Shown here piece by piece: positions 1 through 64,000 of a stretch of 64,000 nt of DNA. The stretch lies in the NCBI GenBank assembly GCA_913060565.1, contig CAJXRU010000001.1, forward strand, positions 1 through 64,000, written 5' to 3'. The notes under the pieces were generated by a model. It made no database searches. It was not told where the DNA came from and saw nothing but the letters and a program-made list of their open reading frames with translations. This DNA is from an uncultured Gammaproteobacteria bacterium (lineage in GTDB: Bacteria > Pseudomonadota > Gammaproteobacteria > Enterobacterales > Psychrobiaceae). The translations under genes and the position numbers were made by a program. Positions within the stretch are counted from its first letter, which is position 1; every line of letters begins with the position of its first letter.

Positions 1-39
1 GCCTAGTCTCGTGGGCTCGGAGATGTGTATAAGAGACAG
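1..39 (+). other. Illumina Nextera adapter (assembly artefact)
   Basis: Bases 6-39 match the 34-base Nextera read-2 transposase adapter: GTCTCGTGGGCTCGG joined to the 19-base mosaic end AGATGTGTATAAGAGACAG. Bases 1-5 are probably also technical. This is library DNA left untrimmed at a contig end, not genome. The adjoining gene is therefore cut by the contig break rather than by biology. Confidence 0.97.
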
Positions 40-41
40 AA

Positions 42-644
42 TTCTTAGTGAATCCTGAGTTTGAAAAATATTCAATTAACCATATTCCCTATCAAACAAA
101 TGATCATAAAAATGAATTATTTGGCTTGTTAAAAAAACGATTAACACCTGTGTTGCAAACAAAATTTTATCCGACGTTTGAGCATGATAGAGTGCTTGAA
201 ACAACGCTAAGAAGAATTAGAAATATGAAAGGGAGTGTTGCTAGTCTTTTTCCTGATACCGCAGTTGTACGTATTTTTGATGCTTCTTCTCAAAATCAGT
301 ATATTACAATGATCAAAGATGTTGGTCATATGAACATGACTTCAATGTTTGGCGAAGATAATCGTATTGAACCCGAACGAACCAAAATGACAGTATTGAA
401 AGGAGTTGTGGGGAGTTATTCAAAGTTAATGCTTCGTGTGCAAAGAGCTAATATTAAACGGTTTGTTGACGACGCTCTGTCGATTCAATCGGAAGCTGAC
501 TATGAACGATTGTTAGATAATTATGGCGTTAGAAGAACCGATCCGACTTTCTGGAAAGAAAATGACTTATTGCATTTAGCGACCAAACATCAAAGCGAGC
601 TGAACTATGGAATAATTGATTTAAGCCGTTATGAAAATAGATAA
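42..644 (+). CDS. cti: Fatty acid cis/trans isomerase (Cti), C-terminal fragment
   Basis: About 200 residues forming the C-terminal end of Cti, which in full is a periplasmic cytochrome-c-type enzyme of about 760-800 residues. It converts cis to trans double bonds in membrane phospholipid acyl chains under solvent or heat stress. The family's C-terminal pattern is visible: SLFPDTAVVRI, then MFGEDNRIEPER, a GSY motif, YGVRRTDPTFW and the terminal SRYENR. The frame is open upstream into the adapter, so the GTG at 48 is probably not the true start and the heme-binding N-terminus is missing from the contig. It converges on ychF and ends before a bidirectional terminator. The identification rests on remembered family motifs. 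Confidence 0.82.
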   Translation, partial: FLVNPEFEKYSINHIPYQTNDHKNELFGLLKKRLTPVLQTKFYPTFEHDRVLETTLRRIRNMKGSVASLFPDTAVVRIFDASSQNQYITMIKDVGHMNMTSMFGEDNRIEPERTKMTVLKGVVGSYSKLMLRVQRANIKRFVDDALSIQSEADYERLLDNYGVRRTDPTFWKENDLLHLATKHQSELNYGIIDLSRYENR

Positions 645-650
645 TCTATT

Positions 651-685
651 ATTAAACATTAAACATTAAACATTAAACATTAAAC
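651..685. repeat. Heptamer tandem repeat (ATTAAAC)x5
   Basis: Five perfect, uninterrupted copies of ATTAAAC directly after the cti stop codon and before the terminator hairpin. A short tandem repeat of this kind can vary in copy number by slippage. It sits in a 3' untranslated region, so no effect on a reading frame is expected. Confidence 0.9.
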
Positions 686-722
686 AATGCAGTTGTTCGT
701 TGCATTACTAGATAGTTGTAAT

Positions 723-762
723 AATAAAGCCCTCTGAAATATTAAGTTCGGAGGGCTTTATT
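723..762. terminator. Bidirectional intrinsic terminator between cti and ychF
   Basis: A 16-bp near-perfect stem (AATAAAGCCCTCTGAA at 723-738 with TTCGGAGGGCTTTATT at 747-762, one G-T pair) and an 8-base loop. There is an A-rich left flank and a T-rich right flank, so it can stop the convergent transcripts of cti (+) and ychF (-). Confidence 0.85.
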
Positions 763-788
763 TTATTGCTTATATCGGTTGTAAGAGA

Positions 789-1880
789 CTAAACGTTAAA
801 GCGGAAGTGAATGACATCGCCATCTTTAACGATGTAGTCTTTCCCTTCAACACGCAGTTTACCAGCGTCTTTTGCGCCAGACTCACCGTTGTGCTCAATG
901 AAGTCATCAAAGCCAATGACAGCGGCACGGATGAAACCGCGTTCGAAATCAGTGTGAATTTTACCAGCGGCTTGTGGTGCTGTTGCACCAACATTTACAG
1001 TCCATGCACGAACTTCTTTCACACCAGCAGTAAAGTAAGTTTGTAGCTTTAATAGCTCGTAACCGCTACGAATCACACGGTTAAGGCCAGGCTCTTCAAT
1101 GCCAAGATCTTCCATGAACTCGGCAGCATCTTCAGCGTCAAGCTCAGCAATTTCAGATTCCATTTCTGCACAAACAGCAACAACTACTGCATTTTCTGTC
1201 TCTGCGAGCGCTTGCACCTTAGCTAACATCGGATTATCTTCAAAACCATCATCATTGACATTGGCAATGTACATTGTTGGTTTGATAGTTAAAAACTGTA
1301 AGTAATCAACCGCTGCTTTCTCTTCTTTAGTTAGCTCTAATGCTCGTAACATTAAGCCTTCATCTAAATGTGCTTTAACTTTTTCAAGAACACTAATTTC
1401 GAATTTTGCATCTTTATCGCCGCCTTTAGCTTTTTTTGCCTGACGGTAAATAGCTTTGTCTGATACATCCATATCAGCCAGCATTAACTCAGTATTGATA
1501 ACTTCGATATCAGCAAGCGGGTCAACTTGACCGCTAACGTGAACAATGTTTTCATTTTCAAAACAACGCACAACGTGACCGATAGCATCCGTTTCACGAA
1601 TGTTAGCTAAGAATTTGTTACCTAAACCTTCACCTTTAGACGCGCCAGCAACTAAGCCGGCGATATCAACAAACTCCATCGTCGTTGCAATAACACGTTC
1701 AGGGTTAACAATCGCTGCTAGCTTGTCCAAGCGAAGATCTGGTACAGGAACCACACCGGTATTTGGTTCAATAGTACAAAACGGAAAGTTAGCCGCTTCG
1801 ATGCCTGCCTTTGTTAAAGCATTGAATAATGTTGACTTACCAACGTTTGGTAAACCGACGATTCCACATTTGAAACCCAT
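789..1880 (-). CDS. ychF: Redox-regulated ATPase/GTPase YchF (OLA1 family)
   Basis: 363 residues, the usual length of YchF. This is an Obg-related P-loop protein that prefers ATP, binds ribosomes and modulates stress responses. The P-loop GLPNVGKST is at residues 9-17, followed by the DIAGLV switch region, a helical insertion, and a C-terminal TGS domain with [12 protein letters not shown] and [11 protein letters not shown]. The ATG is preceded by AAAGGAATCACC, a good ribosome site. It lies 30 bases downstream of pth, as in E. coli and many gammaproteobacteria, and is probably the last gene of the rplY-pth-ychF transcript. Confidence 0.97.
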
Positions 1881-1910
1881 GGTGATTCCTTTAAATTTGT
1901 TTGTTTGAGG

Positions 1911-2498
1911 CTAACCTTTGTAGGTATGCAGCCTGTTTTTTGCGCCATCAAAACCATTTGAGAAAATTAAACTGGTGCATCGAACGGCTTCGTCGACTGC
2001 GCCATCTATTAAATCTTGCTCTGCTTTTGGGGCTTTACCTAGCACGTACCCAGTCACTTTATCTTTGTGACCCGGATGACCAATCGCTACGCGTAGACGA
2101 TGGAATTCTTTATTATTACCCATCGAACTAATGATATCTCGCAGTCCATTGTGACCGCCGTGACCACCGCCTTGTTTGAATTTGGCAACACCAGGAGATA
2201 AGTCTAATTCATCATGAGCCACTAGAATATTTTCTACCGGGATCTGATAAAACTTGGCCATTGCTGCAACTGCTTTGCCGCTGCGATTCATAAAGGTCGT
2301 TGGAACGAGTAGTCGAACATCATGACCGTCGATATTAATACGTGCGGTATGTCCGAAAAACTTAGATTCTGCTTTAAGCGAGGTATTGTGCCAATTGGCG
2401 AGTTGCTGGATATACCAAGCACCAGCATTATGTCTGGTGTTGGCATACTCGGGGCCTGGATTAGCCAGGCCCACGATAAGCTGAATTTGATTACTCAA
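1911..2498 (-). CDS. pth: Peptidyl-tRNA hydrolase
   Basis: 195 residues. It recycles tRNA by cleaving peptidyl-tRNA released from stalled ribosomes in the cytoplasm. The bacterial Pth N-terminal motif [16 protein letters not shown] contains Asn13 and catalytic His23. VAHDELDL carries the conserved Asp, and [12 protein letters not shown] is the substrate-binding glycine-rich loop. Length matches E. coli Pth (194). It starts 11 bases after the rplY stop, so the two are almost certainly cotranscribed. Confidence 0.97.
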
Positions 2499-2509
2499 GA
2501 GAGTATATC

Positions 2510-3136
2510 TTATTCTGCTTCTGGAGCTTCTTCAGCTGTATCTTCTTCAACTGCTGCGCCTTTAGGAGCAGAGATTGAAACAACAGCTTGGTCATGGCTT
2601 TCGCCTTTACGTAGTTCAACTGACTCAACACCTGCTGGTAAAGCGATGTCAGAAAGGTGAACAGTTTGACCTAGTTCTAAGTCAGCAACGTCAACTTCGA
2701 TGAACTCAGGAAGAGCAGCTGGTAAACAAGCTACTTCGATTTCGTTAGCGTGGTGAGAAACGATTCCACCAGACTTAACTGCAGCACATTTGTCTTCGTT
2801 TAAGAAGTGAACTGGGATTGCAGTGTGAAGTTCGTGAGTTGCGTCAACACGTAGGAAATCAACGTGGTTAACTACTGGCTTATGAGCATGACGCTGCATA
2901 GCTTTAACGATTACTTTCTCTTGTGAACCATCAACGTTTAACGTTAAAACTTGAGAGTAGAAGTTTTCTTGCTCTTGAGCTTTAAATAATTTGTTGTGTT
3001 GGATCATGATAGATACAGGAGCGGCTTCGCCACCGTAGATAATCGCTGGAGTTTGGTTCGCGTGACGTAGGCGGCGGCTCGCACCTTTCCCTAAATCTGT
3101 ACGAATTTGTGCGTCAAGTGTAATTGCTTGTGACAT
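2510..3136 (-). CDS. rplY: 50S ribosomal protein L25, long CTC-type form
   Basis: 208 residues. It has an N-terminal L25 5S-rRNA-binding domain (residues about 5-92, starting [23 protein letters not shown]) followed by the TL5/CTC C-terminal domain and an acidic tail rich in Glu and Ala. E. coli L25 has only the N-terminal domain (94 residues). The long form is normal in Alteromonadales and many other bacteria. It heads rplY-pth-ychF behind a clear sigma70 promoter. The leader has a short CCGAA/TTCGG hairpin at 3199-3211. Confidence 0.96.
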
Positions 3137-3217
3137 GTTAATGTCTCCAATAATAAATATTTATAGGTGAAGATTTTTGCGACCAAAATCTCCGGATACC
3201 GAAAAATTCGGCGCGAA

Positions 3218-3246
3218 ATTATAACAAGTGTAAAATATTTAGGCAA
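3218..3246 (-). promoter_or_regulatory. Sigma70 promoter for rplY
   Basis: Read on the minus strand: TTGCCT (3246-3241), 17 bases, then a perfect TATAAT (3223-3218). The predicted start gives a leader of about 75 bases before the rplY ATG, with GGAGAC as ribosome site. Confidence 0.75.
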
Positions 3247-3321
3247 TGAATAGATTGATGTTAGGAGAGGGATTTTGTGATGGTGAATATATTTATCGTT
3301 CTTTCAGGATTTAAATATTAT

Positions 3322-3783
3322 TTAACTGATCTTATAGGACGTTAATTTTTGAGTTACTGAGGCAAGTTCGATACTTAATTCGCCATAAATATCAGGGTGG
3401 TTGTTAAAAAAGTCGATATTATTTTTCAAAAACTCAACGGCTGTCAGCGCATAGTTGATTAGCTCTATATTATTGAACTCTTTCTTATCTAATTTCTCGT
3501 CTAGTAGGCTCATAAAACAACTTGCTACCTCATTGGCTTTATCGTCGGAATGCTCGCCAGTCAGAACAAACTCGATAAACAGTGGAAAGTACTTGTTAAA
3601 GAGAATTGGAGGTGTAAAACGAAGTTCGTCACAGGGTTCAATGACATTTTTGGCGAAGTCATTTAAAACCATTTCTTTAGAGACATTAAAAAAGCGCTGT
3701 TTGGCATAGGGAAGATCGTCGCAATACCAATCATCGTATCGATATTGTTCCCAAATAGTCTCTTCATTAGCAAGTGTTGTCAT
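3322..3783 (-). CDS. Hypothetical cytoplasmic protein
   Basis: 153 residues, not recognised. It is acidic and rich in Asp, Glu, Asn and Phe. It has no signal peptide or membrane segment, and the second half looks mainly helical (SCFMSLLDEKLDKK..., YALTAVEFLKNN). The ATG lies only about 18 bases after the prs terminator hairpin. It may depend on read-through or a local promoter. Its base composition is more AT-rich than its neighbours, which may mean a late insertion between prs and rplY; these are closer neighbours in relatives. No function is proposed. Confidence 0.7.
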   Translation of the reverse strand: MTTLANEETIWEQYRYDDWYCDDLPYAKQRFFNVSKEMVLNDFAKNVIEPCDELRFTPPILFNKYFPLFIEFVLTGEHSDDKANEVASCFMSLLDEKLDKKEFNNIELINYALTAVEFLKNNIDFFNNHPDIYGELSIELASVTQKLTSYKIS

Positions 3784-3801
3784 CGGTTTATCTAATTAAA
3801 T

Positions 3802-3822
3802 AAAAAACGACCCGTAGGTCGC
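3802..3822 (-). terminator. Intrinsic terminator after prs
   Basis: On the minus strand GCGACC (3822-3817), loop TAC, GGGTCG (3813-3808), then six T (3807-3802). The stem is compact and GC-rich with a U-tract. It lies about 125 bases past the prs stop. Confidence 0.75.
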
Positions 3823-3947
3823 TTTAGGAAAATTGATACTGAACGCAGTCATTTGCAGATAATTCTAGGAGAAGGCGCGCAATTGACTCCTGTCAATGAG
3901 CACCTTCGACAACGAATTATCAATAAATGACAAGTCTCAGTGCAATT

Positions 3948-4895
3948 TTAGTATTGGAACATTGCAGAGATGGATTCTTCATTTGATACACGACGCAATG
4001 CTTCTGCCATCATGCCATCAAGTGACAATACCTTAACTTTACCTGTTGCTTTCATTTCAGGGGTCAGTGGAATTGAATCAGTTACGATGAACTCGTCAAT
4101 GACACTGTTTGCAACGTTCGTTACAGCGCTACCAGAAAATACAGCGTGAGTTGCATAAGCGTAGATGTTACGTGCACCATGCTCTTTTAATGCTTCAGCT
4201 GCTTTACACAATGTACCGCCAGTATCAATCATGTCATCAACAATAATACAGTCGCGACCTTCAACATCACCAATAATATGCATTACTTGAGCAACGTTAG
4301 CTTGTGGACGACGTTTATCGATGATTGCTAGATCGGTGTCATCTAATAATTTTGCTAATGCACGTGCACGAACAACACCACCGATGTCTGGAGATACAAC
4401 GATAGGTTCGTGGAAATCACGTGATTGAATGTCATCTAATAATACTGGCGTACCGAATACGTTATCTACAGGAACATCGAAGAAACCCTGAATCTGTTCA
4501 GCATGAAGATCAACTGTTAATACACGGTCAACACCAACACTTGATAAGAAGTCAGCAACTACTTTTGCAGTAATAGGTACACGAGAAGAGCGTACACGAC
4601 GATCTTGACGAGCATAACCAAAGTACGGGACAACAGCAGTGATGCGTCCAGCTGATGCACGGCGCAATGCGTCCACCATTACTAATAATTCCATGAGGTT
4701 GTCATTGGTTGGTGAACATGTCGATTGCAGAATGAATACATCTGCACCACGAACATTTTCGTTAATTTGAACGCTTATTTCACCGTCGCTAAAACGACCA
4801 ACAGTAGCTTTACCTAATTTAAGATAAAGACGGTCAGCAATTTTTTGAGCAAGTTCAGGAATAGCATTTCCCGCAAACAATTTAATATCAGGCAC
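3948..4895 (-). CDS. prs: Ribose-phosphate pyrophosphokinase
   Basis: 315 residues, the same length as E. coli Prs. It makes PRPP from ribose 5-phosphate and ATP for purine, pyrimidine, His, Trp and NAD synthesis. Visible are the ATP-contacting FSDGEI and [10 protein letters not shown] region, the signature [18 protein letters not shown], and the PRPP loop [13 protein letters not shown]. It follows ispE by 67 bases, the usual gammaproteobacterial order. The gap contains two short hairpins (GGCGG/CCGCC and TTAGCA/TGCTAA), which could mark a separate leader. Confidence 0.98.
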
Positions 4896-4962
4896 GTAAA
4901 ACCCCAGGTTTGGTTTGGTGGGCGGTGTGAATCCGCCAGTTCATTAGCATTGTGCTAACAGG

Positions 4963-5829
4963 TTAAGTTTGGCATTGATGACGTTGGCGATCGGATAATG
5001 TTGAGGCAAGTGGCGAGATATTAACGCCTTTTGCAACAAAACCATGCATATTTTTAGGTAACTTTTCTAATGCTACAGTGGCGTCAGCACGTGAAGAGAA
5101 TTCCCCGAAAACACAGCTTCCGGTCCCTGTCATTTTTGCTGGCGCGTATTGTATCAACCAGTCCAGTGCCGAAGCAACCTCGGGATGCCTATTTTTTGTC
5201 ACTTCTTGGCAGTCATTCTTAAGCGTTGCGGTTGCAAGCTGGGCTAGGGTTATTTCTGGCGTGTTTCTTGGCAGTTGTGGCAAGTTGAAAATCTCTTTCG
5301 TACAAACGCTCACACCGGGCCAGATCACCAAATACCAAGGTTGTGGAGGCGTTATTGGTGTTAAGTCTTCGCCAACCCCTTGGGCAAACGCAGCAAAGCC
5401 TTTGACAAAAATTGGTACATCAGCACCTAGGCTTAGTCCTAATTCTGCAAGCTTTTCTGCGCTCAAATTAATGTTCCACAAGTGATTCAGTGCGACTAAT
5501 GTCGTCGCAGCGTCTGATGAACCACCACCAAGTCCTGCTCCCATGGGGAGAATCTTGGTTAAGTGAATATCAGCGCCTACATTATGTCTGCAATACGGTT
5601 TTAGCATCATAGCGGCGCGATAGATGAGGTTATCTTCAAGCGCCACACCTTCAACGGCTGGTGATACGGTGACGTTATCAGAGTTGTTGATATCAAAAGA
5701 CAGTGAGTCACCATAATCTAGAAATTGAAAGTTGGTTTGCAGGCTGTGATAACCGTTTGCTAGACGGCCAGTAATATGTAAAAAGAGATTTAACTTGGCT
5801 GGTGCTGGCCATTGATTGTGTTCAAACAT
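4963..5829 (-). CDS. ispE: 4-diphosphocytidyl-2-C-methyl-D-erythritol kinase
   Basis: 288 residues (E. coli 283). A GHMP kinase that phosphorylates CDP-methylerythritol in the MEP isoprenoid pathway. Seen: the N-terminal PAPAKLNLFLHITGRLANGYH with the catalytic Lys region, the ATP-binding glycine loop PMGAGLGGGSSDAATTL, and the C-terminal MTGTGSCVFGEF motif. It lies 34 bases downstream of lolB, giving the standard lolB-ispE-prs order. Confidence 0.97.
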   Translation of the reverse strand: MFEHNQWPAPAKLNLFLHITGRLANGYHSLQTNFQFLDYGDSLSFDINNSDNVTVSPAVEGVALEDNLIYRAAMMLKPYCRHNVGADIHLTKILPMGAGLGGGSSDAATTLVALNHLWNINLSAEKLAELGLSLGADVPIFVKGFAAFAQGVGEDLTPITPPQPWYLVIWPGVSVCTKEIFNLPQLPRNTPEITLAQLATATLKNDCQEVTKNRHPEVASALDWLIQYAPAKMTGTGSCVFGEFSSRADATVALEKLPKNMHGFVAKGVNISPLASTLSDRQRHQCQT

Positions 5830-5863
5830 TAATAAGAGTCTTGTGTTATAACGCCAAACAAAC

Positions 5864-6433
5864 TTAGCGCTGAATTTTCCATTGCGTAATTGCTAGTTTA
5901 AAGTATGTGTTGTCTGATTTTAAGAGTAATTGATGGGGACGATGATAATCACCCACTTCCTTATATTTACTGAGTGTTAACTGCCAAGGACGATTATCGC
6001 TCCCTATAATAGTCCCGCGATGAAAATTACCTTGAGTATCCTTTGTTACATCAGTCGCGTTTTCAACCCGCCCAACAAGCCACGCAGGAATATCATTAAC
6101 AGGAATATGCCAGCGGGTAAGTCGGTAAATAAGTTGTTGGGCATCGCGTCCTTGATAAATCTCGCCACTATTATTGATAGTGACCTGCGATTCGTCCCCT
6201 TTAATATTCATTAAAGAAATGCCAAACAGAGTATAGAGGTTGATATCGTAACGTTCATCAACTTGAGACCAATGCATTTTTGCTGCATTTTTCTCAGCGG
6301 GGGTTTTTATGGCGAATTTGCCATTGAACTGCCATTGTTGTTTGGTGCTATTGGCCAGATCTGTTGATGCGTCAAAAGTGGCACAACCACCAATGATCAT
6401 GATGATGGATAGTAATAATAATCGTTTGAGCAC
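5864..6433 (-). CDS. lolB: Outer-membrane lipoprotein receptor LolB
   Basis: Predicted 190 residues. LolB takes lipoproteins from periplasmic LolA and inserts them into the outer membrane. I choose the GTG at 6433 because it gives a standard lipoprotein signal, MLKRLLLLSIIMIIGGC, with the lipobox Cys at residue 17. The ATG at 6520 would put 29 charged residues ahead of the signal and narrow the promoter space to hemA. The mature part begins ATFDASTD and has the LolB pattern QWQFNGKFAIKTP...NLYTLFGISLMNI. It is divergent from hemA as in E. coli. The family call is firm; the start is inferred. Confidence 0.88.
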   Translation of the reverse strand: MLKRLLLLSIIMIIGGCATFDASTDLANSTKQQWQFNGKFAIKTPAEKNAAKMHWSQVDERYDINLYTLFGISLMNIKGDESQVTINNSGEIYQGRDAQQLIYRLTRWHIPVNDIPAWLVGRVENATDVTKDTQGNFHRGTIIGSDNRPWQLTLSKYKEVGDYHRPHQLLLKSDNTYFKLAITQWKIQR

Positions 6434-6577
6434 AGTAATCCGCTCTAAAATTTGATTTAGGTTGGAATAAGAGTAACTTCTTTTTCGATAGTTCACTACA
6501 GATCCTTTCAATTCGCTCATGCTTTCATGTAAAATTCGCGGTTATCAAATTGTCTAACGAATTTTCGAATTAAATAA

Positions 6578-7831
6578 ATGTCTTTAGTTGCCTTGGGAAT
6601 AAATCATAAAACGGCCTCGGTGGAGTTGCGCGAAAAAATCGCCTTCTCACCAGATCAAATGATCGACGCCCTAAAGCAATTGCGATTAATTAGTAGCGAC
6701 AGTGAAGCTGTTGTTGTATCGACTTGTAATCGTACTGAATTATATTGCCATCTAACATCTCCTCAGCAGCTTGTTGATTGGTTAAGTGACTTTCATAACA
6801 TCGAAAAAAGTGAATTAGAACAAAGCTTATACATTCATGAGAATGTAGCCGCAGTAAATCATTTAATGCGTGTCGCATGTGGTTTGGATTCACTGGTGTT
6901 GGGGGAGCCGCAAATTCTTGGGCAAATAAAACAGGCTTACAGTACCGCCAAAACAGCTGGCGCTATTGCCATCACCTTAGACAAATTATTTCAACGTACA
7001 TTTTCAGTCGCCAAACGCGTAAGAACAGATACCAGCATTGGCGCTAATGCCGTATCTGTAGCATTCGCAGCGGTGAGTCTCACGAAACAAATCTTTGGCG
7101 AGCTTGATAAAACCAATGTGTTGCTTATTGGCGCTGGTGAAACAATAGAGTTGGTTGCCAAGCATTTGTTAGATGCGGGTGTTACCAATATTACTATCGC
7201 TAATAGAACACTCGCTCGTGCTCAGGGCATGGTAGATGAGCTTGGCGGCACGGCAATCACGCTAGCTCAAATTCCTGATCACTTACCGCAAGCTGATGTG
7301 GTTATTTCATCAACGGCAAGTACGCTACCCATCTTAGGAAAGGGATTAGTAGAGAGTGCCATATCAAGTCGTCGCCATCAGCCAATGTTGTTGGTGGATA
7401 TTGCGGTGCCGCGGGATATTGAAGCGCAGGTTGGTGATTTAGACGATGTGTACTTATACACGGTTGATGATTTACAGGGAATCGTTGAGCAAAATATGGC
7501 GTCGCGCAGAGCGGCCGCTGATGAAGCGGAAGTCATTGCCACTGAAGAAGCTTCTGAGTTCATGGCGTGGACTAAATCGTTACATACGGTAGACCACATT
7601 AAGCAATATCGTCAAAGTAGTCTCGAATCAAAAGATGAATTGTTAGAAAAGGCCATGGCTAAGTTAGCTCAAGGCGGCGATCCTGAAAAAACCATGATCG
7701 AATTGGCTAACAAACTGACTAATAAATTAATTCATCATCCAACTCGTGCAATGAGCAGTGCTAGCTTAGCTGGCGACATCGATTCGCTAAATATTATCTC
7801 CAAGGCACTAGGTCTTAGCAACGATAACTAA
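6578..7831 (+). CDS. hemA: Glutamyl-tRNA reductase
   Basis: 417 residues (E. coli 418). It reduces Glu-tRNA(Glu) to glutamate-1-semialdehyde, the committed step of C5-pathway heme synthesis. The N-terminal catalytic domain has [13 protein letters not shown] and STCNRTELY with nucleophile Cys50, then [17 protein letters not shown]. The NADPH Rossmann loop is [16 protein letters not shown]. The C-terminal dimerisation helix follows. It opens the hemA-prfA-prmC operon. Confidence 0.98.
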
Positions 7832-7906
7832 TACAATAGCGACAATTACAGATTAAACGCAGGTGATATTTGTCAGCTGTGTCGTTTTACATAGAGAATT
7901 ATATAA

Positions 7907-8998
7907 ATGAAACCAACAGTTTACGCAAAGCTAGAAGGGCTGCAAGAGCGCCACGAAGAAGTGGAAGCGTTATTGGGTGATCCAGATACGATTTCAAATC
8001 AGGACTTATTCCGCGCACTAAATAAAGAATACGCAAAGCTTGGCCCTGTTATTGAAACCTTTAATAACTATAAACAAGCTGAACAAGATTTTGAATCTGC
8101 TCAAGAAATGCTCAAGGATGAAGATCCTGATATGCGTGAAATGGCGCAAGAAGAGTATAAAGAAGCCAAAGCAGCGATTGCTGAGATTGAAGATGAATTA
8201 CAAATCTTACTATTGCCGACTGATCCAAATGATGATCGTAATGCATTCTTAGAAATTCGTGCCGGTGCAGGTGGTGATGAAGCGGCTATTTTTGCTGGTG
8301 ATTTATACCGCATGTACAGCCGTCATATTGAAAACAAAGGCTGGCGCGTTGAAATCATTACCATGAATGAATCTGAGCAAGGTGGCTTTAAAGAAGTTGT
8401 TGCTAAGATTTCTGGTGAAGGTATCTACGGTCAAATGAAATTTGAGTCAGGTGGTCATCGTGTACAACGTGTTCCTGAGACTGAATCTCAAGGTCGTGTT
8501 CATACATCTGCATGTACTGTTGTTGTTATGCCTGAAATTCCAGAAAGCGAAGCGATTAAGATTAATCCTGCTGATCTAAAAGTTGATACTTTCCGCGCAT
8601 CTGGCGCTGGTGGTCAGCACGTTAATAAAACAGACTCTGCTATTCGTATTACCCATATACCAACTGGCACTGTAGTTGAGTGTCAAGATCAACGTTCACA
8701 ACATAAAAACCGTGCACAAGCGATGTCTGTATTAGGTGCTCGTTTACAACAAGCAGAAGATGAAAAACGTCGCGTGGAAGAAGAGTCAACACGTCGCTCA
8801 TTGGTAGCGAGTGGTGACCGAAGTGAGCGCATACGTACTTATAATTTTCCGCAAGGCCGTGTAAGCGATCATCGTATCAACTTAACACTGTATCGTTTGG
8901 CTGAAGTGATGCAAGGTGATTTGGATATGATCATTGAACCATTGTTGAACGAACAACAAGCTGATTTGCTGGCTGCATTATCGGAAGAAAATAGCTAG
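7907..8998 (+). CDS. prfA: Peptide chain release factor 1
   Basis: 363 residues. RF1 reads UAA and UAG stop codons and triggers peptide release. The GGQ catalytic loop is in [17 protein letters not shown]. The codon-recognition tripeptide region reads [10 protein letters not shown] (PET, a natural variant of PAT/PVT). It lies 75 bases after hemA. Its stop TAG is directly followed by the GTG of prmC, which encodes the methyltransferase for the Gln of this GGQ. Confidence 0.98.
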
Positions 8999-9847
8999 GT
9001 GAGCAACCCTACTATTGAGCAATTGCTTAAATCAAGTAGCGCGCAACTCGTTAATAGCGATAGCGCACTGCTTGATGTTCAAATCTTATTAGCGCACGTC
9101 TTAAATGTTTCTCGTAGCCATTTTTATACTTGGCCTGACAAAATCGTAGAATCACCAAACTTAAATCAATTTAATGATTTATTCGCTCGTCGAATTGGTG
9201 GTGAACCCATTGCTTACATTATTGGGCAGCAAGAGTTTTGGTCATTACCTTTTATGGTAAGTCCTGCAACGCTCATACCTCGCGCAGATACTGAGGTGTT
9301 AGTCGAGACAGTACTTAATAAGGTCGATTCTAGCGCCGCGAAGGGCATCGATTTAGGCACTGGCACAGGTGCTATTGCGTTGAGTTTGGCGCATGAAATG
9401 TCAAATTGGTCGATGTTGGCTGTTGATTATAGTCAAGAGGCTGTTGAGTTAGCATGTAAAAACTGCGCCAATCTTAACATCGATAACGCTGAGATAATTC
9501 AGTCTGACTGGTTGTCTAATGTTGACGATAGTTGGCTAGCGACGTGTGATTTCATTGTCTCTAATCCCCCTTATATTGATGAGCATGATCCGCATCTATC
9601 GCAGGGTGATGTGCGCTTTGAGCCAAGCTCTGCTTTGGTGGCTGCAAATGACGGCCTTCAGGATTATATCGATATTCTTAATTGCGTTAAACCATATTTA
9701 AAACAAAGCGGTTACGTGTTTTTTGAACATGGTTTTGAGCAAGCAAGTGCTCTACATCAGTTATTTACAGAACGTGGCTTTGCCAACATTAATACTGTGA
9801 AAGATTATGCTGGTAATGACCGTGTTACTTTCGGTCAATTTATTTAG
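8999..9847 (+). CDS. prmC: Release factor glutamine N5-methyltransferase
   Basis: 282 residues. It methylates the GGQ glutamine of RF1 and RF2 using SAM. There is an N-terminal helical substrate domain, the SAM loop GIDLGTGTGAIALSLA (near residue 117) and the catalytic NPPY motif in IVSNPPYIDEHDPHL (near residue 190). The GTG start abuts the prfA stop with no gap, so translation is probably coupled. The ribosome site would lie inside the end of prfA. Confidence 0.97.
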   Translation: MSNPTIEQLLKSSSAQLVNSDSALLDVQILLAHVLNVSRSHFYTWPDKIVESPNLNQFNDLFARRIGGEPIAYIIGQQEFWSLPFMVSPATLIPRADTEVLVETVLNKVDSSAAKGIDLGTGTGAIALSLAHEMSNWSMLAVDYSQEAVELACKNCANLNIDNAEIIQSDWLSNVDDSWLATCDFIVSNPPYIDEHDPHLSQGDVRFEPSSALVAANDGLQDYIDILNCVKPYLKQSGYVFFEHGFEQASALHQLFTERGFANINTVKDYAGNDRVTFGQFI

Positions 9848-9912
9848 ATTAAATCTCGCGCTATCCTACATTTATAGCTATTCTTAATTAAACCTTATTA
9901 AGTGGAATAGCT

Positions 9913-11460
9913 ATGGACGACTTTATCTTCGCTGAAGAGCAAGAAGATGACATCAACACTGATGACAGCTTGACTTGGAAATTATTAATAGTTGACGATG
10001 AAAAAGAAGTTCATGCCGTCACTAAGCTTGCATTACGAGATTTTGAATTCTTAGGTCGAAAAGTTGAATTCATCAGTGCCTATAGCGGCAGTGAAGCCAA
10101 AAAGATTATCGATGAAGACCCTGACATTGCCGTTATGTTGTTAGATGTGGTGATGGAAACCGATGATGCTGGTCTTAAAGTGGCGCGCTATGTGCGAGAA
10201 GAAGCTAAAAACCACATGGTAAGGATTGTGCTTCGTACTGGTCAGCCAGGGCAAGCACCAGAACGTGACGTGATTGTTACCTATGATATTAATGACTATA
10301 AATCTAAAACAGAATTAACCTCCCAACGCTTATTTACCACCATTGTCGCTTCACTGCGCTCGTATCGCGATCTCGTTTCTATTGAATCCAATCGTCTTGG
10401 TTTAGAACGTGTTATTACTGCATCGAGTGATCTGTTTTCAACCCATTCAATGAGTCCTTTTGTGCACGGGCTCTTAATGCAACTCAATGCCGTGTTTAAT
10501 CATACACAAAATGCGTTTGAACTCAGTTCATTTGTCGCCGAGCTTCATGCTAACCAAATTTGTGAGCGTGAGTTAACAGTCGTTGCTGCGCAAGGAGAGT
10601 TTGCTGGTTCAGAAGGTGAATTGGTGGCAGATATTATCCCTAAGCCGCTTAAAGAGGTGTATGAAGAAGCGCAGCAAACCAACAAGTTGATTTTTGGTGA
10701 AGGCTACATTCTCTATTACAGCTCTGATCCTGATCAGCTTTCTACCTTGGTATTCATCTGCGGTATTCCCGATAATATTAATGCCCATGATAAGCACCTT
10801 ATTGAATTGTTCTCACGCAATGTACAAATCGCCTACGACAATATTCTGCTTAGCCAAGAAATTGAAGATACTCAGCGAGAAATCGTATATCGACTTGGAA
10901 ATGCCCTTGAAACTCGGTCTAAAGAAACAGGTCATCATTTGAAACGAGTAGCTCATTTCTCTGCACTGCTTGGACGTTTGGCTGGGCTCAGTGAGCAGGA
11001 TGTTGTTACTTTACGCTTAGCCGCACCATTACATGACGTTGGAAAAATTGGCATTCCTGATGCAGTTTTAAATCATCCTGGTCCACTTGATAGTGAGCAA
11101 TGGGAAGTCATGAAAACCCATGCACAAGTTGGCTATGACTTGTTGCATGATTCGCCGCGAAAAGTGCTAAAAACGGGAGCGATTATATCGCTAACTCATC
11201 ATGAAAAATGGGACGGCAGCGGTTATCCTAACGGCTTGTCTGGAGAAGATATTCATATTTATGGCCGAATTGTTTCGTTAGTTGATGTGTTTGATGCTTT
11301 GTATCATAAACGCTGTTATAAACCCGCATTTGAAGCCGATTTTTGCACCCAATACATTACTGACAATAGCGGAACAGCGTTTGATCCAACCTTGGTTGAT
11401 CTCTTTATGGTCAATATTGATAAGTTTATGGATATCCTTAAACGCTTTCCTGATAAATAG
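9913..11460 (+). CDS. Response regulator with DUF3369 and HD-GYP domains
   Basis: 515 residues. An N-terminal receiver (residues about 22-150) has the DDE pocket, phospho-acceptor Asp78 in VMLLDVVME and the conserved Lys in YKSK. Next is a GAF-like DUF3369 domain (about 160-320), then an HD-GYP phosphodiesterase (about 325-510). The catalytic set looks intact: HHLKRV, HDVGKIGIPD near residue 374, and HHEKWDGSGYP. The predicted role is phosphorylation-controlled hydrolysis of cyclic-di-GMP. It is inserted between prmC and sirB2, which are adjacent in E. coli. No partner kinase lies next to it; the two orphan kinases in this window are candidates only by elimination. Confidence 0.92.
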   Translation: MDDFIFAEEQEDDINTDDSLTWKLLIVDDEKEVHAVTKLALRDFEFLGRKVEFISAYSGSEAKKIIDEDPDIAVMLLDVVMETDDAGLKVARYVREEAKNHMVRIVLRTGQPGQAPERDVIVTYDINDYKSKTELTSQRLFTTIVASLRSYRDLVSIESNRLGLERVITASSDLFSTHSMSPFVHGLLMQLNAVFNHTQNAFELSSFVAELHANQICERELTVVAAQGEFAGSEGELVADIIPKPLKEVYEEAQQTNKLIFGEGYILYYSSDPDQLSTLVFICGIPDNINAHDKHLIELFSRNVQIAYDNILLSQEIEDTQREIVYRLGNALETRSKETGHHLKRVAHFSALLGRLAGLSEQDVVTLRLAAPLHDVGKIGIPDAVLNHPGPLDSEQWEVMKTHAQVGYDLLHDSPRKVLKTGAIISLTHHEKWDGSGYPNGLSGEDIHIYGRIVSLVDVFDALYHKRCYKPAFEADFCTQYITDNSGTAFDPTLVDLFMVNIDKFMDILKRFPDK

Positions 11461-11573
11461 TGGTGTTTTTTTAGTCTGTTAAAGTGATAGATTCCGTCAT
11501 TTATGAAATTGAGATTCGCATTATTAGTGAAAGTGCGTAAAATATTCTCAACTTTTAAATGCGGAACTTTTCA

Positions 11574-11960
11574 ATGGAAAATTTATACCTGCCTATCAAA
11601 CACCTTCACATGACATTAGTGGGGTTTAGTGTCTTATTTTTTGTTATCCGTGCTGCATTGATGTTTATGAACAAACCAATTCATGACAAAAAGTGGGCAA
11701 AGATGACATCACGTATCGCTGATACATTTCTATTGATTTCAGCCATAATGCTTTGCACCATCATTAGTCAATATCCGTTTGTTGAAAGCTGGTTAACTGA
11801 AAAAGTATTATGTCTGATTGCTTACATCATTCTTGCTTATGTTGCTTTATATCGTGCAAAAACAACGAAAACAAAAATATTAACAACGGTTGGCGCTGTT
11901 GGTTGGGTGTTAATTGCAGGTAAGATTGCAATCTTAAAACAGCCATTATTTTTAGGGTAA
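11574..11960 (+). CDS. sirB2: SirB2 family membrane protein
   Basis: 128 residues from the ATG at 11574, which has a better-placed GGAA site than the in-frame ATG at 11559. There are four hydrophobic segments (residues about 8-26, 43-63, 72-90, 98-118), matching the small four-helix SirB2 inner-membrane family named from Salmonella. The biochemical role is not established. It is followed three bases later by sirB1, as in E. coli (ychQ-ychA). Confidence 0.88.
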   Translation: MENLYLPIKHLHMTLVGFSVLFFVIRAALMFMNKPIHDKKWAKMTSRIADTFLLISAIMLCTIISQYPFVESWLTEKVLCLIAYIILAYVALYRAKTTKTKILTTVGAVGWVLIAGKIAILKQPLFLG

Positions 11961-11963
11961 GTT

Positions 11964-12770
11964 GTGACGTTAACTAACGAATTACCTGATATTCACGATA
12001 TTGATTTATTGGAATTGGTGCAATTTACTTCCCAACTGAGTGACAGCGAATCAGTGAGTGAAAGTGCCTATTTTCAACTCGATGAATTAATTCGACAAGT
12101 GCGAGATATTGCACGAGATGAATTATCATCAGAAGGACGCTGGCGTGCTTTTAAAGAGCTGTTTTACAAAGACTGGCAATTCACGATAAACGAAGATGAT
12201 TATTTTTCGGTAGAAAGTAATAACTTATTTTACTTTCTTGAAACCCGTAATGGTAATAATGCACTCTCGTCGATTCTTGTATTTCACCTGCTTAATTTGT
12301 TGGAACTACAGCCTAAAATCATCGATTTCCCAGGGCCATTTGTCTTGCAAGTTGATGGTATTGGCGGCACTAAGATAGATCCATTGTCCGGTAAGGAAAT
12401 GTCACATCGTTTACTTGAGGGACTAGTGCGCGGCCATTTAGGCGATCATATGCGCCTAACTGATGAACACTTAGAAATTGCCACACTAAAGGATATTAAG
12501 AAACGTTTTTTAGTGAGCTTAAAACAGGCATGTTTACTTGATGAAGAGTATGATGTGGCTTTACTACTTAGCGAATTATTGTTGACGTTATTACCCGATG
12601 ATCCAAATATTATTATGGAACGTGGGTTTATTCTTCAACAACTTGATTACGCAACGGGCGCAATGGAAGATTTCTCTTATTTTATAGAGCAATGTCCTGA
12701 GCACCCAAACAGTGATGTGCTTAAAGTGCATATCGATAAATTAAAAGACCAAGCTGTTGTTAGGCATTAA
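11964..12770 (+). CDS. sirB1: SirB1 family protein (transglutaminase-like/TPR)
   Basis: 268 residues starting with GTG. There is an N-terminal transglutaminase-like fold of the SirB1/Transglut_core2 family (about 40-180) and a C-terminal TPR-like tail with the family signature MERGFILQQLDYATGAMEDFSYF. The usual catalytic Cys/His positions are not conserved (PGPF where PGHF is common), so it is probably not an active transglutaminase. It is cotranscribed with sirB2 and lies upstream of kdsA in many gammaproteobacteria. Confidence 0.87.
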   Translation: MTLTNELPDIHDIDLLELVQFTSQLSDSESVSESAYFQLDELIRQVRDIARDELSSEGRWRAFKELFYKDWQFTINEDDYFSVESNNLFYFLETRNGNNALSSILVFHLLNLLELQPKIIDFPGPFVLQVDGIGGTKIDPLSGKEMSHRLLEGLVRGHLGDHMRLTDEHLEIATLKDIKKRFLVSLKQACLLDEEYDVALLLSELLLTLLPDDPNIIMERGFILQQLDYATGAMEDFSYFIEQCPEHPNSDVLKVHIDKLKDQAVVRH

Positions 12771-12811
12771 TGTCTAAAACGGCTCAACAATAATAAAAAG
12801 AGGTTAAATTA

Positions 12812-14050
12812 ATGAATACTGCATTAATTACTAACGATGCTGTCGTACTAGGTGTGTTAGCCACTATTTTGGGCGGTGTGTTTTATGCGAACAATCATCC
12901 TGCTTTTAAGAAATTTTTTACTTATGTACCAGCACTGTTACTTTGTTACTTTTTACCGTCGTTGTTAAATACATTTGGTATCGTAGACGGTGATGCGTCC
13001 CAAATATATTATGTAGCATCACGTTATTTATTGCCTGCATGCTTAGTGTTGTTATTATTAAATTTAGATTTGAAAGCGATTGTTAATCTCGGCCCTAAAG
13101 CACTAATTATGTTCTTAACAGGTACCGTGGGTATTGTTATAGGCGGTCCTATTGCTTTGTTAGTGATGTCGACTGTTAGCCCTGAAATGATTGGTGTTGA
13201 TGGACCAGATGCGGTTTGGCGTGGTATGACAACAGTTGCAGGTAGTTGGATTGGTGGTGGGGCCAATCAAGCTGCAATGAAAGAAGTTTATGAAGTTGGT
13301 GGAGATATTTTTTCTGCAATGGTTACTGTCGATATTATTGTTGCGAATGTATGGATGGCAGTACTGTTAATTTTGGCTGGTAATGCCAAGAAAATTGACG
13401 CTAGAACGGGGGCAGACACATCTGCTATTGACGCATTGCGTGAAAAAGCAGAAGCATTTAAAGCTCAAAATGATACAAACCCGACTGTTACAGATTTAAT
13501 GATGTTAGTTGCCGTTGGTTTTGGATTTACTGCACTAGCGCACATATTTTCTGATACGGTAACGCCATACTTTGTTGAAAATTTCCCTGATTCAGCGCGT
13601 TTTAGTTTCCATAGCAAATTCTTTTGGATGATTGTGTCAGTTTCTATCATGGGCTTGATTCTTTCATTTACTCGTGCTCGAAAATTAGAATCTGTTGGTG
13701 CATCTAAAGTCGGCACGGCCTACCTATATATTTTAATTGCGTCTATTGGCCTTCATATGGACATTATGAAAATATTTGATGCGTTCAGCTTATTTGTTTT
13801 AGGCGGAATTTGGATGCTAGTACATGCTTCTTTAATGTTAGGTATGGCAAAATTAATTAAAGCGCCGTTGTTCTTTATGGCGGTTGGTTCACAAGCGAAT
13901 GTTGGCGGCGCGGCTTCTGCGCCTGTAGTTGCATCAGCATTCCATCCAGCATTAGCTCCAGTAGGTGTATTACTCGCAGTGTTCGGATACTTACTCGGTA
14001 CAATTATGGCGTGGGTTTGTGGCCAAATTTTACAAGTTATTGCAGTATAG
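12812..14050 (+). CDS. DUF819 (YjcL-like) integral membrane protein
   Basis: 412 residues with about ten transmembrane helices. The pattern is that of DUF819: ASRYLLPACLVLLLLNLDLKAI in the first half, GSWIGGGANQAAM in the middle, and SQANVGGAASAPVVA in the second half. These paired glycine/asparagine-rich re-entrant motifs resemble those of secondary carriers. The substrate is unknown. It sits 12 bases before kdsA inside the otherwise conserved sirB1-kdsA interval, so it is cotranscribed with lipopolysaccharide synthesis by position only. Confidence 0.88.
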   Translation: MNTALITNDAVVLGVLATILGGVFYANNHPAFKKFFTYVPALLLCYFLPSLLNTFGIVDGDASQIYYVASRYLLPACLVLLLLNLDLKAIVNLGPKALIMFLTGTVGIVIGGPIALLVMSTVSPEMIGVDGPDAVWRGMTTVAGSWIGGGANQAAMKEVYEVGGDIFSAMVTVDIIVANVWMAVLLILAGNAKKIDARTGADTSAIDALREKAEAFKAQNDTNPTVTDLMMLVAVGFGFTALAHIFSDTVTPYFVENFPDSARFSFHSKFFWMIVSVSIMGLILSFTRARKLESVGASKVGTAYLYILIASIGLHMDIMKIFDAFSLFVLGGIWMLVHASLMLGMAKLIKAPLFFMAVGSQANVGGAASAPVVASAFHPALAPVGVLLAVFGYLLGTIMAWVCGQILQVIAV

Positions 14051-14911
<861 letters not shown>

Positions 14912-14930
14912 TAGCTGACTTTTAAACACT

Positions 14931-14966
14931 AAAAAAGGCGCTATCAAACTTGATAGCGCCTTTTTT
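14931..14966 (+). terminator. Intrinsic terminator after kdsA
   Basis: AAAAAAGGCGCTATCAA at 14931-14947 pairs with TTGATAGCGCCTTTTTT at 14950-14966, a two-base loop plus U-tract. A-tract and T-tract are both present, so it may also work for transcripts from the right, including the 15026-15304 gene. Confidence 0.92.
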
Positions 14967-15025
14967 GTATTGCTGACCTAAGTTAATAAAGGAGAGAGCG
15001 TTATTAACTGAGGTTTAGCTGCTAT

Positions 15026-15304
15026 TTATGGCTTGTTAATAATGATGCGCTGACCCGCTGTATTACGAATAACACTGCTATTGCCAACGTATAAGCGATA
15101 ATCTGGTACAGTGACTGATGACTGTACTTTAATGCTCTTTACCAATTGAGACGCACTTAACTTCATTTCGTTATCCACCATTTTCGCAACATCGCTTTTT
15201 ACAACAGTTGCAGAATCTTGTAGCTCACTTTTTAGTGTTGCATTTGCTGTTAAAGGCAATGCGATAGTGGCGAATACAAGGGCGAATTTAGTTAGGGCGT
15301 TCAT
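15026..15304 (-). CDS. Small secreted protein of unknown function
   Basis: 92 residues from the ATG at 15304, which has AAGGAACC upstream. It has a clean Sec signal peptide (MNALTKFALVFATIALPLTANA, cleavage near 22) and a short mature domain with a helical first half (LKSELQDSATVVKSDVAKMVD) and a beta-like second half ending IRNTAGQRIIINKP. There are no cysteines. A longer frame to 15412 exists but would bury the signal peptide. It is monocistronic and divergent from gcvA. The family was not recognised. Confidence 0.72.
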   Translation of the reverse strand: MNALTKFALVFATIALPLTANATLKSELQDSATVVKSDVAKMVDNEMKLSASQLVKSIKVQSSVTVPDYRLYVGNSSVIRNTAGQRIIINKP

Positions 15305-15443
15305 GATGGTTCCTTTTGGTAATAGGTATAAATAAAAGTATTGTTTCGTTTTGTTGGTGATAATATAGCCAATCAAAGTTGCGCCAACAAACGATAAAAT
15401 ATAATATTTCACATTAGAAAAACTAATAAATAGAGAGGGCGCG

Positions 15444-16361
15444 GTGTCTAGAAGATTACCCCCATTAAATTCGTTAAAAGCTTTTGAAACTGCTGCTAGA
15501 CATCTCAGTTTTACTAAGGCAGCCGAAGAACTTTTTGTGACGCAGGCCGCTGTTTCTCATCAAATTAAGGCACTGGAAGGGCATCTGTCGATTAAGTTAT
15601 TCCGCCGAAAGAATCGAGCATTGTTATTAACAGAGGAAGGACAGTCGTATTTTCTTGATATTAAAGATACCTTCACTGCACTCTCTGATGCCACAGAAAA
15701 ACTATTGTCTAAAACGGCAAGTGGTTCACTAACCGTCGCTTCACAGCCAAGTTTTGCAATTCAATGGCTAGTTCCAAGGTTAGCGCAGTTCAGCGAACAG
15801 CACCCAGAGATTGATGTGCGGATCAAAGCAATCGATCTTGATGAAGATTTTTTAGATGATGATGTTGATATTGCCATCTATTACGGACGTGGCAATTGGT
15901 CAGGCATACGTGCAGACAAATTACGTGATGAGTATCTGATACCAGTGTGTGCACCGTCACTACTTAATGGTAACAATCCATTAAATAAACCATCTGATTT
16001 GGATAATCATACGTTGCTCCACGATCACTCGCGTAAAGATTGGAAGCAATGGTGTCGCAATGCTGGCGCTAGTGAGGTAAATGTTAATCAAGGGCCAATC
16101 TTTAGTTTGTCGTCGCTGGTATTACAAGCAGCGATTTACGGGCAAGGCGTAGCGTTAGGCTACAGTGTATTCTCACGTCCAGATATTGAAGCTGGACGTT
16201 TAGTGTGTCCCTTTGATCAAGTACTACCAAGTAAAGAGGCTTATTATATTGTGTGTGAAGACAATCAAAGTGAGCTTGGGAAAATTAAAGCATTTCGCGA
16301 GTGGATGCTTAATTTATTTGCTCAAGAGCAAGATAATAGTCGTTTGCCGGGGAGAATGTAA
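15444..16361 (+). CDS. gcvA: LysR-family regulator GcvA
   Basis: 305 residues, the same as E. coli GcvA, activator/repressor of the glycine cleavage operon. The N-terminal winged HTH reads RLPPLNSLKAFETAARHLSFTKAAEELFVTQAAVSHQIKALE in two parts, followed by the LysR substrate domain. The start is GTG at 15444 after GAGAGGG. It forms a gcvA-DUF423-rlmM unit as in E. coli, overlapping the next gene by one base. A gcvR homologue is at 55587-56099; gcvTHP is not in the window. Confidence 0.92.
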   Translation: MSRRLPPLNSLKAFETAARHLSFTKAAEELFVTQAAVSHQIKALEGHLSIKLFRRKNRALLLTEEGQSYFLDIKDTFTALSDATEKLLSKTASGSLTVASQPSFAIQWLVPRLAQFSEQHPEIDVRIKAIDLDEDFLDDDVDIAIYYGRGNWSGIRADKLRDEYLIPVCAPSLLNGNNPLNKPSDLDNHTLLHDHSRKDWKQWCRNAGASEVNVNQGPIFSLSSLVLQAAIYGQGVALGYSVFSRPDIEAGRLVCPFDQVLPSKEAYYIVCEDNQSELGKIKAFREWMLNLFAQEQDNSRLPGRM

Positions 16362-16765
16362 TGAGCGCGGTATATCGTTTGTTATGGCTGTTTATTGGGG
16401 TTAATGGCGCAACCTTTGTTGGCTTGAGCGCCTATGCAAGTCACGCCAGTTATTTTGTTGATAATCCACAACTTTTAGCGATCTTTGAAAGTGCTAGCAA
16501 CCAGCATGCAATTCATCTTTTAGCGCTTTTGACACTAGTATTTATCAGTTTTTTAATTCGCAGTCGTTGGCTGTTGGTGAGTGCTGGATTTTTTACCCTC
16601 GGCATCGTGCTTTTTAGCTTTACCTTGTATCTATTTAGCTTTACAGGCGTTAAAATTGCCGGCTTTTTAACACCCATTGGTGGTGTTTGTTTTATGTTGG
16701 GATGGTTGTCGCTGATAGGCATTGCTTGGGGCGAAAAACAATCTACGGAGCGTTTAAATGAATAA
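16361..16765 (+). CDS. DUF423 (YgdD) family membrane protein
   Basis: 134 residues with four predicted helices (about 6-26, 44-62, 69-90, 97-120). It matches the small YgdD/DUF423 family of unknown function. The start overlaps the gcvA stop (TAATG) and the end overlaps rlmM by 8 bases, so the three genes are translationally linked. The gene order equals that of E. coli gcvA-ygdD-rlmM. Confidence 0.9.
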
Positions 16766-17828
16766 TGGGTTATTGCTTTATTGTCGTCGCGGATTCGAAA
16801 AGGAATGTGCGGGTGAAATAGATCAGTTGGCGAGTGCACAAGAAGTCTATGGATACTGTGTAGTTAAGGATAACTCTGGGTATGTAAATTACATTACTCC
16901 TGATTTGGCTCAGGCTGACAAGCTGGCTAAACATATTGCTTTTATGAAACTGGTGTTTGCCCGTCAAATGATTGTAGTGGTGGCCAAACTGTCTGATTTA
17001 CCAAGCGATGATCGTGTCTCGGCAATTCTAGAGCATAGTGATGAGATGCCATTGTGTGGCGATATTCGCATAGAAACACCTGACACAAATGAAGCAAAAG
17101 AATTACTTGGTTTTTGTCGTAAATTTACCGTGCCTTTGCGCGGTGCATTGCGAAAAAATGGCACCTTAACGAAGAAAGAGCACAGCAAGAAGCCGGTATT
17201 GCACTTAATGATGTTAGATTCTGGAAATGGCTACCTAGGTTATTCTTATCCTGAAAACAGTTCACCCAACTTCATGGGGATCTCACGTCTTAAATTTCCA
17301 AGTGATGCACCCAGTCGCTCTACGTTAAAGTTAGAAGAAGCCATTCTTTTATTCTTACCTAAAGATACTATTGAACAACGTATGCATTCTGGGATGACAG
17401 GTGTTGATTTAGGCGCTTGCCCTGGCGGCTGGACCTATCAATTAGTTCGTCGAGGATTATTTGTTAGTGCTATTGATAATGGGCCGATGGCTCAATCATT
17501 AATGGATACAGGACAGGTAACACATTTTATGGAAGATGGTTTTAAATTTAAGCCTGAAAAGACCGTTGATTGGATGATTTGCGACATGGTTGAAAAGCCG
17601 ATCATGGTGGCGGATTTAATGTCTGATTGGCTTATCAAAGATTGGTGCCGTGCGACTATTTTTAATTTAAAACTGCCGATGAAAAAGCGCTTCGTTGAGG
17701 TATATAAGTGTTTGGAATTAATTGAAAGCAAGTTGAAAAAAGCGGGAATGAGTTACAATTTGCAATGTAAGCATTTATACCATGACCGTGAAGAGGTTAC
17801 CGTCTCTATTGAGCGATTGAACCGCTAA
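16758..17828 (+). CDS. rlmM: 23S rRNA C2498 2'-O-ribose methyltransferase
   Basis: 356 residues (E. coli 366). It methylates the ribose of C2498 of 23S rRNA with SAM. There is an N-terminal THUMP-like RNA-binding region (about 1-170) and a C-terminal Rossmann methyltransferase with [15 protein letters not shown] (near residue 218), [10 protein letters not shown] and the Lys of [11 protein letters not shown], consistent with the K-D-K-E-type catalytic set. It is the last gene of the gcvA unit. Confidence 0.96.
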
Positions 17829-17832
17829 ATTA

Positions 17833-17884
17833 GAGCCTGTAAATAATTTTATTCATTAAGCAACATTCTTTACAGGCTCTTCTT
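17833..17884 (+). terminator. Probable terminator after rlmM
   Basis: GAGCCTGTAAA (17833-17843) pairs with TTTACAGGCTC (17869-17879), then TTCTTT. The stem is a perfect 11 bp but the loop is long (25 bases). A second imperfect repeat follows at 17925-17955 (ATTGCAGCCT/AGGCTGTAAT). Confidence 0.55.
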
Positions 17885-18046
17885 TAATATGAATGTTGTT
17901 TAATAATCATTTAGTTTTTTAAGGATTGCAGCCTAATATGCAATCAGGCTGTAATGATAAATACATAATGCGATTAAAGTTAATAAGCAATAAGTCAATT
18001 TTTTATTATTATGCTCAGTATCAATAGGCAATTTCCACATTCATTA

Positions 18047-18850
18047 CTAATAGTATGTTAGTACCGTATCGTAAGTGCAAACGGTTTTAATGGATTGGTG
18101 AACGAGTCCACTGGCATCACTCCATGTGAACATTTGATCAATACAGCTTTTAACTTGGTGTTTTGTATATATTATATCTCGAACAAAATCGCTTTTTCCT
18201 AGGGTACCAGGATCTGTTATTAAAACTTTATTTTCTTCGTAATCTAGATCATAGATTAAGTGTTCTGAAATTGAAAGTTTCCCATTCTTAGTAATGACTT
18301 TTATCCAACCCATTATCTCCCCATTATTTGCTACAAATTCTATATACAAGGGACGGCTTAGATTTTTATTAACTGCTTTCAAACCACTAATTAATAGACT
18401 AAGTACGTTAGGTTTAGCATCTATATCCAGCTCAGAAAATACTTTTTTGACTACTTTATCGTGTGAACGAGAAAATGCACGTTCAAAAATTATACTGTCC
18501 GCAACGCCTCTTCTTGTTAAATATTGCTCAAATTCTCGTAAGCCACAGCTATATTTATTCGGACAGAGCCTATTCTTAATTGATATTTTGGTTTCTTCGA
18601 CATCAAAATTTTTGATATTCTTTGCGACAACTCTTCCGTTTTCAATAACTTTTTCTACTTGAAATTTGTATTTAATAATTGTCGTAAAAGAATTCCCATC
18701 TTCATTAATCCCGGTTACTGTTTCTTCTATTCGCTTATTTTCTGTTTTTTTACAAAAACCACCTCGTTGTTCACAACGATCTAGGTTTGCAGAAAATAAT
18801 GGGGTTGAAATGCAGAGGGTAAGTATTGCGAGGAGTATCTTTACAGTCAT
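18047..18850 (-). CDS. Hypothetical secreted protein
   Basis: 267 residues with a Sec signal peptide (MTVKILLAILTLCISTPLFSA, cleavage near 21). The mature part has paired cysteines near both ends (CEQRGGFCKK, NRLCPNKYSCG, CIDQMF...VCTYD), suggesting disulfides in the periplasm. The family was not recognised. AT-rich codon use and isolation between rlmM and icd suggest an accessory gene. The leader carries three copies of a ribosome-binding unit (see repeat at 18852-18901). Confidence 0.72.
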   Translation of the reverse strand: MTVKILLAILTLCISTPLFSANLDRCEQRGGFCKKTENKRIEETVTGINEDGNSFTTIIKYKFQVEKVIENGRVVAKNIKNFDVEETKISIKNRLCPNKYSCGLREFEQYLTRRGVADSIIFERAFSRSHDKVVKKVFSELDIDAKPNVLSLLISGLKAVNKNLSRPLYIEFVANNGEIMGWIKVITKNGKLSISEHLIYDLDYEENKVLITDPGTLGKSDFVRDIIYTKHQVKSCIDQMFTWSDASGLVHQSIKTVCTYDTVLTYY

Positions 18851-18851
18851 G

Positions 18852-18901
18852 TTAATATCCTTATTTTTTTAATATCCTTATTTTTTAATATCCTTATTTT
18901 T
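18852..18901 (-). repeat. Triplicated 17-bp leader unit containing a Shine-Dalgarno site
   Basis: Three tandem copies (17, 16 and 17 bases) of TTAATATCCTTATTTTT directly upstream of the ATG at 18850. On the coding (minus) strand each unit reads AAAAATAAGGATATTAA, so AAGGAT occurs three times. Only the proximal copy is 7-8 bases from the ATG. Confidence 0.88.
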
Positions 18902-18980
18902 ATAGTAGACTTTAGTGTGGTTGTCAAATTTGGATGATTGGTGAGAGAAGTTAATGCAGTATTTATTTTCAGCTGGCTAT

Positions 18981-19015
18981 AAAAGATGAACGCACGAATT
19001 ATTCAGTGCGTTCAT
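18981..19015 (-). terminator. Terminator after NAD-isocitrate dehydrogenase
   Basis: ATGAACGCAC (18986-18995) and GTGCGTTCAT (19006-19015) form a perfect 10-bp stem. Read on the minus strand it is followed by CTTTTAT. It lies 40 bases past the dehydrogenase stop. Confidence 0.75.
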
Positions 19016-19054
19016 TGCTGTTTTAAGAATTATGAATTAAATTATCAATTAGTC

Positions 19055-20062
19055 TTATAGACGATCTAACATAGCTTGAGTGAAGTCAGTTGTACCGTGC
19101 TCACCACCTAGATCGCGAGTTGTGCGATCAGCTGTTGCGATAACGTCTTTTAATGCTTCACGAATCTTCTCAGCTTTATCACTCATATCTAAATATTCTA
19201 ACATTTGAATAGAGGCAAGGATTACTGATGTTGGGTTTGCTAGGTTCTTGCCAGCGATGTCTGGTGCACTACCGTGAACCGCTTCAAAGATCGCAGCATC
19301 TTCACCAATGTTTGCACCTGGAGCCATGCCTAGACCACCAACTAAACCGGCACATAGATCAGACAAAATGTCGCCGAACAGGTTAGTCGTTACGATCACG
19401 TCGAATTGCTCTGGATTCATAACAAGTTGCATACACGTGTTGTCTACAATCATTTCGCTTGATTCGATTTCTGGGTAACGTTCGCCAACTTCACGAGCAA
19501 CGTCTAGGAATAAACCTGATGTTGATTTCAAGATGTTAGCCTTATGTACCGCAGTGACTTTTTTACGACCTTCTTTTCGAGCTAACTCGTATGCGAAAGT
19601 AACAATCTTTTCAGCGCCTTCACGGGTGATTACACTCATTGCTTCAGCTGACGAACCATCTTCGCTAACAACTTGACCAACGCCAGAGTACATACCTTGC
19701 GTGTTTTCACGAACGGTAATGATATCGATGTTTTCGTAGCGTGCTTGAGTGCCTTTGAAAGATAGTACTGGACGTAAATTAGCGTATAGGCCAAATTGCT
19801 TACGTAAACTAACGTTAATTGACGTAAAGCCAGCACCGATTGGCGTAGTTAAAGGACCTTTGAGTGTCACTTTATTTTTAGCAATCATGTCTAATGTTGT
19901 TTGAGGAAGAAGCTCATCAGTTTCTTCCAGTGCCGCTAAACCTGCTTTTGCGAACTCGTAATTAAAGTTACAACCAACTTTATCTAAAATTTGAAGTGCT
20001 GAATCGATGATGCTTGGGCCGATACCGTCGCCTGGAATTACTGTGATCGTTGTTTGTGTCAT
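19055..20062 (-). CDS. NAD-dependent isocitrate dehydrogenase (IDH3-like)
   Basis: 335 residues. A beta-decarboxylating dehydrogenase of the isocitrate/isopropylmalate superfamily, closest by motif to mitochondrial IDH3 and the Shewanella NAD-IDH. Seen: VIPGDGIGPSI, SLRKQFGLYANLRPV, TVRENTQGMYSG (glutamine/glycine pattern of isocitrate users), and metal-binding DNTCMQL and NLFGDILSD. The cofactor loop HGSAPDIAGKNLANP has Asp-Ile where NADP enzymes have Lys-Tyr, so NAD use is expected. Isopropylmalate dehydrogenase is less likely because no leuACD neighbours are present. A homologous activity (homoisocitrate or tartrate) cannot be excluded. Confidence 0.85.
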   Translation of the reverse strand: MTQTTITVIPGDGIGPSIIDSALQILDKVGCNFNYEFAKAGLAALEETDELLPQTTLDMIAKNKVTLKGPLTTPIGAGFTSINVSLRKQFGLYANLRPVLSFKGTQARYENIDIITVRENTQGMYSGVGQVVSEDGSSAEAMSVITREGAEKIVTFAYELARKEGRKKVTAVHKANILKSTSGLFLDVAREVGERYPEIESSEMIVDNTCMQLVMNPEQFDVIVTTNLFGDILSDLCAGLVGGLGMAPGANIGEDAAIFEAVHGSAPDIAGKNLANPTSVILASIQMLEYLDMSDKAEKIREALKDVIATADRTTRDLGGEHGTTDFTQAMLDRL

Positions 20063-20225
20063 TGTTATATTCGCCTATTTATAGCGTTGCGCTGCATTTT
20101 CGGCGTGTCGAAATTAGTGCTTAAATTAGCTCAGTTTGCAGCGAACGGTTAAAAAAAATCGACATATTATAGCAAACATACGTTCGAAAATTTTCTAAAA
20201 GTTGTCACCAATTAGTATAAGTCTG

Positions 20226-21998
20226 TTACAGCTCACACATCGGTTGGCTAGTCAGAGTTTGACTGATTATTTTTTGCAACATATCAGTGTTTATTTTTAA
20301 CTGACGTAAATTAGTGATGAGGCGATTATCTGCTAAAAGTTCACTTAGTGATAATTGATGATACACATGATGGGTGAGATACATCGCTAACTCCAAACCT
20401 ACAATGAGTTCTCGTTCGGCGCCAGCATTCTGAGCTTGTGATGTATTACTGGCAGAAAGTGCATTAACAATGGAGGGTTGTGGCGCCCATATTTTAGCAA
20501 GTGCCATGCTGACCTTTTGCTGTTTCGCGCTATTGTTATGGCCTGCAAGGCTATAAGCATGATGAACATGACACTGAGTAATATCTAAAGTGCGTTTGCG
20601 AGCACCATTGATAATGGTGCGCTCTAAATAAAGCGGTGCTAAATTAAGTAAGATGAAAATAGCGAGTTGATGAGGCTGCACGTGCTGACATTGCTGGGCA
20701 ATCCATTGACTTGTAGATACTGCAAAGTTTATTTTTTGGCGTAACGTTTTACCGTTGATAAAGGTAAATTGACTCAGTTGTGATTCGAGTGCCAAACGAC
20801 TTAACAACGGCTTTGCTTGCGCATAACCCGCCATTTGTAACGCATGAAAACTACTATTGAACTGGCTACTTGGGTATTGCTGTTGTAGGTGCTTTATCAG
20901 TTGATCGCCAAGTACGGGTTGACGTGCAATTAATTCGCTAATGGTTTCTTGTTCCGGAATATGGGCACTAAGTTCGTTAAATAATAGCGTTAAGTCATCA
21001 CTTGGCTTTAATCGTTGTGTTTGGTCGCTAATATCTTCTAAGGGCTGATCAATAAATTCATGTAAGCTTTGATTAATGATACGTTCTGAAATAGCACTAG
21101 GCGGGGCTAAATAGTGCTTAAGCGTGTCAATCTCATGTTGTTGTGTCGCTGACTCAAACTGCAAGTGGCCTTGTTCAATACTAAAGGCTTGGCAATGCAA
21201 TTCGTTTGTATAATGAGATACCTGCGTAATTAATGCATGCTGAGTTTTATTGAGTTTGTAAATGAGACCCGGTAATGGTTTGTCTACTAAACTAATCAGC
21301 AGATTTAATAAATCGATATCATAATGTTGACGATGTTGTGATAGGTAGGATAACGCCTGTTTGGTGCGATAACCTGCGCGATTGATACGCGGAGAAGTTA
21401 AATCAATAAACTTAGCAATGAGGGACAACATCCGCATATTATCAGTGAGCTGGTGGTGCGTGATTTTTGTCGGAAAACCGCTTCCGTCAAGTAATTCGCG
21501 ATGGCTAATGACATCGCTTAATGCGCTTTTTTCAATGACATGATACTTATTTAAAAACTGGCCACTGCTGATCGGGTGTTGCTGATATTGCTTAACCTGT
21601 TGCGGTGATAGTTTCTTTTGCTCAAAGAGCGACGCTGAGATCCCTGTTAACAATAGGCTGAGATTCATTGTTAACGCGCTACTAATAAATAGTTTTGCAT
21701 GTTGACCGTGATAGTGCTGACGATGGCAAAACTTAGCGGCAATAATGCCTTGGCAAAAAGCATGATTAGTGTGGGGCAAAAAATGCTTTGGATAACAGAG
21801 CGCTTGCCCTAATACCAGATCACTATTCTCTTCGTTGAGGCTAAACAACCAGTCACTTAGTACTAAAATCTGTGCTTTCAATCGCTTCACGGCGCCTAAT
21901 GTCAATTCTTGCGTCAATTGCTCAAAGGTAGCATTGAGTTGTGTTTGCTGTTCGAGGCACTTAGCGGTTAATAAAACTGGCTCTTTAGGCGCGTTCAT
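20226..21998 (-). CDS. Degenerate HD-GYP plus HDOD-domain signalling protein
   Basis: 590 residues. The first half (about 60-260) aligns with HD-GYP phosphodiesterases: HPISSGQFLNK and SHRELLDGSGFP are visible, but the catalytic His-Asp of the HD motif is missing (SALTMNLSLLL stands where an ALLHDIGK pattern is expected). It is therefore probably catalytically dead. The second half (about 330-560) looks like an HDOD domain (ETISELIARQPVLGDQLIKHL, FHALQMAGYAQAKPLLSRL). Its ATG overlaps the xni stop by four bases (ATGA), so it is cotranslated with xni and ppnN. Its role is unknown, and it may act as a c-di-GMP or nucleotide-responsive scaffold. Confidence 0.75.
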   Translation of the reverse strand: MNAPKEPVLLTAKCLEQQTQLNATFEQLTQELTLGAVKRLKAQILVLSDWLFSLNEENSDLVLGQALCYPKHFLPHTNHAFCQGIIAAKFCHRQHYHGQHAKLFISSALTMNLSLLLTGISASLFEQKKLSPQQVKQYQQHPISSGQFLNKYHVIEKSALSDVISHRELLDGSGFPTKITHHQLTDNMRMLSLIAKFIDLTSPRINRAGYRTKQALSYLSQHRQHYDIDLLNLLISLVDKPLPGLIYKLNKTQHALITQVSHYTNELHCQAFSIEQGHLQFESATQQHEIDTLKHYLAPPSAISERIINQSLHEFIDQPLEDISDQTQRLKPSDDLTLLFNELSAHIPEQETISELIARQPVLGDQLIKHLQQQYPSSQFNSSFHALQMAGYAQAKPLLSRLALESQLSQFTFINGKTLRQKINFAVSTSQWIAQQCQHVQPHQLAIFILLNLAPLYLERTIINGARKRTLDITQCHVHHAYSLAGHNNSAKQQKVSMALAKIWAPQPSIVNALSASNTSQAQNAGAERELIVGLELAMYLTHHVYHQLSLSELLADNRLITNLRQLKINTDMLQKIISQTLTSQPMCEL

Positions 21999-22807
21999 GA
22001 GGAGGGTTTATCCGTCGTAGGAGCTATGTAGGCATAATTACGTAAGTTGATGCCCAATGCAATATCTTGTTTTAGTAAGACAAGTCGATAGCTGGTTTGG
22101 GCTTGTTCTTTAGCGGCGAGCAATTTATTGAGGAGTTTATTGTCGGGATCGCTGCAAGAAAAAGCCGTTTTTAAATCACCAAACTCTGACAAAATTGACA
22201 GTGCCGCTTTTGGGCCCATGCCACTAACTCCTGGGATTTTATTACCACTTTGGCCAACAATAGCCCAATAATCGAGTAACTGTTGTGGGCGCACGTTAAA
22301 CTTACGATAAACTTGTTCATGATGAACCCATTGACCTGAGAAGTGATCCCAAATGTTGATTCCTTGTGGAATCAACTGCCAAAACCCACTATCTGTCGAG
22401 ATGATTGTGCACTGGTTGTTATGCTGACTAATCTTGTGGGCCAAGGTTGCAATAATATCGTCAGCTTCATCATGGGCAGGTACTATCGACTGTACACCTA
22501 TATTTTGCCAATGTTGGCGAATGCTTGGCAATAGAGAGTTTAAGTCTTCTGCCATTGGTTTACGGTCTGCTTTGTACTCAGGGTAAAATGTCTTACGCCA
22601 ATGGTCACCATCACCGTCGAATACGGCAATGATATGACTAGGACGATGCCCTTTTATGAGTTTGCGAAGTGCTTGATTGGTTAAATCAATAAGCTGTTGG
22701 CTGTCAAGTTGCGCGGTTTTTGAAAAACCGCGCAATGCGCCGTCAATTCGCCTAATAAGATTTAGGGCATCAACGAGTACAACGTGAATAGGTGTTTTAT
22801 TGCTCAT
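21995..22807 (-). CDS. xni: Flap endonuclease Xni (exonuclease IX family)
   Basis: 270 residues (E. coli 251). It resembles the 5'-nuclease domain of DNA polymerase I. The acidic metal ligands VLVDALNLIRR and VFDGDGDHWRK, STDSGFWQL and the DNA-binding H3TH motif GVSGMGPKAALSIL are all present. The C-terminal tail is slightly long. The start overlaps the end of ppnN by 11 bases. In E. coli, xni and ppnN are also near neighbours. Confidence 0.92.
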   Translation of the reverse strand: MSNKTPIHVVLVDALNLIRRIDGALRGFSKTAQLDSQQLIDLTNQALRKLIKGHRPSHIIAVFDGDGDHWRKTFYPEYKADRKPMAEDLNSLLPSIRQHWQNIGVQSIVPAHDEADDIIATLAHKISQHNNQCTIISTDSGFWQLIPQGINIWDHFSGQWVHHEQVYRKFNVRPQQLLDYWAIVGQSGNKIPGVSGMGPKAALSILSEFGDLKTAFSCSDPDNKLLNKLLAAKEQAQTSYRLVLLKQDIALGINLRNYAYIAPTTDKPSS

Positions 22808-24161
22808 CTTTAATTATTTGGTAGCACGGCTCGTAAGCGCTTCCTGGTAGTTTCATACGGCATTGGGTAACAAAGCTTTGTAATAAAATATCCATTTTAT
22901 CCATTAATTCTACATCGCCTGATAGTTGATACAGGCCATGTTCTTTAATAGCTAAAATGCTTTCTTGTTTTACATTGCCCGCAACGATACCAGAAAACGC
23001 ACAACGAAGGTTAGCGGCAAGTGATTGAATGTTATCTGTTGGGTGTAAACTCAGCAGGCTCATATTGTTGTGTGTCGGTTCAAATGGTTGTTGAAATGCG
23101 ACAGGGATGTGCAAGCTCCAGTTGAAACGGTAAGAATCTTCCCGCTCTTTTCGATAAGCTCGGACATCTGCCATCCCTTGTTTCATTAGTTTTCCAACCT
23201 TGGCGGGATCATCGACGACTATCGTATATAAACTTTGTGCTTTAGGGCCTAGCGTCGTACCAATGAATTTATCAATTTGCTCAAAGTACGCCTTACTGTC
23301 TTTAGGTCCGGTGAGAATTAATGGAAATGGATAGTCTTTATTTTTTTCATCAAGCAAGATGCCAAGTAAGTATAACAACTCTTCTGCCGTGCCAGCGCCA
23401 CCCGGAAAAATGACAATGCCATGACCAACACGAACAAAGGCTTCAAGGCGCTTTTCGATATCTGGCAAGATGACTAATTCATTAACAATTTGATTTGGTG
23501 GCTCTGCCGCAATAATCGATGGCTCTGTAAGACCAATATAACGTCTGTTCTCAACGCGTTGCTTGGCGTGGCCTATGGTGGCGCCTTTCATTGGGCCTTC
23601 CATCGCTCCGGGTCCACAACCTGTACATATATTAAGTTCACGTAGTCCGAGTTCGTAACCAACATCACGGGTGTATTGATATTCGATGGCATTAATTGAA
23701 TGCCCACCCCAACACACGACAATATTGGGATCAATAGGATCGGTAATGAGTTTTGCGTTACGCAGCCCTCTAAAAACTCGGTTGGTGATGAAATGTCCTT
23801 CGTCATCAGTGCTGGCAACTTGATCAAGATAATGATCACTTAAGTAGACGATATCTCTTAATGTCGAAAAGAGGTGTTCTTGAATACCGACGATGATATT
23901 GCCATCAACAAAGGCATCTTGAGGTGGGTTAATAAGCGCTAATTGGGCGCCACGTTCTCGGATAACCACTTCAATGTCAAAGTCTTTATGCTTTTCCATC
24001 AAAGCATCGGCATCATCAGTTTCGATACCTGAACACAATACGGCTAAGGCACAACGCCTAAAGAGTTGATAATGAGTAGAATTAACGTTGTTTTGTAAGC
24101 GTGATGCTTCAATTTGAGAAAGTTGTTCTAAGCTGCCTCTTGGGCTGATTTTTACGATCAT
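22797..24161 (-). CDS. ppnN: Nucleotide 5'-monophosphate nucleosidase PpnN
   Basis: 454 residues from the ATG at 24161, preceded by AAGGAGTGTCT. The length equals E. coli PpnN (YgdH) and the start aligns with its MITHISPLGS end. It hydrolyses purine and pyrimidine nucleoside monophosphates to base and ribose 5-phosphate and in E. coli is stimulated by (p)ppGpp. The LOG-fold motif is visible (FPGGAGTAEELLYLLG), as is CTGCGPGAMEGPMKGA. A longer frame to 24188 has no better ribosome site. Confidence 0.94.
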   Translation of the reverse strand: MIVKISPRGSLEQLSQIEASRLQNNVNSTHYQLFRRCALAVLCSGIETDDADALMEKHKDFDIEVVIRERGAQLALINPPQDAFVDGNIIVGIQEHLFSTLRDIVYLSDHYLDQVASTDDEGHFITNRVFRGLRNAKLITDPIDPNIVVCWGGHSINAIEYQYTRDVGYELGLRELNICTGCGPGAMEGPMKGATIGHAKQRVENRRYIGLTEPSIIAAEPPNQIVNELVILPDIEKRLEAFVRVGHGIVIFPGGAGTAEELLYLLGILLDEKNKDYPFPLILTGPKDSKAYFEQIDKFIGTTLGPKAQSLYTIVVDDPAKVGKLMKQGMADVRAYRKEREDSYRFNWSLHIPVAFQQPFEPTHNNMSLLSLHPTDNIQSLAANLRCAFSGIVAGNVKQESILAIKEHGLYQLSGDVELMDKMDILLQSFVTQCRMKLPGSAYEPCYQIIKDEQ

Positions 24162-24588
24162 AGACACTCCTTGTAAATCTATTACCAATCAAAGATCAAC
24201 ACCCCCTAATCTCAGGTTAGTTGTTGATTGGCTTATCTTCAACTTAGCACTTATCACTTTGATTTTACAGTAAGCTCTAGGGTTTGTTGAACTTTTCGGT
24301 TCGAATTTTGTTCAATCTAAAAGGATTTTGGGCAAGGCATGAGGATTGATGCTGGGTTTACCCCAGTGAATGACGAATAACGCCGCACAAAATACTTTTA
24401 GGTGAATCCTACGGACAGCATTTGTTTGTTATTTCTACGGCGTTATCGCCTATTCGTGTATTGCTACATGGATGTAGCTCATTAGGATAATGCAGGAGCT
24501 ATTATCGAGCCAGCTACACCACATAGGCTCTGCCTTGTAGAACCCCCAAACAAATTGCTGCAAAAATGAACTCAAAAGCCAACAAACC
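24162..24588. other. Gene-free stretch with a dispersed-repeat palindrome
   Basis: About 427 bases without a credible gene. CTACATGGATGTAG at 24464-24477 is the inverse of the CTACATCC/CTGCATCC palindromes at 30.2 kb. The surrounding text (TTACCCCAGTGAATGACG, GGCGTTATCGCCTATTCG) also looks like decayed intergenic repeat rather than coding DNA. The right end (24540-24588) is the 3' flank of the diguanylate cyclase gene. The ppnN promoter should lie at about 24165-24300 but I cannot pick it with confidence. Confidence 0.55.
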
Positions 24589-25986
24589 CTAGTAAATAAT
24601 AACGCGGTCGCGCCCTTGGCGTTTTGCTTGATAGAGGGCTTTGTCTGCGCGATCAAAACTTACTTGGCGATCTGAATCACCCGCTTTGACCTTAGTGACG
24701 CCAATCGATAATGTAATTTGTACTTTCTTATCTTTAAACTTAAATGGAATTGATTTTATGCGCTCACGCAGGCGGTTAAGTACCGTATTAATAGCGTTTT
24801 GCGGCAGTTCTGGAATAAGTAAGACGAACTCTTCGCCGCCATAACGAGCAATAAACTCACTATCGCGAATGGAGTTGCTAAGTGCTCCCGCAATGACTTG
24901 CAATGTTTTGTCGCCAGCACTGTGTCCATAATTGTCATTGATAGATTTAAAATTATCAATATCCGCAACAGCAACCCATAATGCTTGACCAGATTGTTTA
25001 GCTGCCGAAAAGTTTGATTCAAATTTTTGTTCTAAGGCTTTTCGATTTGGCAGCTTGGTCAGAGAGTCTTGCATATTAATAAGCCGCTGCTCAACTAGTT
25101 GTGAATGATAAGTAGAAGCCTCTTGCTCTGTTTGTGCCAATTTTTTATTGAGTTTATCTATTTGTTTTTGTTGCAGCGTAAATAACTTGCTATCAATGTC
25201 TGTTTTATCAACTAAAGCATTCTGTAACAGCGTAATTTCATTGCCCAGTGCTTTGGCATCTGAATCACTAACCTTCATGCGCTTAGATAAGGCTTTTAGG
25301 TTACCAACATTATGCTGGCTAGCCTTGTCCCATTGCTGTTGCTGCTGTTGTCCTGCGCGGCCAATATCTTCGCTCTGTTGATTGATAACCTTTAACTCAC
25401 TAATTTCACGATGAATGTCTTTAACAAAGTATTTCGAATGCTCTTTTTCGCTGAGCATGCTCTTTAATAAAAGGGCTATGACCTCTTCAACATTCCCAAG
25501 TAGTTGTTCGGTGGTTTCGACGGTAGATAGGGCACCCGCTAACTCGTTGAGCGCAGAGTGCAGTTGGTAATGAATATCAATAGTTTCATAAAGATGGGTT
25601 AGGTTGTCTTTATGGGTCAATATTAGCGTCCCTTGTTCCTCTTTTACACCATTGAGTTCATTGGTTAATTGAGCCGAGACTTGGGCATACAGTGTGATAA
25701 AGCGCTCTAGTTGATTCATCACTAATTGTAGCGAACTAGCTGTAATTTCAGGGATGTCTTTGGTGGAAACTGTATCTACTGAAATCAATTCTAATGCATC
25801 GATATGCTGCGTAAATTCTAACTGCTTTTGTTTGATAAACTGTGTTAGAGCGATTTTTAAATTATTTTGCGTGGCACTGTTAATAGTCGTTTTTTCTTCA
25901 TTGAATAACAAACGCAAGATCTCTTCATCAAAATGAGGAGATTGTTTCATCAATGCTTGTAGTTGCGCTAAGAGATTATCGAGCAT
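24589..25986 (-). CDS. Diguanylate cyclase (GGDEF) with N-terminal coiled coil
   Basis: 465 residues, apparently cytoplasmic. The helical N-terminal region (about 1-300, with coiled coil near 225-300) resembles that of the two-domain polar-localised cyclases of marine gammaproteobacteria. The C-terminal GGDEF domain (about 305-465) has the active-site YGGEEFVLL near residue 382. The upstream inhibitory site reads RDSE instead of RxxD, so product inhibition by c-di-GMP may be weak. It lies 25 bases downstream of the TPR/pseudo-GGDEF gene, suggesting one transcript. Confidence 0.93.
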   Translation of the reverse strand: MLDNLLAQLQALMKQSPHFDEEILRLLFNEEKTTINSATQNNLKIALTQFIKQKQLEFTQHIDALELISVDTVSTKDIPEITASSLQLVMNQLERFITLYAQVSAQLTNELNGVKEEQGTLILTHKDNLTHLYETIDIHYQLHSALNELAGALSTVETTEQLLGNVEEVIALLLKSMLSEKEHSKYFVKDIHREISELKVINQQSEDIGRAGQQQQQQWDKASQHNVGNLKALSKRMKVSDSDAKALGNEITLLQNALVDKTDIDSKLFTLQQKQIDKLNKKLAQTEQEASTYHSQLVEQRLINMQDSLTKLPNRKALEQKFESNFSAAKQSGQALWVAVADIDNFKSINDNYGHSAGDKTLQVIAGALSNSIRDSEFIARYGGEEFVLLIPELPQNAINTVLNRLRERIKSIPFKFKDKKVQITLSIGVTKVKAGDSDRQVSFDRADKALYQAKRQGRDRVIIY

Positions 25987-26011
25987 GTATTTGTCCGAGT
26001 CATTTTACTAA

Positions 26012-28198
26012 TTACAGATCGTAGTATGGAATACTTTGCCAATCAATATCTTGATCTATTCCTGTCTCAACAGTCAACATGTGATTATTAACAAGTTGTA
26101 ACCACTCTTTTCGTGTCGGACAGGTAAACATTGCTGTGCTACTGTTGTCTTTCTCTGTGAGGATTAACCAGTTGTTAATTGCTTCCCAAGACTGTTGTTG
26201 TTTAACCGCACTTAATGCTGTGAGAGATAGATTGACCATGTTTTTCGCTTGAATTAAGTTAACAGGCTTGTCCGTTGCTTTTTGTTTAATACAACCAAGC
26301 ATAATCGTATTTTGAGTTGCCAGCTCTTGCAGCTCATCAGGAATTAATGATTGATAATGTTTGATGAGTAGCGCAAATCGCTGACCCACCTGTTGAGTGT
26401 CTGGTGGCGTCTTAGCAAAAACAAACGTATCTTCGCTGAGTTTATACAACGGTTGTTCGATAAACTGGCTTAGCTCGCGAATGAGATGGAGCCGAAATGC
26501 TTGTGCTCGGTCAACGTCCATAACATCCAACAAATGAGTCAAAATTGGCAGTTTTAATGCGAAAACATGAGTGTGTTGAATGAAATGTTTATTGACCGTT
26601 TTTAGCAATAACTGTTCATTATGTAGGTACATAACTTGTGTCGCTTTATCAATATCATTTTGCTGTCGCCATGTCGTAATTTGACGTTTGGTTCGAAGAT
26701 AAATAATAAAACAAATAATGAGTAAGACGCTTAACACATAAAGCCATTGCGTCATGTTGTTTACGCTGCGCTTTTGTTGCGCTGAAATTAATTGCTGTTC
26801 ATTAAGTAAGTTCTTGGTGTCATAAAGGTTTGCTTTAAGATCGGCGTTATCTGACACAAATGACGTATTCTTTTCATCAAGCTTTTTGGTTAGTTCTTCA
26901 TTATTTTGCATTTGAATGGTCGAATAACGAGAAAAATACTGAGCAGCTTTTTCGTAATCTTTTAGTGCTAAATATGATTTGGCCAAATATTCGAGCGTTT
27001 GATGTTCTGCGTCAGTTTGCTTATGTTTAGTGGCAGCTGCCAGCGCTAATTCGCCATATTGAATTGTTGGCTGATACGACTGTTGAGAAAAATAAACTTC
27101 TGCCAGACGCAGGTGATTAGACATTAAGAAATAGCCATGGCCCATCGCTTTGAAATGCCTATTTGCTTCATGTAAGTATTCTAATGCTAATTTTATCTTT
27201 CCTTGTTCTTTATAAATTAGCCCAGAATTATGGGTTGCTAATGCAAGGTAATGATACCCTGTTTTCCCTTCCAGAATTTTAATCGCGTTAAGGTAATGCA
27301 TTAACGCTGAATTTAAATCGCCAGACTCCTCATAGGCAATGGCAAGATTATTATAGGCAGAAGGTAAGTGCGTTAACTTGTCTGTTTGCGCTTCACGAAA
27401 ACGTAATGACCGGGTAGCATAATCTATCGCTAAGTCATAGCGTTTGTTTTTTCGATAATAACGGGACAACTGATGAAGAATATCGGGACGGCGAGAGCTG
27501 TTGGTTGCCAATGCAATATCATAAGATTCAATAAGTTGTTGCTCTGCATTCGCGGGATCGTTTTTAGCAATATAATATTTTGCGAGTTCTAATGTTGGTG
27601 TTACTAAATAGCTTCTATCATCACTTTTCTTCGCCTGTGCTATCGCATTTTGAAGATATTCCTTTGCGTCATCAGGTTGTTTTAGAAACAAAAGCAGTGA
27701 CCCTAAACGATAATTAGCGACCACTGATAGCGCTAAAAAGTCTTGATCTTTTTTAGATTCATTAGATTGGCTTAATCGGGTAATTGTTTGCTCGAATATC
27801 GCAACAGCGTCGTCAAATTGATCAAGTCCAATCGCTGTATTCATGCTATGTAGGAACCACGCGTTGGCAGCGACAATTGGCTTAGTATCGCTCGATAGTT
27901 TATTGATTAATAAGTCAATGTTCTGTTTGGCGAGTTCATATTGAGAGGTATGATAAAGATAACCAGAAGCGACTATTAAATTATGGACGCTAGCATTCTC
28001 AATATCCTGTTGATGTTGATTAAACCATTGCTCTTTTTGTGATTTATCCATCGAACGATATTTTTTAACTTCTGGTAATTGTTCGGCAAAGAGTAATCGA
28101 TGAGTTACTGCATCAGTAGCGGCAACGGAAATCGAATAACTTAGCAATAAAATAGATAGGATACTTTTGGACAAAAACTGTAATGATTTCAAACTCAT
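26012..28198 (-). CDS. Membrane TPR protein with degenerate GGDEF-like domain
   Basis: 728 residues. There is a signal peptide (cleavage near 27, SISVAA), then a periplasmic array of about eight TPR units (about 60-420, for example SAYNNLAIAYEESGDLNSALMHY), a coiled stretch, one membrane helix (WLYVLSVLLIICFIIYL, near 490) and a C-terminal cytoplasmic domain. That domain has the size and order of GGDEF, but the active loop is replaced (YKLSEDTFVFAK where RYGGDEFVLL is expected). It is probably a sensor with a dead cyclase domain paired with the active cyclase downstream. The TPR and membrane parts are clear; the pseudo-GGDEF reading is inference. Confidence 0.78.
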   Translation of the reverse strand: MSLKSLQFLSKSILSILLLSYSISVAATDAVTHRLLFAEQLPEVKKYRSMDKSQKEQWFNQHQQDIENASVHNLIVASGYLYHTSQYELAKQNIDLLINKLSSDTKPIVAANAWFLHSMNTAIGLDQFDDAVAIFEQTITRLSQSNESKKDQDFLALSVVANYRLGSLLLFLKQPDDAKEYLQNAIAQAKKSDDRSYLVTPTLELAKYYIAKNDPANAEQQLIESYDIALATNSSRRPDILHQLSRYYRKNKRYDLAIDYATRSLRFREAQTDKLTHLPSAYNNLAIAYEESGDLNSALMHYLNAIKILEGKTGYHYLALATHNSGLIYKEQGKIKLALEYLHEANRHFKAMGHGYFLMSNHLRLAEVYFSQQSYQPTIQYGELALAAATKHKQTDAEHQTLEYLAKSYLALKDYEKAAQYFSRYSTIQMQNNEELTKKLDEKNTSFVSDNADLKANLYDTKNLLNEQQLISAQQKRSVNNMTQWLYVLSVLLIICFIIYLRTKRQITTWRQQNDIDKATQVMYLHNEQLLLKTVNKHFIQHTHVFALKLPILTHLLDVMDVDRAQAFRLHLIRELSQFIEQPLYKLSEDTFVFAKTPPDTQQVGQRFALLIKHYQSLIPDELQELATQNTIMLGCIKQKATDKPVNLIQAKNMVNLSLTALSAVKQQQSWEAINNWLILTEKDNSSTAMFTCPTRKEWLQLVNNHMLTVETGIDQDIDWQSIPYYDL

Positions 28199-28347
28199 TT
28201 AGTTACTTCACTCAATTTAAAATTACACTGTAATCAGCGCGGAATAATACCTTGTTACTTTTACAGCGCCATCTAGGCATTTCAAAGTAGCGGCTGGATA
28301 TATTATACTCTTCGCTGCTTTATTCCTATCACAACAAAGATAATAAA

Positions 28348-30129
28348 ATGATTAAAAAATTAGCCCTGAGTAGTTTGATGCTAGCTTGCTTTAGTGCAAA
28401 TGCTACTGTTGATTACAATATCGATTTAACTAAGCCAGAGCATCATGTTGGCAAAGTAACTATGACCCTGCCAGCAGGTAGTAATTCACCAAGTGTTATG
28501 ATGCCGGCATGGCGCACTGGTAAGTATAAAATTTTAGATTTGGCCAACGGTGTTCGCCATTTTAAAGCGACTGATGCCAAAGGTAACGAGTTATCATTCG
28601 AGCATACAGACAAAGCAACTTGGGTGATTAATAATCCGAGTCAAGATGAAATTACCGTAAGCTACACCGTTTACGCGAATGATTTAGGCACTCGTACTCG
28701 TCATATTGATGATAGCCATGCTTATTTGGATGCAACGGGGATTTTTATGTACGATCCTGCTCGTCGCCAAGAAGATATTAGAGTGACTTTAGATGTGCCT
28801 GAAACATGGAAAACTTATGCGGGTATGACACGTGCCGGTGAGCATCAGTTTGTTGCTGATAACTACGACATTTTAGTCGATTCTCCAATTGAAACAGGTA
28901 TCAGTGAAGTCTTCGATTTTAAAGAAGATGGCAAAGATTACCAATTAGTGATTTGGGGTGAAGGTAACTACGACGCACCTGCAATGGCTAAAGATTTACA
29001 AAAAATGGTTAAATCGAGCCAAAATATTTGGCAGGGTTACCCATTTGATAACTATGTATTTATGGTACATGCGACAACCGATGCTCGCGGAGCCACTGAG
29101 CATTTGAATTCAACGGTTATTCAACGTAAACGTTTCACTTTTGCGCCTCGCAAACAGTATTTAAGTTTCTTGAATACAGCTGCGCATGAGTTTGTTCATA
29201 CGTGGAATGTTAAAGCGTATCGCCCACAAGGTGTTGCTGAATATAATTATCAACGTGAAAACTATACTGATTTGTTGTGGGTATCTGAAGGCTCAACCAG
29301 TTATTTCCAAGAGCATTTACTACAGCAATCTGATTTGATGTCGCAAAAAGAGTTCTTTAGCGCATTATCTCGCCGCATCGATGGTCATTTAAAGAAACCT
29401 GGTCGTAAAGTACAGTCAGTTGCCCAGTCTAGTCATGAAAGCTGGATTGCACTCCCGGGTGATTTTGCTTACAACAACAGTGTAAATATTTACTCTGAAG
29501 GTTACATGGCGTCATTAGCCATGGACTTCCAGTTACTGTCAGATTCTGATCTAAAAGCAGGCTACAGTGAACTCCACGGTGAGTTATTTAAACGCCACCG
29601 TCTACCTAAACCTTTTAATTCTCGTGACATGAAAACTATTGCTCAAGACTTAACGGGTAAAAGTTACGAAAACTGGTGGCAAGAAAACGTTGAGTCACCA
29701 ATTAAAATCGACTTTGACGCGCTGCTAGCAAAAGCTGGTTTAGAGTTTGTGTACCCTAAGAAAACCAAAGAGATTTCTACGACAGGTTTTTCAAGCTATG
29801 ACAAAAATGGTTTATTAACATTATCTCGTGTATTTGCTGATTCAGCAGCTTGGAAGGCTGGATTAACAACTGGTGACCAAATCGTAGCGATTAATGGCTT
29901 GAAAGTGACGCAAGGCAGTTTAAAAACTCGTTTAGCACAATACAAAATAGGTGACGAAGTAACAGTTACGTTATTTAGACGTGATCGATTGGAAGAAAAA
30001 ACGCTGACGTTAACGGCTAAAAAAGATAAAAAGCCAATGATCCGCGTTGTTGAGAGCCCAACTCATAAGCAAAAAGCATTTTATAAAGCTTGGCGCGGTG
30101 TTGAGTTAGAAGTTCCTAAGAAGAAATAA
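28348..30129 (+). CDS. M61 family metallopeptidase with PDZ domain
   Basis: 593 residues with a Sec signal peptide (MIKKLALSSLMLACFSANA). It has an N-terminal beta domain, then a gluzincin catalytic domain with HEFVH at residues 280-284 and the downstream glutamate region LLWVSEGSTSYFQE. A C-terminal PDZ domain lies at about 475-560 (SRVFADSAAWKAGLTTGDQIVAINGLKV). This matches M61 glycyl aminopeptidase-type enzymes, probably periplasmic. It is monocistronic, with a strong terminator after it. Confidence 0.93.
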   Translation: MIKKLALSSLMLACFSANATVDYNIDLTKPEHHVGKVTMTLPAGSNSPSVMMPAWRTGKYKILDLANGVRHFKATDAKGNELSFEHTDKATWVINNPSQDEITVSYTVYANDLGTRTRHIDDSHAYLDATGIFMYDPARRQEDIRVTLDVPETWKTYAGMTRAGEHQFVADNYDILVDSPIETGISEVFDFKEDGKDYQLVIWGEGNYDAPAMAKDLQKMVKSSQNIWQGYPFDNYVFMVHATTDARGATEHLNSTVIQRKRFTFAPRKQYLSFLNTAAHEFVHTWNVKAYRPQGVAEYNYQRENYTDLLWVSEGSTSYFQEHLLQQSDLMSQKEFFSALSRRIDGHLKKPGRKVQSVAQSSHESWIALPGDFAYNNSVNIYSEGYMASLAMDFQLLSDSDLKAGYSELHGELFKRHRLPKPFNSRDMKTIAQDLTGKSYENWWQENVESPIKIDFDALLAKAGLEFVYPKKTKEISTTGFSSYDKNGLLTLSRVFADSAAWKAGLTTGDQIVAINGLKVTQGSLKTRLAQYKIGDEVTVTLFRRDRLEEKTLTLTAKKDKKPMIRVVESPTHKQKAFYKAWRGVELEVPKKK

Positions 30130-30145
30130 ACTTCTTACTTCGCAT

Positions 30146-30180
30146 AAAAAAAGCGGTTGAAGAAATTCAACCGCTTTTTT
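30146..30180. terminator. Bidirectional terminator after the M61 peptidase gene
   Basis: AAAAAAGCGGTTGAA pairs with TTCAACCGCTTTTTT around a 4-base loop. A-tract and T-tract flank both sides. It could also end rdgC transcripts from the right. Confidence 0.88.
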
Positions 30181-30186
30181 ATGTTC

Positions 30187-30309
30187 AGGATGAACGGTCT
30201 GACTTTATGCTCCTGCAAAGTCAAAGTACCTGCATCCATGCAGGCAATGCCGTGTTGCCATGGCAGAAAATTGTTCCAGACATTTTCTTAGTACCTACAT
30301 CCTTGTAGG
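30187..30309. repeat. Dispersed intergenic repeat, copy A
   Basis: It shares three ordered blocks with 42739-42805: AGGATGAACGGT, TGCCATGGCAGAAAAT, and TTCC..GCATTTCT-like text leading into ACATCC. This copy holds about 48 extra bases, including the palindromes CCTGCATCCATGCAGG (30229-30244) and CCTACATCCTTGTAGG (30294-30309). It lies between the M61 terminator and rdgC. Confidence 0.72.
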
Positions 30310-30348
30310 CAATGGCAATGGCAAAGAACGGCGATGTGGAAATAATGC

Positions 30349-31266
30349 TTACTCGCTAATGGTTTGCTCTTCACCGCCTAATACATCAAGTAGGGCAGGA
30401 ATGAATTGCTCAAACTCACCGGTCATGATTGCAAAGTCTGCATCAAAACAAGCCGCTTTATCGTCTTTATCTTGATCTTCCTTTTGCTCCATTACCACAT
30501 CAGTGAACTTAACGCGTTTAACGGTCAAATCCTCATTAAGTACGAAGGTCAATGATTCAGCATATTGCATTGCAACTTTCACAGCAAACATGCCGTTTTC
30601 GATGTGTGCTTTTAATTCATTACAAATTAAATCTTGGTTTTTACAGCGAATGATTGGGCCGCCGTCTAGCGGGCTTTTCAATTCAGCTTCTTCGAGTAAT
30701 TCAAATGGATGCGTCGGCGTTTCATTTTGCAACCAGTCAGTCATTGTTTGTTCTACTGCAGCCTTACTTTGAACGGGAAGAACAGCTAGAGAACCAATTG
30801 ATTTTCGTAACAACGCTAGTAAATCTTCGGCTTTGTTATGACTTGACGCATCAACAATAATCAAACCCATTTTAGGTGAAATATAAGCACGGGTGGTGCC
30901 CAAACGGGAGAATGCACGAGGTAGCAACTGGTGCTCAATTTCTTCTTTTAGCGCGTCTTTTTCTTTTTTCTTTACTGGGCGCGCAGTATCAGCTTCGATT
31001 TGCTCAATTTTTTCATCTAGCGCTTCTTTGACGACAGATGCTGGCAGCATTTTATCTTCTTTTTTGGCGCACAAAAGGATATTGCCGTCAGTCACGTGTA
31101 GTAATGATTCGCCGTGTTTTCCCATAGGCTTTGACCAACCATACTTACTCTTTTCTTGGCTCGTACAAGGACGATAAGCAAACTCTTCAAGGCGAGTTTC
31201 TAATTCGTCAGCGGATAAATCAATTGGGTTAGATAAACGATAAACAATTAGGTTCTTAAACCACAT
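30349..31266 (-). CDS. rdgC: Recombination-associated protein RdgC
   Basis: 305 residues (E. coli 303). A ring-shaped dimeric DNA-binding protein that restrains RecA. The characteristic start MWFKNLIVYRLSNPIDLSAD..LE and the sections GWSKPMGKHGESLLHVTDGNILLC (in parts) and LPRAFSRLGTTRAYI are seen. Its position near sbcCD and phoBR is shared with E. coli. Confidence 0.97.
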   Translation of the reverse strand: MWFKNLIVYRLSNPIDLSADELETRLEEFAYRPCTSQEKSKYGWSKPMGKHGESLLHVTDGNILLCAKKEDKMLPASVVKEALDEKIEQIEADTARPVKKKEKDALKEEIEHQLLPRAFSRLGTTRAYISPKMGLIIVDASSHNKAEDLLALLRKSIGSLAVLPVQSKAAVEQTMTDWLQNETPTHPFELLEEAELKSPLDGGPIIRCKNQDLICNELKAHIENGMFAVKVAMQYAESLTFVLNEDLTVKRVKFTDVVMEQKEDQDKDDKAACFDADFAIMTGEFEQFIPALLDVLGGEEQTISE

Positions 31267-31339
31267 AACAAGTCACTTTCTTAATGAGATAATGGCTGCG
31301 AGTGTATGTAAAACATCGCCGCCGCGCAACAGCAAAGGG

Positions 31340-33025
31340 TTAGATTTCTTGCTTGATAGGGAAGTTAATTGTGTATTCAAGCCCTTCGCCAGGAGCACTT
31401 TGAGCTGTAATTTCACCACTAAAAGATTGGGTGACAATGTTATATAAAATGTGAGTGCCTAAACCACTGCCACCTTGGCCACGTTTGGTGGTAAAAAATG
31501 GTTCAAATAACATCACAAGATTTTCTTCACTAATGCCATTACCGTTATCTTTATAGCTAATGTAAACCGTTTTTTCGTCAGTTTTAAAGGTAAATGTCAT
31601 AACGCCTTGGTCAATTCCATCAAAGGCGTGAACAATGGAATTGAGAATAAGGTTTGTGAACATTTGTGACAACGCACCCGCTCGGCAATGTAATACAATA
31701 TCTTCATCGCCATAGACTTCGACTTTGTGTTCTGTCCGTTTCAGTTTCGGTTGTAATGACGTAATAACTTCATTGAGATAAGAGATTAGATTGACGTCGC
31801 GAATCGCTTCACTGGTTTGATCAACTGCAATATCTTTAAAACTTTGAATTAGCTGAGATGCTTTATTTAAATTGGAGGTGAGTAATTCACAGCTATGATT
31901 GGCATCACTGATAAATGTTTGCATCTTGGTTTGGGTCAGTGTTTTGCCATTGATTTCTTTAGATAGCTGTTCGACACATTCGGACAGGTAGGTCACTGCG
32001 GTGACGCCGATACCCACAGGTGTATTGATTTCGTGAGATATCCCCGCCACTAAACTACCCAATGACGCCATTTTTTCAGATTGAACGAGTTGATTCTGAG
32101 TTTGGGTTAACTGAGCGAGTGAATGCCTTAGCTCTCGCTCACTTTCAACTAACTCTTCTTTTTGCAGTGCCAGCTCTTGATTTGCCTGACTAAGCGTTGA
32201 GGTTTTTTTGGTAACTTCTTGCTCTAGGTCGAGATTCTGTTTATCTAGTCGTATGTTAGCGTCGACTAATTCACTTTGAGCTAATTCCAAGTTGTCTTTA
32301 TATTCAATGAGTTTATTGATAAGTAAATTAAAGGAATCGGTGAGGACGCTAAGTTCATCATTTTGTCCACTAGGTGGATCGAGCTTTGACTGACTTAGAT
32401 TAGACAGGCTTATTTGGCTAATACCATAACTAAGCATTTCAAGTGGTGTCGTTAGTAGATTATGAAATAGTCGCTTAATGACATAACTAATCAAGAAGAT
32501 ACTAAACAATGCTCCTATCATCGGAAACATGGTTTGTACTATGACAGCAGAATAGATGTTTGAAATATTAGACAGAATAATAATATTGCCAACGTTATGC
32601 CCTTTATTACCAGCTTGTCCATCTGTCACTATATAATCGAGGCTACCATTGAAACCAAAATACTCATGGAATTCGACGGATTCGTTTTGTTTAAAGGATT
32701 TGTAATTGTCGATTGCATAATTAGTGTCTAAACCACTGCGATAGCGCACCGTGTCGTATTCATCAATGACTAACACGGCTTGTACTAGCTTCATATCAGA
32801 AAGGCCTTTACCGATAGCGTCAATCTGTCGATCATTTAATTCCCAAATTGCTTGGCTGAGGCTATCGTCAATCGTGTGCTTAAGTTGTGTTAACTCGGCG
32901 CTGATTTCTTTTTTAACAGACATATAACTAAACAGTACTTGAACGGCCATGACTGTCATCGTTAATAAGACATAGGCTAACAACACTTTGTTTAATAGCT
33001 GTTTTGATATACTGACTACGGCCAT
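31340..33025 (-). CDS. Membrane sensor histidine kinase (orphan)
   Basis: 561 residues from the ATG at 33025 (AAGG seven bases upstream). There are two membrane helices (about 15-35 and 165-185) enclosing a periplasmic sensor of about 125 residues, then a HAMP-like linker and a long coiled coil. HisKA follows (SEKMASLGSLVAGISHEINTPVG), then HATPase with NSIVHAF, DNGNGIS and GQGGSGLGTHILYNIV. No response regulator gene adjoins it. Its kinase core is clearly related to that of 61898-63415 (both have a SFKxIAVxQ stretch). The ligand is unknown. Confidence 0.9.
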   Translation of the reverse strand: MAVVSISKQLLNKVLLAYVLLTMTVMAVQVLFSYMSVKKEISAELTQLKHTIDDSLSQAIWELNDRQIDAIGKGLSDMKLVQAVLVIDEYDTVRYRSGLDTNYAIDNYKSFKQNESVEFHEYFGFNGSLDYIVTDGQAGNKGHNVGNIIILSNISNIYSAVIVQTMFPMIGALFSIFLISYVIKRLFHNLLTTPLEMLSYGISQISLSNLSQSKLDPPSGQNDELSVLTDSFNLLINKLIEYKDNLELAQSELVDANIRLDKQNLDLEQEVTKKTSTLSQANQELALQKEELVESERELRHSLAQLTQTQNQLVQSEKMASLGSLVAGISHEINTPVGIGVTAVTYLSECVEQLSKEINGKTLTQTKMQTFISDANHSCELLTSNLNKASQLIQSFKDIAVDQTSEAIRDVNLISYLNEVITSLQPKLKRTEHKVEVYGDEDIVLHCRAGALSQMFTNLILNSIVHAFDGIDQGVMTFTFKTDEKTVYISYKDNGNGISEENLVMLFEPFFTTKRGQGGSGLGTHILYNIVTQSFSGEITAQSAPGEGLEYTINFPIKQEI

Positions 33026-33259
33026 TAACACACCTTAGTTATCTACATTTGCATCTAATTGTTAGCATCGTAGTAGTTATTGAGAATTCTAAACGTTAAT
33101 ACAATTCAGACATTGGACTGATCTATTATTGAACATATACGAAAATGTCTGCAATGTGCAAACGTCTTTCATGTAAAATTAAGAAAAAATAATGATTAAT
33201 TTAAAAAATAGTAGATAGTCATTAAGATAGCAATTAATCGCTAAATAAAAGAGAGCAAT

Positions 33260-34504
33260 ATGCGAATTATTCACACCTCAGATTGGCATTTAGGGCATCA
33301 CCTATTTGGTTTATCTCGAGAGTTCGAGCAGCAACAGTTTCTAGATTATCTATTTTTACAGCTTCAGCAGACAAAAGCTGACGCCTTAATTGTCGCAGGC
33401 GATCTATTTGATACCGCCAATCCGCCAGCATGGGCTTGGCGTTTACTGTACCAATTTTTAGCAAAAGTGAAGCAACAATTACCACAACTCGACTTAGTGT
33501 TAGTGGCTGGCAATCATGATTCGCCAAGTAAACTAGATGCACCGGATCATCTACTTAAAGCATTTGATATTCATTTGGTGGGAGGATTACCGAGATTGCC
33601 CGATAATTCTCTCGATTTTGACAAATTGATTATTCCATTAACTAACAGCGACGGTGATATAGCAGCTCGCGTTGCTGCGGTGCCATTTTTACGTCCCGGC
33701 GATTTAGACTTGGCGAGCATTGAAGAGTGTGATGACAAGCTTATTGCTGGTGTGGAACGTGTCTATCAGCAAATTGCTGATGAATTATATGCTCGCAACG
33801 AGCCTGAGCATGCCAGCATTGCAGTTGCTCACGCTTATTTAGTCTCGAGCACTATCAGTGAAATGTCTGAGCGACGGATTTTAGGTGGTAATCAACACGC
33901 CTTGCCACTTGAAATTTTTGCGAATAATTATGACTACACTGCACTCGGTCACTTGCACAAGCCTCAACAATTGGGTGGCTTGTCAGTGCATTATAGCGGC
34001 TCACCAATACCGTTATCGCTGGCTGAAAGAGATTATAAGCATCAAATTAAGCTGGTGGAGTTTACCGGGAAAAACCTCAAACAAGTTTCAAGTATCTTAG
34101 TGCCACGCAGTGTCGATATGCTGTGTGTGCCTAAAGATGCGCAGCCTCTTGATACAGTATTGGCGTTATTTCAAGGGCTACCAGAAGAAGCAATAGAACC
34201 CCATCTTCAGCCGCTTCTTGAAGTTAAGGTATTGCTGGATGAGCCACAAGCCATGTTACGAGATAAGATCAATCAAGCCCTTGAAGGAAAAGCAGTAAGG
34301 CTGGTAAAGATTACCACGCAATACAAAGAAAAAAACAACGTGCCATTGGCGTTTGAAGGCAAAAAACTTGATCAGTTGCAGCCAGAGCAAGTTTTCTCTT
34401 TAAAGTACTTGCAACAATATGGTGAAAAACCTCCTCAGCCTTATGTCGATGCTTTTGCCCGCTTATTAAGTGATACCCATTTAGCTGAGCCTACTACTGA
34501 CTAA
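33260..34504 (+). CDS. sbcD: SbcCD nuclease subunit D
   Basis: 414 residues. The Mre11-type manganese nuclease of SbcCD, which cuts hairpins and protein-blocked DNA ends. The phosphoesterase motifs are in order: HTSDWHLGHHLFG, AGDLFDTANPP, VAGNHDSPSKL, and TALGHLHKPQ. It is followed 25 bases later by sbcC. It is divergent from the histidine kinase gene. Confidence 0.97.
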   Translation: MRIIHTSDWHLGHHLFGLSREFEQQQFLDYLFLQLQQTKADALIVAGDLFDTANPPAWAWRLLYQFLAKVKQQLPQLDLVLVAGNHDSPSKLDAPDHLLKAFDIHLVGGLPRLPDNSLDFDKLIIPLTNSDGDIAARVAAVPFLRPGDLDLASIEECDDKLIAGVERVYQQIADELYARNEPEHASIAVAHAYLVSSTISEMSERRILGGNQHALPLEIFANNYDYTALGHLHKPQQLGGLSVHYSGSPIPLSLAERDYKHQIKLVEFTGKNLKQVSSILVPRSVDMLCVPKDAQPLDTVLALFQGLPEEAIEPHLQPLLEVKVLLDEPQAMLRDKINQALEGKAVRLVKITTQYKEKNNVPLAFEGKKLDQLQPEQVFSLKYLQQYGEKPPQPYVDAFARLLSDTHLAEPTTD

Positions 34505-34529
34505 ACATGCGAAGAATTAAATAAAACCG

Positions 34530-37500
34530 ATGAAAATTATTTCCCTTGAAGGTGAAAACCTTGCCAGTTTAGCGGCGCCATTTCATATCAACTTTGCCAA
34601 AGGTATCTTAGCTGACGCTGGGCTATTTGCTATTAGTGGTAACACTGGTGCAGGTAAGAGTACGTTGCTAGACGCTATCTGTTTAGCATTGTTTGATGCG
34701 ATGCCTCGCTTTTCAAATAGTCGCCGCGGTGCGGCTATTGGTCACGCGCAAAGTGAAGAAAGTGAGCGTGTAAAAAGTAATGATGTGCGCCATATTCTGA
34801 CCCGTGGAGCCGCAAATGGTTTTGCGCAAGTAGAGTTTGCCCTTGATAACGGACAACATTATCAAGCTAAATGGAGTGTAAAGCGCGCTAGAAACTCAGC
34901 TCAAGGTCGTCTTCAAGCACAAGAAATGCAATTGGTTGACTGCAAAGACAATCAAGTACTAGCCACTAAGAAAACAGAAGTTTTAGCATTAATTGAGTCA
35001 TTAATTGGTCTTAATTATGAGCAATTTAAACGTTCTGTTTTACTCGCTCAAGGGGATTTTGCTGCGTTTTTGAAGGCCCCTGCCAAAGAGCGTTCTGAAT
35101 TATTAGAACGAATTACAGGCACCCAACTCTACTCTCAAATATCTAAACAAGCATTCGCTCAAGCAAAAGAACAAGAACAAAGTCTATTATTGCTTGAGTC
35201 GAAACTTGGTGAAGTTAAATTGCTTTCAACAGAGCAGCAACAAGCGCTAGTTGAGCAATTGACGGCATTAAATGATCAAGTAGCTGATGTAGAGAGACAA
35301 AAGAAGTCATTGCAATGGTTAGGCGATAAATTAACGGCCAAAACGCAAGTCCAAAATAACTTGGTGGAAGATGAAGAGCGGTTATCTCAAGCGCTACAGG
35401 CGATAAAGCAACAAGACAGCATTAATCAAATTCTAGATAAAATAGAGCAGGCCCAAGATGCGCGAGTGGTATTTGCACAGCAGGCGAAATACAAGAAAGA
35501 ACTAACAGACCAGCAGCAAGCAGTTGAAGAACTCTCAAAACAACATCAAGCAGCACTGGCTCAGCATCAGAATACTGCTCATCAATCAGGTCGTCTTGCT
35601 CAATTAGAGCTACAAGCACAACAACAACTTACTGATAAACTGCCTGATATTGAATTAGCCATCACCAAAGAGGCAGCGATTGCATCTCAGGTATCGCAAT
35701 ATGATAGTTTATTGCAGCAAATTAACACCCTAGAGCTTCATTGTGATGAAAATGCTAATAAGCTTGGTGCATTCAAAAAACAGTTAAAATCAACGTCTAC
35801 AGAGCATGAAAAGGTTCAGCACTTTCTAAGTGAACATCAAGCGCTTGCGCCGCTAGTGACTCAAATTGGTGTAGTCGAACAGCATATTCAAGAATATAGC
35901 TTAAGTGTTAATCATGTCAGCACCTTAGACGCTAAGTTAGTAACAAATAAAGAGCAATTGTCGCTATATAAAAGTCAATTGGAGCAACTAAAACAGCGAA
36001 TAGAAGTTGAACACCAACAAGCGGGAAGCATGCAGCGAGATGTTGAACAGCTGTTGAATATGCAGCAAGCTTCAAGTGGTGAGCTGCTTGAGCAGCAACT
36101 TAATCAGCTTCAAGACAGTTATAATGCGTTACTCAATGAACAACAGCTCATCGTGCAAGGGTTGCAATATCAATCGATGATTGGTCAAAAAGATCAACAG
36201 CAGCAAGAATTAGCGCAAGAGCTTGATCAGCTACGACAAAGCTACCGTCAGAATAAAAATCAATTAGATCAGCAATTACCACTACGTGATGAGGCATTAA
36301 AGGCACTAAATACGGCTAAACAAGTCATGTCATTAAGTGAGCATCGAGATACGTTAATCGATGGTGAACCGTGTGCGCTTTGTGGCAGTCTAGAGCATCC
36401 ATATAGCGAAAAACAAAGTGTTGGCAATGAAATGATCAACCAATTAGCCACTCGCTTTGACCAGTTGGAGCAACAGGCTCATCAATACCAAGAACAACTG
36501 ACAAAATTTGATGCAATTGGTAAGCAAAAAGCAGAACATGTTCAACAGCTAACACGAGAAACAAACGAACTTAATCAATTGATAAAGCAGCTGGCTATCA
36601 AAGAAGTCAGTATTGAGCGACAAGGTAAAGTTGAACACGAAGTTGCAAACTTGTTTAACGCAATTGAGCAATTAAAATCTCAGATAAAACACGCCCAGCA
36701 AGTCACTAACGATTTAAACCAAAGCCAACAAGCGCTGGAAAAAGCAAAGCATCAAGTCAAAACCACGCAACAAGAGATCGCCAATGCTGAGCAGCAAATA
36801 ACGGCACTAGAAAGTGACTCTATATTAGTGGCGCAGTCCATTGAACAATATAAGCAGCAACAAGCAGAGCGAATTTCAGCACTGCAAGCGTTATACAATT
36901 TGGTTAATTGGCGCCATATACTCGAGGTGGACATTGAACTGGCGGCATTTAAACGAGAATTAGCAACAAACATTGAGCAATTTGTTAATGGACAAGAGTC
37001 ACAATTATCATTGGCAAACCAAATTACTCACATCAATCAACAGATTATTGCTTTTGACGAACAAGCCAGTCAACTTGAGCAACAAAAGCAGCCACTCGTT
37101 AAACAGTATCAATATGTTAGCCAGTCAATTGAGCAAGAAAAACAAACGTTACTCACACTCACCCAAGGGCGTTCACCGCAAGCAATGCGTAACGAGCTTG
37201 AAACGAAAGTAAAAGAGCTAGCCACTGCTCACCAAAATGCCAATTCGACGCTAGCTCAGCAACATAGTCATTGCTTAGTTATTGAGAGTCAGCTGAGTCA
37301 AGTGAATGAGCGATTGATGAGTATAACCACAGAAAATCAGTCATTAGCCAATGAGTGGCAACAGTGGCAGCAAACACTCAACATGAGTGAGCAAGACTTA
37401 ATTGAATTACTATCCTATGAGCAAGATTGGGTCATTGAACAACGCCAACATCAAGCTCAATTGCTTCAAAATAGCCACCAAAGTCAAGCGGTTGTTGAGC

Positions 37501-38270
37501 AACTTCAACAGCAATTAATACAACTAGAGGCTGTATTAAATGAGAAAGCTGCCGTGATTAGTCAAATGTTTCCATCATTGGCACCAAATCCATTAATTTG
37601 TTCGCAAGAGCAAAGAAATATGACAGAAAATTCGGTTGACGCGACTCTGTCACAATTGGCTCAGCAGCAGTTTGAAGTAAGAGCAAGTTTAGAGCAACAC
37701 AATCAGGCAATGGTGCGTTTTGGCGAGTTAAATCAAGATATCGAACAGCAACAACAAGAAAATCAATTGTGGCAAAACATGAAGGAATTGATCGGCAGTG
37801 CTGACGGCGCCAAGTTTAGAACGTTTGCGCAGAGCCTTACATTAGAGCAGATGTTACTAGGTGCCAATCATCATTTAATTGAACTTGCTCCGCGCTATAG
37901 TCTCGAGCGTGTACCAGGCGCAGAGCTTGATTTACAGATGATTGACAAAGACATGGGAGATGAAGTTCGCTCAATTGACAGCTTGTCTGGCGGTGAAACA
38001 TTCTTAGTGAGTTTAGCACTCGCATTGGGGCTAGGATCATTGACTAGCCTGCAAACTACAATTCGCTCTTTGTTTATAGATGAAGGTTTTGGTACCTTAG
38101 ATCCCGATACTCTCGAAGTTGCCCTAAGTTGCCTTGATTCATTGCAGGCAAGTGGTCGCCAAATTGGCATCATTTCACATGTACAAGGATTGGTTGAAAG
38201 AGTGGGAACTCGGATACAAGTAACCTCAAATGGCAGTGGTCATTCCGACGTTAAGTTACTAATTCGATAA
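34530..38270 (+). CDS. sbcC: SbcCD nuclease subunit C (Rad50-like ATPase)
   Basis: 1246 residues, larger than E. coli SbcC (1048). Walker A is GNTGAGKST near residue 40. Very long Gln-rich coiled coils flank a zinc hook CALCG near residues 614-618. The C-terminal half-ATPase has signature SLSGGETFLVSLALALGLG and Walker B SLFIDEGFGTLD. The extra length lies in the coiled coils, which are unusually Gln-rich. Its partner SbcD is immediately upstream. Confidence 0.97.
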   Translation: MKIISLEGENLASLAAPFHINFAKGILADAGLFAISGNTGAGKSTLLDAICLALFDAMPRFSNSRRGAAIGHAQSEESERVKSNDVRHILTRGAANGFAQVEFALDNGQHYQAKWSVKRARNSAQGRLQAQEMQLVDCKDNQVLATKKTEVLALIESLIGLNYEQFKRSVLLAQGDFAAFLKAPAKERSELLERITGTQLYSQISKQAFAQAKEQEQSLLLLESKLGEVKLLSTEQQQALVEQLTALNDQVADVERQKKSLQWLGDKLTAKTQVQNNLVEDEERLSQALQAIKQQDSINQILDKIEQAQDARVVFAQQAKYKKELTDQQQAVEELSKQHQAALAQHQNTAHQSGRLAQLELQAQQQLTDKLPDIELAITKEAAIASQVSQYDSLLQQINTLELHCDENANKLGAFKKQLKSTSTEHEKVQHFLSEHQALAPLVTQIGVVEQHIQEYSLSVNHVSTLDAKLVTNKEQLSLYKSQLEQLKQRIEVEHQQAGSMQRDVEQLLNMQQASSGELLEQQLNQLQDSYNALLNEQQLIVQGLQYQSMIGQKDQQQQELAQELDQLRQSYRQNKNQLDQQLPLRDEALKALNTAKQVMSLSEHRDTLIDGEPCALCGSLEHPYSEKQSVGNEMINQLATRFDQLEQQAHQYQEQLTKFDAIGKQKAEHVQQLTRETNELNQLIKQLAIKEVSIERQGKVEHEVANLFNAIEQLKSQIKHAQQVTNDLNQSQQALEKAKHQVKTTQQEIANAEQQITALESDSILVAQSIEQYKQQQAERISALQALYNLVNWRHILEVDIELAAFKRELATNIEQFVNGQESQLSLANQITHINQQIIAFDEQASQLEQQKQPLVKQYQYVSQSIEQEKQTLLTLTQGRSPQAMRNELETKVKELATAHQNANSTLAQQHSHCLVIESQLSQVNERLMSITTENQSLANEWQQWQQTLNMSEQDLIELLSYEQDWVIEQRQHQAQLLQNSHQSQAVVEQLQQQLIQLEAVLNEKAAVISQMFPSLAPNPLICSQEQRNMTENSVDATLSQLAQQQFEVRASLEQHNQAMVRFGELNQDIEQQQQENQLWQNMKELIGSADGAKFRTFAQSLTLEQMLLGANHHLIELAPRYSLERVPGAELDLQMIDKDMGDEVRSIDSLSGGETFLVSLALALGLGSLTSLQTTIRSLFIDEGFGTLDPDTLEVALSCLDSLQASGRQIGIISHVQGLVERVGTRIQVTSNGSGHSDVKLLIR

Positions 38271-38282
38271 AAAAGGTGACCT

Positions 38283-38300
38283 TTGTCATAGTTCTGTAAT
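38283..38300 (+). promoter_or_regulatory. Pho-box-like site upstream of the porin
   Basis: TTGTCATAGTTCTGTAAT matches the E. coli PhoB consensus CTGTCATAWAWCTGTCAY at 14 of 18 positions, with the two direct repeats 11 bases apart. It lies 68-85 bases before the porin ATG, in a normal position for PhoB activation. Confidence 0.65.
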
Positions 38301-38367
38301 AATACGCAGGCAGACTACAGCACCATTGAAGGTTAACGTAGCATTTTACTAATTTTTAGGACGGATA

Positions 38368-39291
38368 ATGAATACATTTACAAAAACAGCGGTTGCAATT
38401 GCAACAAGCTTAATCCTTGCTAACACTGCAGTTGCTGGCGAGAAAGTGAAAGTATACGGTAAAGTTAACGCCACATTACAAAGCGATGACACCGGTGAAC
38501 GTGAAACAGATATTAAATCTAACGCATCTCGTTTTGGTGTTAAAGGTGGCGTTAAATTAGATGGCAACCTTTCAGCAATTTATCAAGTTGAGTGGCAAGT
38601 AAATATCGCTGATGATGGCGAAGACAATATTAAAGCGCGTAGCCAGTGGGTTGGCCTAAAAGGCGATTTTGGTACCGTGATGCTTGGTCGTAATGATACG
38701 GCGATGAAAAAATCTCAGGGTAAAGTTGATTTATTTAACGATTACAACGCAGATATCAAAAACTTATTCAGTGGTGACAACCGCTTAGACGACACCCTAA
38801 CGTATATTTCGCCAAAGAAAAATGGTTTCTCTGTTCGTGCCACGTTCATTGCTGAAAGTGGTTACAAATCAGAAGGTGAAAATGGTACTAGTATTTCATT
38901 GATGTACGGTGACGCCAAACTGAAAAAATCTAAATTTTATGCAGCGGTAGCATTCGATTCTAAAGTAGCTGGTAGTGATACAACACGCGTTACTATGCAG
39001 GGTAAATTGGGCGATCTAAAATTGGGCGCGATTTACAATGAGTCTGAATACACAGACGGTACATCAGATGGTGACGGTTTCTTAGTAAGCGCAGCTTATC
39101 CAGTAGGTAAAGCAACACTTAAAGCACAATATCAAGACAGTGATGACAAAAAATCTGGTGATGTTGTGTCAGTAGGTGTTGATTACAAACTTGCTAAAAA
39201 CGTTAAATTAACAGGTTTTTACACTGACTTTTCTTTTGATGACGGTAAAGAAAAAAGCCACCTAGCCGTTGGCATGGAATACAAATTCTAA
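38368..39291 (+). CDS. Gram-negative porin, probably phosphate-regulated
   Basis: 307 residues with a signal peptide of 23 residues (cleavage after AVA). The mature part begins GEKVKVYGKVNATLQ, the family's first strand. It is made of alternating amphipathic beta strands and ends in the C-terminal outer-membrane signature VGMEYKF with terminal Phe. Trimeric general porin of the OmpC/Porin_4 type is expected. A Pho-box-like site upstream and phoB downstream suggest induction under phosphate limitation, as for PhoE or OprP, but this is inference from context. Confidence 0.88.
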   Translation: MNTFTKTAVAIATSLILANTAVAGEKVKVYGKVNATLQSDDTGERETDIKSNASRFGVKGGVKLDGNLSAIYQVEWQVNIADDGEDNIKARSQWVGLKGDFGTVMLGRNDTAMKKSQGKVDLFNDYNADIKNLFSGDNRLDDTLTYISPKKNGFSVRATFIAESGYKSEGENGTSISLMYGDAKLKKSKFYAAVAFDSKVAGSDTTRVTMQGKLGDLKLGAIYNESEYTDGTSDGDGFLVSAAYPVGKATLKAQYQDSDDKKSGDVVSVGVDYKLAKNVKLTGFYTDFSFDDGKEKSHLAVGMEYKF

Positions 39292-39304
39292 GTCGTATTT
39301 GATT

Positions 39305-39331
39305 TAAAAAGCCGCAATAGCGGCTTTTTTT
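39305..39331 (+). terminator. Intrinsic terminator after the porin gene
   Basis: AAAAAGCCGC, loop AATA, GCGGCTTTTTTT. A short GC-rich stem with A- and T-tracts right after the porin stop. Confidence 0.85.
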
Positions 39332-39453
39332 ATACCTAAAATAAGCTGAGAATTAATACCTAACGAAATGTAGAAATTAAAAATATAACGAGCGGTAATT
39401 GCGTGATAAATTAGTCGCTATTATTAGTGACATAATTGAACTTTCTCATGAGT

Positions 39454-39471
39454 TAGTCATATTTGTGTCAC
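39454..39471 (+). promoter_or_regulatory. Pho-box-like site upstream of phoB
   Basis: TAGTCATATTTGTGTCAC matches the PhoB consensus at 14 of 18 positions. It lies 52-69 bases before the phoB ATG and fits positive autoregulation of phoBR. Confidence 0.65.
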
Positions 39472-39522
39472 ATTAGTTATTAATAATAGACGTTATCAAA
39501 TAACACTATAGGTTTAGATAAT

Positions 39523-40212
39523 ATGAGTGCAAGGATACTCGTTGTTGAAGATGAAGCAGCTATTCGAGAAATGCTGTGTTTCGTTTTAGAACAGCAGGGC
39601 TTCGATGTTGTTGAAGCGCATGATTACACGTCGGCAGTTGATTGTTTAGTTGAGCCGGTACCCGATCTAATATTACTTGATTGGATGTTTCCAGGCGGCA
39701 ACGGCATTAGCCTCGCAAAAGAAATTAAGCGCCACGAACTAACCAAAGAAGTGCCTATTATTATGCTAACGGCACGTGGTGAAGAAGAAGACAAAATTCG
39801 CGGTTTGGAAGTCGGTGCAGATGACTATATTACTAAACCATTCTCGCCTAAAGAATTGATTGCGCGAATTAAAGCGGTATTGCGCCGTGCAATGCCAACA
39901 GCGTTAGAAGAGCTAATTGATGTGAAAGGGTTGGTGTTAGATCCTGTTAGCCATCGCGTTAGTCTTAATGAACAGCCAGTGCCCATTGGTCCGACTGAGT
40001 TTAAGCTGCTCCACTTTTTCATGACTCACAGTGAACGTGTCTATAGTCGTGAACAGTTACTGGATCATGTTTGGGGCACAAACGTCTATGTTGAAGATAG
40101 AACTGTTGATGTTCATATCAGACGACTACGCAAAGCGATTGGCGGGCACGGGCATGAAAACTTTGTGCAAACCGTGCGCGGTGCAGGCTATCGCTTCTCA
40201 ACACGAGTTTAA
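39523..40212 (+). CDS. phoB: Phosphate regulon response regulator PhoB
   Basis: 229 residues, the same as E. coli. The receiver has phospho-acceptor Asp53 in [11 protein letters not shown], with Thr of MLTARG and Lys of TKPFSP. The OmpR-type winged helix includes [12 protein letters not shown] and [16 protein letters not shown]. The [10 protein letters not shown] text is typical of PhoB itself rather than other OmpR regulators. It is followed directly by phoR. Confidence 0.97.
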
Positions 40213-40215
40213 TTG

Positions 40216-41562
40216 ATGCTTGATAACCAGCTATTTAATAAGATTGCCGCTAAACTTAGCGGCTTTTATCTTTGCCTTCTCATCATTGGATTAATGACCT
40301 CAGAACTTTTTATCGTTCTGTTTGTTGGTACTTTTCTTCTATTTATTTTTAATCTGAAACAGTTCCACAAATTGGTGCTGTGGGTATGGCAATCGCCGCA
40401 AAAGAAACATCAAGGAAGTAGTTCAAGCTGGGATAATGTGTACTATGGCGTTGACAATATTCAGCGTGGAAATCGTCGTCGCCGCCGTCAACTCGTTAAT
40501 AATTTGGGCGAATTTCGACAAGGTGCCGATGCATTGCCTGATGGCGTTGTCATGTATAACGAAGAAAACAATATTCTGTGGTGTAACAGCCAAGCGCGTG
40601 CTTTGTTAGGTTTAAAATGGCCGACGGATCAAGGGCAGCGTCTTGATAACCTTATTCGTTATCCACAGTTTTCTGAATATCTTGCCGCTCGCGAATATAA
40701 CCAAGCATTGCTAATTCAATCGCCAGCCGATGAAGACATCTTGTTAGAAAATCGCATTATTTCTTACGGCGAAAATCAATATCTATTAGTGTCCCGTGAT
40801 GTGACACGTTTGAATCAGCTTGAAGAGATGCGCAGAGAATTTGTAGCCAACGTCTCTCACGAATTAAAGACGCCATTGACAGTACTTCAAGGCTACCTTG
40901 AGTTAATTGATGATGTCGATGGCGGTAGTCGCAGTAGTAACAAAGCTGTTCGCGCTATGCGTATGCAAACATCGCGCATGCAGTCGATGGTTGAGCAATT
41001 GCTTGCGCTTTCAAAACTAGAGTTTTCATCCATTGCTTCAAAGCACACCAAAGTGAACATGCAAGAGCAAATGGACATGTTGGAGTCTGATGCGATGAGC
41101 CTGATTGGCGAGCGCGACATGACCGTGCATTTTGATGTTGAACAGAATCTGGATGTATATGGCGACGAAACTCAAATTTACAGCGCATGCGCCAACTTAG
41201 TGACTAATGCAATTCGTTACTGCCCGGATGGTAGTTCAATTTGGGTCACTTGGCATCATCACCCTCATGGCGCGCAGTTTATGGTACGTGATAATGGACC
41301 AGGGATAGCTCCAATTCACCTTAACCGTTTAACAGAACGTTTCTATCGCATTGAACAATCACGCTCAAGCGAGAGCGGTGGCACCGGACTTGGACTGGCC
41401 ATTGTTAAACATGTTCTTAAAAATCATCAATCTAGTTTAAAAATTAAAAGTACGCTTGGCAAAGGATGTCGCTTTAGTTTTGTGATCGATAATGATCGTA
41501 TTGTTTCGTTTATTAACAAAAATGGTCAATTAAATGAATCGTCACAAAAGCTTAATAATTAA
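40216..41562 (+). CDS. phoR: Phosphate regulon sensor histidine kinase PhoR
   Basis: 448 residues from the ATG at 40216; a TTG at 40213 abuts the phoB stop and is the alternative start. There are two close membrane helices at the N-terminus with no real periplasmic domain, a DUF3329/charged linker, a PAS domain (about 95-190, ALPDGVVMYNEENNILWCN), then HisKA with NVSHELKTPLTVLQGYLE and HATPase with DNGPGIAP and GGTGLGLAIVKHVL. This matches PhoR, which senses through the PstSCAB-PhoU complex. Confidence 0.96.
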   Translation: MLDNQLFNKIAAKLSGFYLCLLIIGLMTSELFIVLFVGTFLLFIFNLKQFHKLVLWVWQSPQKKHQGSSSSWDNVYYGVDNIQRGNRRRRRQLVNNLGEFRQGADALPDGVVMYNEENNILWCNSQARALLGLKWPTDQGQRLDNLIRYPQFSEYLAAREYNQALLIQSPADEDILLENRIISYGENQYLLVSRDVTRLNQLEEMRREFVANVSHELKTPLTVLQGYLELIDDVDGGSRSSNKAVRAMRMQTSRMQSMVEQLLALSKLEFSSIASKHTKVNMQEQMDMLESDAMSLIGERDMTVHFDVEQNLDVYGDETQIYSACANLVTNAIRYCPDGSSIWVTWHHHPHGAQFMVRDNGPGIAPIHLNRLTERFYRIEQSRSSESGGTGLGLAIVKHVLKNHQSSLKIKSTLGKGCRFSFVIDNDRIVSFINKNGQLNESSQKLNN

Positions 41563-41578
41563 GTCACCTAACTGTCAC
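41561..41578 (+). promoter_or_regulatory. Pho-box-like site upstream of pstS
   Basis: AAGTCACCTAACTGTCAC matches the PhoB consensus at 14 of 18 positions; the second repeat CTGTCAC is perfect. It overlaps the last two bases of the phoR stop codon and lies 79-96 bases before the pstS ATG. Confidence 0.65.
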
Positions 41579-41656
41579 TTAATTAATGCAACATAAGCCT
41601 CGTTTACAACTTAATGACACAATAGTTCTTATAAAAGAACGTTATCGGAGTAACAA

Positions 41657-42634
41657 ATGAAATTATTAAAACTAGCGCGCAATATCGGTCTAACCCTATT
41701 AACCTCTGGTTTAGTGGTATCGGCAAACGCGTCAACAATTGACAAAAAATTACCGGACTACGTTAAAACTCAAGGTGTTTCAGGCAACATGTCTTCGGTA
41801 GGTTCTGACACATTAGCGAATATGATGACATTCTGGGCTGAAGAATTTAAGCGTAACTACCCAAATGTAAACATTCAAATTCAAGCGGCTGGTTCTTCTA
41901 CTGCGCCACCGGCATTAACTGAAGGTACGTCTCAATTCGGTCCAATGAGCCGTAAAATGAAAGCGCGTGAAATTGAAGCATTCGAAAAGCGTTTTGGTTA
42001 CAAGCCAACGCCAGTTCGCGTAGCTATTGATGCACTTGCAGTATTTGCACACAAAGACAACCCAATTGAAGGCTTAACAATTGCACAAGTTGATAGCATC
42101 TTCTCTGTAACCAATAAGTGTGGTGGCAAACCAGTTAACCGTTGGGGTGATTTAGGTCTAACAGGTAGCTGGGAAGGGAAAGACATCCAGTTATACGGAC
42201 GTAATTCAGTATCTGGTACTTATGGTTACTTTAAAAAGAAAGCACTGTGTAAAGGTGACTTTAACACAAAAGTAAATGAGCAACCGGGTTCTGCATCTGT
42301 AGTGCAATCAGTAGCATCGTCTATCAATGCACTAGGTTACTCAGGTATCGGTTATAAAACATCAAGCGTTAAAGCAATTGCTCTCGCTAAGAAAGGCACT
42401 AATTACGTTGCTGCAACGAAAGAGAATGCATTGAACGGTACTTACCCACTTTCTCGTTACCTATACGTATATGTGAACAAGCACCCAAACAAGCCATTAG
42501 CGCCAATGGATCGTGAGTTCTTAAAAATGGTTCTTTCTAAAACTGGTCAGAAGATTGTTGCTAAAGATGGTTACATTCCACTATCTGCAAAAGTAGCAAA
42601 CAAAGAGCTTAAAAAGCTAGGCATCAAACTTTAA
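41657..42634 (+). CDS. pstS: Phosphate ABC transporter substrate-binding protein
   Basis: 325 residues with a signal peptide of about 25 residues (SANA cleavage). A class II periplasmic binding fold with phosphate-contact motifs [30 protein letters not shown] and [13 protein letters not shown]. It captures phosphate for PstCAB. It is separated from pstC by about 14 kb; here it stands alone with its own Pho-box-like site and terminator, next to phoBR. Confidence 0.96.
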
Positions 42635-42653
42635 TTGATACCTTAATCATAAG

Positions 42654-42685
42654 AAAAGCCGCTCAGTAAACTGAGCGGCTTTTTT
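42654..42685 (+). terminator. Intrinsic terminator after pstS
   Basis: AAAAGCCGCTCAG, loop TAAA, CTGAGCGGCTTTTTT. A strong stem with a U-tract, 20 bases past the pstS stop. Confidence 0.92.
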
Positions 42686-42738
42686 ATGTTCACGACTAAA
42701 TGGATTTAGGAGGTAGAACGAAGCAGGAGCTAGAGCCG

Positions 42739-42805
42739 AGGATGAACGGTATCGAGCGGTGCCATGGCAGAAAATCGGTTCCTGGCATTTCTAAGTATCA
42801 CATCC
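42739..42805. repeat. Dispersed intergenic repeat, copy B
   Basis: AGGATGAACGGT (42739-42750), TGCCATGGCAGAAAAT (42760-42775) and ACATCC (42800-42805) occur in the same order as in copy A at 30187-30309, without the extra 48 bases. Like copy A it directly follows a terminator. Confidence 0.7.
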
Positions 42806-42831
42806 ATATAAGTAATGAGTCGATGTGCAAT

Positions 42832-43761
42832 TTATAAAATATCTGTTTCGTATTCTTTTTCTAGTTGGATGACACGATTTCTGCCAGCTTCTTTAGCCTG
42901 ATATAACGCCTTATCTGCTCTTGCTAAAACTAATGATTCATCATCTTTGTCATCATCGTGATAAACAGAAACACCGCAACTAATAGTTACGTCAATGACA
43001 TGTTCGTCGATAATAAAGGGAGTACGAGATATATTGTCACAAACACGCTGATAAACCACAGTTGCGTCTACTTGGTCTATGGGGGTAATTACAACAAATT
43101 CTTCGCCCCCGTAACGACCAATTAAGTCATAATCGCGTAGCGCATGTTGCATGCGTTTAGTCACTTCAATAATCACTTTATCACCGACTAAATGACCATA
43201 GGTATCATTAATTTTTTTAAAATGATCAATATCGCACATACCAATACAAAGCACTTGTTTAAGTCGCTCTACACGTTTCATTTCACGGGGAATAGCTTCC
43301 ATGATTGCACGCCTGTTGAATATTCCTGTAAGAGCATCATGACTTGCTAACAGAGTTACTTCGGCGAGAGTGTCGTTGAGTTTGTTTTGAATTTCAATCA
43401 TGCGCTTACCTACTTGAAGGCGCACTTTTAGTTCATCACTATCAAAGGGTTTGGCGACATAATCATTGGCTCCGCGAGATAACCCTTCAACAATGTCATT
43501 AGATGATGTTCTTGATGTTAGCAGTAATACATAAGGTGGGCTTTGTGGATTTTGTGCAATAGCACGCTCACATACTTCAACGCCATTTAAGTTGGGCATT
43601 TCCCAATCGAGTAACAATAATTCTGGCGGGTTTTCTTGCTGCATGATGTCCCACGCTTGCTGACCATCTTCAGCAATGATTACATCATAACCCCAAGGTT
43701 TGGTGATTGATTGCAACATCGTACGAGACAGTTTGCTGTCGTCGGCAATTAATAATTTCAC
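42832..43761 (-). CDS. Response regulator with GGDEF domain
   Basis: 309 residues. A receiver (about 1-120) has DD at the start and phospho-acceptor Asp52 in LLLLDWEMPNLNG, with LTSR and KPFDSDE. The GGDEF domain (about 140-305) has GRYGGEEFVVI and a complete inhibitory RxxD site (RDYD). So it is an active, phosphorylation-controlled and product-inhibited diguanylate cyclase (PleD/WspR-like). It is monocistronic with no linked kinase. Confidence 0.95.
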   Translation of the reverse strand: MKLLIADDSKLSRTMLQSITKPWGYDVIIAEDGQQAWDIMQQENPPELLLLDWEMPNLNGVEVCERAIAQNPQSPPYVLLLTSRTSSNDIVEGLSRGANDYVAKPFDSDELKVRLQVGKRMIEIQNKLNDTLAEVTLLASHDALTGIFNRRAIMEAIPREMKRVERLKQVLCIGMCDIDHFKKINDTYGHLVGDKVIIEVTKRMQHALRDYDLIGRYGGEEFVVITPIDQVDATVVYQRVCDNISRTPFIIDEHVIDVTISCGVSVYHDDDKDDESLVLARADKALYQAKEAGRNRVIQLEKEYETDIL

Positions 43762-43915
43762 AAATTTTACTCACTGTAACAGTTAACATTTAATCGATGT
43801 TGATGATGAGAAAACTGCAGAAAATCCATTCTAATCCCGACCCTCAATTTGTGCTTGGTAAGAAATAATACCTAATCAGCCTAAAATTACTAGTTTTATC
43901 GAAAGTGCTTACTCT

Positions 43916-44611
43916 TCAAGTATCAATACTGACTAACTGATACTGTTGTTTAAATTTTCGTAGACCAGAAGTGGTAAAGGTAACAACGCGAGAATCTAAC
44001 TCTCTAATTGCCCAACCACGATTAAATACATCGTTTAAGATCCATTGTCCTAGTGCGCCTGCTAAATGATCTCTACGTTCACTCCAGTCTAAACATGCTT
44101 TGCATATTGGCCGCTTTTGTTGCCTTAACTCGGCGGCGTCGAAACCAAGTGATTTAAAAAATTGCTGGCCTAATTCACTCAATTGTATATCCGTCGTATC
44201 CGACAGAAAAAACTCTTTGATGAGCAGTTCATCCATCAAATTTACCGCTAGCTCTCCAGCTAAATGATCATAACAGACGCGAGAATTCCGTAATGCGTTA
44301 TCACTGGGGCCTGTTGCTATTTCATTTGCTTTAATGCACGAAGAGATATTCAGTAATGACTCGATAAGCGCCGCAACTTCTTGACCGTGGATTTGAAAAT
44401 ATTTGTGCCGTCCCTGCTTGCGCACCAATAATAATTTACTGTTAACCAACTTGGTTAAATGGCTACTCGCCGTTGATGAACTGATGTCTGCTTCAACAGC
44501 TAATTCTGTTGCGGTTAGTGCTTTTCCACTCATTAACGCAATCATCATCTTAGCGCGAGTTGGTTCGCCAAGGAGAGCAGCGATATGGGCAATATTGGGT
44601 TCGTTATTCAT
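43916..44611 (-). CDS. ArsR-type winged-helix transcriptional regulator
   Basis: 231 residues from the ATG at 44611 (MNNEPNIAHIAALLGEPTRAKMM). An ArsR/SmtB winged helix occupies about residues 5-90 (TATELAVEADISSSTASSHLTKLVNSKLL). The long C-terminal domain has CKACLDWSERRDHLAGALG, a motif I associate with a recurrent ArsR subfamily lacking the classic metal site. An in-frame ATG at 44644 exists but lies in the promoter space of the divergent hydrolase gene. It probably controls that gene pair. Confidence 0.85.
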   Translation of the reverse strand: MNNEPNIAHIAALLGEPTRAKMMIALMSGKALTATELAVEADISSSTASSHLTKLVNSKLLLVRKQGRHKYFQIHGQEVAALIESLLNISSCIKANEIATGPSDNALRNSRVCYDHLAGELAVNLMDELLIKEFFLSDTTDIQLSELGQQFFKSLGFDAAELRQQKRPICKACLDWSERRDHLAGALGQWILNDVFNRGWAIRELDSRVVTFTTSGLRKFKQQYQLVSIDT

Positions 44612-44715
44612 ATTTAATTTACAGTTCGATGACGGTCGAAGCATTGGATTTTAAAGGCTTTAGACTACGTGATGAATCTTGGTTAATCAACGAATACAGC
44701 CAGTTAGGAATATGC

Positions 44716-45738
44716 ATGAAGTTTTTCAGTTTTATCACATTGATTGTTTTAGCGATGTTAATCGCGGAATCTTTCGTTAGCAAATCGTCAGTAGAGCCCG
44801 CGCAGTATCAACTATTTAAGATTGAGAGCCATCGCCAGAATCTAGCGCTGGCATTACATCGTTATTCACCACGCCAACAAAACATAAAAGGCACTATTTT
44901 ATTGCTTCACGGATCGTCATTTCCTTCAAAATTGTCTTTTGGTTTTTCGATGACTGGCGGCTCTTGGGCAGACTATCTGGTGGCGCATGGCTATCGGGTA
45001 TACATGCTCGACTTTTTGGGCTTTGGTTACTCAGACCGTTATCCAGAAATGATTAATTCATTGAAATCGGCACAGCCTGTAGGTCAATTGACTGATGTCT
45101 CTGGAGATGTCGCTCGCGCGATCAGCTTTATTTTGGACAAAGAGGCTCTTCTTTTTATCGATCTGCTTGGACATTCATGGGGTAGTGCTGTTGCTGCGCA
45201 TTATGCCCAGAGTCATAAAGGACAGATAAAAAACTTGGTGTTATACGCTAGCATTTATCATCACGATCAAGCGCTTGATAAACCGTTAAAACTGGTACCC
45301 GCCTATAAAGATTTGTCTGCAATAGCCCGCGTCGAATCATTAAATAACTTATCACCGACAACATCGTTACTCGCTAACAGCATATTCGATGAATGGCCAC
45401 AACAATGGTTAGCATCAGCTCCCCTAACTGACAATTCACAGAGTGTACGTTATCCCGCTGGCCCAAGTATTGATGTGCAAAACCTGCTTCGTGGCAAGCC
45501 GTTATTTAACGCCAGCCAAATAAAAAATAATGTCTTGGTGATCCGCGGTGAGTACGACAAATTCCCATCTAATGAGCATGCCAATCGTTTATTTGAAGAT
45601 TTAACGGCCGCTAAACGCAAGCAATACGTTGTGATTGGTGAAGGTACCCACGTCATCCATTTAGAGAAAAATAGACGACAACTTTACCAACAGGTGATGT
45701 CGTTTTTAACCAATACAGAAGAGGAAAGCAACCAATGA
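44716..45738 (+). CDS. Alpha/beta hydrolase with N-terminal membrane anchor
   Basis: 340 residues from the ATG at 44716 (TTAGGA eight bases upstream). A hydrophobic N-terminus (MKFFSFITLIVLAMLIAESF) is a signal anchor or signal peptide. The hydrolase fold has an oxyanion LLHGSSF region, the nucleophile elbow LLGHSWGSA near residue 154, an acid in GEYDKFPS and the final His in GEGTHVIHLE, so the triad is complete. The substrate is unknown. It overlaps the downstream monooxygenase-like gene by four bases and is divergent from the ArsR gene. Confidence 0.85.
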   Translation: MKFFSFITLIVLAMLIAESFVSKSSVEPAQYQLFKIESHRQNLALALHRYSPRQQNIKGTILLLHGSSFPSKLSFGFSMTGGSWADYLVAHGYRVYMLDFLGFGYSDRYPEMINSLKSAQPVGQLTDVSGDVARAISFILDKEALLFIDLLGHSWGSAVAAHYAQSHKGQIKNLVLYASIYHHDQALDKPLKLVPAYKDLSAIARVESLNNLSPTTSLLANSIFDEWPQQWLASAPLTDNSQSVRYPAGPSIDVQNLLRGKPLFNASQIKNNVLVIRGEYDKFPSNEHANRLFEDLTAAKRKQYVVIGEGTHVIHLEKNRRQLYQQVMSFLTNTEEESNQ

Positions 45739-46079
45739 TAGCTGTAATTTTTGAAGTCAAAGCCCATGCTGAGAAAGAGCAAGAGTACTTTGATTACGCA
45801 GAAGAGCTCGCCCCTATTGTTCAAAATGCCAAAGGGCTTATTTCGATAGAGCGTTTCGAAAGTCGAACCAACAAGGGGAAGGTACTTTCGTTGTCCTTTT
45901 GGGAAGATGAAGCGAGTGTGAAAGCGTGGCGCAATAATGTAATGCATCGACAAATACAACAACAAGCGAGAGCGGAAACTTTTGAAGAATATAGAATTCG
46001 AGTCGCTGATGTGCAGCGAGATTACACAATGGTTAAACGGGATGAAGCGCCATCAGATAGTAATGACGCACACCGATAA
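45735..46079 (+). CDS. ABM-domain (antibiotic biosynthesis monooxygenase-like) protein
   Basis: 114 residues, a single ferredoxin-like ABM domain: MIAVIFEVKAHAEKEQEYFDYAEELAP, GLISIERFESRTNKGKVLSLSFWEDEASVKAWRN (in parts). Such proteins are small cytoplasmic dimers, some cofactor-free monooxygenases or heme-degrading enzymes; a specific reaction cannot be assigned. The ATGA overlap with the hydrolase shows tight coupling. Confidence 0.88.
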   Translation: MIAVIFEVKAHAEKEQEYFDYAEELAPIVQNAKGLISIERFESRTNKGKVLSLSFWEDEASVKAWRNNVMHRQIQQQARAETFEEYRIRVADVQRDYTMVKRDEAPSDSNDAHR

Positions 46080-46112
46080 CTACATAAAGAGTAACTAACT
46101 CAATAGCTGATT

Positions 46113-47156
46113 TTAGACAAGTTCAGCTAACATCTCATCGCTATATTCAGTTAAGGCATCGCCTGATTTTAACTTGGCGACGTAATCAGGGTTCGCGATG
46201 AATGGTCGGCCAATCGCTAATAGATCAAAGCGGTTATCATTAATCGCTTGGCTGCCCGTCTCAGCGGTGTAACCGCCAACGCCCATTAATGCTTTGCTGT
46301 AATGAGCACGCACAAAGTCTGTTGCATTACCGCCAAGGTAATCGAATTTCATGGTGTCATCGAATAAACCTAAATGAAGGTAAGCTAGTTCACGTTGTTC
46401 TAGCTGTGCTAACAAATATTTGAATACATCACTGTCACGTTCATCACCAGCCATGTTGAAATAAGCGCCCGGTGAGATACGCAGTGCAGTTTTGTGCCAG
46501 CCAATCGCGTTGGCAATTGCATCGACTACCGCTAATGGAAAGCGAGCCATGTTTTCTGGCGTTTGACCGTATTCATCAGTACGTTTGTTGGCGTCATGAT
46601 GTAAAAACTGGTCAATCAGGTAACCGTTTGCACCATGAATTTCAATACCGTCAAAGCCTGCTTCAATGGCATTTTCAGCCGCTTTAGCATAGTCGCTAAC
46701 TAACTGAACTATTTCGTCAGCCGTTGCAGCCTTAGGTACCACGTAAGTTAAATCACGCATGCGCGGCACTGTGCCTTCTACTCGCTCTGCCGATGGCGCT
46801 AATACATCACCGCCATCAAAAAAGTGTGGATGAGCAACGCGACCTGTATGCCATAGCTGGGCGAAAATCTTACCACCATTAGCATGAACCGCATCGGTGA
46901 CTCTTTTCCAGCCTGCAATTTGCGGTGCAGTAAACAAACCGGGGGTATTGGGATAGCCTTGTGCGTCAGGACGAATAGTTGTGGCTTCACTGATTATTAA
47001 GCCGCTGTCGGCGCGCTTGGCATAATAATCAGCCATGGCTTGGGTTGGGACTAAATTATCGTCGGCCATACAACGAGTAAGTGGTGCCATCGCAATGCGA
47101 TTTGAAAGCTTGATCGTGTCGTTTAAAGAAAATGAATTAAATAAAATATCGGTCAT
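46113..47156 (-). CDS. Old Yellow Enzyme family NADH:flavin oxidoreductase (NemA-like)
   Basis: 347 residues. An FMN-binding TIM barrel that reduces activated alkenes such as N-ethylmaleimide, quinones or nitro compounds with NAD(P)H. Motifs in order: [61 protein letters not shown]-like text in parts, and [11 protein letters not shown]. It is divergent from a TetR gene, and three operator-like palindromes fill the gap, so repression relieved by electrophiles (NemR-like logic) is plausible. Confidence 0.93.
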   Translation of the reverse strand: [347 protein letters not shown]

Positions 47157-47172
47157 TGGTGTAATCTCGTAT

Positions 47173-47239
47173 TTGAATGTTCGTTCAAGATAGCTGTTGT
47201 TGAATGATCATTCAAGTACTTTTTTGAATAAGCGTTCAA
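47173..47239. promoter_or_regulatory. Three TetR-operator-like palindromes
   Basis: Three 16-base inverted repeats of the form TTGAANNNNNNTTCAA: TTGAATGTTCGTTCAA (47173-47188), TTGAATGATCATTCAA (47200-47215, perfect palindrome) and TTGAATAAGCGTTCAA (47224-47239), spaced 27 and 24 bases start to start. They lie between the divergent OYE and TetR genes and are probably bound by that TetR protein. Confidence 0.82.
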
Positions 47240-47281
47240 ATTAATCTACAATGCCGCTTGAGTTAGTAGAGTGAGAACGAC

Positions 47282-47863
47282 ATGCGCAGTGCAGAATTCG
47301 ATAAAGAAAAAGTGTTAAGAGCCGCGATTGCCGCCTTTGTGAATAAAGGCTACAACAAAACCAGTATGCAGGATCTTAAAAAAGCGACTGGACTGCATCC
47401 TGGTTCTATCTACTGTGCATTTGAAAATAAAGAAGGGCTGTTAATTGCTGCATTGGAGCAATACAACAAAGATCGATGTGGTGAGTTCTCTGATTATTTC
47501 AGTGGTGAAAAAACTGTATTAGCCGGCTTAAAAAACTACCTGATGAAAACAGTAACTAATTGCACCTCTTCAGGGCCCGAGCGCGTTTGTTTTTCGCAAC
47601 AAGCACTGAGTGAACTCAGTGAACAAACATCGGCTGTGGAAGCTGTTATTTCGAAAAACCTTAATGATTGGCAGCAGGGTTTTATCTGGATTTTTGAACA
47701 GGCACTTGCCGCTGGTGAAATTGATAATAGCCGTACTGCAAAGCAACGTACGCAAAGCTTGGTAATGGGTATTTACGGATTAAGAACATTCGCCCATACA
47801 CACCCAACTGTTGATGTACTTGAAGAACTTGCGACGCAATTATTAGAAGATGTAAGTCGCTAA
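47282..47863 (+). CDS. TetR family transcriptional regulator
   Basis: 193 residues. The N-terminal HTH is KVLRAAIAAFVNKGYNKTSMQDLKKATGLHPGSIYCAFENKEGLL (in parts), typical of the TetR group that controls OYE and efflux genes. The C-terminal ligand domain has CTSSGPERVCFSQQALSEL with two cysteines (near residues 93 and 101), which could react with electrophiles as in NemR, although this is inference. It converges with the cupin gene with a four-base overlap. Confidence 0.92.
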   Translation: MRSAEFDKEKVLRAAIAAFVNKGYNKTSMQDLKKATGLHPGSIYCAFENKEGLLIAALEQYNKDRCGEFSDYFSGEKTVLAGLKNYLMKTVTNCTSSGPERVCFSQQALSELSEQTSAVEAVISKNLNDWQQGFIWIFEQALAAGEIDNSRTAKQRTQSLVMGIYGLRTFAHTHPTVDVLEELATQLLEDVSR

Positions 47864-48239
47864 ATCCACACGTCATTATCAGCGGTTAATGCCGAGTCTG
47901 AATCTCCGGTATTCACCGTGCCGCGAGGCTCAATCATCATAATATGACATTCTTGCTCGGCGTAGGGTTTATGCTCAACGCCTTTGGGCACCACATATAT
48001 TTCACCCTCATCAAGTAGCACATCGCCATCGCGCAGTTTTATAATTATCGAGCCCTTAATTACCATAAACATTTCGTCGGTATCATCGTGTGTGTGCCAC
48101 ACAAATTCGTCTTTATTCGTGTGGACTAAGAGCTGGCAAGTTTAAATTGATAGTCGTTCATTTGTGCAATGACTTTAGGTGTCCAATGAGCCGAGAATTT
48201 AGCTAATTTATCGTTAAGGTTTATCGATTGATGACTCAT
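47860..48239 (-). pseudogene. Cupin-domain protein, frameshifted
   Basis: A small single-cupin protein interrupted by a frameshift. From the ATG at 48239 (AAGGCAG upstream) the frame reads MSHQSINLNDKLAKFSAHW...MNDYQFKLASS and hits TAG at 48128-48126. The neighbouring frame starts before this with LVHTNKDEFVWHTHDDTDEMF and runs through the cupin motif (HxHxxxxE) and MIEPRGTVNTG to 47860. One lost base (or two gained) near 48129-48142 explains it. The restored protein would have about 126 residues, the normal size. It is either a real pseudogene or a sequencing error. Confidence 0.82.
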
Positions 48240-48248
48240 TTTTCTGCC

Positions 48249-48557
48249 TTATCTATCTTGTGGTGGAATATGCTGATGTAAGTGACTAAACGCGCTAATA
48301 TCTTCTTCGCTATACTTGGTATTAACACGTGTTGTTGACGCTGGTTGAAACGCTAGGCCAACGCCAGTCCTACGAGATGTTACGGGGCGAATAGGTCTTG
48401 GCGTGAATCCACCGCCGCAATTGGGGCAAACATTTTTCAATAACTGTTCAACGCAGTCTTTGCAAAACGTACATTCGTAAGTACAAATATAGGCATTTGT
48501 GGCATCAACTGGTAAATCGATATCACACCCTTCACAATTGGGACGAAGCTCTAACAC
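48249..48557 (-). CDS. DUF1272 zinc-ribbon-like protein
   Basis: 102 residues from a GTG start. The first 57 residues match DUF1272: MLELRPNCEGCDIDLPVDATNAYIC, then CTFCKDCVEQLLKNVCPNCGGGF and RPIRP. Eight or more cysteines in CxxC pairs imply two zinc sites. The C-terminal 40 residues are low-complexity. Function is unknown. It lies 9 bases upstream of the frameshifted cupin and was probably cotranscribed with it. Confidence 0.9.
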   Translation of the reverse strand: MLELRPNCEGCDIDLPVDATNAYICTYECTFCKDCVEQLLKNVCPNCGGGFTPRPIRPVTSRRTGVGLAFQPASTTRVNTKYSEEDISAFSHLHQHIPPQDR

Positions 48558-48621
48558 ACCTTATTCCTTATGTTTGTCCATCATTCTTTCCAGAGGCGTT
48601 TTCTTACCTGAAACTTTTTAT

Positions 48622-48720
48622 CTAAGAAAAGTGCAACATATTCCATGCTGCAAAGCCTTCTACAAAAGAGGCTATAACAGCAATAATTATCAAAATTACG
48701 CCAATGATCTTCCTATCATC
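48622..48720 (-). other. Possible 33-residue membrane peptide without a normal start codon
   Basis: An open frame on the minus strand encodes DDRKIIGVILIIIAVIAS then FVEGFAAWNMLHFS and a TAG stop at 48624-48622. It has one convincing hydrophobic helix with positive residues before it. There is no ATG or GTG in frame. An out-of-frame ATG with AGGAAGAG nearby begins one base away (48719), so a lost base or a rare start (ATT) would be needed. It lies directly after the SRPBCC gene. Confidence 0.3.
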
Positions 48721-48725
48721 TCTTC

Positions 48726-49241
48726 CTAATTAATTGAATTTTTTAGTCTCGTTAACTGTTGTGATAATACGCCATCAACTGCCGTCGACCATGTTTTTGT
48801 ATCGGGAATAGCGCCGTAAACACGGTAAGTGTATGTAACACTGGTTTGGTCATTATCAATCGATTTAAAATCCCATGTTAATGCGCCGCTCACTGCAAAA
48901 GACTGCAACGGACCAAGACCGCCGCGCCAAACTTGGCGTTTGTTTTTTTCAACAGCAACGATGTCCATGTGTCTAACTATATTGTCATCCCAGCGCTCAC
49001 AGAAACAAGCGTCTTTCATGTCTAATATCATATTCTGCGCGTTACCAGAAAATGTATGATCGGGGTGCCACCATAATCCAATTTGATTAAATTGTTGAAA
49101 TACAGATTCCATTGGCTGATTAATCACGACTTGGTTGCTTAGCTCAAAGCTGTTTTCAGAATGACTAATGACCTTGCCATAGCTCACGAAGGAAAGCATA
49201 GATAACAAGGCAACAATTAATAATTTCATGGTGATACTCAT
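48726..49241 (-). CDS. Secreted SRPBCC-fold protein
   Basis: 171 residues. A signal peptide (MKLLIVALLSMLSFVSYG from the second ATG at 49229, or four residues longer from 49241) precedes an SRPBCC/polyketide-cyclase-like domain: ELSNQVVINQPMESVFQQF, GLWWHPDHTFSG, TVYTYRVYGAIPD-like text and a C-terminal helix QQLTRLKNSI. A periplasmic hydrophobic-ligand binder is likely. Ligand unknown. It faces the AhpD-like gene across a repeat-rich gap. Confidence 0.8.
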   Translation of the reverse strand: MSITMKLLIVALLSMLSFVSYGKVISHSENSFELSNQVVINQPMESVFQQFNQIGLWWHPDHTFSGNAQNMILDMKDACFCERWDDNIVRHMDIVAVEKNKRQVWRGGLGPLQSFAVSGALTWDFKSIDNDQTSVTYTYRVYGAIPDTKTWSTAVDGVLSQQLTRLKNSIN

Positions 49242-49283
49242 ACGATAATAATGTTTTCATCATATAGTGAATGGATCCATCAA

Positions 49284-49355
49284 TTCAATCATTGAGATGT
49301 AATAACTTGTTAGCTAAAAATGATTGAATGTCGTAAATATTCAATCAATGAGATG
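49284..49355. promoter_or_regulatory. Repeated TTCAATCANTGAGATG sites in a divergent promoter region
   Basis: TTCAATCATTGAGATG (49284-49299) and TTCAATCAATGAGATG (49340-49355) are direct repeats differing at one base. Between them ATGATTGAA (49320-49328) is the same core inverted. The positions between the SRPBCC and AhpD-like genes suggest binding sites for a regulator, perhaps the AraC protein encoded at 49915. Confidence 0.55.
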
Positions 49356-49411
49356 GAGTTATAGCTATTGTCTTGTTTTTATCTTCCAACTGACCTCAAG
49401 GAATCATCATC

Positions 49412-49876
49412 ATGACACAACGTTTAAATTATGCTGAAGCAGCACCACAGGCAATGCAATTGTTATTCAAACAAGAAGCACAGATAACACAACAATTTAA
49501 AGAGCATGAAAAACTGACTATAGGCATATTACATTTAATTAAACTGCGCGCTTCTCAAATTAATCATTGTGGTTACTGTGTTGACATGCACAATAAAGAA
49601 GCCCTTGCTCATGGTGAATCGATTGAACGCTTAACAAGCTTAGTGACGTGGCGAGATATGCCATGTTATACCGAGCAAGAACGCGCTGCTTTACTGTGGT
49701 GTGAAGCTTTGACAGCAGGTGAATCTATTGACGATGCGTTATATCAACAAGTACTACAACATTTTGATGAGCAAGCATTAGTAGCGTTGACTGTTGCAAT
49801 CAATGCGATCAATAGTTGGAATAGAATCGGTAAGTCCTTCAAACCAACGGTAGGGAGTTATCAAGTATCATCATGA
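49412..49876 (+). CDS. Carboxymuconolactone decarboxylase/AhpD-family protein
   Basis: 154 residues. The AhpD-like motif HCGYCVDMHNKEA has Cys53, Cys56 and His60, the redox CxxC plus proton relay used by alkylhydroperoxidase-type members. The rest is the all-helical fold (LTIGILHLIKLRASQ, LTVAINAINSWNRIGKSF). It is probably a thiol-dependent peroxide-handling protein. It is followed 38 bases later by an AraC gene. Confidence 0.9.
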   Translation: MTQRLNYAEAAPQAMQLLFKQEAQITQQFKEHEKLTIGILHLIKLRASQINHCGYCVDMHNKEALAHGESIERLTSLVTWRDMPCYTEQERAALLWCEALTAGESIDDALYQQVLQHFDEQALVALTVAINAINSWNRIGKSFKPTVGSYQVSS

Positions 49877-49914
49877 ATGCTCCTTATGAATACAAACTGT
49901 GAATAGGCATTAAA

Positions 49915-50706
49915 TTGAACGACCCAATGTCAGTCGAAATATTTAAACCTACAAAATTGCTGTCACCTTATGTACAGGGAATTTGGGCGGCTGACACTTA
50001 TCATTCACACGCTAGTGCCGCAACAAAACACTTTATAAGTGATGCCGCTAGTGGCTTTATTTTTGTCCTGCAAGGCTCAATTGCCATAGATGGTCAGCGT
50101 TTTGAGCAAGGTGTGATATGGCAGCCAACGCGAAAAAAGGCTTATACAATGGAGTTTTCGCCTAATGCAAAGGTCGTCGGATTTAGATTTCAGCCTGCTA
50201 TCGGTTCAATAATTTGCAGTGAATTACCGACATCAACTTGCCAATTAACCGAAGTAACTTCCTCGCTCGATGGGCTAACATTACAGTTAACAGAGCTGTT
50301 TAATGAGCTGACTGGTAGTGCAGGGCAGTGGCATAAAATCTCAATGGTTTATCGATGGTTAATACGCACCATCGACTTTGCTCTTGTTGTTCCCGAATCT
50401 ATATCAAATATTTTTCAAATTATCTCACCATGGTCAGAAGTGACCTACAGTGAGCAACTCATCATTAGCCCGCGACAATTACAACGACAATTTAACCGCT
50501 GGCTAAACATGACTCCTGTTTATTACAAACGATTAATTCGTGTTCATCAGTCTGTTGTCGAATTGCGCAAGAATCCTCCTGAAAACCTAGCTTCTTTTGC
50601 AATCAGCCAAGGGTTTTCAGATCAAGCCCATATGACTAGAGAGTTTAGAGCGATAGCTAATATCACACCACATCAACTTTTAATGAAACGCTCCAAAATT
50701 AATTAA
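49915..50706 (+). CDS. AraC family regulator with cupin-like N-terminus
   Basis: 263 residues from a TTG at 49915; the ATG at 49927 is the alternative. The N-terminal domain (about 5-150) is beta-rich (AASGFIFVLQGSIAIDGQRFEQGVIWQP), like the DUF6597 group. The C-terminal double HTH is IISPRQLQRQFNRWLNMTPVYYKRLIRVHQSV and LASFAISQGFSDQAHMTREFRAIANITPHQL (each in parts). It probably controls the upstream AhpD-like gene and itself. Confidence 0.88.
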   Translation: MNDPMSVEIFKPTKLLSPYVQGIWAADTYHSHASAATKHFISDAASGFIFVLQGSIAIDGQRFEQGVIWQPTRKKAYTMEFSPNAKVVGFRFQPAIGSIICSELPTSTCQLTEVTSSLDGLTLQLTELFNELTGSAGQWHKISMVYRWLIRTIDFALVVPESISNIFQIISPWSEVTYSEQLIISPRQLQRQFNRWLNMTPVYYKRLIRVHQSVVELRKNPPENLASFAISQGFSDQAHMTREFRAIANITPHQLLMKRSKIN

Positions 50707-50839
50707 GTTAAATTTGTATTTTTTTCTGCTTTGCAACGCTTACATCGTTCAGTAATAAGTGTAAATTATTATATTGTTCAAGCTATTAATGTTATGTTTC
50801 TGTCTACAAAATAAATACTGATTATATATGGATTTATGC

Positions 50840-51142
50840 ATGAAAATTAAACTGAGAAAAGAGATGTTTATGGTGAGCATGCTAATTGCTGTAAGTGGAT
50901 GTAGCAGTTATCAAATACGTGACGTTGATAATTCAGAGAGTGTATTTGACGAAGAATATCAATCGCAATGCTTACATATGACTCCAGAGCAAGTGACAAG
51001 ATGTGAAGACGAAAAGAAAAAACTTGTATTGACTGGGCAGCATTGTGATTCACCTTATAAATATCTACGAGTTAGATGCGAGAAAGATAAAGCTGAACGA
51101 AAAAAATTAATTGATGAAACACTTAAAAAGCATATTAAATAA
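50840..51142 (+). CDS. Small putative lipoprotein
   Basis: About 100 residues. MKIKLRKEMFMVSMLIAVSGC is a type II signal with lipobox VSGC (Cys near residue 21). The mature part is charged, with several cysteines (QCLHMTPEQVTRCEDEKKK, HCDSPYKYLRVRCEKDK), possibly two disulfides, and a Lys-rich C-terminal helix. An in-frame ATG lies at 50828. AT-rich and isolated between two AraC genes. Not recognised. Confidence 0.68.
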   Translation: MKIKLRKEMFMVSMLIAVSGCSSYQIRDVDNSESVFDEEYQSQCLHMTPEQVTRCEDEKKKLVLTGQHCDSPYKYLRVRCEKDKAERKKLIDETLKKHIK

Positions 51143-51281
51143 TGTAAAGGGCCGTGAAAAATCGGATTTCAACCACTAGTCTTTAAGAGTATTTTGTATT
51201 CTACTTTCACTGAAACTTATAATAATATTATTAAACACTTAGCCTGTATTTGATGAAAATTAGGAAACGAGTGATACGAAG

Positions 51282-52190
51282 TTAAGATGTTATTAATCCT
51301 CGATACTGTCTCGGCGAAACCCCCACCAATTTCTTAAAATAACGTCCCATGTGGCTTTGACTTGCAAAGCCACATTGCAAGGCGATGTCAGTTAGATTCG
51401 CATCATTCGCGCGAATGCGTAATTTCACCTGTTCTATTCTCACGTTTAACAGATACGCCTGAGGTGTTTGGGCAAGGCTAGCTTTAAACATGCGGCAAAA
51501 GTGATATTCACTCAATTGTGCTAAGCCAGCTAATTCAGATAAGTAAATTTGGCGGTGATAGTTTGCTTGCATGTAGTCACACACTAACGTGGCAATTTGG
51601 GGAGACAAGCCGCCTTTTACAGTGGATTTTAGTTTGGTGACGCCCATGTTTTGCAACATCGATACTAGAATCGTGTTGGTGAGTTGCTCCATTGCTAAAT
51701 GGTTGTGATTATCTTGCCAATCGCTGTTCGCTAAACAATGACGAACGAGGGCTTCGGTAGCAGTGTCACTGGCGTAATTTAGCTCTGGCAGCTCAAGCAT
51801 ACGTGGATCGATATCAAACACCTTTAAAGCAAGTTGTTTGAGGTAACCATCGTTGAAATAGAGGTGCATAAATTGCTGAGTTTGACCCAGCTGCCATTCG
51901 CTTTTAGCGTCTTTAGGCAATAAGCAAAACTTGCCCGGTGCGCCGTAAGCTGATGGTGCGTCAGTGCGATGTGTATCGTAGCCTCCAGTGAGGTATAAAC
52001 TCAGAGTGTGTTGATCTTCATTGAGATAATAAAGATGATCGTTTTCATTTTGATAATGCGCCCAAGACAACGCGTCTGTTAGCGATTTTTGTCGCAAACA
52101 GATTTTACTAGATGATTGGTCAAAGCTAGTTAACGTTGGTGTCGCATGAGTTTCCAATGGTTGAACGGTGTCCGAATAAATCAATGTCAT
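51282..52190 (-). CDS. AraC family transcriptional regulator
   Basis: 302 residues. The N-terminal half is a ligand/cupin-like domain, and the C-terminal HTH pair is QIYLSELAGLAQLSEYHFCRMFKASLAQTPQAYLL and LTDIALQCGFASQSHMGRYFKKLVGVSPRQYR (each in parts). It is divergent from the EamA transporter gene by about 157 bases and is its likely regulator, a common arrangement for metabolite exporters. Confidence 0.92.
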   Translation of the reverse strand: MTLIYSDTVQPLETHATPTLTSFDQSSSKICLRQKSLTDALSWAHYQNENDHLYYLNEDQHTLSLYLTGGYDTHRTDAPSAYGAPGKFCLLPKDAKSEWQLGQTQQFMHLYFNDGYLKQLALKVFDIDPRMLELPELNYASDTATEALVRHCLANSDWQDNHNHLAMEQLTNTILVSMLQNMGVTKLKSTVKGGLSPQIATLVCDYMQANYHRQIYLSELAGLAQLSEYHFCRMFKASLAQTPQAYLLNVRIEQVKLRIRANDANLTDIALQCGFASQSHMGRYFKKLVGVSPRQYRGLITS

Positions 52191-52347
52191 ACCAAAATAC
52201 TATCATTTATTGCGCGTAGCGCTAGAGCGACATACACGATTGAATTAATTAACCGCAAGATAGTGTTAGTTTTGCCAACATCGTGATATTTCTAATTCGT
52301 TATTATCGTCAAAATGTCTCACAATAATTTATTGCTAAAGAGACGAT

Positions 52348-53250
52348 ATGTCAGTTTTTCTCTATATTTTAATGATTTTCCTGTGGGGCTTGTCGTGGAT
52401 TGCGATTAAGTGGCAGCACGGCGATGTGCCAATGGAAGTTTCTATTTTTTATCGCTTTGCTATTGCAGCGGTAGTGATGTGGATAATTGGCAAGTTATGG
52501 CATAAATTACAGCCTGTAACACGCCAAGATCATTATTTTATTGCACTTCAAGGTGTGTGTTTGTTCTGCTGTAATTTCCTGGCGTTTTATAGTGCGACTT
52601 CTTATATACCCAGTGGTTTAGTTGCTGTTCTGATGGCCACAGCGCCAATTTTCAATGCTGTTCATGGCAAGTTATTCTATGATATTCAAACAACCGCGAA
52701 TTTTTGGTTTGGTGCAGTTTTGGGGCTTATTGGCATTAGTCTGTTATTTGGTGGAGATCTATTGGCAACAAACTGGTCTTCAGACACGTTATTTGGCTTG
52801 TTTTTTTCACTTCTTGGTACATGGTGTTTCTCTATCGGAAACATGCTGAGTATGCGTAATACCAAGTATAATGTGGCGCCTTTCACCGCCAATTGCTATG
52901 CAATGCTTTATGGCTGTGGTGCGCTTCTGATTATCATTTTTACACGCGGATTATCATTCGAATTTTCTATAACAACGCAATATATTGGCAGTTTAACGTA
53001 TTTAGCTATTCCCGCATCAGTGCTTGGCTTTACGTGTTATTTAATGTTGGTGGATAAGTTAGGTGCGAGTAATGCGGCGTATATCTTAGTGTTAACTCCG
53101 ATTGTTGCTTTGAGTGCATCCGCAATTTATGAAAATTATCAGTGGACGTCGTATTCAACGTTGGGTTTGCTGTTAGTCATTGTTGGTAATGTGTTTGTTC
53201 AACCTAAAAAGGCGCTGCTACCTGTAATAAAACGACGTCTATCGGTATGA
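52348..53250 (+). CDS. EamA/DMT-family transporter
   Basis: 300 residues with ten predicted helices in two EamA repeats (about 3-137 and 150-288). The drug/metabolite transporter signatures ILMIFLWGLSWIAIKW, ATAPIFNAV and the second-repeat LTPIVALSASAIYENYQW are seen. Probably an inner-membrane exporter of an amino acid or other metabolite. Its last 12 bases overlap the convergent membrane gene. Confidence 0.92.
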   Translation: MSVFLYILMIFLWGLSWIAIKWQHGDVPMEVSIFYRFAIAAVVMWIIGKLWHKLQPVTRQDHYFIALQGVCLFCCNFLAFYSATSYIPSGLVAVLMATAPIFNAVHGKLFYDIQTTANFWFGAVLGLIGISLLFGGDLLATNWSSDTLFGLFFSLLGTWCFSIGNMLSMRNTKYNVAPFTANCYAMLYGCGALLIIIFTRGLSFEFSITTQYIGSLTYLAIPASVLGFTCYLMLVDKLGASNAAYILVLTPIVALSASAIYENYQWTSYSTLGLLLVIVGNVFVQPKKALLPVIKRRLSV

Positions 53251-53622
53251 ATTAGATAAACTAAGAAAAGTTATTACTAATGCGCATATCGTAAACACCA
53301 CAATAGTCAGCGATAAACCAATCGTGATGATGGTAATAATGTAATAGGCAAAGCGTTTAAGGCGAGTGAATACACGCTTAAAGAAACCGAGGGATTTATC
53401 GGGTTTAGCGGGAATACTTGGAAAGGTGTGCAAACTCCAAAATACCGAGAATGACCACAAGGCCGCTAAGATACTGGGGATAAGATAGTAATCGTCGGCG
53501 TCAATGTCTGATTTACCAATTAGCACGTAACCAATCATAACCACTGAGACAAGCATCAGCAGCAACGCGATGGGCTTAAGCCATCGCAATGTTATCGCAA
53601 TTTGTTTGAGTCTATCTAGCAT
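53239..53622 (-). CDS. Small hypothetical membrane protein coupled to an ABC exporter
   Basis: 127 residues with four predicted helices (about 16-34, 45-65, 91-112, 108-124, the last two closely packed) and a basic loop KPDKSLGFFKRVFTRLKRF. Its ATG directly follows the stop codon of the ABC transporter gene with no spacing, so translation is almost surely coupled. Family not recognised; an accessory subunit is possible. Confidence 0.75.
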   Translation of the reverse strand: MLDRLKQIAITLRWLKPIALLLMLVSVVMIGYVLIGKSDIDADDYYLIPSILAALWSFSVFWSLHTFPSIPAKPDKSLGFFKRVFTRLKRFAYYIITIITIGLSLTIVVFTICALVITFLSLSNSYR

Positions 53623-55410
53623 CTACTCTGATGCTGGCGTCTTAGCCTGCTCAAACTGCAACTCACACAAACGTTGATACAGTGGTGAGCTTTCTAGTAG
53701 CGATTGATGATTACCAATATCAACGATTCTTCCGCCGTCCATGACGACGATTTTATCCGCATGGATTACTGTCGCGAGACGATGGGCGATGATGATCGTA
53801 GTGCGATCTGTCATTAGCTCGTTCAGTGCCGCTTGGACGTGATATTCACTTTGTGCATCAAGCGCGCTGGTGGCTTCGTCAAGTAGCAGAATATTAGGAT
53901 CTTTTAAAATCGCGCGAGCAATAGCTATACGCTGTTTTTGACCGCCGGAAAGTCGCACACCTTGTTCACCTAAGAAACTGCTATAACCGTTGGGTAGCTC
54001 CATGATAAATTCATGAGCGTGGGCACGTTTAGCGGCGTCTTCAATTTCTAGTTCGCTCGCTTTGGGATTACCGTAACCGATGTTGTGGCGCACATCACTA
54101 CTAAATAACACGGGGTGCTGTGGCACCATGCCCATCACGTGGCGTAAATCTTCTAACGTGAGTTGTTCAATCGCTGTATCATTAACCATAACGGTGCCGC
54201 TTTGGGGATCGTAAAAGCGTTGTAATAGTTCAAATAAAGTTGTTTTTCCTGCACCCGATGGCCCAACTAAAGCGACAGTTTCACCATGGTTGATGGTGAG
54301 ATTGATATCATTGAGTGCTGGAATATCAGGTCGTGACGGATAATTAAAATTGACGCTTTGTAAATTAATCGCCGCTTGGCTAGTTGGCGGCAATTGTTGA
54401 GGTGAGTTTGGTGACTGAATATCACTTTCAAGGGCGAGTAGTTCGAGTAAACGCGTAGCAGAGCCAGCCGCACGTTGCAGTTCGCCGTAAACCTCTGCAA
54501 CGGTAGCGACAGACATTGCAACCATGATGGCATAGAAGATAAACGCGCCAAGCTCACCACCTGTCATTGCGCCAGATAGCACATCCATACCGCCAACCCA
54601 TAACATGACGCTAATAGCCGCGAAGGTTAGAAGAATGACAGCGGCAAATAAAAACGAGCGTTGCTTAATACGCTTTTTCGCCACTTCAAAGGCTTTTTCA
54701 ACTTCACCACCAAAGGCAGCTTGTTCACGAGGTTCGTGAGTATAGCTTTGTACCACCTTGATGTTTTGAATAATTTCGCCAGCATAGGTACCAATGTCGG
54801 CGATGGCATCTTGTGAGCTAGAGGCAAGATCGCGTACGCGGCGTCCGAAAAACATCATCGGTAAGAGTACTAATGGCACACACAAAATAACAATCATCGA
54901 TAGTTTTAGATTGGTAACCAGTAGCATGATAAGGCCGCCTAACAACATGAATAACGATCGCAGTGCCATGGAGAACGATGAACCAATAATTGATTGCAAC
55001 AGCGCGGTATCGGTCGTAAGACGAGACATTAACTCGCCACTGCGATTCTCTTCAAAGTAGCTTGGATGTAGTTTGATAATTTGGTTAAACACGGCGGTTC
55101 GAATGTCAGCACTTACTCGCTCGCCAATCCACGACATGAGGTAGAAACGAAAAAACGTACCAAAGGCGAGCAGGAATATCATGCCAATGAGCATTAAGAT
55201 TGTTTGGGTAAGTTGTTCCACTGAGCCTGAGATAAAACCACTATCAATCACCATCTTCACACCTTGTCCAAGCGACAAGCTAATAGCCGCAGTAAACACT
55301 AAGAAAAATAGCGCGAGAATAACGTTTCTTTTATACGGCGTAATAAATCTGAGAATAGGCTTGAGGCTTTGATATGCGTTAGCTGTTTTCGGTGGAGTTG
55401 ATTCTGACAA
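53623..55410 (-). CDS. ABC exporter, fused permease and ATPase (MsbA/BmrA-like half transporter)
   Basis: 595 residues. A six-helix transmembrane domain (about 25-320, with EENRSGELMSRLTTD as coupling helix) is followed by an ATPase with Walker A VGPSGAGKTT, Q-loop MVPQHPVLFS, signature VRLSGGQKQRIAIARAIL (in parts), Walker B ILLLDEATSALD and H-loop IIAHRL. It forms homodimers that export drugs or lipids. It resembles the BmrA/LmrA multidrug type; lipid A flipping by a second MsbA is possible, but no lpxK adjoins. Signal peptide absent, as expected. Confidence 0.94.
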   Translation of the reverse strand: MSESTPPKTANAYQSLKPILRFITPYKRNVILALFFLVFTAAISLSLGQGVKMVIDSGFISGSVEQLTQTILMLIGMIFLLAFGTFFRFYLMSWIGERVSADIRTAVFNQIIKLHPSYFEENRSGELMSRLTTDTALLQSIIGSSFSMALRSLFMLLGGLIMLLVTNLKLSMIVILCVPLVLLPMMFFGRRVRDLASSSQDAIADIGTYAGEIIQNIKVVQSYTHEPREQAAFGGEVEKAFEVAKKRIKQRSFLFAAVILLTFAAISVMLWVGGMDVLSGAMTGGELGAFIFYAIMVAMSVATVAEVYGELQRAAGSATRLLELLALESDIQSPNSPQQLPPTSQAAINLQSVNFNYPSRPDIPALNDINLTINHGETVALVGPSGAGKTTLFELLQRFYDPQSGTVMVNDTAIEQLTLEDLRHVMGMVPQHPVLFSSDVRHNIGYGNPKASELEIEDAAKRAHAHEFIMELPNGYSSFLGEQGVRLSGGQKQRIAIARAILKDPNILLLDEATSALDAQSEYHVQAALNELMTDRTTIIIAHRLATVIHADKIVVMDGGRIVDIGNHQSLLESSPLYQRLCELQFEQAKTPASE

Positions 55411-55536
55411 AATGAAACCTATGAACTAATGTGACGATTTGTCACCATAGCATAGTCGGCGCTAAAAAATAGCGATGAGGCGTTACAAATTATTTTCCAA
55501 ATGGCTTGGAATGAGGACGTGTTTTCTGGTGATGCG

Positions 55537-55568
55537 TTGTAGTGTGTCTAAGCGTTGGCACACTACAA
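55537..55568. other. Perfect inverted repeat downstream of gcvR
   Basis: TTGTAGTGTG (55537-55546) and CACACTACAA (55559-55568) form a 10-bp stem with a 12-base loop. It lies just past the gcvR stop. There is no T-tract on either side, so it could be a Rho-type 3' end, an RNA stabiliser or a protein site. Confidence 0.5.
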
Positions 55569-55586
55569 TAATTAGACTGTTAAAAA

Positions 55587-56099
55587 TTAACAACCATATT
55601 CTACATCAACCATCACATCATCACCTAAGTTTTCGATAGCGTCGGTGAGTTCTTCAATGGAAGAATGTTCAGGAAGAAGGGCGGTGACATTGGCTCTAAA
55701 TAGTAGCTGGCCAGTATTTGGTGCGCTTTCTAATTGACTGCCTAGTTGCTCTATATTAGCGTCAACACTGTGCAATGCTTTGGTGACTTCTTGAATGATA
55801 CCTTTGCGATCATTACCTACAATTGAGATGCTGAGTAAGTCTTGTGGCTCGATATCGCTGCTTGTTGGATGACCTTCTTGAATGGTGATATTTAAATCGT
55901 CTATTTGTCCTAATTCAAGACTGAACTTTGCTAGTTCTAATTCAGGTAGTTCAACCTGTACAATGCCAGCAAATTGGCCTGCTAGGTGACTCATGGAACT
56001 ACCTAACCAGTTGCCGTGGTGATCAACGATAACTTGCGCTAGTTGGTCTACAAGTCCTGCTTTGTCTTTACCGACAAAAGTAACAACAACATTTTTCAT
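55587..56099 (-). CDS. gcvR: ACT-domain glycine cleavage repressor GcvR
   Basis: 170 residues with two ACT domains (about 3-80, VVTFVGKDKAGLVDQLAQVIVDH in part; about 88-165, LLSISIVGNDRKGIIQEVTKAL in part). The second ACT start VGNDRKGI is typical of GcvR. In E. coli GcvR binds GcvA and turns it into a repressor when glycine is low. A GcvA homologue is at 15444-16361. Confidence 0.88.
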   Translation of the reverse strand: MKNVVVTFVGKDKAGLVDQLAQVIVDHHGNWLGSSMSHLAGQFAGIVQVELPELELAKFSLELGQIDDLNITIQEGHPTSSDIEPQDLLSISIVGNDRKGIIQEVTKALHSVDANIEQLGSQLESAPNTGQLLFRANVTALLPEHSSIEELTDAIENLGDDVMVDVEYGC

Positions 56100-56215
56100 A
56101 ATATTCCCTAAATTGGTGACCTTGTTGATTTATTAATAAACCTCATAGGTATCTTTGTCCAGAAAAAAGATTATTGCTGATGCAAGTCACGAACAAAAGG
56201 TGACGAAAAATGACA

Positions 56216-56233
56216 ATGTAATATTAGTGTCAT
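56216..56233 (+). promoter_or_regulatory. Pho-box-like site upstream of pstC
   Basis: ATGTAATATTAGTGTCAT matches the PhoB consensus at 14 of 18 positions. It is 52-69 bases before the pstC ATG, the same distance as the site upstream of phoB. Confidence 0.6.
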
Positions 56234-56284
56234 ATTGACAGGATAGAATTACGCCAGTTTTATGGTAATTAGGAAATTTACTTG

Positions 56285-58528
56285 ATGTCACAGTCTGCAG
56301 ACACATTAACAAGTCGACAACGCAGCGATTTAGGAGCCAGCGATCCGTTGCGTGCTTTTAAAGATAAGCTTGCCCAATATAGTATTACTATGGGTGGGTT
56401 AATGGTGCTTATGACGTTGTTAATGATATTTGGCTACCTACTATATGTTGTAGAGCCAGTATTTCGCAATGCAAGTATCGAAATTCAACAGCAACAAAAA
56501 CTAGAAGCGAACACAAATGTTGTCGCCACTGGTAGTGATGAATTAAACGAAATTGCTTATTACTACACAGACAAAGGCCAGTTGCGTTTCTATCCCTTAG
56601 TTGAAACTAGTCCTGCAAAAAGCGTTGTTGAGTTGCCACTTGTTGCTTCTCAATCGATTTCTAGTATTGCGTCGTCGGGAAGTGACGTTGCTTTTGGCTT
56701 AAATGACGGCGGCTTAATGGTTTCTCAGCCTAGCTTCATGATGAGTTTTACTGACAAGGGTCGTGAAATTACGCCACAAGTGAGGTATCCACTGGGTGAA
56801 GAAAGTCTGACGATTGATGCACAAGGTCAACCTTTGACTCAATTGGCTTTTCAACGTGATGAAGAACAGGTGTCAGCTGTTGCATTGACGCAAGATCATC
56901 GTTTGCTGCTATCAACGCTAGTTGCTGAAGAAAACTTCATGACGGAAGAAATTGAATGGGTTAGTGAGACCAATCAATTACATGGCATTCCAACGAGCAT
57001 CAGTAAGTTACAAATTACCCCTGATCAACGTTTATTATTCGTATTGAGCAGTAATCAATTATATATCTACGATATTGTAGCTGGCGCTTTTGATGCGCCG
57101 CGTCAAGTCGTTGAAATTAATGAGCCAGGCGCGAAAGTGACAGACATTAGTTTAATGTCTGGTGGCAGTTCAATTTTGGTGGGTAACTCGAATGGCGTTA
57201 TCACCCAATGGTTTGAAACGAAATCTGACCGCGGTCGTCGATTAACAAAGATCCGTAATTTTACTGTTGAAGGTAGCGTTGAAAAGATCCAAGCTGAACC
57301 CTTTAGAAAAACTTTTGCAGTACTAAATGATAAAGGTGATCTACGCTTGTTTCACTCAACCAGTGAAGCTGACTTACTTGATGAACCATTAGTTAATAAA
57401 GCAACTGCACTACAATTTTCGCCGCGTAATAACGCGTTAATCTTTACCACTAAAGACAGCATTGACTTTTATAACCTTGAAAACGAACATCCAGAAGTTA
57501 CATGGAGCGCGTTATGGCAAGAGGTTTGGTATGAAGGTTATCCTGAAGCAGATTACGTATGGCAATCAACGTCAGCAAGTGATGATTTTGAACCTAAATT
57601 GTCATTAGTGCCAATTTCGTTTGGTACCATTAAAGCAGCACTCTATGCAATGTTATTCGCGGTTCCTATCGCCATCGCCGGTGCTATTTATACAGCTTAT
57701 TTCATGCCGCCTAATTTACGTAAAGTTGTTAAGCCAACCGTTGAAACAATGGAAGCGCTGCCAACGGTTATTTTAGGTTTTTTAGCGGGTTTGTGGCTTG
57801 CGCCGATTGTTGAAGAATACTTACCTTTTGTTTTCATGATTATTTTTGTCATTCCGGCAACGATAGTGTTGTTTGCGTTCATTCATCATAAGTTACCTAA
57901 AAAATGGCGTAATATTCTTAACGAAGAATACTCAACGCTGATGCTTATTCCGATTATTTTGTTGGCGTCGATGGCATGTTATGGCCTAAGCCCGATGATT
58001 GAAGAGGCATTAATGGGCGGCGATGCGCGTATGTTCATTAGTAATGAGTTAGGCATCGACTTTGACCAACGTAATGCGCTTATTGTTGGTATTGCGATGG
58101 GCTTTGCGGTTATCCCAACGATTTTCTCAATTACTGAAGATGCAATTTTCAGTGTTCCTCAACACTTAAGTAACGGCTCTCTTGCCTTAGGTGCTACGCG
58201 CTGGCAAACACTGGTTGGTGTGGTGCTATTAACAGCTTCGCCGGGTATTTTCTCCGCCGTTATGATGGGACTTGGCCGCGCAGTCGGCGAGACAATGATT
58301 GTATTGATGGCAACAGGTAACACACCAATCATGGATTGGAACATCTTTGAAGGTATGCGTACCTTGTCGGCGAACATTGCAGTAGAAATGCCAGAGTCAG
58401 AAGTTGGCTCCACTCATTATCGTGTGCTGTTCTTAGCAGCCTTCGTATTATTTATATTCACTTTCTTCTTTAACACCGTGGCAGAGGTTGTTCGTCAACG
58501 TCTGCGCGATAGATATGGTTCGCTGTAA
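56285..58528 (+). CDS. pstC: Phosphate transporter permease PstC with inserted propeller-like domain
   Basis: 747 residues from the ATG at 56285 (TTG at 56282 is in frame); E. coli PstC has 319. After a first membrane helix (about 38-58) there is an insert of roughly 380 residues containing at least six blade-like repeats (for example ISKLQITPDQRLLFVLSS, VTDISLMSGGSSILVGNSNG, ATALQFSPRNNALIFTT). This suggests a WD40-like beta-propeller, predicted periplasmic. From about residue 440 the standard permease follows, with EALPTVILGFLAGLW and the coupling loop GATRWQTLVGVVLL...GRAVGETMIVL. It overlaps pstA by one base. Confidence 0.93.
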   Translation: MSQSADTLTSRQRSDLGASDPLRAFKDKLAQYSITMGGLMVLMTLLMIFGYLLYVVEPVFRNASIEIQQQQKLEANTNVVATGSDELNEIAYYYTDKGQLRFYPLVETSPAKSVVELPLVASQSISSIASSGSDVAFGLNDGGLMVSQPSFMMSFTDKGREITPQVRYPLGEESLTIDAQGQPLTQLAFQRDEEQVSAVALTQDHRLLLSTLVAEENFMTEEIEWVSETNQLHGIPTSISKLQITPDQRLLFVLSSNQLYIYDIVAGAFDAPRQVVEINEPGAKVTDISLMSGGSSILVGNSNGVITQWFETKSDRGRRLTKIRNFTVEGSVEKIQAEPFRKTFAVLNDKGDLRLFHSTSEADLLDEPLVNKATALQFSPRNNALIFTTKDSIDFYNLENEHPEVTWSALWQEVWYEGYPEADYVWQSTSASDDFEPKLSLVPISFGTIKAALYAMLFAVPIAIAGAIYTAYFMPPNLRKVVKPTVETMEALPTVILGFLAGLWLAPIVEEYLPFVFMIIFVIPATIVLFAFIHHKLPKKWRNILNEEYSTLMLIPIILLASMACYGLSPMIEEALMGGDARMFISNELGIDFDQRNALIVGIAMGFAVIPTIFSITEDAIFSVPQHLSNGSLALGATRWQTLVGVVLLTASPGIFSAVMMGLGRAVGETMIVLMATGNTPIMDWNIFEGMRTLSANIAVEMPESEVGSTHYRVLFLAAFVLFIFTFFFNTVAEVVRQRLRDRYGSL

Positions 58529-60204
58529 TGACTATTGGAACTAATGTAATGAACTCTTGGAGAAAAAGCGGCTCGCCAATGATTTGGCTTACCTCAGGTG
58601 CGGTAAGCATTAGCTTAATTGCGGTTATTGGCTTGTTGATATTAATCGCTTGGCGTGGTCTGGTTTATTTTTGGCCAAGTACTATTTATCAATTTGATGT
58701 GGTTAATCCACAGGGCCAAGTTGAAACCGTTATTGGCGAAGTGTATGAAATCGATAGTATTCCAGCACAGCGTTTACGTGAGAATGGCCATAATATTCCA
58801 AGTGAAGTGACTGAGGTTGAGTCAAAACTTGTAAAGACGGGTAACCGTGAATTCGTTGAGCTGGATTTTCGTTGGTTATTGGGCCCAACAATCACCAAGC
58901 AACAAGCGTTGCCAAACCTTGCCGTTTTTGAGCGAAATAAAAATGGTAACTTTTACGGTTTTATTAACAGTGTAACGGTTGACGGTAAAAAGAAAACAGG
59001 TGAGATGGCGACACTAGTGGCGACGCTAGACGATGCCTTAGCACGTGTTGAAACATTGCAAGAGCAAGCTGATGAGCTGCAATCAAGTGAAATTAATAGC
59101 ATTAACTATAAGCTTGAAAAGATTCGCTTAAAACAGCGTCGTTATGAAATTGATAATGAGCTGACACCTGAACGTTTAGCTGATTTAGACGCGCAGCGTA
59201 AAACGCTTAATGATAAATATTTAGTTCACGAAGCCAAGCTATTTAAATTCCGTAATGAAATGACACGTGATTTTGTGACAGTCAAAGACATGCGCGGTGA
59301 GTTGGTAGACATTAACTTGAGCTATCTACTGAGCTTTAATCTACCAAACCAAATGGGTGTAATTACTAAGTTTGGTCATTGGTTGGTTAATATTGGCAGC
59401 TTCGTGATGGATGATCCTCGTGAAGCAAATACTGAAGGTGGCGTATTCCCAGCAATTTTCGGCACCATTTTTATGGTTATGCTGATGGCTGTTATCGTGA
59501 CGCCTTTTGGTGTTGTAGCTGCTATCTACCTACACGAGTACGCTAAAAAGAACGTGTTCACCAAGTTCATCCGCATTGCAGTAATCAATCTTGCAGGTGT
59601 ACCATCGGTGGTTTACGGCGTATTCGGTTTAGGATTCTTTGTTTACATACTCGGTGGCAGTATTGACGAATTGTTTTATCCTGAATCTTCACCGTCGCCT
59701 GTGTTTGGTAGTCCAGGTGTTATGTGGTCTGCATTGACGTTAGCTATTTTGACCTTACCTGTCGTTATCGTTTCGACGGAAGAAGGTTTATCACGGATCC
59801 CTATTTCGTTACGTCAAGGTAGCTTGGCCCTAGGTGCCACTAAAGCAGAAACATTGTGGAAGGTTATTATTCCAATGGCTAGCCCAGCAATAATGACTGG
59901 TTTGATTTTGGCTGTTGCTCGCGCAGCAGGTGAAGTTGCGCCATTGATGCTGGTGGGTGTGGTGAAAATGGCCCCGACCTTACCAGTTGATGGCAACTTC
60001 CCATTCTTCCATTTAGATAGAAAATTCATGCATCTAGGTTTCCATATCTATGATGTGGGCTTCCAAAGCCCGAACGTTGAAGCTGCAAGACCGTTAGTAT
60101 TTGCCTCTTCATTCTTATTAGTAACCGTAATTGTTGGTTTGAATATGGCGGCGATTCGCATTCGAAACTTATTACGTGAAAAATACCGTTCATTAGAACA
60201 CTAG
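58528..60204 (+). CDS. pstA: Phosphate transporter permease PstA with inserted coiled-coil domain
   Basis: 558 residues; E. coli PstA has 296. After the first helix (about 18-45) comes an insert of about 240 residues, starting beta-rich (VVNPQGQVETVIGEVYEI) and continuing as a coiled coil (about 165-250, YKLEKIRLKQRRYEIDNEL in part). The permease core then follows with PSVVYGVFGLGFFVYILGG and the coupling loop GATKAETLWKVIIPMASPAI...ARAAGEVAPLML. Start overlaps the pstC stop (TAATG). Confidence 0.94.
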   Translation: MTIGTNVMNSWRKSGSPMIWLTSGAVSISLIAVIGLLILIAWRGLVYFWPSTIYQFDVVNPQGQVETVIGEVYEIDSIPAQRLRENGHNIPSEVTEVESKLVKTGNREFVELDFRWLLGPTITKQQALPNLAVFERNKNGNFYGFINSVTVDGKKKTGEMATLVATLDDALARVETLQEQADELQSSEINSINYKLEKIRLKQRRYEIDNELTPERLADLDAQRKTLNDKYLVHEAKLFKFRNEMTRDFVTVKDMRGELVDINLSYLLSFNLPNQMGVITKFGHWLVNIGSFVMDDPREANTEGGVFPAIFGTIFMVMLMAVIVTPFGVVAAIYLHEYAKKNVFTKFIRIAVINLAGVPSVVYGVFGLGFFVYILGGSIDELFYPESSPSPVFGSPGVMWSALTLAILTLPVVIVSTEEGLSRIPISLRQGSLALGATKAETLWKVIIPMASPAIMTGLILAVARAAGEVAPLMLVGVVKMAPTLPVDGNFPFFHLDRKFMHLGFHIYDVGFQSPNVEAARPLVFASSFLLVTVIVGLNMAAIRIRNLLREKYRSLEH

Positions 60205-60236
60205 TGAATCAGAAAATTTAAGCAGGATAAAGTAAG

Positions 60237-61061
60237 ATGATTAATCTTGAACCAACAGATGCAGCCACACAAGATCAGGTGTTGGACTTAGCAAACTTAA
60301 CTGATGAGCAAACGGCATTTTCTATTGAAGACCTTGATTTGTTCTATGGCGATAAACAAGCCTTAAAAGGCGTTTCAATGCGCATTCCTAAAGGCCAAGT
60401 AACCGCATTTATCGGTCCGTCTGGCTGTGGTAAGTCAACGTTGTTACGTTGTATGAATCGTATGAATGACTTAATTGATAACTGTAATATCACCGGTGAA
60501 ATTAAGTTAGAACAACAAAATATTTTCGATCGCAATGTTGATGTTGCGACATTGCGCCGCCGTGTAGGCATGGTATTCCAACGTCCTAATCCATTCCCTA
60601 AATCAATTTATGAAAACGTGGTTTACGGCTTGCGTTTACAAGGTGTGAAAGATCGCCGTGTACTTGATAAAGCCGTTGAAGAATCACTACGCGGTGCCGC
60701 GTTGTGGGATGAAGTGAAAGATCGTTTGCATGATAACGCACTTGGTTTATCTGGTGGTCAGCAACAACGTTTAGTGATTGCTCGTGCTATTGCTATTGAG
60801 CCTGAGGTATTATTACTTGATGAGCCAACATCAGCACTAGACCCTATCTCAACCTTGGTTATCGAAGAGCTAATTACTGAGCTTAAAAACAAATTTACTG
60901 TCGTGATTGTAACGCATAACATGCAACAAGCGGCGCGTGTTTCTGATAACACGGCATTTATGTATATGGGTGAATTGATTGAATATAGTGATACCAATAC
61001 GCTGTTTACAACGCCTGCGAAAAAACAAACTGAAGATTACATCACCGGTCGATACGGTTAA
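60237..61061 (+). CDS. pstB: Phosphate transporter ATPase PstB
   Basis: 274 residues (E. coli 257; extra residues are an N-terminal tail). Walker A is [11 protein letters not shown], followed by the PstB-specific [11 protein letters not shown]-loop [17 protein letters not shown], signature LSGGQQQRL, Walker [13 protein letters not shown] and H-loop VTHNMQQA. It powers phosphate import through PstCA. It lies 32 bases after pstA and 12 before phoU. Confidence 0.98.
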
Positions 61062-61073
61062 TAGGAACTCAAG

Positions 61074-61778
61074 ATGGATAATGTAAATTTAAAACGTCAT
61101 ATTTCAGGACAATTTAACTCTGAGTTAGAAGGGATCCGTAACCATGTACTGTTAATGGGTGGCTTGGTTGAAAAACAATTGGGCGATGCAATCACTGCCA
61201 TTAGCACCATGGATGTGAGCCTAGCTGAAGATGTATTGAAAAACGATCGCAAAGTTAATACTTATGAAGTCGCGATTGATGAAGAATGTACGCGTATTAT
61301 TGCCAAGCGTCAGCCTGCGGCGGGTGATTTACGTTTAATCTTCGCTATTTCTAAAACGGTAACCGATTTAGAGCGTATTGGTGACAGCGCTAAAATGCTG
61401 GCTAAAGTGGCGCTTGAGAAGAAATCGTCCAACCAAGGCGGCTTATTAGTGAGTTTGGAAAATCTTGGACGCCAATGTGTCACCATGCTTCACGATGTGC
61501 TTGATTGTTTTGCTCGTATGGATGTGGATTCTGCCTTTGATGTGCATCGCACAGACAACTTAATCGATGCGCAATATGAAAGTTTGATGCGTGAATTAAT
61601 GACTTACATGATGGAAGATCCTCGTGCGATCCCAAGCATCATGGAAGTGATGTGGGCAGCACGTGCATTAGAGCGTGTTGGTGATAGAGCACAAAACATT
61701 GCTGAATACGTTATTTACTTTATTAAAGGTAAAGATATTCGTCATTTAGATGACGAAGAGATTGCTCAACTTCGCTAG
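61074..61778 (+). CDS. phoU: Phosphate signalling protein PhoU
   Basis: 234 residues, two PhoU three-helix bundles with metal-binding motifs (DEECTRIIAKRQP, DLERIGDSAKMLAKVAL and ALERVGDRAQNIAEYVIYF). It links PstB activity to inhibition of PhoR. It is the last gene of pstCAB-phoU, as in E. coli. Confidence 0.97.
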   Translation: MDNVNLKRHISGQFNSELEGIRNHVLLMGGLVEKQLGDAITAISTMDVSLAEDVLKNDRKVNTYEVAIDEECTRIIAKRQPAAGDLRLIFAISKTVTDLERIGDSAKMLAKVALEKKSSNQGGLLVSLENLGRQCVTMLHDVLDCFARMDVDSAFDVHRTDNLIDAQYESLMRELMTYMMEDPRAIPSIMEVMWAARALERVGDRAQNIAEYVIYFIKGKDIRHLDDEEIAQLR

Positions 61779-61794
61779 CCTTACCCTCCCATAA

Positions 61795-61826
61795 ATTGAG
61801 TGTCTATGGCAAAATAGACACTCAAT
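61795..61826 (+). terminator. Hairpin after phoU, probable terminator
   Basis: ATTGAGTGTCTAT pairs perfectly (13 bp) with ATAGACACTCAAT around GGCAAA. The following AATGCATTTT is only weakly U-rich, so termination may be partial and allow read-through to the histidine kinase. Confidence 0.65.
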
Positions 61827-61897
61827 AATGCATTTTCCCCAACTCTTTACTACGCTTAATGGCATCACAACACTGTGAGTTCAGGATGTAGGGGCGT

Positions 61898-63415
61898 ATG
61901 AATTTACTGGCAAAAATTTCGTGGATAAAAAATAAAAAGCCATTTTTTACATTGCTACTTATTATTGCTATCGCATTTTCTGCGATCACTCTTTATTTTA
62001 ATCAACTGCACAAAAAACTTATTGAGCACAGTGCCATTGAAAGCGCTCAAAGGTATGCGGAAGTATTAACTGAATTTCGCAGCATTTACACATCTCAAGT
62101 AGTATCTCGATTAGCAACCAGTAGCATTGACGTTAGCCATGATTACAATCTCAAGCATCATAGTATTCCATTACCAGCGACATTTACTATGTTGTTAGGG
62201 GAGTCGGTTAACAATCACCACAAGGACGTAGGAATCCGCCTTTATAGCCCTTACCCTTTTCCGTGGCGGAAAAATGGCGGAGGAATAGTAGATGATTTTG
62301 GGCGGCGCGTATGGAATGAGTTATCTATTAGCGACACTAAAATAGTGACTGAATTCGAAGACGTTAATGGTATACCGCATGTTCGTTTAGCAATGGCCGA
62401 TGTGATGGCTGATGATTGCGTTGATTGCCATAATAACCATCCACAATCACCTAAAACAGATTGGGAAGTTGGTGAGTTGAGAGGAATTCTCGAAGTCACT
62501 ATGCCAATGAATACTAGTGTCTTAATGGCCGATTCAATCGTATCGAGCATGGCTATTTTAGTGGCTGGTTTGCTGCTAATTGCATTATTTGGTGGCAGTT
62601 ATCTCATTCTTCTCCAGAGCAAGCACCAAATTGAAAAGATGAAAAATGATGAGCTGCTTAGCCAGTTCAAAGAATCACAGAAAATGGCGGAACTAGGGGG
62701 CATGGTGGCGTCAACAACTCATGAAGTCGCAACGCCATTGGGTAATATTAACTTAGCACTAGATCATCATTTATTAAGTACTGAGCAAATTAATTCAGCA
62801 GTACAAAATAATAAACTAAAACAGTCACAGCTTTCACAATATTTGGAAGACTCAATCAAAACAGTGAGTATGTGTTTATCCAATAATTCACGCGCTAGTA
62901 AACTCATTGCGAGTTTTAAACATATCGCAGTTAACCAGTGTAATAATAAGAAGTTAACCGTTAACTTAGCCAATTATGTTAGTGATATTTTACTCACCAA
63001 TAAACCAACGATAAAACAATATCAGCATGAAATAATAGTCAATATCGGACAGGAAATAGAGGTTAGTTGTTACGCTGGTGGATTAGCGCAAGTCATCACT
63101 AATTTGATTAATAATGCGCTGATCCATGCCTTTAAAGAAAAACATGGCGGCACCATTAATATTACCGCGTGGCAGGACGTTGATTTTTGGTTTGTTGAAG
63201 TAGCTGATAACGGCAAGGGACTATCGGAACCGATGCAAGACAAAGTATTTGAACCCTACTTTACAACTAGACTAGGCCAAGGCGGTTCAGGTTTAGGTCT
63301 ATCAATTTGCAAAGAGATCGTTGAACTTGAGCTGGGGGGAAATCTTACAATAAATAGTGAACTAGGGCAGGGCACTACATTTACGCTTTCAATAAAATCA
63401 TCAGTGAATGCCTAA
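61898..63415 (+). CDS. Histidine kinase with heme-binding Tll0287-like sensor domain
   Basis: 505 residues. The first helix is at about 13-33. A periplasmic DUF3365/Tll0287-like domain (about 40-205) carries a c-type heme motif DDCVDCHNNHP with Cys174, Cys177 and His178, followed by GELRGILEVTMPM, typical of the family. The second helix is at about 215-235. HisKA has the phospho-His near 275 in TTHEVATPLGN, and the HATPase has ADNGKGLS and GQGGSGLGLSICKEI. It is a likely redox or gas sensor. It has no linked response regulator and follows phoU by 120 bases. Confidence 0.9.
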   Translation: MNLLAKISWIKNKKPFFTLLLIIAIAFSAITLYFNQLHKKLIEHSAIESAQRYAEVLTEFRSIYTSQVVSRLATSSIDVSHDYNLKHHSIPLPATFTMLLGESVNNHHKDVGIRLYSPYPFPWRKNGGGIVDDFGRRVWNELSISDTKIVTEFEDVNGIPHVRLAMADVMADDCVDCHNNHPQSPKTDWEVGELRGILEVTMPMNTSVLMADSIVSSMAILVAGLLLIALFGGSYLILLQSKHQIEKMKNDELLSQFKESQKMAELGGMVASTTHEVATPLGNINLALDHHLLSTEQINSAVQNNKLKQSQLSQYLEDSIKTVSMCLSNNSRASKLIASFKHIAVNQCNNKKLTVNLANYVSDILLTNKPTIKQYQHEIIVNIGQEIEVSCYAGGLAQVITNLINNALIHAFKEKHGGTINITAWQDVDFWFVEVADNGKGLSEPMQDKVFEPYFTTRLGQGGSGLGLSICKEIVELELGGNLTINSELGQGTTFTLSIKSSVNA

Positions 63416-64000
63416 CGATTTTAGCCATCCATAGACGACTTTCGCTAATGTTTTCTCTTCACTATATGTTGGTTTTAAATGTTGACGATAACTTGTTTTT
63501 TTAGCTTTTAAGCTTAAGCGTTTGCGCATTTGCATTTCAATTTTTGAATTCGACAAATGATAAATATCTAATAGCGGCATTTTAATTTGTACCAGTTGTC
63601 TCGAGAGTTGTTCAATAGTTGCTGGATACATTTGTGGCTGATTATCATAAAGCGCGCTATTGGCATCAATGACAACAACAGCATTGAGCGGACGAAGATG
63701 CTGTTGAATTAAGGCATTAGATAAGTAGGCGACTTGTCGACCTTGTATAACTAGGATGATGTTCTTAGATTCTGCGGCGGCCATTTTATGGGCGCTATTG
63801 ATACGCTCGATTAGCGCTTTTGTATAAGGCGTCGCATCGACAGTGGAAGCCATTGTAGGGCTACTCATAGTCTCTTTGGAATCTACAGGTGTTTTTTCTT
63901 CGGCGTTCTCTGCTGTTGTTGCCGCGAATAGTTCTAAACTTGGCGCGTTAATCGTAATAGAAGAAAAGCCATAATTATTAATCGTTGTACGAAGAGGCTC
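63401..64000 (-). CDS. Probable DUF3530 family protein, partial (runs off the window)
   Basis: C-terminal 199 residues. The frame is open from base 64000 (EPLRTTINNYGFSSITINAP...) through the internal ATG at 63868, so the start lies outside the window. The C-terminal part (NIILVIQGRQVAYLSNAL, PLNAVVVIDA, IKMPLLDIYHLSNSKIEMQMRKR, SYRQHLKP) follows the pattern I remember for DUF3530, an alpha/beta-hydrolase-like family whose catalytic residues appear incomplete. It overlaps the end of the histidine kinase gene by 15 bases, converging. Confidence 0.62.
   Translation of the reverse strand, partial: EPLRTTINNYGFSSITINAPSLELFAATTAENAEEKTPVDSKETMSSPTMASTVDATPYTKALIERINSAHKMAAAESKNIILVIQGRQVAYLSNALIQQHLRPLNAVVVIDANSALYDNQPQMYPATIEQLSRQLVQIKMPLLDIYHLSNSKIEMQMRKRLSLKAKKTSYRQHLKPTYSEEKTLAKVVYGWLKSLGIH

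Follow-up and report, generated by a model that had tools for sequence, protein, structure and literature searches.

A conserved locus pairing a TPR membrane protein that carries a predicted inactive GGDEF domain with a putative diguanylate cyclase

The window (the whole stretch of 64,000 nucleotides that was analysed) carries on its minus strand a gene for a TPR membrane protein (26012..28198, an ORF of 728 aa) followed, after a gap of 25 nt, by a gene for a putative cyclase (24589..25986, an ORF of 465 aa). The original prediction of a TPR membrane protein located 25 bases upstream of a cyclase was thus confirmed by the ORF coordinates, with both genes on the minus strand. This pair has travelled together across many marine bacteria, yet each gene is separable from the other. 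We propose, tentatively and as the likeliest reading, that the two genes could form a c-di-GMP control unit in which the TPR protein would act as a membrane receptor or scaffold that docks, places and tunes the cyclase.

The arrangement corresponds to an old locus composed of a queF or M61 gene, the TPR gene, the cyclase gene, ppnN and xni. The minus-strand order in the window is TPR gene, cyclase, ppnN, xni, with ppnN (22797..24188, minus strand, PpnN_C 3.9e-52) as the downstream neighbour and synteny anchor, and an M61 peptidase gene (28348..30129, plus strand, Pfam 4.8e-49) as the divergent upstream neighbour. Synteny of the loci read showed that the upstream place is occupied by the M61 gene in several families and by queF in others, and that ppnN lies directly 3' of the TPR-cyclase pair in those loci read that carry ppnN. 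To our knowledge, no c-di-GMP role has been assigned to ppnN or xni.

The TPR protein of the window starts with a hydrophobic stretch (residues about 8-26 by hydropathy) and contains TPR repeats (Pfam TPR_12, 4.7e-24). A single transmembrane segment was predicted at about 481-502, followed by the basic sequence RTKR, and the C-terminus should therefore be cytoplasmic. The predicted layout comprises a hydrophobic signal region, periplasmic TPRs, a coil, the transmembrane segment, a cytoplasmic pseudo-GGDEF domain and a conserved C-terminal tail. It agrees, as a prediction based on TPR_12 and hydropathy, with the periplasmic TPR sensor with cytoplasmic C-terminus that had been envisaged. No EAL domain was found by Pfam in either the TPR protein or the cyclase, so that the GGDEF plus EAL combination of the LapD type is absent from both.

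The pseudo-GGDEF domain (residues about 502-669; 26192..26695, minus strand) was delimited by hhalign, matches to PDB profiles and an AF2 model. The C-terminal part of the window protein gave no Pfam or NCBIfam match; 6 of 26 family members reached Pfam GGDEF alone at E up to 1, and the window member is not one of them. When a profile of the 26 TPR-protein orthologs was aligned by hhalign with one of 29 cyclase GGDEF domains taken from loci of the same kind, a probability of 97.1 was obtained (E 6e-11, 150 columns), and the same profile run against the cyclase N-terminal halves as a negative control gave a probability of 0.2. A profile search of solved structures returned GGDEF chains first, the best being FimX (E 1.2e-10). 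The AF2 model of the window domain, built from an input alignment of the window sequence and 43 Vibrio rows, had a pLDDT of 78.3 and a pTM of 0.75, and was superimposed on DgcZ with Z 13.3 over 156 residues at 3.1 A (structure alignment, VIA). Most entries of the structure-alignment list are GGDEF chains, joined at about Z 11 and below by a few cyclases of the class III type. Foldseek results for this model were weaker and mixed, with 12 matches at E <=0.001, adenylyl cyclases among them, and V. cholerae LapD as the best. For the V. fortis ortholog, modelling gave a pLDDT of 80.5 and the structure alignment Z 15.2. By profile comparison and modelling, the C-terminal domain of the TPR protein can be assigned to the GGDEF fold as a homologue of the cyclase GGDEF domain; the original prediction had made itself dependent on this fold, and the AF2 model agreed with it. 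Some dead GGDEF domains therefore escape Pfam.

In the hhalign alignment, the active-site columns of the TPR protein read SEDTF instead of GGEEF, the metal-binding D342 of the cyclase is replaced by K, and RxxD is absent from the I-site position. The expected non-catalytic SEDTF loop was thus confirmed, with the change of the metal Asp to Lys in addition, and the GG(D/E)EF motif and metal Asp of an active diguanylate cyclase are both missing from the TPR protein. GG[DE]EF was found neither in the GGDEF-site columns of the aligned TPR proteins (0 of 26) nor in the Vibrio TPR proteins (0 of 80), and the site is predicted to be dead in every member examined (26/26, plus 80/80 in Vibrio).

The fold is followed by a C-terminal tail of about 59 aa (26015..26191, minus strand), conserved family-wide in the 26-row alignment, with the consensus ...AIxxGLIKVxSS...IxW; the tail of the window protein reads ...NNHMLTVETGIDQDIDW, and its dN to the nearest relative is 0.05. 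Among the matches listed, generic GGDEF proteins mostly cover positions 3-142 to about 170 of the 230 of the profile, and the tail after the pseudo-GGDEF fold appears from these comparisons to be family-specific. When the profile of the TPR-protein domain was searched in 276 genomes of the class, a near end-to-end match was found, among the matches listed, only in the window's own genome, and the remaining listed matches were mostly generic GGDEF domains. Partial matches were also observed at positions 7-184 (genome G288), 44-224 (G414) and 4-204, the last with two internal stops (G477). In the open-access PMC literature searched, no paper was found that describes a pseudo-GGDEF domain in these TPR proteins.

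The cyclase matched Pfam GGDEF with E 2.3e-44 and carries the motif RYGGEEF. It has no hydrophobic 19-mer above 1.6 by hydropathy, and is predicted to be cytoplasmic, in agreement with the cytoplasmic, GGEEF-retaining cyclase expected from the outset. The catalytic residues are invariant across 29 aligned non-Vibrio cyclase GGDEF domains, and by these residues the window protein is a putative diguanylate cyclase with an intact active site. The inhibitory RxxD had been described as lost. The site is indeed no longer RxxD, but it reads RDSE, i.e. RxxE, and since RxxD to RxxE is a conservative change, "lost" was an overstatement. Counted by eye, 32 cyclase orthologs have RxxD in 16 cases, RxxE in 10 and neither in 6. 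No TPR match was found in the cyclase by Pfam, in which it lacks the TPRs of an RcbAB-type cyclase.

The N-terminal helical or coil half of the cyclase (25090..25986, minus strand) is probably related to, though diverged from, Pfam DGCcoil (PF20975), which matches 29 of the 32 cyclase orthologs and gave no match in the window cyclase (E up to 1) or elsewhere in its genome. Coils of the window type (3 rows) aligned with those of 25 orthologs of other families with an hhalign probability of 96.9% (E 1.7e-10). An origin of the window coil unrelated to DGCcoil was ruled out by this alignment, although coils readily match one another, and profile homology together with the shared locus places the cyclase in the DGCcoil family. 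Searches of solved structures with the N-terminal half returned only apparent coiled-coil chance matches. Of the 276 genomes scanned from the class, 81 had a PF20975 match above the cut-off, compared with 0 of 14 controls. Beyond the order, DGCcoil proteins resemble DgcP of P. aeruginosa in length; in some of their loci nuclease-like, dsbA-like and cytochrome c4-like genes were recognised by eye as neighbours, which presumably fit the dgcP context, and no TPR partner was recognised in the short flanks examined. The term "DGCcoil" was not found in the open-access PMC literature searched.

Taking one place per genome, we found the TPR gene in 116 of the order's 247 genomes (E <=1.8e-84), and the cyclase gene lies directly 3' of it in 106 of these 116 (99 by coordinates and 7 in Vibrio by reading the loci). 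This count was reached after the loci of the 17 TPR genes without a cyclase by coordinates had been read one by one, 7 of them proving to have it and 10 to be without. The 10 cyclase-less genomes belong to four families (f12, f25, f21 and that of genome G008), and in them the TPR gene stands directly before ppnN; in 9 of them the gap between TPR gene and ppnN is short and no cyclase ORF of at least 90 aa remains. PF20975 detected no DGCcoil protein elsewhere in the 10 genomes, a null that is uninformative for G008 because the cyclase of the window, too, escapes this model. Among 33 ppnN loci, both genes were found in 26 (one with a split TPR gene, L068), the cyclase alone in 6 (four of family f7 and two of the window's genus) and the TPR gene alone in 1; seven loci without ppnN (L072, L077, L078, L080, L081, L099 and L100) were left out of this count.

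In 76 of 80 named Vibrio loci the cyclase gene comes next after the TPR gene; it is missing in the other 4, and the order in Vibrio is queF-TPR-cyclase-ppnN-xni. The motif of the 76 cyclases is SGEEF in 54, GGEEF in 9, AGEEF in 6, TGEEF in 2, and other or not found in 5. Since the TPR site is dead throughout and the cyclase motif is mostly SGEEF, the dead domain looks ancestral and the live domain looks to be decaying in Vibrio. The 80 loci include V. mimicus and V. metoecus, and V. cholerae itself is not among them; the V. mimicus cyclase ortholog has RxxD and SGEEF. In the available parts of the literature, the motif of V. fischeri CdgG is SGEEF and V. cholerae CdgG is called non-functional (PMC11575326), CdgG is listed under RxxD (PMC4624772), and VC0900-901 is given as one operon, with VC0901 as hypothetical (PMC9201469). 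As far as these excerpts describe it, V. cholerae VC0901-VC0900 (cdgG) probably shares the gene context and the SGEEF-type motif of the Vibrio loci studied here, and the window cyclase differs from CdgG in keeping GGEEF where CdgG has a non-consensus first motif residue. The Vibrio cyclase thus matches the description of CdgG, an assignment made through sister species, motif and context, as the V. cholerae locus is not one of the 80.

Comparison with the nearest relative, whose TPR protein is 85% identical, gave a dN/dS of 0.055 in the TPR gene and of 0.076 in the cyclase gene, values that are rough since dS is 1.5 to 2; both genes, the dead domain included, appear to be under purifying selection. 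Of 91 conserved columns of the dead domain, 77 to 90 are retained in eight Vibrio TPR proteins that have no cyclase beside them. The relative rate of the domain was only a little higher in cyclase-less than in cyclase-bearing Vibrio (0.67 and 0.53, respectively; p 0.08), the direction being that expected under relaxation. At the order level (22 loci), once ppnN and xni were taken into account, the dead domain and the cyclase coil were correlated in rate (partial r 0.31, p 0.006), and the partial r of the dead domain with the cyclase GGDEF domain was -0.07; for the cyclase GGDEF domain and the periplasmic region of the TPR protein it was 0.47. In 63 Vibrio loci all the gene pairs were rate-correlated. 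Gene speed confounds these correlations, since the controls ppnN and xni evolve slowly and the species tree is tracked better by fast genes. The positive partial correlations are accordingly suggestive only, and the pattern may be taken as weakly disfavouring a GGDEF-GGDEF dimer as the principal contact.

In the proposed control unit, a periplasmic ligand or protein would bind the TPRs and change the cytoplasmic pseudo-GGDEF domain, which would dock the cyclase through the coil or the GGDEF domain; docking would place the cyclase and tune its dimer formation, and c-di-GMP would then be made near the membrane or a pole. That the two proteins touch, whether this activates or inhibits the cyclase, and that a signal arrives from the periplasm are all inferred, and physical gating of the cyclase by the TPR protein is a plausible form of such a unit. 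The conserved tandem order supports a functional link. Since each gene survives without the other, the dead protein is unlikely to be a simple on-off partner and probably serves for docking or control, and the link between the two would be helpful without being obligatory. The TPR protein would also have a further role of its own, at least one such role being indicated because it persists where the cyclase has been lost; as it outlives the cyclase in at least four families, gating cannot be all that it does. Two options are live, namely gating of this cyclase, or a hub independent of this cyclase. As a general membrane hub or sensor, the TPR protein would use the pseudo-GGDEF domain to dock further partners, which could be a phosphodiesterase, cyclases other than this one or a protein outside c-di-GMP signalling, and the neighbouring cyclase would be only one customer. 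The persistence of the TPR gene in four families after cyclase loss, with no DGCcoil protein detected elsewhere, the conservation of its C-terminal domain in the cyclase-less genomes and the 52 GGDEF-domain places of the window genome as possible partners are all in line with this explanation; nevertheless the cyclase adjoins the TPR gene in 106/116 genomes, more than a general hub needs, and we consider it rather unlikely.

We regard as unlikely the wider proposal that these proteins form a hitherto unrecognised class of membrane TPR receptors, marked by a tail specific to the family and a GGDEF docking domain whose inactivity is ancestral. Such a receptor would bind GGDEF domains as a hub and survive the loss of its own cyclase; in Vibrio the partner cyclase would be turning into a second pseudo-enzyme (SGEEF) or be deleted, and the resulting catalysis-free pair would steer other cyclases. 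The two genes might instead be old neighbours in a conserved block (queF/M61, ppnN, xni) that share expression only and make no physical contact. In favour of this, ppnN and xni are linked just as tightly and either gene of the pair can be lost alone; however, both proteins have GGDEF-fold domains, one of them dead in every member examined, and the 25-nt gap is compatible with one transcript. These points speak against mere cohabitation, which we hold to be distinctly unlikely. Signalling from the inside out exists in LapD, and V. cholerae LapD was the top Foldseek match of the window model, which would suit a pseudo-GGDEF domain serving as a nucleotide receptor (for c-di-GMP or GTP) that signals outwards to the periplasmic TPRs. 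Since the I-site position lacks RxxD, the residues of the metal site are lost and an EAL domain is missing, such a LapD-like function appears very improbable.

Genomes of this kind hold about 50 GGDEF domains, and how each of them stays specific is a general question. If the control unit of receptor and cyclase proposed above is correct, a dead-GGDEF membrane receptor beside a live cyclase would offer a concrete case of specificity through pseudo-enzyme docking. The natural series of loci with both genes, with either alone and with a decayed cyclase allows the role of each part to be asked, and the little-studied CdgG locus gains a likely partner.

Several described systems resemble the one proposed here in part, and between them they offer a precedent for each step of the proposed mechanism. 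In P. aeruginosa, the localisation and activity of the soluble cyclase DgcP (about 670 aa) depend on the membrane TPR protein FimV, which binds DgcP and is needed by it, according to the part of the report available (PMC7033161). The likeness lies in a soluble cyclase that depends on a membrane protein with TPRs; in that text, however, the TPRs of FimV are cytoplasmic and no GGDEF-fold domain is described for it, whereas the TPR protein studied here has predicted periplasmic TPRs and a pseudo-GGDEF domain. In V. vulnificus, the TPR and C-terminal region of RcbA raise the activity of the operon cyclase RcbB (PMC12282931, available in part), and rcbAB is likewise a bicistronic arrangement of a TPR protein and a cyclase. 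As the excerpt describes them, RcbB carries TPRs itself, unlike the window cyclase; the C-terminal region of RcbA has no identified domain, where the window protein has the pseudo-GGDEF domain; and no periplasmic or membrane placement is given for RcbAB in that text, whereas the TPR protein here is a predicted membrane protein. Degenerate GGDEF domains of E. coli (CdgI and others) bind other GGDEF domains (PMC5635695, available in part). CdgI resembles the TPR protein in its inactive GGDEF domain and differs from it in that the excerpt reports no TPR sensor or tandem with a cyclase, the two features that accompany the predicted pseudo-GGDEF domain in the locus described here.

Downstream of xni, on the reverse strand, a gene at 20,226-21,998 encodes a protein of 590 amino acids, which matched the Pfam family HD_5 (3.7e-16). 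A GYP motif is a feature of HD-GYP proteins, and at the corresponding position this protein reads HRELLDGSGFP; inspection of its sequence by eye did not find a clear HD pair. From these residues, it is possibly a degenerate HD-GYP protein, and would then be another pseudo-enzyme of the c-di-GMP type close to the TPR-cyclase locus. A further GGDEF domain was located at 42,874-43,347 (reverse strand, match 4.8e-45) in a frame of 312 amino acids, and 52 GGDEF places were counted in the genome to which the window belongs. The reverse strand also carries a histidine kinase gene (31,340-33,031), with a good HATPase match (6e-19) and a very weak HisKA match (0.12). It adjoins rdgC, an adjacency conserved within the genus.

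Elsewhere in the Enterobacterales, a second, unlinked place in five genomes of family f16 (G082, G023, G066, G047 and G097) fitted much of the TPR family profile (E 1e-74 to 1e-83), and perhaps represents a paralog of the TPR-pseudo-GGDEF protein apart from the cyclase. The TPR gene of locus L068 (genome G079) is split into two ORFs of 546 and 200 amino acids, attributed to a frameshift or sequencing error.

Outside the order (loci L102-L131), a recurrent neighbour of the DGCcoil cyclases was a gene whose product has the conserved end FPSWRP...DHILV...SDHLP and, judged by eye, appears nuclease-like.

Among the 80 Vibrio loci read (L152-L231), the CdgG-like cyclase was present in 76, where GGEEF was retained in just nine and SGEEF was found in 54; four Vibrio species or strains have lost the cyclase gene and retained the TPR gene.

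Follow-up and report, generated by a model that had tools for sequence, protein, structure and literature searches.

How the phosphate transporter PstSCAB reports phosphate to PhoR is a long-standing open question whose working model rests on E. coli. The locus described here, from an uncultured gammaproteobacterium, encodes a Pst system in which both permease subunits, PstC and PstA, are far larger than those of E. coli. What are the additional domains, how are they distributed, and what might they do for import or signalling? The stretch of DNA analyzed, hereafter the window, is 64,000 nucleotides long and contains the following genes of the Pst and Pho systems.

56285–58528, plus strand: pstC, long-form phosphate ABC transporter permease (TIGR02138 and PF00528 above cut-off; full-length relatives)
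58528–60204, plus strand: pstA, long-form phosphate ABC transporter permease (TIGR00974 above cut-off)
60237–61061, plus strand: pstB, ATPase (TIGR00972, 417 bits)
61074–61778, plus strand: phoU (PRK11115 and TIGR02135 above cut-off)
41657–42634, plus strand: pstS, family TIGR02136 (ptsS_2), the sole PBP_like_2 protein found in the genome
40213–41562, plus strand: phoR (TIGR02966 and PRK11006 above cut-off)
39523–40212, plus strand: phoB (TIGR02154 above cut-off)

Identity of the transporter

The open reading frame of pstC extends from a TTG at 56282 to 58528, with an ATG present at 56285; residues are numbered here from the TTG. PstC has 748 residues and PstA 558, which makes them 2.3 and 1.9 times the size of their E. 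coli counterparts, as the first-pass annotation had estimated in calling both about twice that size. The two genes overlap by one base and are followed by pstB and phoU, while phoB, phoR, and pstS lie 14 kb upstream of pstC-pstA, inside the same window.

Both permeases score above the cut-offs of curated equivalog families: PstC reaches 204.9 bits against TIGR02138 (cut-off 196.45) and PstA 247.3 bits against TIGR00974 (cut-off 193.45). A permease-domain search of the genome returned seven matches, and the identification as Pst covers the PstC/PstA pair. With pstB and phoU downstream and one PstS in the genome, the components of PstSCAB are all represented. NCBIfam names the long forms plainly PstC and PstA. 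The segments GRAVGET in PstC (R666, E670) and ARAAGE in PstA (R465, E469) are invariant among the relatives and correspond to the region of the E. coli transport-essential residues, PstA R220 and PstC R237/E240, which are required for transport and dispensable for signalling (PMC5775613). Because the family cut-offs are passed and these motifs are invariant, the locus is best read as a working Pst system with additions rather than as a different transporter. Judged from its sequence, it encodes a complete and probably functional phosphate importer whose permease subunits carry a periplasmic superstructure.

The nearest solved structures by sequence are those of E. coli PstSCAB (PDB 9k3s, 9k3x, 9k3y), which share the permease core, the GRA/GET motifs, PstB, and PhoU with the system described here. 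However, PstC and PstA of E. coli K-12 (319 and 296 residues) have neither the periplasmic domains nor an extra transmembrane hairpin, and the E. coli PstS belongs to TIGR00975, whereas the PstS encoded here belongs to TIGR02136.

Several other features were observed around these genes. A porin gene, possibly for a phosphate porin, lies directly upstream of phoB-phoR-pstS (38368–39291). Directly downstream of phoU is a histidine kinase gene (61898–63415) with a Tll0287-like sensor and a CxxCH motif; no strong relative of this kinase was recognized next to pstCAB-phoU in 80 named loci. Weak Pho-box-like matches precede the porin gene (38283–38299), phoB (39454–39470), pstS (41561–41620), and pstC (56216–56232), but the scan gave 20 matches in total where chance predicts 16.6, which is not above chance level and by itself carries no evidential weight.

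Architecture of the inserts

Hydropathy places one large insert in each permease, in both cases between the first and second transmembrane helices (TM1 and TM2; TM1 of PstA is residues 23–41). This agrees with the earlier reading that both lie at the same topological place, after the first helix. The sites are upheld by alignment with PstC of E. coli and seven other propeller-free PstCs, in which the extra sequence of PstC precedes a conserved LW..VWYE segment that aligns with FLWTKEW of E. coli. The parts of the two proteins are as follows.

56396–56452, plus strand: TM1 of PstC, residues 39–57 (hydropathy; K/R before TM1)
56465–57481, plus strand: predicted periplasmic insert of PstC, a seven-bladed WD40-type beta-propeller, residues 62–400 (AlphaFold, Foldseek, Pfam propeller matches, coevolution)
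57482–57619, plus strand: neck of PstC, residues 401–446, NEHPE-SW-LW-VWYE-WQS-FE-K, joining the propeller to TM2 (column conservation)
57821–58015, plus strand: extra transmembrane hairpin of PstC, helices 514–537 and 548–578 (AlphaFold helices, alignment)
58663–59403, plus strand: predicted periplasmic insert of PstA, a beta domain with a helical hairpin, residues 46–292 (AlphaFold, pLDDT mostly above 80)
59005–59265, plus strand: antiparallel helical hairpin of the PstA insert, 160–208/214–246 (AlphaFold, coevolving pairs)

The N-termini of both proteins bear K/R residues before TM1, and such positive residues suggest that the N-terminus is inside and hence the inserts outside. Across 225 homologues, cysteine accounts for 6 of 84,141 residues in the propeller and neck, versus 114 of 68,953 in the membrane part of PstC. 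Near-absence of cysteine is usual for the periplasm. Both patterns are consistent with periplasmic inserts, as had been proposed, and nothing indicates a cytoplasmic location.

The AlphaFold model of PstC, built with 62 natural sequences, contains 28 strands between residues 65 and 400, arranged as seven blades of four, with pLDDT mostly between 80 and 95. Foldseek matches the modelled insert to 1,433 PDB chains at E < 0.001, the best being the seven-bladed WD40 protein Gbeta (E 2.5e-12). Coevolution, computed from 225 paired sequences (effective number about 160–180), points the same way: in 13 of the top 20 propeller pairs the two strands are no more than five apart, versus 29% expected, and the couplings 94–389 and 89–380, which rank eighth and ninth among long-range propeller pairs, link the first and last blades. 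These couplings and the strand pairing support a closed ring independently of AlphaFold, so that model, fold search, and coevolution together identify a beta-propeller in the sense of a closed ring of four-stranded blades. The first-pass annotation had thus recognized the propeller fold and undercounted its blades, giving at least six. The fold is that of WD40/Gbeta propellers such as eIF3i, the PkwA WD40 domain, and Gbeta, with TM-scores by target length of 0.6–0.68 for the better matches, but identity to them is only 8–18%, and the PstC propeller is inserted in a permease and predicted to be periplasmic. Membership of the WD40 repeat family does not follow, since PF00400 gave a weak match in 1 of 26 members (E 0.005); Pfam propeller models match the insert weakly yet recurrently, and the NUP159/214 and EML models do so where PF00400 does not.

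Conservation is unevenly distributed along PstC. In the neck, 23 of 46 columns are at least 95% conserved, compared with 21 of 339 in the propeller, which is fast-evolving and has few invariant polar residues. An enzymatic role for the propeller was considered but is not supported, given that scarcity; a fast-evolving propeller on a highly conserved neck fits a scaffold better. The neck is modelled at low confidence (pLDDT below 50 for residues 416–445), so a location of the propeller above the pore is tentative.

The overall anatomy given by the first-pass annotation was right, if slightly understated, and overlooked the extra transmembrane hairpin of PstC (residues 514–578). This hairpin separates the third core helix from the fourth, is missing in all the propeller-free PstCs compared, that of E. 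coli included, and is present in the related loci checked. In a distant relative (locus L134, genome G247), a diverged long PstC of 882 residues has a far longer stretch at the same site.

For PstA, the membrane part of the AlphaFold model is poor, and interpretation is limited to the insert. The long coiled coil noted previously was right in kind: it is an antiparallel hairpin within a beta domain, and the pairs 180–237, 199–220, 203–224, and 206–216 coevolve across it. The insert has no Pfam family common to its members, no convincing sequence match in the PDB, and no PDB fold match below E 0.08 in Foldseek. DUF3333 and DUF3708 are Pfam families of other long Pst permeases; neither matches PstC, PstA, or the insert alignments. 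The motifs of the PstA insert are highly conserved, and K103, N106, R107, D113, and R136 are near-invariant polar residues. Elsewhere in PstA, residues 481–522 (59968–60093) form a nearly invariant stretch, NFPFFHLDRKFMHLGFHIYDVGFQSPNVEAARPLV, that is longer than in E. coli and is a candidate periplasmic loop facing PstS.

Distribution and joint inheritance

A scan of genome contigs yielded at least 576 confirmed relatives, the best 80 of which include proteins from Aeromonas, Shewanella, Pseudoalteromonas, Colwellia, Idiomarina, Photobacterium, and Moritella. Long PstC occurs in 85 of 274 gammaproteobacterial genomes spread over the class, and most of these proteins align end to end at 43–63% identity. 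A model of the propeller matches 118 of 369 genomes. Both counts confirm that the observation is real and beyond chance. The expectation that long forms occur in marine gammaproteobacteria holds and can be widened to Aeromonas and others, amounting to about one third of the sampled gammaproteobacterial genomes.

In the 369 genomes, the propeller model matches PstC alone, once per genome (one gap-split match aside), and in open reading frames of PstC length save for broken or truncated ones; the propeller has therefore not been shuffled as a mobile domain. In a sample of 299 genomes from across Pseudomonadota, all 33 propeller matches fall in Gammaproteobacteria. Because the propeller is restricted to this class across the sampled genomes, the long form is probably an old gammaproteobacterial form with a patchy distribution within families. 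It differs from the medium-length, propeller-free PstCs of 460–490 residues found in many sampled genomes. These are likewise enlarged over E. coli, but their extra sequence, which has hydrophobic stretches of its own, precedes TM1 (loci L130, L131, and L132), whereas the propeller lies between TM1 and TM2.

The two inserts come and go together. The PstA insert is present in all 85 genomes with long PstC, and both inserts are found in 223 of 223 relative loci (L009–L117 and L138–L251). The PstA insert occurs in 87 genomes altogether; the exceptions to the pairing are one at the end of a 3.25-kb contig (G186) and one marginal match (G014, E 5.5e-4). Families f46, f78, f119, f136, f149, f152, and f157 include both propeller-bearing and propeller-free members, and the bearers have the whole package. 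The earlier suggestion that the inserts belong together is therefore strongly supported in the evolutionary sense. Coevolution between them is a different matter. Strong pairs between the propeller and the PstA insert (z > 5) number 29, versus 2–12 in neighbour-swapped controls, but their density of 7.4 per 10,000 pairs does not exceed the 13–15 between propeller and membrane part, and the excess is accordingly read as shared ancestry.

Across 80 related loci, the order pstC-pstA-pstB-phoU is kept in 79, and in 79 the recognized Pho genes near pstC are limited to pstA-pstB-phoU, to which pstS, phoB, and phoR may be added. A pstS lies within the stretch around pstC in 14 of these 80 loci, and several pstS genes adjoin long pstC. 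The long permeases are accompanied by one PstS family: TIGR02136 is above cut-off in 80 of 85 long-PstC genomes versus 13 of 189 others, and the E. coli-type TIGR00975 in 1 of 85 versus 34 of 189. Fisher values for these counts take no account of common descent and do not amount to independent evidence. Shared ancestry and transfer of the whole system both confound the association. Moreover, TIGR02136 PstS does not require the inserts, since 13 genomes have it without a recognized long PstC.

Possible roles of the inserts

The explanation that we favor, at close to an even chance of being right, is that the inserts form a periplasmic cradle that docks and orients PstS of the TIGR02136 type, in the manner of MalF-P2. 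It is preferred because the inserts are on the binding-protein side, come and go together, and accompany one PstS family. The PstC propeller and the PstA domain would stand over the periplasmic mouth of the permease and together receive PstS, as MalF-P2 does MalE. Such a cradle would hold PstS near the permease and may set the outward and inward conformations that are proposed as the signal to PhoU and PhoR. Of this picture, the folds, the insertion sites, the joint occurrence, and the link to TIGR02136 PstS are computational results, whereas the placement over the pore, contact with PstS, and any influence on transport or signalling are inferred.

A precedent is provided by MalFGK2, a type I importer whose permease has a large periplasmic domain, MalF-P2, that touches the binding protein (PMC3150292); according to Daus et al. 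(2009), as cited there, MalF-P2 interacts with MalE during the whole cycle. MalF-P2 (residues 91–271) is nevertheless a different insertion and belongs to one subunit only, whereas the Pst inserts are on both permeases. Homology is not indicated, as Foldseek gave no significant match between the PstA insert and the MalF-P2 fold (best MalFGK2 match, E 0.083). The first-pass annotation had proposed that the inserts may dock PstS, and the TIGR02136 association together with the MalF-P2 precedent makes this more plausible.

Alternatively, though this seems unlikely, the inserts may anchor the importer to an envelope component, such as peptidoglycan, an outer membrane porin, or a periplasmic phosphatase, and so create a site of phosphate channelling while PstS docks as in E. 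coli. Propellers are general protein-binding platforms, which suits an anchor, and the porin gene at 38368–39291 adjoins phoB-phoR-pstS in the window. In 79 of the 80 loci, however, the recognized Pho genes offer no partner beyond the Pst and Pho genes listed above, and anchoring leaves the link to one PstS family unexplained.

Two further proposals are less probable still, and about equally so. According to one, which the first-pass annotation had raised for phosphate, the inserts are sensory: phosphate, or some other periplasmic ligand, would be bound by the propeller or the PstA domain, which would then alter the signal passed to PhoU and PhoR. PstSCAB conformations have been proposed to signal to PhoR, which has no periplasmic sensor of its own (PMC5775613), and the near-invariant polar stretches of the PstA insert would suit a binding function. 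Yet no ligand site was found, invariant polar residues are few in the fast-evolving propeller, and a short PstC is the only one in many sampled genomes, so that signalling in general needs no inserts. According to the other, the inserts are an ancestral accretion that helps the permease heterodimer to fold or stay stable and has no part in transport or signalling. The high divergence of the propeller, the lack of an insert-specific contact signal in the coevolution analysis, and joint inheritance in an operon, which accounts for the co-occurrence, all fit this proposal. It is harder to reconcile with the fact that 223 loci from many families have kept both inserts, with no partial loss although short working versions exist nearby, and with the highly conserved neck and PstA-insert motifs. 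The least probable reading, a distinctly long shot, is that propeller and PstA domain form a periplasmic sensory tower, which would read whether a dedicated PstS is loaded with phosphate and impose that state on the permease; if true, the Pho system would sense phosphate directly in the periplasm, by a device that is missing in E. coli.

No description of a long-form Pst permease was found in the open-access literature, a search scope outside which most subscription journals fall; this matches the first-pass remark that no functional description was known. The long form is a real, conserved, and undescribed variant of a known transporter, and the well-known Pst system thus has a widespread, built-out form, one part of which, the PstA insert, is also of no recognized fold. 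If about one third of gammaproteobacterial genomes carry some 590 extra periplasmic residues on this importer, the picture of its periplasmic face drawn from E. coli would not be general. The inserts would also be natural handles, on each subunit separately, for telling the docking of PstS apart from transport and signalling.
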